Virus record (IMG/VR): IMGVR_UViG_3300011118_000032 | Span: 1-23,356 of that record | DNA: 23,356 bases | Source: a virus | Reading direction: 5' to 3' (one strand) | Shown here: in pieces, positions 1-23,356 of the stretch | Numbering within the stretch: the first letter of the stretch is position 1 | How the letters are laid out: each line of letters opens with the position of its first letter | Made by a program: the position numbers and the translations under genes | Notes under the pieces: generated by a model | What the model saw: only the letters and a program-made list of their open reading frames with translations | Told to the model about the DNA's origin: nothing | Database searches by the model: none

Positions 1-98
1 AAACGGGGAAGGGGGCGGGGGCGGATAGCTAAGAGGGGAAAGGGGGGGTGGGGGGGGGGGGGGAGGGGGGGGAGGGGGGGGGGGGGTGTAGGGGGGTA
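1..98. other. G-homopolymer-rich window edge
   Basis: The first 98 bases are almost entirely G with scattered A, T and C, including an uninterrupted G run around 50-63. No convincing ORF, ribosome binding site or promoter is visible in it, and ordinary phage-like sequence begins abruptly at about position 99. The composition is unlike anything else in the window. The simplest reading is a contig-edge artefact, such as low-quality poly-G read ends pulled into the assembly. A real G-rich terminus able to form G-quadruplexes cannot be excluded from sequence alone. Confidence 0.75.
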
Positions 99-106
99 TC
101 AATGCA

Positions 107-135
107 TTGACACATATGGTCCCGAGGTATAGAAT
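107..135 (+). promoter_or_regulatory. sigma70-like promoter upstream of the GIY-YIG gene
   Basis: A perfect -35 box TTGACA (107-112) is followed after 17 bases by TAGAAT (130-135), a five-of-six match to the -10 consensus. The ribosome binding site of the first gene (GAGG at 157-160) begins about 20 bases downstream, so transcription would start just before it. A short inverted pair GTATG (136-140) and CATAC (150-154) sits just downstream and could be an operator, although its arms are only 5 bases. It would drive the leftmost operon using the host RNA polymerase. Confidence 0.65.
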
Positions 136-167
136 GTATGAACATTAGCCATACACGAGGTCACGAA

Positions 168-449
168 ATGGACATAGAGCACATCTACCCCAGGTCACTA
201 GGTATCGCAGTCGGCGTGTACATGCTTGAAGACAAGGTCACGAGGAGACGATATATCGGAAAGACAGAGACCGCATTCTCACAAAGACTTTCAGAGCACC
301 AGCAGAAAGACTCTCTAAATGGATGCGAATGGCGAAAAAATATGCGGTTGGTAGCTGAGGGGAATCTAATTTCAAACGACCCTAAAAAAGTAAAATGGGC
401 CGAGGGAATAATCAGACATCTGGAGAATACAAATGCCAAAGCACAATAA
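168..449 (+). CDS. small GIY-YIG domain nuclease
   Basis: This 93-aa protein is essentially one GIY-YIG nuclease domain. The signature is seen as GVY (residues 16-18) and YIG (29-31), followed by RLSEH (40-44), which supplies the expected catalytic Arg and a conserved His. A Glu in WAEGIIRHL (E79) fits the metal-binding Glu. GIY-YIG enzymes cut DNA in homing endonucleases, repair and restriction; no extra DNA-binding domain is present here, so a partner may give specificity. The ATG at 168 is chosen over an upstream in-frame ATG at 138 because GAGG lies 7 bases before it and because the same start context recurs at 628. Its 3' end overlaps the next gene by 17 bases, suggesting coupled translation with the RHH protein. 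Its role could be host takeover, superinfection exclusion or selfish mobility. The domain call is fairly sure; the role is not. Confidence 0.78.
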   Translation: MDIEHIYPRSLGIAVGVYMLEDKVTRRRYIGKTETAFSQRLSEHQQKDSLNGCEWRKNMRLVAEGNLISNDPKKVKWAEGIIRHLENTNAKAQ

Positions 450-588
450 TGACATGGTCCGCATGACGGTCTTTGTGCCACGGACCCTGCTCGACGAGCT
501 CAAGGCTCTCTCTGCCAAACGTGGTGAAAAATATAGCTATTATGTTCGGGAATCGATTAGGAAATTCCTTGACAGCCACCATAAATGA
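433..588 (+). CDS. 51-aa ribbon-helix-helix (CopG/Arc-like) DNA-binding protein
   Basis: The protein has the layout of a minimal RHH repressor: a beta strand at about residues 8-15 (MVRMTVFVP), helix A at about 18-30 (LLDELKALSAKRG) and helix B at about 33-46 (KYSYYVRESIRKFL). Such proteins bind DNA as dimers through the paired strands and usually repress their own operon. The ATG has GGAG 7 bases upstream inside the end of the nuclease gene, and the two reading frames overlap by 17 bases. A promoter with an overlapping palindrome lies across its 3' end and the following gap, a plausible operator for this protein. It resembles the RHH gene at 759 in size, layout and start (both begin ATGCCAA). 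Confidence 0.72.
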   Translation: MPKHNNDMVRMTVFVPRTLLDELKALSAKRGEKYSYYVRESIRKFLDSHHK

Positions 589-608
589 TGTATATTGTAT
601 ACCAATAT
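569..608 (+). promoter_or_regulatory. sigma70-like promoter with overlapping operator palindrome
   Basis: A perfect TTGACA (569-574) is followed after 16 bases by TATATT (591-596), a five-of-six match to the -10 box. Across the -10 lies a 17-base inverted repeat, ATATTG-TATAC-CAATAT (592-608), and a second overlapping one, GTATA-TTG-TATAC (590-602). Symmetry placed directly on the -10 is typical of repressor operators. The likely binder is one of the two RHH proteins on either side. The promoter would drive the 42-aa gene and the RHH gene at 759, and possibly the endolysin beyond. Confidence 0.6.
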
Positions 609-627
609 CAGGTAAAAAGGTCACAAA

Positions 628-756
628 ATGCACGTCGAGCATATACACCGAATGAGCGCAGGCCTCGCACGAAAGACTGGCAAGGCTTATACGACTAGGC
701 CCAATCCAGACCAAGGAATTAAAAAAGTGCCATACCGCACGCAAATACGAGAGTAA
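628..756 (+). CDS. 42-aa small protein with start region like the GIY-YIG gene
   Basis: This short reading frame starts MHVEHIHRMSAG and ends TAA two bases before the next gene. I do not recognise a family. Its ribosome binding site and first codons mirror those of the nuclease gene at 168: aligned over 31 bases from AGGTCAC, 24 are identical, and the products share M-x-[IV]-E-H-I-x-x-x-S-x-G. After that the two diverge, and this protein has no GIY-YIG motif. The shared position, followed by an RHH gene in both cases, suggests a duplicated two-gene module in which this copy lost or exchanged its effector part. It is rich in Lys and Arg. It could also be a leader peptide coupled to the RHH gene. 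Translation is likely from the good AAAAGG site; function is unknown. Confidence 0.55.
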   Translation: MHVEHIHRMSAGLARKTGKAYTTRPNPDQGIKKVPYRTQIRE

Positions 757-758
757 TC

Positions 759-947
759 ATGCCAAGACCAAAAACAGAAACGACCCGGGTTAATTCATAC
801 CTGCCGAACCACTTACTTGAGGCGACTAAAAAACTGGCCAGGAGCCGAGGCGTTAGCTACAGTGAGATCATGAGAGCAGCGCTGCTGGAGTATCTCCAGA
901 AAGTTGCCTTGAACAGCAGTGAGCGGGCTCGTAGGAGAAAAGCATAA
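759..947 (+). CDS. 62-aa ribbon-helix-helix (CopG-family) DNA-binding protein
   Basis: The sequence fits an RHH fold: a strand TRVNSYLP at residues 9-16, helix A LLEATKKLARSRG (19-31) and helix B SYSEIMRAALLEYLQ (33-47), followed by a basic tail ERARRRKA. The RHH fold binds DNA as a dimer, commonly as a repressor or antitoxin-like regulator. It lies three bases after the 42-aa gene and its TAA overlaps the ATG of the endolysin gene (TAATG), so it belongs to the operon driven from the promoter at 569. It is a paralogue in layout of the 51-aa RHH protein at 433. It probably regulates that promoter, but this is inference. Confidence 0.72.
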   Translation: MPRPKTETTRVNSYLPNHLLEATKKLARSRGVSYSEIMRAALLEYLQKVALNSSERARRRKA

Positions 948-1405
948 TGCCAAGCTACTCAAAAAACAGTGATCGTCACCTCAAGACGGCTACAGGATCG
1001 CTACAGCGCCTGTTCGATCGGGTGGTGACCTTCTACGACAATACCATTATTCAGGGCTGGAGACCGCTCTCCGAGCAGCATGCGCTGTTTAACTCGGGCA
1101 GGAGCAAGGTAAAGAGGGGTAAGCACAACGAGGTCCCCTCGCAGGCCGTGGACAGCGCCCCTTACATTAATGGCAGGATACCGTGGCCGCAGACGCCGAC
1201 CGACTGGACCGACGCCAAGCAGCGCAACGCCTACATCAAGGACTTGAACCAGTTCTATCACTACGGGGGCTTCGTGCTCGGGGTAGCGGCAGCTGAGGGG
1301 ATCAAGATCCGCTGGGGTGGGGACTGGGATAGGGACAATGACCTTGCAGATCAATCATTTAACGACCTGGTCCACTTCGAGGACCTGAAGACACCGGAGG
1401 AATAA
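947..1405 (+). CDS. M15-family peptidase endolysin (L-alanyl-D-glutamate peptidase type)
   Basis: This 152-aa protein resembles short phage endolysins of the M15/VanY-like peptidase group, which cut the peptide stems of peptidoglycan in the periplasm. The zinc site is visible: GKHN with H60, then AVDSAP with D69, and near the C-terminus LVHFE with H143. The N-terminal LQRLFDRVV...GWRPLSEQHALFNSGRS also fits the family. It has no signal peptide or wall-binding domain, so release would need a holin; a holin-like gene lies at 6831. AGGAG at 933-937 precedes the start, which overlaps the previous stop as TAATG. The next gene follows after one base. Length is usual for the family. Confidence 0.85.
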   Translation: MPSYSKNSDRHLKTATGSLQRLFDRVVTFYDNTIIQGWRPLSEQHALFNSGRSKVKRGKHNEVPSQAVDSAPYINGRIPWPQTPTDWTDAKQRNAYIKDLNQFYHYGGFVLGVAAAEGIKIRWGGDWDRDNDLADQSFNDLVHFEDLKTPEE

Positions 1406-1406
1406 G

Positions 1407-1901
1407 ATGCCGATCGTAAATCTCCCTGAGTCCGTACCGGTAGAGCCAAGCAGCGTCCCTCATGAGAAAGTGACCTACACGTTGGCAGCCGAGTTGGCGG
1501 CAAAACTCTACTCCGTGCCAGAAATCATGGAGCGGTTTGGGCTGAATAAGAACCAGTTTACCCGCATCATTACTGACGAACACTTCCAAGAGGTCTACCG
1601 GGAAGCCAAATCGATATGGAGTGGCACGGACAACATCAAGGAGCGGATACGGAAAAAAGCGGGGCTACTTCTGGAAGACAGCATACTACCGGTCTATTCC
1701 ATCATCCACAATAAAGAGCTGGCGCCGGCGGCTCGGTTGGACGGGTTCGCCAAGCTGGTAGAGATTGCGGATATGAAGGCCACACCTGGCAACAGTGCAG
1801 TGGGGCCGGCTGGTGAGGGGTTCAAGCTGAATATTACGATCGGGGATACTGGTCAGACCGTGACCATAGAGGGGGAATCAAACGTCGAGGAAAACAGTTG
1901 A
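1407..1901 (+). CDS. probable terminase small subunit
   Basis: The 164-aa product has a helix-turn-helix-like segment at about residues 28-57 (YSVPEIMERFGLNKNQFTRI), an alpha-helical middle (residues 60-125) and a flexible, beta-prone C-terminus. This arrangement fits phage small terminases, which recognise the packaging site, oligomerise and load the large subunit. No invariant catalytic residue exists to confirm it. GGAGG at 1396-1400 lies 6 bases before the ATG. The large subunit is about 5.5 kb away at 7395, with a cassette between them. An alternative is another phage DNA-binding regulator. Confidence is moderate. Confidence 0.6.
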   Translation: MPIVNLPESVPVEPSSVPHEKVTYTLAAELAAKLYSVPEIMERFGLNKNQFTRIITDEHFQEVYREAKSIWSGTDNIKERIRKKAGLLLEDSILPVYSIIHNKELAPAARLDGFAKLVEIADMKATPGNSAVGPAGEGFKLNITIGDTGQTVTIEGESNVEENS

Positions 1902-1923
1902 CATACTGGTAAGGCTGTATGAT
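1898..1923 (+). promoter_or_regulatory. possible promoter before the basic-protein gene
   Basis: TTGACA (1898-1903) overlaps the stop codon of the preceding gene. TATGAT, a five-of-six -10 match, follows at 1918-1923, but the spacer is only 14 bases; at 17 bases the hexamer is the weaker GATGAT. The perfect -35 and its location before an intergenic gap support a promoter, while the spacing argues against a strong one. Confidence 0.35.
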
Positions 1924-1968
1924 GATTGCAGATACACATAACTGCTTCAAAAACCGGGAGGGATGGTC

Positions 1969-2196
1969 ATGGCAGGGTACGTATCAGCAGCAGACAAGCG
2001 CAAGCTGGCAGCACGCAAGAAGAAGGACGCAGCAGCCAGGGCAGCGAACAAGAAATCGGCAGCGGCAGCCAAGCCCTATAAGGCGAAGCGGCCCATAGCC
2101 AAGGCGGCTCCGGCGGCCAAGCCCAAGAAGGCCACCAAGCGCGGTAATATTTATGACGTCGTAAGAGAGCGCAGCAAACGTCCACGAAATATCTAA
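1969..2196 (+). CDS. Lys/Ala-rich basic protein, histone H1-like
   Basis: This protein of about 75 residues is dominated by Lys, Ala, Arg and Pro, with AAKPYKAKRP- and AAPAAKPKK-like stretches that recall bacterial histone-like and H1-type tails. Such proteins bind nucleic acid non-specifically; here it may coat or compact DNA, or accompany it in the capsid. The ATG at 1969 is preferred to the in-frame ATG at 1963 because GGGAGG (1956-1961) would sit almost against 1963 but 7 bases from 1969. It stands alone between a possible promoter and a terminator-like hairpin, suggesting its own transcript. Function is inferred only from composition. Confidence 0.6.
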   Translation: MAGYVSAADKRKLAARKKKDAAARAANKKSAAAAKPYKAKRPIAKAAPAAKPKKATKRGNIYDVVRERSKRPRNI

Positions 2197-2219
2197 AGGG
2201 GCTTCACGGCCCTGTTTTT
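2197..2219 (+). terminator. possible rho-independent terminator
   Basis: Just after the stop codon, AGGG(G)C and GCCCT can pair as a short stem with one bulged G around a loop TTCACG, followed by a T run at 2215-2219. The stem is short but the U tract is good. It would separate the basic-protein gene from the following cassette. Confidence 0.5.
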
Positions 2220-2239
2220 ATGCCTGGGAGGAATAGGCT

Positions 2240-2569
2240 ATGTTTTGGACAGAAATAACCACAAATGGCAACTTCGCTATTTTACCGGCCAAGGTACGCG
2301 GCGAAGGGCTGAACGTTTTCAACAGTAGTGAATTGACTGATGACGAGTCCGGCACTGTTGTCATCGACGCCGCCGGCGGTACGGGCACGGTAACGGTAGG
2401 CTTTTTTACCAGCGTGTCGGAGTCCGCACCATTCCAAACTTACAACGACGGTCTGATGGCCGGCACTGACATTTTCGTGCGCCACGGCAAGGGCACCCGA
2501 TTGGGTGTTAATGTCTCCGGTGTCGCTGGCACATTGAGGGTTGGATACGCCGGCGCGAGTTCCCAGTAA
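2240..2569 (+). CDS. unknown small protein, putative virion component
   Basis: I do not recognise this 109-aa protein. It is rich in Gly, Thr, Val and Ser and looks like an all-beta fold with no signal peptide, membrane segment or cysteine. It has a strong ribosome binding site (GGGAGGA, 2226-2232). It begins a set of tightly spaced genes (2 bases to the next, which in turn overlaps the third by 4), so it is probably co-expressed with the PhoD-like protein at 3042. Small beta-rich proteins in this setting are often decoration or fibre-associated proteins, but that is only inference. Confidence 0.6.
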   Translation: MFWTEITTNGNFAILPAKVRGEGLNVFNSSELTDDESGTVVIDAAGGTGTVTVGFFTSVSESAPFQTYNDGLMAGTDIFVRHGKGTRLGVNVSGVAGTLRVGYAGASSQ

Positions 2570-2571
2570 CC

Positions 2572-3045
2572 ATGTCCGGGGTTATCGACCAAGTAATCCA
2601 GCCGGTTATCGGCAGTGTCATAGGGCCAGTCGTCGGCGGGGACATCCCGCTGGGGTTCCGCGCTCTCTTTGCCAGTATGGGGGTTACGCAGGACAAGGTG
2701 GTGGTCAGTTTTAGTGACGTACCACAAAACTTCACACCCATCGCCGGCGTGCAAATTCTTATTGATGGGCTAGACGGTCTGAACGCAGCAATAGCTCCTG
2801 TTTTGAGTGGGGCCACACTGACATATACCCTTAACAACGTCCAGCCAACAGACGTTAATATACAATGGGTATATAGTGAACCCCCTGGTTTAATAAGTGA
2901 TGGCATTGATCTTGCCCCTAGTAGAACGCTCACAGCACAAGCAGGAGCCGCACCTACTATAGAATTTTGGGACATGGAGGCTACCCCGTTGGTTTGGGAT
3001 ATGGAGAACGGGACCGACAGCTGGAACTTAGAATCTAGTTTATGA
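2572..3045 (+). CDS. unknown protein with fibre-like N-terminus
   Basis: The 157-aa product begins with a repetitive hydrophobic segment, MSGVIDQVIQPVIGSVIGP, of the kind often seen at the N-terminus of phage tail-fibre and adaptor-like proteins. The middle is beta-rich (residues 40-115) and the end carries an unusual near-repeat, FWDMEATPLVWDMENG. No enzymatic motif is visible. Its TGA overlaps the next ATG in an ATGA junction, so it is probably translated together with the PhoD-like protein. A plausible role is anchoring that protein to the virion. The reading frame is well supported; the role is a guess. Confidence 0.6.
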   Translation: MSGVIDQVIQPVIGSVIGPVVGGDIPLGFRALFASMGVTQDKVVVSFSDVPQNFTPIAGVQILIDGLDGLNAAIAPVLSGATLTYTLNNVQPTDVNIQWVYSEPPGLISDGIDLAPSRTLTAQAGAAPTIEFWDMEATPLVWDMENGTDSWNLESSL

Positions 3046-5627
3046 CGCACTTCACTCACACACATAGCGCGACTGATGTAACCGGAAGGGTTGGTGTTAT
3101 AAGTCGATCCTCTTCTGATGCTACTATCACGATCCAAGGCATTGCCCCTCAAGTTGTAACGATGACTGCGAGGGGGCAAGACGGTGCAGGCGGGGTATTA
3201 GACTCAGCAGACACGTTACCTATACCACAGTGGACGGGACGTGCTGATTTTGTAGGGCTAATTGCTGACACTATTTATACGTTCATAGTTGAGCAAGACG
3301 GCGAGACATTAGACGGCACACTGCATACTGACCCAGCAGGTGATTTTGTGATGTGGTTTATTGGCTGTGATGGCCCCGTGACGCCGCAGAATGATACCGA
3401 CTTCGCCCCAGGGCTTGCACCAAACTATGCACCACAAGACTATGGCATGTTCCCATTAATACGTGCTGACGCTGAAGATCCAGGTACACCCCCAGTCGTA
3501 GCCATGACTATGCCTGATGATATTGGCTATCGTGACGGTGGTTGGACAGATGACGTTGGGGCTTCAGGGACTGGGTTTTTTTGCCACTATGAACCGAAAG
3601 ATGCGGCAACACCGACAGAGTATTCCTATTGTGTTGCTGATATGGGGTATTTTGGTTTGTATACAGATTTCACATGGAATGGGTGGAATCTGGTAAACAA
3701 GTTAGCGAGTAAAGGATTAAGGCAAAGACGGTTTATCCATCCAGACAGACAATGGTGCTACCATAATATTGGGTTCTATCCTGGTATCGGAGACCATGAA
3801 TTTAGGGGCTCTCAAGCTGAGGGGGTCAGAGACACGGATGCTATGAAAGCGGCTGCCTTTAATTCATTCCTAACAAGTATTGCAATTGGCGCACCTGACC
3901 CATTGGCTGGTGGTGCAAATGGCTATTGCTATACACATAAATTTGGCCCAGTTGAAATTATAAATTTTGACCGTGAGTCAAACAATGGAGACCCTGTTGG
4001 TTTTTTAAATTCATTCAATGCAAGTTACAATAGCGGAGAAGCGGATCTCTCGCAGATGCCTACAGGGTTTCCTTACATTGGTGACGCACAAATAGACTCG
4101 CTGCTAGCTGATATTGATTTGTCAGGAGCAACACCTTTCAAGATTGTTTCTGCTCCCTGCGATACACACTACCAGTTTAACAGACAAGATCGTGTCGCTA
4201 CCGTTAACTTTGACGATTTTACAAACCCGCTGTTTGGTTTCTCAACGGCTATGGGGCATCAACAACCCATTGATGGCTATGGCAACGACAAGCAGGAATG
4301 GGAAAGGTTTATGACATCTGATGGTTCTGTCACTCCAGCAGGGCTTTTAAAACTGTGTGAGGATAACAGTGCGCAGGCGTATTGGCTAACTGCTGACAGG
4401 CACTACCATGGAGTCAGGTACCATTACAAACAAGAGTACGCAGGTGCTATACAAGAAGAGTTATTGCAGATATATGCGGGTACTGTGAATGGGCAAAAGG
4501 CGCATTACCTACACGATAGCGTTCGGAATGTGCGGCGTGTGCTTGATGGCACTGAATATATATACATACCAGATTATGTTGTTGAATCGGGGGTTAGACC
4601 GAGTAGACCATCAGCTTTACGCATCCATGTAAAACCAAATGCAGTTCCCCCTGAAGTTAACTACCAATTGTGGGACCAACAAGACGGTAAAGTTTGGGAA
4701 ATATCGAGCCTACTTGGCGATGGCAACATACCGCCTAATATTATGGAGTCTAGTAACATGTCAAAATTTAGTGAAAAGCTTAATGAAGACTACCAGCCTT
4801 TGGGTGATGACGTAATGGGTCTGTCTGCCGAGTTTGGTGGCATATATACAGATGTTGGGGCATCAGTTAAAAAGCTTGTTGGTTCATTCTCGCAGAGTTG
4901 GGTTCAGGGGTTCTCAGCTGCTTCTAATGAATATACAGTGGACCCTGCTGCTTTCCAGCGGCTGACAGCCAACGCTATTGAAGAAGGAAGTGGGGACGGT
5001 GCACCATATAACACTACAAACTCCTTCAGTGAAGCTGACACGGGTGGGGTACTATTAATCCCTTTTATCTTACCTGTTGGCAGTGTGGGCCGAAGGGTAA
5101 GACGGTTTATTTTACCTACATTTGGGCGAGCAACGGGTACTGCAGCAACAGTCTATTTTACGTTGTATGATGCATATAACGGCAACAAAATTCATGAGTC
5201 ACAGTCATTGGTAAATGCCACAACTGGGCAACAGATAACTGACCTTGTTCAAAGTTTAGGGTCCCCTACATTCCCCAGTGACAGGGTGTACCTGGCAGTC
5301 CGTCCTGCAAGAGCTGATGGGCTAATAGGTAACCCCGGTGAAGCACTCCTTTTTCTGTTTGGCGGCTCTGATGAAACTTTAGTCCCAATGAAAGGGTTTG
5401 GTGTAGAGCAAGGGGCCATGAATGCGGATTTGATAAATTCGTGCCTTACATACCCTACCGGGGATACGGGTTTTCCAGGGCAAAGTTTTGACGCCGTGGA
5501 CTCAACAATAGTTGCTGATTCTCTCAATCTGGAGTTGATTAACTATTTATTTGGAGGCCCCCCGGCGCCTTATGCGCAGATTTCATACAACCGCAACGAT
5601 ACTCCACCAAACCAGCTTTTACCTTAA
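3042..5627 (+). CDS. large protein with PhoD-like metallophosphatase domain
   Basis: This 861-aa protein contains a core resembling PhoD-type phosphatases/phosphodiesterases, which hydrolyse phosphoesters with bound metal ions. A beta-rich domain (about 10-98) matches the position of the PhoD N-terminal domain, then DFVMWFIGCDGP (101-112) resembles the family's entry strand. Metal-site candidates follow: VADMGY with D200 (compare GDQIY), GIGDHE with D251-H252-E253, FGPVEIINFDRES (301-313; compare LDTR) and LTADRHYHG with D452, H454 and H456 (compare SGDxH). The C-terminal ~300 residues (about 560-861) are beta-rich and unrecognised. There is no signal peptide, unlike secreted PhoD. It may be a virion enzyme acting on phosphorylated envelope polymers during adsorption, or a cytoplasmic phosphate scavenger. 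Base composition is clearly AT-richer than the morphogenesis genes (73 G/C in the 180 bases 3601-3780), suggesting later acquisition. The fold call is fairly sure; substrate is unknown. Confidence 0.72.
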   Translation: MTHFTHTHSATDVTGRVGVISRSSSDATITIQGIAPQVVTMTARGQDGAGGVLDSADTLPIPQWTGRADFVGLIADTIYTFIVEQDGETLDGTLHTDPAGDFVMWFIGCDGPVTPQNDTDFAPGLAPNYAPQDYGMFPLIRADAEDPGTPPVVAMTMPDDIGYRDGGWTDDVGASGTGFFCHYEPKDAATPTEYSYCVADMGYFGLYTDFTWNGWNLVNKLASKGLRQRRFIHPDRQWCYHNIGFYPGIGDHEFRGSQAEGVRDTDAMKAAAFNSFLTSIAIGAPDPLAGGANGYCYTHKFGPVEIINFDRESNNGDPVGFLNSFNASYNSGEADLSQMPTGFPYIGDAQIDSLLADIDLSGATPFKIVSAPCDTHYQFNRQDRVATVNFDDFTNPLFGFSTAMGHQQPIDGYGNDKQEWERFMTSDGSVTPAGLLKLCEDNSAQAYWLTADRHYHGVRYHYKQEYAGAIQEELLQIYAGTVNGQKAHYLHDSVRNVRRVLDGTEYIYIPDYVVESGVRPSRPSALRIHVKPNAVPPEVNYQLWDQQDGKVWEISSLLGDGNIPPNIMESSNMSKFSEKLNEDYQPLGDDVMGLSAEFGGIYTDVGASVKKLVGSFSQSWVQGFSAASNEYTVDPAAFQRLTANAIEEGSGDGAPYNTTNSFSEADTGGVLLIPFILPVGSVGRRVRRFILPTFGRATGTAATVYFTLYDAYNGNKIHESQSLVNATTGQQITDLVQSLGSPTFPSDRVYLAVRPARADGLIGNPGEALLFLFGGSDETLVPMKGFGVEQGAMNADLINSCLTYPTGDTGFPGQSFDAVDSTIVADSLNLELINYLFGGPPAPYAQISYNRNDTPPNQLLP

Positions 5628-5632
5628 GCTGG
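5612..5632 (+). terminator. hairpin over the stop codon of the PhoD-like gene
   Basis: CCAGCTT (5612-5618) and AAGCTGG (5626-5632) form a perfect 7-base stem with a 7-base loop that includes the end of the coding region. No T run follows, so it is not a classic terminator; it may be an mRNA 3'-end stabiliser or a weak attenuator. Confidence 0.35.
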
Positions 5633-5659
5633 CTAACCACAACCAAAGAGGTAAATACC

Positions 5660-5692
5660 ATGGCAGCACGAAAGAAAAAGGCGCGTAGGTGA
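5660..5692 (+). CDS. 10-codon leader peptide coupled to the lipoprotein gene
   Basis: A tiny reading frame encodes MAARKKKARR. It has a convincing AGAGG site (about 5647-5651) at proper distance, and its TGA overlaps the GTG of the next gene as GTGA, a typical coupled junction. It probably delivers ribosomes to the GTG start of the lipoprotein, which otherwise has a weak initiation context. A function for the strongly basic peptide itself is not evident. Confidence 0.4.
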   Translation: MAARKKKARR

Positions 5693-5868
5693 GCATCACC
5701 ATCGCCGCACTGTGTCTACTACTGTATGGATGCATAGTCAGCCGGCACGGAACCGATATGGAGCGGCGGTTTACCTGCATTGGTGAGTGCAAGGGTGAAT
5801 GTGAAATAATTTGTGAAGGTGTGTTTGATGGTACAACAGACAATAGGGACGTTGGGTTAACTAAATAG
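5689..5868 (+). CDS. small cysteine-patterned lipoprotein
   Basis: The 59-aa product starts at GTG with a short hydrophobic segment SITIAALCLLLYGC. LYGC at residues 12-15 looks like a lipobox, so Cys15 would be lipidated and the protein anchored in a membrane facing the periplasm; Tyr at -2 and the lack of N-terminal charge are atypical. The mature part has cysteines at 30, 34, 38 and 42, exactly four residues apart, in CIGECKGECEIIC, suggesting disulfides or a metal site. The start is fixed by an in-frame TAG immediately upstream. It precedes an outer-membrane protein gene. It could be an outer-membrane spanin subunit, but it lacks the proline-rich character of Rz1; a host-surface-modifying lipoprotein in the manner of lambda Bor is another option. 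Confidence 0.55.
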   Translation: MSITIAALCLLLYGCIVSRHGTDMERRFTCIGECKGECEIICEGVFDGTTDNRDVGLTK

Positions 5869-5929
5869 GAACAAATGAATGTAAAGGGCGCCACTGGATG
5901 GCTGGTGATAACAGCTAAGAGGTGGCAGA

Positions 5930-6814
5930 ATGAAAAAGTTTATAGTACTCATGGCCGTTTGTTTCAGTGCGAGCGCCATGCCATTGTATTTCTATACCGG
6001 GCTGGGTAGCTCAGGCAGTATTGACAGGGGGCTTGGTCACGAGGTGGCGGAGGTGGGCTTCGGTGTTGAGGCGTACAACAACGGTGTGTTTGGTATTGAC
6101 ATAGAGCTTGGCTACACCACGGGGGGTACGGTCAAAGGCAGACCAATCTTGCTAACGTCGAATGCGAAGCCGGTCCCCATCACTTACGTTGCGGAAGATC
6201 CGAAGCCGGTGGAGATAAACATCCCCAGTGTTTTGGAGCCAGTCATTACGCTACCCGTAGTTGTTCTTGACATTCCAATCCCACTACCCATATCAGTGCC
6301 GGAGCCGGAGCCGGAGCCAGAACCGGAGCCAGAACCACCCCCCACTGACGAAGGGGGTACAGATGTCGCAGAGCCTGAGTGTGGCGATGACTTTTGCTAT
6401 GACTATGATAGGCCCGTAGGGCCGGAAGCCGTGAGTGCGAAGCTGCCTAAAGCCACCACGGCAACGCCGACCATACAAAATGATATTTTCTCTATTACCG
6501 TCAACCCAAAGATCAAGGTCAACGATTTCATCTGGCTTAACCTTCGCTTTGGCGCGGACAAGAAGATGACTGACGGTGAGATAAAAAACGAGATCATTGA
6601 CAAAGAGTCGCGGTCCATCCAGTGGTACAACGACACGCACTTTTCAGACGACACTGTGACATACCACGTCGGCGCGGGTGGTTTATTCAAATTCAGGAAA
6701 CAGCTGACTGGGTATGCTAAAGCGGATTGGTATGATATGGGTGAGTCTATTCAAGGGAACGACTTTCAGACTGATGATGTAGTAGTAATAGCCGGACTGA
6801 GGTTCTTATTCTAA
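5930..6814 (+). CDS. outer-membrane beta-barrel protein with Pro-Glu spacer
   Basis: The 294-aa protein has a clear signal peptide (MKKFIVLMAVCFSASA, cleavage likely after residue 16) and ends in phenylalanine (VVVIAGLRFLF), the usual sorting signal of outer-membrane barrels. About eight amphipathic strands can be placed: near 18-25, 40-49, 53-63, 185-195, 199-208, 243-254, 258-268 and 283-294, as in OmpX/OmpA-like barrels. Between strands three and four sits a long insertion (64-184) rich in Pro, Glu and Asp, including a PE run (124-137) and two cysteines (151 and 156). If the strand count is right this insertion is outside the cell. AGAGG precedes the ATG. Neighbours are a lipoprotein and a holin-like gene. 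Possible roles are blocking receptors against superinfecting phages or changing the host surface, as suggested for lambda Lom. It is not a virion protein by any visible sign. Confidence 0.65.
   Translation: MKKFIVLMAVCFSASAMPLYFYTGLGSSGSIDRGLGHEVAEVGFGVEAYNNGVFGIDIELGYTTGGTVKGRPILLTSNAKPVPITYVAEDPKPVEINIPSVLEPVITLPVVVLDIPIPLPISVPEPEPEPEPEPEPPPTDEGGTDVAEPECGDDFCYDYDRPVGPEAVSAKLPKATTATPTIQNDIFSITVNPKIKVNDFIWLNLRFGADKKMTDGEIKNEIIDKESRSIQWYNDTHFSDDTVTYHVGAGGLFKFRKQLTGYAKADWYDMGESIQGNDFQTDDVVVIAGLRFLF
6299..6334 (+). repeat. six-copy 6-base tandem repeat encoding Pro-Glu
   Basis: Six tandem copies of CC[G/A]GA[G/A] encode the PE run of the outer-membrane protein (residues 124-135). The array is in frame, so copy-number change by slippage would lengthen or shorten the spacer without breaking the gene. 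Confidence 0.8.
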
Positions 6815-6830
6815 CAAGGGGCAAAAAACT

Positions 6831-7247
6831 ATGATGTGGGCTGCAATCAAAAAAGGGTTCAAGGCTGTTGTCGGTTTCGGTGGCAGTGACACAGGGCTCG
6901 CTGCTGTCAAAGAAGTGGCTGAGTTTATTGACAACCGCAAGTTCACAGAAGAAGAACAGGCAAAGTATGTGTTGGAAGTAGCACCTTTCTATGCTCAGTT
7001 CATGCAGGGCACTATGTCTGAAAACACTGAGCGTAGTAAGACGCGCCGGCATTTAGCCATCCTGGTTATCAGGAACTGGTTGGCCATGCTGTGGGTGTCT
7101 ATATTTGCATGGTTGTGGAAGCCTGACTGGTCTGGGTTTATCCTAACTATTGCATTGAGCACAGCGCTCATTACACTGGTGCTCGGCATCGGTGCTTTCT
7201 TCTGGGGCACGCACTTGCTCAGAGGTACAAAGCTCAAGAAAGAATAA
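6831..7247 (+). CDS. holin-like membrane protein
   Basis: This 138-aa protein has a soluble, helical N-terminal half (residues 1-70, with charged TEEEQAKY and TERSKTRR segments) and two hydrophobic stretches at about 74-96 and 101-130, ending with a basic tail TKLKKE. The layout resembles phage holins of the type with a charged helical region before the membrane segments. A holin would form inner-membrane lesions that release the signal-less endolysin encoded at 947. AGGGG lies upstream of two adjacent ATG codons; the first is used here. It follows the outer-membrane protein by 16 bases. It could instead be another small phage membrane protein; the holin call rests on topology and context. 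Confidence 0.5.
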   Translation: MMWAAIKKGFKAVVGFGGSDTGLAAVKEVAEFIDNRKFTEEEQAKYVLEVAPFYAQFMQGTMSENTERSKTRRHLAILVIRNWLAMLWVSIFAWLWKPDWSGFILTIALSTALITLVLGIGAFFWGTHLLRGTKLKKE

Positions 7248-7394
7248 CTTAAATGAGGTATTATCGTAGGATATGTGGTACGGTTTTTCGGTAGTTAGGA
7301 GAGCTGTAGAACAGCAAAGGGCCAAGGACGGCCACCTCCCTTGGGACCATCAAGTAAATTTGCGTATTTTTTAATCTACATGTATTAATACTAC
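7248..7394 (+). other. intergenic region before the large terminase
   Basis: This 147-base gap is AT-rich and the largest internal one in the window. It contains a 6-base stem CCAAGG (7322-7327) / CCTTGG (7339-7344) that has no adjacent T run, a T run at 7367-7372, and a perfect 10-base palindrome GTATTAATAC (7382-7391) only three bases before the terminase ATG. No confident sigma70 promoter is visible. A 33-codon frame at 7273-7374 exists but lacks a properly spaced ribosome site. Confidence 0.5.
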
Positions 7395-8783
7395 ATGCAG
7401 ATAGACTTCACACCCGATGCCACTCTTTGGCCTTTATGGAGGTCGAACGAATACTACCAATTCGTAATTGGGCCGTTGGGCAGCACCAAGACCACCAACC
7501 TCATTATGAAGTTGCTGACCATCGCAGCCCAGCAAAGGAAAGGCCACGACGGGTTGAGGAGAACACGCTTTGCTATCTCTCGACAAACATTACAGCAGAT
7601 CAAAACGACCGTTCTTAAGGACATTGAGTATTGGCTTGCGCCGATTATTACATATAAAGTCTCGGACTCGGTCATTCAGATCCGGCAGGGGGATATCCAC
7701 AGCGATTGGCATTTTATTCCTCTTGAAGATGTTGCTGACCAACGTAGACTTTTATCTATGCAGCTTACTGCGGTGTACTTCAACGAATTCAGGGAGTTAC
7801 CGCTCGACATTGTCGCAGCGGCAGCGGGGCGTGTCGGTCGATACCCGTCTGTTGGTATGGGCGGTTGTACTTGGCACGGCATCCTTGGTGATTCTAACCC
7901 TCCGTCAGTAGATTCGCCGTGGTACGAGTTCCTTGAACTGGACCCCCCACCAAACATGACTTACGTCCACCAGCCTGGGGGCTTGGACCCCGAGGCAACA
8001 TGGTCGCACCACCTGGTATCAGGATATTACGAAAACCTGATGCACGGCATGAGCGATGCCTGGGTGGACATTCATGTCCATTCCAAATGGGGAGAATCCC
8101 TTGCCGGTAAGCCTGTCTATAAGAACTCGTTCAAAGCCAACTACCACGTTGCGCAGAGTGAACTGAAACCCATACTGGGCATGCCGCTATTGGTCGGCTG
8201 TGATTTTGCCCGCTGGCCCGCTGCAGTAATCTGCCAGATAGATCACATTGGCCGACTCCTTGTCCTTAAAGAATTGGAGAGAGAAAACTGCGGGGTTGAA
8301 AAGTTCTGTCTTGAGGAGCTACTCCCTACTATGCACTCAGCCCGCTTCGCCCGGCACCCTTCGTTTCTTGTCGGCGACCCGTCCGGGATCAATCGGTCGC
8401 AAATCGGTGAAGAATCAGTATTCTCCATGCTTAAAAGGCTTGGATTTGTCGCCACCCCGGCCAGCACCAATTTTATTGATCCTCGCCTGCGGGCGGTAGA
8501 GAAGTGGCTGGTACAGCAACGTGATGGAAAACCGGCGCTTTTAATTGACCCGGAGGGATGTCCTAAGCTAATTCAAGGGTTTAAGAGCCACTACCGGTTT
8601 AAACTCAAGAAGAACGGAGTGATGGAGGACGTTCCGGATAAGTCGAATAGGCCTTATCCAGATCTTCACGACGCCCTACAGTACGCCTGCCTCGGTACTG
8701 CTGAGAATATAAGGGCAAGAATGCTCAACCGCATGACCCCCCGCCAAGTAGCTCCCAAGTTCACCTCAGCAGCCTGGACATAA
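7395..8783 (+). CDS. terL: terminase large subunit (packaging ATPase/nuclease)
   Basis: The 462-aa protein is a two-domain DNA packaging motor. The ATPase domain has a Walker A loop GPLGSTKT (residues 26-33) and a Walker B-like strand LTAVYFNEF with N130-E131, followed by a coupling motif GDSNPP (165-170). The RNase H-like nuclease domain has its acidic residues at D270 (GCDFAR), D328 (GDPSG) and D426 (HDALQY). It docks on the portal and pumps genome into the prohead. An in-frame TAA at 7386-7388 limits the start to the ATG at 7395, yet no Shine-Dalgarno sequence precedes it; instead a GTATTAATAC palindrome is there. Asn in place of the usual Asp in Walker B is a mild variation. Its small subunit partner is probably at 1407. 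Confidence 0.93.
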   Translation: MQIDFTPDATLWPLWRSNEYYQFVIGPLGSTKTTNLIMKLLTIAAQQRKGHDGLRRTRFAISRQTLQQIKTTVLKDIEYWLAPIITYKVSDSVIQIRQGDIHSDWHFIPLEDVADQRRLLSMQLTAVYFNEFRELPLDIVAAAAGRVGRYPSVGMGGCTWHGILGDSNPPSVDSPWYEFLELDPPPNMTYVHQPGGLDPEATWSHHLVSGYYENLMHGMSDAWVDIHVHSKWGESLAGKPVYKNSFKANYHVAQSELKPILGMPLLVGCDFARWPAAVICQIDHIGRLLVLKELERENCGVEKFCLEELLPTMHSARFARHPSFLVGDPSGINRSQIGEESVFSMLKRLGFVATPASTNFIDPRLRAVEKWLVQQRDGKPALLIDPEGCPKLIQGFKSHYRFKLKKNGVMEDVPDKSNRPYPDLHDALQYACLGTAENIRARMLNRMTPRQVAPKFTSAAWT

Positions 8784-8787
8784 TACC

Positions 8788-8815
8788 TTGACAGGATAGG
8801 CCTTTTGCACATAAT
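8788..8815 (+). promoter_or_regulatory. sigma70-like promoter upstream of the portal gene
   Basis: A perfect TTGACA (8788-8793) and CATAAT (8810-8815, five of six) are separated by 16 bases, starting 4 bases after the terminase stop codon. The portal start lies 35 bases downstream of the -10. This would give the morphogenesis genes a promoter of their own recognised by host polymerase. Confidence 0.6.
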
Positions 8816-8850
8816 GGTGTGTATATAAGACCTTGCAGAGATAAAAAGCT

Positions 8851-10941
8851 ATGGCAGATGGCCTTTTAAGAGTAGTTACTGGGGAACAACTACAACAAAA
8901 ACAAGCACTTGAGCTTGAGGCCAGCGCTCCGGCTATCGAAGTCAGTAAATTATCCGATTTAGCGGCACAGGTCCGCACCCGCTGGGAGCTATTCAGGCGG
9001 CACAGGGTGGATATTCTGACCACCGCTGCCAGTGACACCACCTTCAACACGAACGACGACACAGACACCCTCAACAACCGCCTCCTGGCGTCCTTACGGT
9101 CTTACCAAGGTGTGTATACACCACAGAAGTTGGCGGAAATAGGCCAATTTGGTGGCTCCAAGGTGTTTTCCAAACTCACGGCCGTAAAATGTCGCGGCGC
9201 TACCGCCATGTTGCGGGATATTTTCCTGAATGGTGACCGCACATGGGAGTTGGCGCCTACACCAGACCCAACGCTACCCGATGAAGTCTCTGGGAACATC
9301 GATGAACTGATCATGATGGAGACTTTACACCTCCAACAAGCCGGGCAGCCGGTCGAACAGGACGTTATCGAGCAGCGTCGGCGGGAATTGACCACGGCCG
9401 CTGAAAAAGCCACCAGAAAGCGGGCTGATACCGACGCCCGTGCGGCTACTGACTACTTAGACGACTATCTGGTGGAGGGGGGCTTCTACCAGGCCATGCA
9501 AGAATTCCTTACTGACCTTCCCATCTTCTACCTCGCATGCATTAAGGGTCCCGTGGTCCAGATGGAGAAGCAGCTGACCTGGAGCAAGGACGGCCAGCCG
9601 GAAATGGTGCGTAGGCCAAAGATGTGCTGGTATCGGGTGAGCCCGTTTGACATCTATTGGACTCCCGGCGCTACCTGCATACAAGACTCTGAAGTCATTG
9701 AAAAAATTCGATACACAAGGGCTGATCTCAACGCTCTTATAGGCGTACCAGGCTTCGATGAAGAGGCCATCCGTGAAATACTGGAGCTGTATCCTGATGG
9801 GTACATGGAGTATCCAGACGAGTTTGAGTCCGAGCGCGCGGATCTTGAATCCCGCGAGGATATGCACCTGAACCGTTCGGGTATGATCGAAGGGCTTGAG
9901 TACCATGGCTCTGTACAGGGCCAAAAGCTGCTAGATGCCGGGCTGACGAAGAAGCAGATACCTGACGCCACGCTGGATTACGCAGTAGTTGTGTGGCAGA
10001 TTGCTGATAAAGTAATCAAAGCGCAGATAAACCCCAACCCGAAAGAGCGCCACGGATATTACGTATCGAGCTTTGAGAAAGTCCCTGGCTCCATACCCGG
10101 TAACGGCGTCACTGACATCATCGATGACATTCAAGACGTTGCCAACGCGGCTTTACGCTCCCTTGTGAATAACATGTCCATCGCTTCAGGCCCGCAGGTT
10201 GCTATCGATGAAGAACGACTCGGACCGAATACGGACGCCGATTCACTATACCCATGGAAACGCTGGAGATTTCAGAGTGATCCAGCAGCTACCGACAACA
10301 AACCCCCTATTTCATTCTTCCAACCGCAGTCGAATGCGCAGGAATTGATGCAAGTATTTAATGCTATGAGCACGCTTGCTGACGAGACCTCAGCGATACC
10401 CCGGTACTTGACCGGCGGTAAAGGCGGTACCGGCGGCGCGGCTTCAACAGCCTCCGGCTTGTCGATGCTCATGAATAATGCCTCCAAGGTTCTACAGAAC
10501 GTCGCTGCCCAGATCGATAATGATATTTATGACCAGGCCATTCAGGATTTGTACACCTACGTCATGCTCACCGACACAGAAGGTGTGTTGAGGGGTGACG
10601 AAAATATCCAAGTCAAGGGTGTGACAGTCGCCATGCAGAAAGAGCAAGACCGTATGCGCAAACTGGAGTACCTGAATATGACCAGTAACCCGATCGATGC
10701 GAAGATCATAGGCGAGCCTGGGCGTGCAGCTATTCTCCGTGACCTTGCCAGTGACCTCGGCATGCCAGGTGAGAAGATTGTCCCCAGCGAATCAGACCTT
10801 GAAGCGCAACAGCAAGCAGAGACGGCGCAGCAAGCAGCGATGGCCGGGCAACCGCCGGGCGACGGGAACCAAGCTCCGAACCCCGGAGGCGGTGAGCGCG
10901 TTGCCGCTGAATTAGACAATGCGTTTAGAACGAGTCAATAG
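8851..10941 (+). CDS. portal protein
   Basis: This 696-aa protein has the size, position and sequence style of podovirus-type portals, the dodecameric ring at one capsid vertex through which DNA enters and leaves. The N-terminal part (KLSDLAAQVRTRWELFRRHR, about residues 32-51) and the middle (DDIQDVANAALRSLVNNM, about 427-444, resembling the long-helix region of portals) support this. The C-terminus is Gln/Ala/Gly/Pro-rich (about 645-685) and probably forms the barrel or a disordered tail. It immediately follows the large terminase and precedes scaffold and capsid genes, the classic order. The ribosome site is weak (GAGA). No catalytic activity is expected. The call is secure mainly from context, length and general similarity. 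Confidence 0.85.
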   Translation: MADGLLRVVTGEQLQQKQALELEASAPAIEVSKLSDLAAQVRTRWELFRRHRVDILTTAASDTTFNTNDDTDTLNNRLLASLRSYQGVYTPQKLAEIGQFGGSKVFSKLTAVKCRGATAMLRDIFLNGDRTWELAPTPDPTLPDEVSGNIDELIMMETLHLQQAGQPVEQDVIEQRRRELTTAAEKATRKRADTDARAATDYLDDYLVEGGFYQAMQEFLTDLPIFYLACIKGPVVQMEKQLTWSKDGQPEMVRRPKMCWYRVSPFDIYWTPGATCIQDSEVIEKIRYTRADLNALIGVPGFDEEAIREILELYPDGYMEYPDEFESERADLESREDMHLNRSGMIEGLEYHGSVQGQKLLDAGLTKKQIPDATLDYAVVVWQIADKVIKAQINPNPKERHGYYVSSFEKVPGSIPGNGVTDIIDDIQDVANAALRSLVNNMSIASGPQVAIDEERLGPNTDADSLYPWKRWRFQSDPAATDNKPPISFFQPQSNAQELMQVFNAMSTLADETSAIPRYLTGGKGGTGGAASTASGLSMLMNNASKVLQNVAAQIDNDIYDQAIQDLYTYVMLTDTEGVLRGDENIQVKGVTVAMQKEQDRMRKLEYLNMTSNPIDAKIIGEPGRAAILRDLASDLGMPGEKIVPSESDLEAQQQAETAQQAAMAGQPPGDGNQAPNPGGGERVAAELDNAFRTSQ

Positions 10942-10951
10942 GAGACTTGAC

Positions 10952-11305
10952 ATGATGAAAGACTATGAAAAGACCGGGCAGAAGCAATATAGCCCGAAGC
11001 CTGCAGATGCGAAGAACGCATCAGACGGCGCAAACGGAGCATCACGAGGCGGCACTACGCGCTCGTTCGGCGAAGGCATGAGTGGGAACAACTTCCCGCG
11101 CCCGGCTGCGCAGAACAACGCTACTAATGGCCAGACCGATGGTCATAACATGGGTCGACCGGGGCAGATTCAGTCGTACCCAAATAAGGCCGTGAAAGGT
11201 GCCGGTGGTAGTGCTTATTGTGGTAAAGCCAGCGAAGCCAAGGACGCCAGTGCAGGCGAAGGACCCAACTCGAAAGGAGGTACGAAGCGGACTTATCCGA
11301 AGTAA
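10952..11305 (+). CDS. Gly/Asn/Lys-rich small protein of unknown function
   Basis: The product is 117 residues of low-complexity, hydrophilic sequence rich in Gly, Asn, Ser, Ala and Lys, with a single Cys and no predicted membrane segment or fold. The start at 10952 is chosen over an in-frame ATG at 10919 inside the portal gene because AGGAG (10940-10944) lies 7 bases before it. It is placed between portal and scaffold genes and is probably a minor head component or assembly accessory; this is inferred only from location. Confidence 0.6.
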   Translation: MMKDYEKTGQKQYSPKPADAKNASDGANGASRGGTTRSFGEGMSGNNFPRPAAQNNATNGQTDGHNMGRPGQIQSYPNKAVKGAGGSAYCGKASEAKDASAGEGPNSKGGTKRTYPK

Positions 11306-11311
11306 CCCACT

Positions 11312-11554
11312 ATGGTTAGACTTACACTCACACCGCAGCAGCTACAGGCGGTCACGAATCTCAGAGGAAACGCTGATTTCGTGGTCTTCATTGAAGCTGT
11401 GGCTCGCCATTGTGGTATCCAAAACGAGGCACACATTAAACAGCCGAAGGGAGACGAGTATTTGCGTGGGCAACTCCGCGCATTCTCAGACCTTCTGGAA
11501 GCCGTTAATGAGGCGCCAACCAATCTGAACAAAGCAAAGCAGCCCAAAACTTAG
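11312..11554 (+). CDS. 80-aa protein of unknown function in the head operon
   Basis: This protein begins MVRLTLTPQQLQAV and is largely helical, with no membrane segment, Cys cluster or enzymatic motif beyond a lone ARHCG. It starts seven bases after the previous gene with no clear ribosome binding site, so coupling from upstream is likely, and ends before the TTAGGAGACGCTT site of the scaffold gene. Similar-sized genes between portal and scaffold occur in many phages with unassigned roles. I do not recognise the family. Confidence 0.65.
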   Translation: MVRLTLTPQQLQAVTNLRGNADFVVFIEAVARHCGIQNEAHIKQPKGDEYLRGQLRAFSDLLEAVNEAPTNLNKAKQPKT

Positions 11555-11566
11555 GAGACGCTTATC

Positions 11567-12622
11567 ATGGCAACCCCAACAGCAATTCGGAAACAAGCAG
11601 AAGCAGTAGACAAGATGCACGCACAGATTTATCCCGTGCAGACCGAAGCCCGCGATCCTGAAAAGGAGCAGGCAGAAATTGATGCCAAAGAGAAAGCTGA
11701 GAGCGGTGCACCCGTATCTACTGACGACCTTGCTGTCGACGATGAAGCCCCGAAAGTTGAGGAAGCCGCTCCCGCCGTTGAAGAAGCGGCCCCCGCAGCA
11801 GCCCCTGTAGTTGACGCTGGGTGGGAACAGAAGTACAAGACCTTACAGGGTAAGTATGATGCAGAAGTGCCACGGTTAAATATTGCCGTGCGCGATCTGC
11901 AAGCACAGAACAAGACACTCTCGGAGGCTATTGCCTCCCTTAAACAGCCGGAACCAGACCCCAAGCCAGCCGCGTCTGAAAGTCCGAAACTGATTAAGGA
12001 CGAAGAAATCTCGGAGTACGGTGCGGATCTCATTAATGTTATGAGACGTGCTGCCCGCGAGGAATTCGGAGGTGAGCTTGATCAGCTGAAAACTGAGAAT
12101 GCTCAGTTGAAAGACCAGCTCGGTGGGGTTTCCAGCTCCGCCGCCACGATAGCACAAGAGCAGGTGTATACCACACTGGATACTCAGGTGCCGACTTGGA
12201 AAGAGCTGAATGGAGACGCAGGATTCCTGGCATGGCTAGGAGAAAACGATGTGTATGCTGGTACGTCCAGGCATATCTTGTTGCAGCAAGCCTTTGCGGA
12301 GAACGACGCGGCCCGCGTTGTAAACTTCTTCAAGGGTTACCAGAACGAACACGCAGCACTTAACCCCCAAGCGAATGAGGCACCAGCAGCGGCAGCAGAA
12401 CGGAAGCCCGCAGTTGATATGTCCGAAATCGCAGCCCCCGGTAAGCCTCGGGCGGGCGGTGGTGTTAGCACTCAAGACGGTAAGCGCATTTGGCGGCAGG
12501 CAGATATTACGGCTTTCTATGCAGATGTACGCAGGGGCAAGTACAAACATGACCCAGCGAAAAAGGCTTCCTTGGAAGCTGACATTATTGCAGCGGGACC
12601 CGAGGGCAGAATCGTAGCTTAA
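11567..12622 (+). CDS. scaffolding protein
   Basis: The 351-aa product is acidic and elongated: a disordered Ala/Glu/Pro region (about residues 30-85), a coiled-coil segment (about 88-126, KYKTLQGKYDAEVP...), a second short coil (about 172-190), and a basic C-terminus (RIWRQADITAFYADVRRGKYK, 309-329). This pattern and the place directly before the capsid gene match phage scaffolds, which guide coat assembly and are then removed. The basic helical end is where many scaffolds bind coat. AGGAG precedes the start. No protease motif is seen in it or its neighbours. Confidence 0.8.
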   Translation: MATPTAIRKQAEAVDKMHAQIYPVQTEARDPEKEQAEIDAKEKAESGAPVSTDDLAVDDEAPKVEEAAPAVEEAAPAAAPVVDAGWEQKYKTLQGKYDAEVPRLNIAVRDLQAQNKTLSEAIASLKQPEPDPKPAASESPKLIKDEEISEYGADLINVMRRAAREEFGGELDQLKTENAQLKDQLGGVSSSAATIAQEQVYTTLDTQVPTWKELNGDAGFLAWLGENDVYAGTSRHILLQQAFAENDAARVVNFFKGYQNEHAALNPQANEAPAAAAERKPAVDMSEIAAPGKPRAGGGVSTQDGKRIWRQADITAFYADVRRGKYKHDPAKKASLEADIIAAGPEGRIVA

Positions 12623-12656
12623 CCTTTCGTGCTAACACTATTTAGGAGACATTAAA

Positions 12657-13637
12657 ATGGCATATCCAGTCACAGGCACCCCCACCCCGGCGGGCTCAGC
12701 CAATCCGAACCCCGCGTATTCGGGGACGTTCATTCCGGAGATTTGGTCCGGTAAACTGATCGAGAAGTTCTACGATGCCACCGTCATCGCGGCTATCTCG
12801 AATACTGACTACGAAGGCGAAATCACCTCCTACGGTGATAAGGTCAACATCCGTCAGAAACCTGATATCAGCATTAACGCCTACGAGGCCAACCAGTCGC
12901 TGTTGTTTGAGCGTCCGGCGGCTGCAATCGTTGAGCTGCTGATCGACAAGGGCTTCTACTTCAACACGATCCTCGACGACGTGATGGAGATCCAGTCTGA
13001 CATCAATCAGATGAGCATGTGGGCCGATGATGCTTCCGAGCAGATGAAGATCCAGATCGATACCGAGGTACTGGAGTTCATGAGGACCGGCGCTGCTGCA
13101 GCCAACCAGGGTAACACCGCTGGTCGTCTGTCGCAGAACATCGACCTGGGTACCGCTCTGGTACCGATCGAGCTGACCGCCCGTGGCGGCGTAGCCGGTG
13201 AGCAGGAAGTTGTCGACGCCATCACCAACCTGGGTCAGGTGCTCGATGAGCAGAATGTACCCGAGCGTGGTCGTTGGGTCGTTATCCCCGCGTGGATGGC
13301 TGCCATGATCAAGCGTTCGGAGCTGCGTGACGCCGCTCTGACTGGTGACGACGTTTCGATCTCTCGTAACGGCCGTCTGGGCATGATCGACCGCTTCACT
13401 CTGTATGCGTCGAACCTGCTGCCGACTGTGGTTCCCACCGATGCCCTTGGTGATGCAACTGCAATCATGGCCGGTCATGACTCCGGTCTGACCTTCGCCT
13501 CCCAGCTGAGCAAGATGGAAACCCTGCGTGGCGAGTCCACCTTCGGTACCATCATGCGCGGTTTGCAGGTATATGGTCGTCAGGTTGTCAAGCCTGAGTC
13601 CCTTGCTGTACTGTATGGTCGTAAGTCCATCTTGTAA
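12657..13637 (+). CDS. major capsid protein (HK97-fold coat)
   Basis: This 326-aa protein follows the scaffold and has the start typical of an HK97-fold coat family in podo- and uncultured marine phages: FIPEIWSGKLIEKFYDATVI (residues 26-45), then NTDYEGEITSYGDKVNIR (48-65). It forms the icosahedral shell. The gene has the strongest ribosome site style (TTTAGGAGACATTAAA) and a codon choice unlike its neighbours: CTG, CGT, GGT and GAC dominate, and it is locally very GC-rich (42 of 60 bases at 13141-13200). This is expected of the most highly expressed virion gene. A stable hairpin follows the stop. No insertion domain or cleavage-type N-terminal delta domain is apparent. Confidence 0.9.
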   Translation: MAYPVTGTPTPAGSANPNPAYSGTFIPEIWSGKLIEKFYDATVIAAISNTDYEGEITSYGDKVNIRQKPDISINAYEANQSLLFERPAAAIVELLIDKGFYFNTILDDVMEIQSDINQMSMWADDASEQMKIQIDTEVLEFMRTGAAAANQGNTAGRLSQNIDLGTALVPIELTARGGVAGEQEVVDAITNLGQVLDEQNVPERGRWVVIPAWMAAMIKRSELRDAALTGDDVSISRNGRLGMIDRFTLYASNLLPTVVPTDALGDATAIMAGHDSGLTFASQLSKMETLRGESTFGTIMRGLQVYGRQVVKPESLAVLYGRKSIL

Positions 13638-13655
13638 CAGCAGTAGTCCGAAACC

Positions 13656-13677
13656 GGTGGGGGCTTCGGCCCCCGCC
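13656..13677 (+). terminator. very stable UUCG hairpin after the capsid gene
   Basis: GGTGGGGGC (13656-13664) and GCCCCCGCC (13669-13677) pair over nine bases with one G-U, closing a C(UUCG)G tetraloop. Only three T residues occur downstream (ATTTAGG), so termination would be partial. It probably lowers expression of downstream genes relative to the coat gene and stabilises the coat mRNA. It ends just before the AGGAGG site of the next gene. Confidence 0.8.
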
Positions 13678-13692
13678 ATTTAGGAGGCACTT

Positions 13693-13881
13693 ATGAAGAT
13701 GCTGAGGAGTAAGATTGATGGGTCGGTGCATCGTTGGAATGAAGTAGTGGCAAAAATTAACTACATGGAGGAGTTCGAAGTGGCTAAACCCGCCCCCAAG
13801 GTCGAACCGACACCCGAACCTGAATCGGCACTGACGCCACCCAAGAAACGCACCTACCGGAAGAAGAAAACAGAAGAATAA
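13693..13881 (+). CDS. small Pro/Lys-rich protein downstream of the capsid gene
   Basis: The 62-aa protein begins MKMLRSKIDGSVHRWNEV and then turns into a disordered Pro/Glu segment (about 33-47) and a basic tail (PPKKRTYRKKKTEE). AGGAGG lies close upstream. Small genes in this position with a conserved N-terminal motif and variable charged tail are common after capsid genes in phages, and may be decoration or head-stabilising proteins. I cannot assign a family. Confidence 0.65.
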   Translation: MKMLRSKIDGSVHRWNEVVAKINYMEEFEVAKPAPKVEPTPEPESALTPPKKRTYRKKKTEE

Positions 13882-13884
13882 CTC

Positions 13885-14238
13885 ATGTCCTACACAATCA
13901 ATGACGCTGTTATTCAGGCCCGCGACATCGTGCAGGATGCTGCAGGCCCCAATTTTCGGCATAGCGATGAGAAGTTCATGCGCTATTTCAATGACGCCAT
14001 GGCTGATGTTCGCCGCCTTCGTGGTGATTTGTTCCTGGCAACAATAAACGACCCCTGGGTCCAGTACGACATAACCAACTTCGCCGACCCCTTCCCGATC
14101 GATTACACATACTTTACCTCAGTTGTCGACTATCTTGTGTCAATGATAGGCATCGGGGATGACGAATTTTCATTGGACGGTAGGGCGGACAAAGTGCATA
14201 AACGCTTCATTACGAAGCTGACAGGTAAATTCGCATGA
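13885..14238 (+). CDS. probable head-tail connector (adaptor-like)
   Basis: The 117-aa product resembles short helical connector proteins: it opens with an alternating helical segment INDAVIQARDIVQDAAGPNF (5-24), followed by FRHSDEKFMRYFNDAMADVRRLR (24-46), a pattern seen in phage adaptor-type proteins (possibly the DUF6682-like group). It would bind below the portal. It follows the capsid-proximal small gene by 3 bases and its TGA overlaps the next ATG (ATGA), as expected for co-assembled connector proteins. The ribosome site is weak. Confidence 0.6.
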   Translation: MSYTINDAVIQARDIVQDAAGPNFRHSDEKFMRYFNDAMADVRRLRGDLFLATINDPWVQYDITNFADPFPIDYTYFTSVVDYLVSMIGIGDDEFSLDGRADKVHKRFITKLTGKFA

Positions 14239-14804
14239 ACCTTGTTGACGTATCCGTGTTCACGGCTGAGGCAGCCACCCGTATTGCAGGCGCCCCGAAC
14301 GCCACCCTACGGCAAGAGCTTATGGGTACGTTCCGCGAATTCTTTGTGTGGTCCGGTTCCTATCTCGCCAGAACCAACCCGATTGATATCATTGCCAACC
14401 AGCGGGAGTACACCTTACCGGCCCCTACATCATCCAACATACTAACCACGTATGCGGCCCTTGTCGACGACCGCCAAGTGAGGTTTACCGGCACGCCCAT
14501 ACCGGGGACCATCGCTCTGCATATAAAGTACCCAGAAGACAAGCCCGACGCCTTGGTTGGTATAGTAGCCATTAAGCCGCAGGACTATTCACTGGTGCCA
14601 GAAGATACGGTCACCTACGATTTCGACACTATCCTCGATGGCCTTTGCGGCCGGATGTACAACATGCCGGATAAGCCTTGGACCAATACAGTTCAGGCCC
14701 GGTATCATCTTAGGCGGTTCCGTTCCGGTATGGGGCAGGCGCGTGTAAGAGTGCGCAGTTTGTATACCACAGCCGATGCTGGTTGGAGATACCCGCCATG
14801 GTAA
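14235..14804 (+). CDS. probable second head-tail connector protein
   Basis: This 189-aa protein has an N-terminal helical part (LRQELMGTFREFFVWSGSYL, about 25-44), a beta-rich middle beginning ANQREYTLPAP (54-64), and a helical C-terminal segment (FDTILDGLCGRMYNMPDKPW, about 130-149) ending in basic residues. This order fits tail adaptor or gatekeeper proteins of podovirus-type phages. It overlaps its upstream neighbour by ATGA and its end overlaps the next small gene (ATGGTAA). Precise role is inferred from position between portal-side and nozzle genes. Confidence 0.6.
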   Translation: MNLVDVSVFTAEAATRIAGAPNATLRQELMGTFREFFVWSGSYLARTNPIDIIANQREYTLPAPTSSNILTTYAALVDDRQVRFTGTPIPGTIALHIKYPEDKPDALVGIVAIKPQDYSLVPEDTVTYDFDTILDGLCGRMYNMPDKPWTNTVQARYHLRRFRSGMGQARVRVRSLYTTADAGWRYPPW

Positions 14805-14947
14805 CTGGGACGTGCGTACCGGTCGAAGACCTAAAGTGCATCGTTCCATATGAACACCGTACTACGGTTATTCAGCCCCGAGTCACCACAATCGTACCAG
14901 CGGAGGAGCGTACCAGCTACGTCGCCCCGCGTGAGGGCAACTGCTAA
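14798..14947 (+). CDS. 49-aa protein, probable minor structural
   Basis: A short frame between two well-supported genes encodes a 49-residue protein with alternating Val/Pro/Glu/Arg, such as IVPAEERTSYVAPREGN. Repeated [VI]xPxExRT-type segments are typical of small phage structural proteins found beside the gene that follows. It starts within the previous gene (ATGGTAA) and its TAA shares an A with the next ATG (TAATG), so translation is likely coupled in both directions. There are three cysteines but no membrane segment. Confidence 0.6.
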   Translation: MVTGTCVPVEDLKCIVPYEHRTTVIQPRVTTIVPAEERTSYVAPREGNC

Positions 14948-15246
14948 TGATCCTGAACAGATTCGAACTGGCTACCGTAGAGCAGAAAGATTACCCGGTT
15001 GACTACACCCGGTGGCTGTTTACTGGGCAGACGATTGTCTCTGCCGTACTGACTGTCACGCCTGTTACTGCCCCCGCGTTCCCCGCCTCTGCCGCTATTA
15101 ATACTGCGGCTACCGGGCTCATTGTGACGGCTGGGCTGGGCGGCATCGACCAGACTGAATACACAGTGGACATCCTGGCGACCATGAGCAACGGTGAAAT
15201 CAAACGCGATAGTTTGGTGTTCACTATCGAGGACGCCATTACATGA
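14947..15246 (+). CDS. Ig-like-fold small virion protein
   Basis: The 99-aa product matches in style a common phage/prophage family that begins with a DYxxDxxxWL-like motif, here YPVDYTRWLFTGQTIVS (17-33), followed by an immunoglobulin-like set of beta strands (VLTVTP..., GLIVTAGL, TEYTVDILATMSNGEIKRDS). Members sit among connector and tail genes. It overlaps its neighbours at TAATG and ATGA. It is probably a tail or head-tail structural component. Confidence 0.65.
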   Translation: MILNRFELATVEQKDYPVDYTRWLFTGQTIVSAVLTVTPVTAPAFPASAAINTAATGLIVTAGLGGIDQTEYTVDILATMSNGEIKRDSLVFTIEDAIT

Positions 15247-17093
15247 CAATGATCACCCTCAATAACTTCGGTGGTGAGCTTCCACGCTACGGCAAAGAAC
15301 AGCTCCCCCAAGGTATTGGTCAGTTCGCACGCAACTGTTTGTTGCTGTCTGGCGAGCTGCGCGGGTTACATACACCACGCCTTATTGAAGACCTGAGCGC
15401 CACTGTTCCTGAGATCAATCGGTTCTTCAGAATCCCCCGAGACCCTACTGATCTATGGGTGACATTCGCACAGAAGAACTCACATTTCGTCAAGGCCCCG
15501 GTGGTTAATGACACATTCAAGCGGTACTATTGGACTGAAGAAGGTCAACCGCCCAGGTACAATACTGAGGATCGCATAGCTGCGGATTTGGCGCCGTATC
15601 TGTTAGGGGTCCCGCGTCCGACAACTCCCGCGAATGTTGTCAATGATGGTAGTGGTGTTGCGCCAGTGGTTACTCGGGCATATGCATACACCTTCGTATC
15701 TGAATTCGGAGAGGAGAGTCAACCGTCAGAGATCTTGGACGTATCGATATCTTCAGGTCCGTCCGACGCGGTGTGGACAATTTCCGGCATGGATACTGTT
15801 ATCCCCGACGCAGCCAACCGGCCCAGCTTCACCAAGCGGCTGTATCGTACTGTGTCCCAAGCCGGTACCGGGCAGATGTACCTGGTTGTAGACAACATTC
15901 CGCTGGCCACCACGGCTGTTATTGACCCAACCACAAACGCCGAGGCAGTTCAGAACGCGCTGCTTGAGAGCTTTAATTGGACCCAACCGCCGGATGCACT
16001 CGAAGGGTTGATCGTTCACCCTAATGGCTTCCTTGTCGGCTATGTCGGCCGCGACATCTATTTCAGTGAACCGTACCGCCCGCATGCATGGCCAGTAGAC
16101 TATGTGCTATCGCTATCCTATAACGTAGAAGGGTTCGGCATCTTCGGCAACTCTATTGCTGTCATGACTGATGGCGCACCATCTATTGCTACGGGCATAA
16201 ATCCAGCTACTATAACCCTGGCTGACAGTGACTTCGCTGAGCCTTGCCTGTCTAAATTCGGCATTGTGAATATGCCGTTTGGTGTATACTACCCAGGCCC
16301 TAACGGCTTAATGCTCGTTGATCAGTCTGGTGTTAGAAACGCAACCAAAAATATCCTTACGAAAGACGAATGGACCCTGCAGTACTTCCCGTCCTTACAG
16401 GATGGTGCTCGCTGGCAGGAGTACTATGTAGCTTTCTACGTTGACGATAAAGGGTTGATGTTCGCACCATCTGATCAAATGAGCGCTTTTTCGACTCTCG
16501 ATAAACACTGGATCAACCAGTCTATACAGACGGACATCTATAACGGCGAAGTCTATTTCGTCAATGAGAAAAAGATCTATTTGTGGAATCCACCCGATGG
16601 CCTGCCGGTTGTTTACCAATGGCGGTCTAAGGAATATGTCACTCCGCGCCCGGTGAATTTTGGCGCCTATCAGATTAATGCTGACGGTATCGTACTATCT
16701 GCTGGTGCTGTTGGTGATATCCTGGCGTTTAACGTTGCCCGGTTCGCAGCGCCGTTGAATACCTATAACCAGTACACCTACATTGGCACCGGCCCGGATT
16801 TGAACATATTCCCTGACCTTGGCAGCAACAAGATGCCTATCGGTGGTGGCCCGCTGTTGCAGACAACTGGCACTTCTGGCGTCGGTGCTGACCCTGGCTT
16901 CGGTGCAGGTGGGTTACTCATGCGGGTATTCGCCGATGGGGCGCTTGTTTACAGCGGTGCCGTACCTGATCAGAAGCAGTATCGACTGCCATCTGGGTTC
17001 AAGAATGACAAATGGTGGGTCGAGTTCGAGGGCACCATCAACGTTAAATCGGCACGGATAGCTGAGACGGGTAAGGAGCTACGCAATGCCTAG
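15243..17093 (+). CDS. tail structural protein, probable nozzle
   Basis: This 616-aa protein starts with NNFGGELPRYGKEQLPQG (7-24), a signature seen in a widespread group of podovirus tail proteins, followed by ARNCLLLSGELRGL. A fibronectin-like region with YAYTFVSEFGEESQPSE (about 146-162) and a long beta-rich part with repeated aromatic strands (FSEPYRPHAWP, 275-285) suggest a beta-propeller as in tail nozzle proteins that close the tail end. It overlaps the previous gene as ATGA and the next by 8 bases. There is no enzymatic motif. The structural role is strongly suggested by position; 'nozzle' is inference. Confidence 0.7.
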   Translation: MTMITLNNFGGELPRYGKEQLPQGIGQFARNCLLLSGELRGLHTPRLIEDLSATVPEINRFFRIPRDPTDLWVTFAQKNSHFVKAPVVNDTFKRYYWTEEGQPPRYNTEDRIAADLAPYLLGVPRPTTPANVVNDGSGVAPVVTRAYAYTFVSEFGEESQPSEILDVSISSGPSDAVWTISGMDTVIPDAANRPSFTKRLYRTVSQAGTGQMYLVVDNIPLATTAVIDPTTNAEAVQNALLESFNWTQPPDALEGLIVHPNGFLVGYVGRDIYFSEPYRPHAWPVDYVLSLSYNVEGFGIFGNSIAVMTDGAPSIATGINPATITLADSDFAEPCLSKFGIVNMPFGVYYPGPNGLMLVDQSGVRNATKNILTKDEWTLQYFPSLQDGARWQEYYVAFYVDDKGLMFAPSDQMSAFSTLDKHWINQSIQTDIYNGEVYFVNEKKIYLWNPPDGLPVVYQWRSKEYVTPRPVNFGAYQINADGIVLSAGAVGDILAFNVARFAAPLNTYNQYTYIGTGPDLNIFPDLGSNKMPIGGGPLLQTTGTSGVGADPGFGAGGLLMRVFADGALVYSGAVPDQKQYRLPSGFKNDKWWVEFEGTINVKSARIAETGKELRNA

Positions 17094-17826
17094 CATCAGA
17101 AACCCGATACTGTTTCTCAACTCGCCGACGCTCCCGCAGCTAGAGGACATTAAGGCATACAGGGGCATACCCACCCCACAGCGTGAAGTCAATGCCGTGG
17201 CGGCAACAGCAGACGCTCTGAAAGAACAGATGGAGATCCTGACTCGGCAACGTGGGTTTATAGACGACTCAGCGATTGTCGTGAGTGAGTTCTTGACCAT
17301 CATCGATGGCCTGACAGCACGCATAGATACACTTGAAAAGATAATCGTACAGCTTGTCCCAGCCGGTTACGGTGGTATGGCGTTGGATACGCCAGTGCTC
17401 TATGACATCGGGCTTGCCTTTACAACCCTTCCCTACGATTCGGTCAACCCATCTGTGGAACGTGGCGTCACGATGATACCCGCTTCGGATGAGTTTACTG
17501 TAAATATAGCTGGGGTATGGCAGTTGATGGTGGTCCTTAACCTTGTAGGGCACAATTCCCTTAACCAAGGGCGGGCGTTTGACATACGGCTATTCAATGT
17601 AACCACCGCTGCCGCCGCTGGCGGCTTAACTGTCGGCATTGGGCGGAACACTGAGGATACGCTCATTAGTATTACTGCACTATTTGAGGTCCCTGAAACT
17701 GCTGTTGGGAACATCTTCCGTATGGAAGTAGGGAATGCAGTAACTGCCATAACTGGAGGGTCACTGGACGTTAATGATGTTCAGTTTGTATTTGTAAGTG
17801 AGCTTGGAAGTCTAATCACAACGTAG
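17086..17826 (+). CDS. trimeric-fibre-like virion protein
   Basis: The 246-aa protein has an N-terminal segment (1-45) that could attach to the tail, a short coiled coil (about 40-90, with heptad-like ALKEQMEIL and IIDGLTARIDTLEKIIVQL), and a beta-rich C-terminal domain (100-246) resembling jelly-roll heads, with EFTVNIAGVWQLMVVLNLV near 143-161. This is the architecture of trimeric tail or head fibres. AAGGAG (17073-17078) precedes the start, which lies inside the previous gene. It is probably a receptor-contact or appendage protein. Confidence 0.6.
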   Translation: MPSIRNPILFLNSPTLPQLEDIKAYRGIPTPQREVNAVAATADALKEQMEILTRQRGFIDDSAIVVSEFLTIIDGLTARIDTLEKIIVQLVPAGYGGMALDTPVLYDIGLAFTTLPYDSVNPSVERGVTMIPASDEFTVNIAGVWQLMVVLNLVGHNSLNQGRAFDIRLFNVTTAAAAGGLTVGIGRNTEDTLISITALFEVPETAVGNIFRMEVGNAVTAITGGSLDVNDVQFVFVSELGSLITT

Positions 17827-17835
17827 GAGAGTATC

Positions 17836-18171
17836 ATGAGTAAGCGTTCGCAGTTTTCATCCTTGGAGCACCACGGCGTTGATGCTAACGACGATACACA
17901 GCCGGTCCTTAGTGGTACGCCCATCGCTGCCCAGACTGATGCGAGTGCTGCGCCGATTGCCCCACTGGATACCAGCGTGCTGTATGACCTTTCAACGGTC
18001 GGGTTGGTCAAATATGGCGCTGCCCCCCTGCCAGTGGGGCTGGTCATCGACTCAGCTACTGGCATTATTAGTGGTACACCGACTACGCCCGGCGTTACCG
18101 CGGTCAAAGTCAGCGTATCCACCAGTGGCGGCCCACTCCGTGCCCCTGGCTTCTCTTGGACTATTACCTAA
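17836..18171 (+). CDS. small protein with putative Ig (He_PIG-like) domain
   Basis: The 111-aa product carries the motif LPVGLVIDSATGIISGTPT (about 65-83) followed by VTAVKVSVS, typical of putative Ig domains (He_PIG) in bacterial and phage surface proteins. The N-terminal 50 residues are disordered. A related domain is found inside the second collar protein (19279-21207). AGGAGAG sits directly after the previous stop codon. It is probably an accessory virion protein, possibly binding weakly to cell surfaces. Confidence 0.65.
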   Translation: MSKRSQFSSLEHHGVDANDDTQPVLSGTPIAAQTDASAAPIAPLDTSVLYDLSTVGLVKYGAAPLPVGLVIDSATGIISGTPTTPGVTAVKVSVSTSGGPLRAPGFSWTIT

Positions 18172-18311
18172 TGCCGGCTGTATCGAAGAAGCAGCAAAAG
18201 TACATGGGTATGTGCGCCAACAAGAAACCCAAACCGAAGCGCTGTCCTTCTAAGAAGGTAGCGAGCAAGATGGCCAAGAAACCGAAAGGCGGGTATTCGA
18301 GGAAAACCTAA
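18171..18311 (+). CDS. 46-aa basic protein, DUF3008-like
   Basis: A short frame encodes a strongly basic 46-residue protein beginning MPAVSKKQQKYMGMCANKK and ending KKPKGGYSRKT. The start resembles the DUF3008 family (MPAxSKxQQxFMGM...), small basic proteins frequent in phages, often near structural genes. Both ends overlap neighbours at TAATG junctions, so it is part of the same translational chain. Role unknown; DNA or RNA contact is plausible because of the charge. Confidence 0.65.
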   Translation: MPAVSKKQQKYMGMCANKKPKPKRCPSKKVASKMAKKPKGGYSRKT

Positions 18312-19279
18312 TGGCAAACCAGCTATATTCCAATAACGCCACCAGTATTCTGGCAGCTGACTGTCTGATAGGTGAATTGACTGCGCAAGTACAGCCTGGT
18401 GAGGGGGCGCTGTTTCCAAGCCCTGCACCCGGCCAGTTCTTCACGGCGGCCCTGCAAGATATCAATGACAACATTGAGATCGTCACTTGTACTGATGTCA
18501 CTGGTGACATTCTGACGATCGTTCGAGCGCAAGAAAACACCATCGAGCAGAATTTCCTGTTGGGTGATACCCGTATTGAGTGCCGACCAACGGCTGCGGT
18601 TATGGCGGCTTTTGTACAGTCAGATGATGCTATTTTTACAGGTGATGTATCCCTCGGTGGTAATGCACTGATCAACGGTGAGATCGTCGCCGTACCCCTT
18701 CGTGGGGCAACAGGTGATACGAGTAACCAACTTGTTGTTCCTCCTGCTGGTGCCCGACCGACTATTGGTGGGGTTGGTATTCTTCTGGAAACTGACACGA
18801 TTATACCGCCTGGGTTAATCGGCATGTGGTCTGGCCTTATCGGTAACATCCCGACCGGCTGGGCACTGTGTAATGGTGGCAATGGCACACCAGACCTTAG
18901 TGGCCAATTTATCGTATCCTACGACGCCGGTAACCCACTGTTCGATACTGTAGGGAACCAGGGCGGCAGCGCGTTGACTTCCATTGATGGTGCGCACGAC
19001 CACAGTGGCGCTACTGACCCAAGGACCCTGCTTGAATCTGACATACCGACACTTACGATCACAGCACACTCAGCGATAAGCAACAACAGCTCTGATAACC
19101 ACAACATAGTTAACAGGGTAGCGGCCGGTGCTCAGAACAACGACAATCCGAGCGTCTCGGCAGTTGAGTATGTAAACGGGGCACCCACATCACATACGCA
19201 CGGTATCCCTAGCGACGGTGACCACGTCCATGACTTCATACCGCCGTACTATGTATTAGCCTTTATAATGAAACTCTAA
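18311..19279 (+). CDS. tail collar-domain fibre protein 1
   Basis: The 322-aa protein is a short fibre with a C-terminal phage tail collar domain. The domain is seen at about residues 167-318: GMWSG, PTGWALCNGG (181-190), PDLSGQF (194-200), then a His-rich part with HDH (229-231), HTH (295-297) and HVHDF (305-309), and the closing PPYYVLAFI. In T4 gp12-type proteins such histidines bind metal and stabilise the trimeric receptor-binding tip. The N-terminal region (1-110) contains an attachment module shared with the next gene. GAGGA lies upstream and the start overlaps the previous stop (TAATG). It probably contacts the host surface. It is paralogous to the following gene. Confidence 0.85.
   Translation: MANQLYSNNATSILAADCLIGELTAQVQPGEGALFPSPAPGQFFTAALQDINDNIEIVTCTDVTGDILTIVRAQENTIEQNFLLGDTRIECRPTAAVMAAFVQSDDAIFTGDVSLGGNALINGEIVAVPLRGATGDTSNQLVVPPAGARPTIGGVGILLETDTIIPPGLIGMWSGLIGNIPTGWALCNGGNGTPDLSGQFIVSYDAGNPLFDTVGNQGGSALTSIDGAHDHSGATDPRTLLESDIPTLTITAHSAISNNSSDNHNIVNRVAAGAQNNDNPSVSAVEYVNGAPTSHTHGIPSDGDHVHDFIPPYYVLAFIMKL
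18725..18795 (+). repeat. repeat copy A in collar-fibre gene 1
   Basis: This 71-base stretch encodes NQLVVPPAGARPTIGGVGILLET and aligns without gaps with 19690-19760 in the next gene. Most of the downstream half is nearly identical. It marks a tandem duplication or later recombination between the two fibre genes. Confidence 0.8.
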
Positions 19280-21207
19280 TGCCACAGAAATTCTCAAATA
19301 ATGGCAGCGCACTCCTCGCCCAGGACCTGATAATTGGACAGACACTTATTGTTGTCCAAGCCGGTTACGGCGGGCGGTTCCCCACCACTGACACTGACGA
19401 TGAGTATTTCTTGGCGGTGTTGGACGATGGTGTTGGCAACAGAGAAATAGTGCGCTGCACGCTCCGTAGCGGGGACTCATTGGTTGTTGTCCGAGCGTGG
19501 GAGGCTACAACAGAAAGGGATTTCCCTGCAGGGGCACGTATTGGTGTCCGCATGACAGCCGGTACGATGGGCAGGTTTATCGAACCAGATACCGCACAGT
19601 TTCTCGGTGATGTTGACCTCAACGCCAACGCACTGACCAACGGTGAGATCGTTGCGGTACCAGTGCGTGGGGAATCAGCGGACGTATCTAACCAATTGGT
19701 GGTTCCCCCAGCAGGTGCCCGACCAACTATTGGTGGGGTTGATATTCTTCTGGAAACTGATAACCCCCTCACTGCTGGTATGATCTTTATGTGGTCCGGC
19801 AGCCCACTCGCGGTACCAATGGGGTGGAACCTTTGTGATGGTACGAACAGTACACCCGACCTTAGCGGTCGGTTTATTGTATCGTATGACGTTGCAGAGC
19901 CCCTATTCGACACGATTGGTAACCTTGGCGGCAACTTCTCGGCGCAGCCCGCAGGCGCGCATACGCATGGAGGCGCCAGTGGCACAACACTTAAAGCGTC
20001 GGACATCCCAACCCTGCCTTTAACTACCCATCTATCAACGAGTAACAACAGTGGAGACGACCACCAATTTGTTAACCAACCGTCAGCAGGCGCGAATAGT
20101 AACGACTTCGCTGCAACTGAGGCTGTTGAATATGTGAACGCGACCCCAACACCCCACCCGCACGACATGCAAAATAGTGGCACCCATTTCCATGAAGCAG
20201 TGCCGGTCTACTACACCCTGGCGTATATCCAGTTTGCTGGTGTCGCTATTCCGCCGATATTTACTGGTACCCTTGCTGATCAGGCATATGCTGAGGGGGA
20301 AGCTATTGCCCCCATAGACACTACCTTGCTATTCAACGAGGGTAACGGGCTTACCCCGACGTATTCTGCCGTGAACTTGCCTGCTGGGTTATCCATCGTG
20401 GCGACTGGTGTTGGTCGGGGGGTTATTTCTGGTACTGTTGATGTCGGTGCTGCGTCCCTGTCACCCTATGCGGTACAGGTTACATTGACAACATCATTGG
20501 GGGCGGCTGACTCGAATATTGCAAATTGGACTGTAGTGGTTAACCCGAATTTACCGGTACCGGGGTTCTCGATATGGCTGAACCCAGATACGCTTACGAC
20601 ACTGGGCGGCAACGTCACAGGATGGGCGAACGATTTGACCGCAACTCGTGGCACGCAGGCTGATACCAACGCGCAAGGCGCAGCGATACCCGAGTCGACT
20701 GACCCAACGACGGGGCTCGCTATCGTAGAAGCCCCCGACGTAACACTGAGGAGTCTGGTGGCAGCTACCCCGTTTGTTATCTCTTCAGGCTTTACGCTGT
20801 TTGTTGTCGGTCGGTTAGACCCTGCCAGCTCTGGCGGCACTCTTGTTGATATGGACACAACACCAGGAGACCGGGCGATTGTGAATACCTCCGGTGCCAC
20901 TCTTACCATTAGCGGCGATGATGTTGGTGTTATCACAACGCTCGCTAATGATAACCTACCGCATGTATTCGCTTGTAGATATGACTCTACTAGCTACAGG
21001 GCTAGGATATCTGGTCAACCAGTGTGGACGATCAGCGGCGTAGGTATTGCGCAGAATTGGAATTATGGCAAGTTTCTGCAATCATTCACACCCAACAACC
21101 AGCAAGCTATTGGCTGGATCGGTGAACTAGTAGTTTATGAAGAAGGGCTATCTGACGTGCAAATGGACGCACTGTTTGACTACTACCTTAATAAATGGTC
21201 TTTATGA
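19279..21207 (+). CDS. tail collar-domain fibre protein 2 with Ig-like and lectin-like C-terminus
   Basis: The first ~320 residues repeat the plan of the previous gene: the attachment module, NQLVVPPAGARP (138-149), MWSGSPLAVPMGWNLCDG (171-188), PDLSGRF (193-199) and the His motifs HTH (228-230), HPH (293-295), HFH (303-305). After YYTLAYIQF (311-319) come a He_PIG-like domain (about 325-420, LPAGLSIV...GVISG) and a concanavalin-A/LamG-like domain (about 428-642) with ISSGFTLFVVGRLD and an ending GELVVYEEGLSDVQMDALFDYY. The lectin part would bind host polysaccharide. This layout suggests duplication followed by gain of a new receptor-binding end. The start overlaps the previous stop (TAATG). 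Both copies probably form the host-recognition apparatus. Confidence 0.82.
   Translation: MPQKFSNNGSALLAQDLIIGQTLIVVQAGYGGRFPTTDTDDEYFLAVLDDGVGNREIVRCTLRSGDSLVVVRAWEATTERDFPAGARIGVRMTAGTMGRFIEPDTAQFLGDVDLNANALTNGEIVAVPVRGESADVSNQLVVPPAGARPTIGGVDILLETDNPLTAGMIFMWSGSPLAVPMGWNLCDGTNSTPDLSGRFIVSYDVAEPLFDTIGNLGGNFSAQPAGAHTHGGASGTTLKASDIPTLPLTTHLSTSNNSGDDHQFVNQPSAGANSNDFAATEAVEYVNATPTPHPHDMQNSGTHFHEAVPVYYTLAYIQFAGVAIPPIFTGTLADQAYAEGEAIAPIDTTLLFNEGNGLTPTYSAVNLPAGLSIVATGVGRGVISGTVDVGAASLSPYAVQVTLTTSLGAADSNIANWTVVVNPNLPVPGFSIWLNPDTLTTLGGNVTGWANDLTATRGTQADTNAQGAAIPESTDPTTGLAIVEAPDVTLRSLVAATPFVISSGFTLFVVGRLDPASSGGTLVDMDTTPGDRAIVNTSGATLTISGDDVGVITTLANDNLPHVFACRYDSTSYRARISGQPVWTISGVGIAQNWNYGKFLQSFTPNNQQAIGWIGELVVYEEGLSDVQMDALFDYYLNKWSL
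19690..19760 (+). repeat. repeat copy B in collar-fibre gene 2
   Basis: This is the partner of 18725-18795, with the same length and reading frame; differences are mostly at third codon positions. Confidence 0.8.
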
Positions 21208-21208
21208 T

Positions 21209-21367
21209 ATGTTTATGAAACTCTATAACCTGTTCAAAAAGTTCGTACCCAAATGGATGAAGGCGCTTGTTTTACTTATTGTGGTAGTGGTCTTGGCCTA
21301 TGCTGTTTACCTATGGATTAAGGCCCCGCTTATCTCGCTGATTCCACCAATTGGGGGGTACTCATAA
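21209..21367 (+). CDS. 52-aa single-pass membrane protein
   Basis: This protein has one strongly hydrophobic segment, residues 18-37 (KALVLLIVVVVLAYAVYLWI), preceded by a basic amphipathic start MKLYNLFKKFVPKW. The start at 21209 is one base after the previous stop; the same frame is open further upstream inside the fibre gene but a start there would overlap it by about 70 bases. No clear ribosome site is present, so translation is probably by reinitiation. Its stop overlaps the next ATG (TAATG). Candidates are a small holin or pinholin-like protein or a partner of the next membrane protein. Confidence 0.55.
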   Translation: MFMKLYNLFKKFVPKWMKALVLLIVVVVLAYAVYLWIKAPLISLIPPIGGYS

Positions 21368-21678
21368 TGGCATTTGATGTAAAAAGCGCCATATACACTG
21401 CGACCTTTGCTGCTTTAGTCAGCGGCATAGGCTGGTTCGGTACCAGTTTTGTTGAGGCCAAGCAGGACCAGATAATGAGCTGGGCCGACAAGACCTACTT
21501 AAAGATCGCCACCTATGAGCAGCATGCGGTTCGCAGGGAGATCCGAGCGATCAAGAAGGACATATTTGAATTGCTGCGGGTGCAGGAGCAGCGACCTTTA
21601 ACAGACCTTGAAGCTCGGCGCCTGGACTCATTAAGGAATGAGCTGGTTGACCTAGAGAATCAGCAACAGCGGATGTAA
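21367..21678 (+). CDS. membrane-anchored coiled-coil protein (possible spanin-like)
   Basis: The 103-aa product has an N-terminal hydrophobic segment (about residues 8-28, IYTATFAALVSGIGWFG) followed by a charged helical region with coiled-coil character (about 50-102, REIRAIKKDIFELL...LEARRLDSLRNELVDLENQQQ). This is the topology of inner-membrane spanins (Rz-type), which span the periplasm and bring the membranes together at lysis. No overlapping lipoprotein gene is found inside it; the only lipoprotein candidate is at 5689. It could equally be an internal or assembly-related membrane protein. Confidence 0.5.
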   Translation: MAFDVKSAIYTATFAALVSGIGWFGTSFVEAKQDQIMSWADKTYLKIATYEQHAVRREIRAIKKDIFELLRVQEQRPLTDLEARRLDSLRNELVDLENQQQRM

Positions 21679-21738
21679 CAAACCCTATGGGTATGACATT
21701 GATTATGATATGGTTAGCACAAAGAACGAGGGCGTGAT

Positions 21739-23121
21739 ATGGGTGGCACTGTAGGATACCGACCAGACTATGGCCCAGCCAAGTCTTTCTTCTCTGAAAA
21801 CGCGAAGTTACTCAAAGAAACTGGACTGGATACGCTCGATTGGGCCAAAGAACAATGGGCTTCTCAGCAAGAGCTTCTGGACAGGATCATCAGTTCTCAG
21901 GAGGGTGTTGCTGAGAGCCGCCTTGGCGCAGCTGAAGACTGGCAGCAACGGTATGAGGAATCCTTCATACCTATGGAACAACAGCTGGTTCGTGATGCTC
22001 AGACGTTCAGTACGCAGGGTCGCCAAGACCAGGAGGCCGCTGCCCGTATGGGCGATGTCGGCCGAGCGTTTGAAGCCCAGCGCAACCAGGCCCAGCAACG
22101 TCTTGAATCTTACGGCATTGACCCGAGCAATACTCGCGCTCAGGCGCTCGACGCCCAAGTGCGCCAGCAAGAAGCCATTGCTAAAGTTCAAGCTGCCAAC
22201 GAAGGCCGGCGGTATGTTGAGGATAAGGGCCGCGAATTACGCAACCAGGCCATCAATCTCGGCCAAGCCAATGCGGCCAATGCCGGGCAGGCAGCGCAGC
22301 AGGGTGTGAATGTAGGCTCCAACGTACTCCAGAATCAGTTAGCAGGTCAGCAGGGCGGCGCACAGATGGTGCAGCAGTCCGCTTTGCCTTGGCTTAATGC
22401 AGCAGGTATCTTTACTGGTAACGCACTCAACGTTGACCAGCAACGGTTCAACAATGAAGTACAGCGCCAACAGATGAAGAACAGTTCTCAAACAGACTGG
22501 CTCGGAGCAGCTGCAACCCTGGCAGGTATCGCTGCCGCACCTATGACTGGTGGCATGTCCATGGCCCTCCCGGCCTTTGCGGGCGCTGCTGGCGGCGGTG
22601 CACCGACCGGCGGCGGGGGCTCAGGACCAGGTGCGTTCGGCGCTCCTAGTGGTTGGGGCAATCTCGGCGTTCCAGGATATGCAGATGGTGGCTACGTCAT
22701 CAAAGAAAACTACGGCGACAACCAAGCTGCAGGCGTGCCAATGAGGGGCGCTCCTCGCAGTATGGGGCCTGGCGTCAACTTCGCCGCTGGGATACCGGGG
22801 TACGCCTATGGTGGTGAGGTCGACGGCTACAATAATGTAGGCACCCAGGACGGCGAGATCAACGGCCCCGGCGGTCCCAAAGATGACTTTATCGATGCCA
22901 AGCTCTCTGATGGTGAGTACGTGGTACCAGAAGAAGTAGTGCGCCGGAAGGGTACCGAGTTCTTCGATAAGCTGATCGAGAAAACGCAAAGCGGCATCCC
23001 CAAGCCTATGGCCGCTGGTGGTGCAATGGTGACCACGCCTCCAGGCGCCCAGCCGATGGGCGGGGCAGTCGGCGCTATACCAATGATGAGCACAGGCGGG
23101 TACATCCGTAGAGGAATGTAA
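21739..23121 (+). CDS. internal virion / ejection-type protein
   Basis: The 460-aa protein has a long helical, Gln/Ala-rich N-terminal part (about 15-250), a hydrophobic Gly/Ala/Met segment (about 253-290) and a Gly-rich C-terminus with four related short units near GYADGGYV (313-320), GYAYGGEV (354-361), MAAGGAM (424-430) and MSTGGYI (450-456). The segment GPGGPKDDFIDAKLSDGEYV (376-395) is a motif seen near the ends of tape-measure and internal phage proteins. It may be ejected into the cell envelope to help DNA delivery. GAGGG precedes the start by 6 bases. Another internal-type gene follows at once. Confidence 0.65.
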   Translation: MGGTVGYRPDYGPAKSFFSENAKLLKETGLDTLDWAKEQWASQQELLDRIISSQEGVAESRLGAAEDWQQRYEESFIPMEQQLVRDAQTFSTQGRQDQEAAARMGDVGRAFEAQRNQAQQRLESYGIDPSNTRAQALDAQVRQQEAIAKVQAANEGRRYVEDKGRELRNQAINLGQANAANAGQAAQQGVNVGSNVLQNQLAGQQGGAQMVQQSALPWLNAAGIFTGNALNVDQQRFNNEVQRQQMKNSSQTDWLGAAATLAGIAAAPMTGGMSMALPAFAGAAGGGAPTGGGGSGPGAFGAPSGWGNLGVPGYADGGYVIKENYGDNQAAGVPMRGAPRSMGPGVNFAAGIPGYAYGGEVDGYNNVGTQDGEINGPGGPKDDFIDAKLSDGEYVVPEEVVRRKGTEFFDKLIEKTQSGIPKPMAAGGAMVTTPPGAQPMGGAVGAIPMMSTGGYIRRGM

Positions 23122-23122
23122 C

Positions 23123-23356
23123 ATGGCAGCAAACGATTTCACGAGTGCGGTACAGGGGTTCATGGGCGGCTATGACTGGTCCCGCAACATCATGCGCCAG
23201 AAGGAAGCAGCGAAAGCGACGAAAGATAAAGACGCCGCTAAACGCGCCCTGGCTGAAAGAATGGCTGAAGGCCCTAGTGGCACCTCCACGATGGGTGGAA
23301 CTGCGATACCCCCCTCCGGTGCAGCGCCCCTGTCGGCTACGGGGCCGGAAGCCTTT
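23123..23356 (+). CDS. protein of the internal virion region, cut by the window end
   Basis: An open frame with a good GAGGA site (23111-23115) starts MAANDFTSAVQGFMGGYDWS and runs 78 codons to the edge of the window with no stop. The visible part has a charged helical segment (RQKEAAKATKDKDAAKRALAE, residues 26-46) and then becomes Pro/Gly/Ser/Ala-rich. Its position directly behind the internal protein suggests another ejection or internal virion component. Only the N-terminus can be judged. Confidence 0.7.
   Translation, partial: MAANDFTSAVQGFMGGYDWSRNIMRQKEAAKATKDKDAAKRALAERMAEGPSGTSTMGGTAIPPSGAAPLSATGPEAF

Follow-up and report, generated by a model that had tools for sequence, protein, structure and literature searches.

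The question raised by this locus was whether a large phage protein, encoded between the two terminase genes, has the fold of the phosphatase PhoD and, if so, to what use the phage might put it. The window analyzed was a whole IMG/VR entry (IMGVR_UViG_3300011118_000032; 23,356 bases), which is possibly a genome fragment. The open reading frame, termed P0001 here, occupies positions 3042-5627 (+ strand), begins with ATG, and specifies 861 amino acids. A preliminary description had proposed that it harbors a PhoD-like domain in a protein that lacks a signal peptide. The latter claim was borne out: no candidate was found at either in-frame start using a crude hydrophobicity rule that does flag a barrel-like gene downstream. 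By profile comparison and an alignment-driven model (both described below), P0001 was divided into an FN3/PhoD_N-like domain (residues ca. 8-99; 3063-3338; hhalign and model matches to FN3 domains) and a predicted PhoD/purple-acid-phosphatase (PAP)-like metallophosphatase core (residues 100-475, with a provisional C-terminal limit; 3339-4466; alignment, ordered motifs, and model). A weak possible long helix (residues ca. 570-615; 4749-4886) appeared in a single-sequence model only, at very low confidence. Searches of phages, PDB sequences, and Pfam gave no match for the C-terminal region (4887-5624), which perhaps serves in receptor binding.

Conventional searches returned no relatives of P0001. 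None were found using tblastn in phages or plasmids, phmmer among PDB sequences, or back-translated scans of viral and genome contigs, and the pattern DDIGYxDGG was absent from the viral contigs scanned. Neither the PhoD family PF09423 nor the PHROG HMMs (including 24476) matched P0001 at E-values up to 1; PF09423 was likewise not detected in the family search, nor in 23 records examined mostly behind relatives of the large terminase (TerL). Two neighboring-gene candidates, the “tail fiber” of phage Rollin and the protein beside TerL in Rhizobium phage RHph_TM3_14A, were rejected as homologs, as neither had any similarity to P0001. This absence of direct relatives weighs against treating P0001 as a conserved protein or an established particle component. 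The failure of Pfam, PHROGs, NCBIfam, and PDB sequences to yield a match also speaks for the reading that P0001 is no relative of PhoD, the FN3-like domain being real and the similarity of the core fortuitous.

That reading was weighed using profile and motif statistics. A PhoD consensus served as the probe for the phage collection, and its matches were then confirmed with Pfam and the solved PhoD structure 2yeq; viral and bacterial PhoD sequences were collected starting from the proteins of cyanophages YongM and Elbi. Aligned in hhalign to a mixed 88-sequence PhoD profile, residues 1-560 of P0001 scored 39 (E = 2.8e-4), compared to at most 30.1 for 80 shuffled sequences and at most 29.1 for 150 natural phage proteins. 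The score against a profile of viral/phage PhoD proteins was 42.8 (E = 6.5e-5; residues 72-314), with 60 shuffles reaching no more than 27.8. Most of the hhalign signal derived from the N-terminal FN3-like domain and the transition between it and the core; aligned to the bacterial PhoD profile, residues 1-105 gave E = 2.1e-4, and the core alone (residues 100-560) was not significant (E = 0.078). A MAFFT shuffle test with 16 representatives did not discriminate either (13 invariant columns kept; shuffle mean 9.9, maximum 17). These last two results speak for a chance resemblance of the core. Against it, the alignment to the phage-PhoD profile was continuous across the FN3 domain and the region of the Cys, GDxxY, DDHE, and DxR motifs. 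Further, in an ordered-motif search whose spacing ranges were derived from the PhoD family, P0001 surpassed all 500 shuffles and all 98 natural proteins. Unaided, that search located four of six motifs at the expected sites (the GDxxY, DDHE, DxR, and LGxxQ blocks at residues 151, 240, 295, and 344) and put the Cys and GDxH motifs at wrong sites.

Structure prediction added a consistency check. A single-sequence AlphaFold model of P0001 (pLDDT 32) was discarded. Residues 1-475 were then modeled with an 83-sequence PhoD alignment, resulting in a mean pLDDT of 64.8 and a pTM of 0.73. The most confident stretch directly precedes the GDxxY motif, which also counts against a fortuitous core, and confidence was low from residue 455 on, just past the last motif. 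A comparison of an AlphaFold model with Bacillus subtilis PhoD had been suggested at the outset; using VIA-align, this protein (2yeq) was the best PDB match of the PhoD-alignment-driven model (Z = 16.1, 333 residues, rmsd 3.9), purple acid phosphatases followed, and the N-terminal domain matched FN3 domains with Z of 8-9. Foldseek TM-scores of the model to PAPs were only ca. 0.3. Because the input alignment consists of PhoD proteins, the model is not independent proof. Taken with the profile comparison, it supports the PhoD-like fold that the preliminary description had put forward; we regard this fold as quite likely, and a chance similarity of the core as improbable. P0001 thus very probably comprises an FN3-like domain followed by a PhoD/PAP core, with the detail of the fold to be read as predicted. 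The arrangement of an FN3-like domain and a metallophosphatase core is shared with PAPs such as 4dhl and 1xzw; unlike these, P0001 has a PhoD-type cysteine and an Asp in its GDxH motif, and not the PAP ligand set. We take its GDHE to resemble the GNHE motif of those enzymes.

The positions expected in the active site were assigned by aligning P0001 with 2yeq and 82 PhoD proteins; 19 of the 43 columns conserved at 90% were retained. The four strings that had earlier been quoted as PhoD motifs are all present (VADMGY at residues 198-203, GIGDHE at 248-253, FGPVEIINFDRES at 301-313, and TADRHYHG at 450-457), and three of them contain invariant columns (D251/H252, G302/D310, and D452/H454). VADMGY was rejected as a metal motif, D200 not being a family position. 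The GDxxY column instead aligns with MPDDIGY, so D160 and Y163 replace D200 as the expected ligands; they lie in PDDIGY (residues 158-163; 3513-3530), placed by both invariant columns and ordered motifs. Two features had been overlooked: C109 (3366-3368), located where PhoD has its iron-ligand cysteine, and an LGxxQ motif (IGDAQ, Q350) within IGDAQIDSLLADIDLSGA (4077-4130; ordered motifs and alignment). The remaining motifs are GIGDHEFRGS (residues 248-257; 3783-3812), TADRHYHG (4389-4412), and FGPVEIINFDRES (3942-3980; ordered motifs and alignment), which is the equivalent of the family GR..DxR motif, with its Arg off the family position. All of these lie on the + strand.

By this alignment, C180, D207, Y210, D266, D436, and H438 of B. 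subtilis PhoD correspond to C109, D160, Y163, D251, D452, and H454 of P0001, with Y210 and H438 numbered from sequence spacing (the text on ligand roles names the cysteine, aspartates, and asparagines; PMC4223295). H252 is kept as well. The Cys, Asp, Tyr, and His that ligate iron in PhoD are accordingly all present in the alignment (C109, D160, Y163, and H454), whereas the calcium ligands D265, N271, and N272 are replaced by G250, G256, and S257. Several tryptophans and arginines of the family are also missing, the DxR arginine among them. Judged from these aligned residues, the iron site appears intact, and the second calcium site appears to have been lost.

This pattern bears on the possibility that P0001 is a virion protein that has kept the PhoD fold and not its catalysis, serving either as scaffolding or to bind phosphorylated surface polymers. 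Single substitution of D265, N271, or N272 abolished the activity of B. subtilis PhoD (PMC4223295), and it is exactly there that P0001 carries G250, G256, and S257; the enzymatic activity of P0001 is uncertain for that reason. The loss of the DxR arginine and of several tryptophans points the same way. On the other hand, the retention of every iron ligand and of the aspartates matching D266 and D436 is unexpected for a functionless site, and purple acid phosphatases function without the second calcium (PMC4223295). We consider this reading rather unlikely.

The surroundings of the gene were examined for indications of its role. The gene set is podovirus-like, featuring a portal gene (Pfam SU10_portal) and a match to the PHROG “internal virion protein”; the major capsid protein is 58% identical to that of RHph_TM3_14A, and the terminase of that phage is 43% identical. 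The small and large terminase genes adjoin in most TerL relatives, and ca. 5.5 kb separate them in the window. This cassette contains a small basic ORF, a 109-aa gene (2240-2569, + strand; the first cassette gene, preceded by a terminator-like hairpin at 2198-2213), a 157-aa gene (2572-3045, + strand), and the PhoD-like gene. Genes for a small peptide with a lipobox-like sequence, a protein resembling an outer-membrane barrel, and a small membrane protein complete it. No database match was found for the 109- or 157-aa proteins. The stop codon of the 157-aa gene overlaps the start of the PhoD-like gene (ATGA), an arrangement that suggests translational coupling of the two.

Three observations concern the downstream part of the cassette. 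The small ORF at 5692-5868 (VSITIAALCLLLYGC...), between the PhoD-like and barrel genes, has a lipobox-like cysteine and could encode a lipoprotein. The protein encoded at 5930-6814 has a signal-peptide-like N-terminus, a Pro/Glu-rich linker, and a below-cut-off match to Pfam OMP_b-brl (E = 1.7e-4); no phage relative of it was found. The protein encoded at 6831-7247 has two likely membrane segments, is perhaps a holin, and has one relative in locus L088 (E = 4e-9).

Fiber-type genes lie close to the corresponding place in relatives: an annotated tail fiber gene lies upstream of the terminase genes in Rollin, a BNR-repeat protein is encoded downstream of TerL in RHph_TM3_14A, and a protein with tail-fiber PHROG matches lies between TerL and portal in locus L077. 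No direct fusion to a tail domain was seen in P0001; its gene is located in the terminase-side cassette, near these fiber-type gene sites of the relatives. At 0.39, the GC3 of the PhoD-like gene is the lowest in the window (other genes pooled, 0.575; lowest sliding block, 0.506), a foreign composition that suggests recent acquisition.

PhoD domains in other phages were surveyed next to P0001. The consensus probe found clear PhoD-domain proteins in YongM and Elbi (Pfam PhoD E of ca. 1e-24), and a census yielded 66 viral PhoD ORFs (loci L180-L245), mostly long; some of their contigs may represent prophages or host DNA wrongly assigned to viruses. When many possible starts were tried with a crude rule, 53 of the 66 had no signal peptide candidate. 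All 43 of the ORFs scanned against PHROGs matched family 24476, and some carried tail-family fusions (PHROG 1885 in five, 1887 in four, 13714 in three, 7032 in three, and 5939 in one; members may overlap). The largest upstream ORF matched a tape-measure family at no fewer than 21 of 42 viral PhoD loci, and locus L095 encodes a PhoD domain joined to both a PHROG tail protein and DUF5047. Three PHROG families cover phage PhoD: 24476 (“phosphodiesterase”), 13624 (“hydrolase”), and 25497. The census suggests that viral PhoD domains often belong to tail or fiber proteins; with three families covering it, the domain is not unusual in phage tails, contrary to the earlier notion of an unusual phage weapon. 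A limited search of the open-access literature found no paper that describes the PhoD proteins of phages as enzymes of the tail.

P0001 looks like an outlying, far-diverged variant of a kind already known from PHROGs, a class of phage tail proteins with PhoD domains that is widespread and has drawn little notice. Like the phage tail PhoD proteins of the three families, it has an FN3-type domain directly before the PhoD core; the common features extend to the lack of a signal peptide in most cases, often a large C-terminal part, and a structural context in the phage, which for P0001 is a probable one. It differs from them in having no HMM match, in its podovirus-like terminase cassette, and in the loss of the second calcium-site residues. 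The YongM and Elbi proteins resemble P0001 in their PhoD core, C-terminal extension, and lack of an evident signal peptide, and they are unlike it in their clear Pfam PhoD match and different C-terminal region; no tblastn similarity to P0001 was detectable, and YongM is not a close relative.

Published data on YongM were also considered. The product of its gene at 5775..7658 (alkaline phosphatase D family) ranks seventh by score, with 35% coverage, in an LC-MS/MS list of 32 phage proteins from amplified, concentrated phage (Table 4 of PMC8875764). In the list it stands close to tail proteins and to the capsid fiber protein, the latter also being the annotation of its gene's neighbor, and the authors take it for a DNA-metabolism protein (PMC8875764). 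Because the list also contains DNA-metabolism proteins, the preparation was not purely virions. A UV mutant of YongM has a one-base deletion at 6196 in the PhoD gene (PMC11356776). Its coordinates place it in codon 488 of 627, and the Pfam PhoD match spans 60-285; the deletion, being beyond the core, would truncate the C-terminal region. The phenotype of the mutant is not assignable to the PhoD gene because a tail-fiber substitution shared with UV1 and UV4 is also present.

The alternative to a particle component is an enzyme of metabolism that would provide the infected host with phosphate. Phage phoD genes have been reported as P-acquisition genes, with one product active in vitro, and they are commonly counted as auxiliary metabolic genes (AMGs; PMC10987575). 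PhoD acts outside the cytoplasm, however, and B. subtilis PhoD is exported, whereas P0001 has no signal peptide candidate. Its gene sits among late genes in a fiber-type cassette, its large C-terminal region is unrelated to PhoD, and other viral PhoD ORFs sit in tail modules. We thus hold a metabolic role of P0001 to be very improbable. The preliminary description had left virion and metabolic roles side by side; the former is favored by gene position, by the missing signal peptide, and by the tail surroundings in which PhoD proteins of other phages occur. The overlap of the gene's start with the preceding stop codon and its foreign composition likewise favor a role of the virion protein in adsorption.

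The reading that we prefer, and consider somewhat more probable than its negation, is that P0001 is a structural protein of a podovirus-like particle, in which an FN3-like domain precedes a PhoD/PAP-like core and a C-terminal region, and that it is encoded in an exchangeable host-recognition cassette between the terminase genes. We infer its virion location, substrate, and catalytic or binding role. By analogy with other phage PhoD-domain proteins, it would reside on the tail or a fiber, would during adsorption bind a host phospholipid or a surface polymer that contains phosphoesters, and might hydrolyze the bound substrate. A bolder version is that P0001 is a PhoD-derived adsorption phosphoesterase, using iron and only one further metal to trim phosphorylated surface polymers or lipids, and that phage “phoD” genes generally encode miscounted virion adsorption enzymes; we put this forward tentatively and judge it doubtful.

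Sugar depolymerases on phage tails are known, and phosphoester enzymes are less described. The reading of phage phoD as a phosphate-supply gene deserves re-examination. If the tail role holds, AMG counts of phage phoD need to be re-read, and an enzyme class acting on phosphoesters of the host envelope at adsorption becomes directly testable.

Elsewhere in the window, positions 138-449 encode a GIY-YIG nuclease domain (Pfam E = 4.2e-6). Two tandem paralogous tail fiber genes, 54% identical over 317 aa, are located at 18311-21207; the second of them has an extension, a segment of which also occurs in the gene at 17836-18171.
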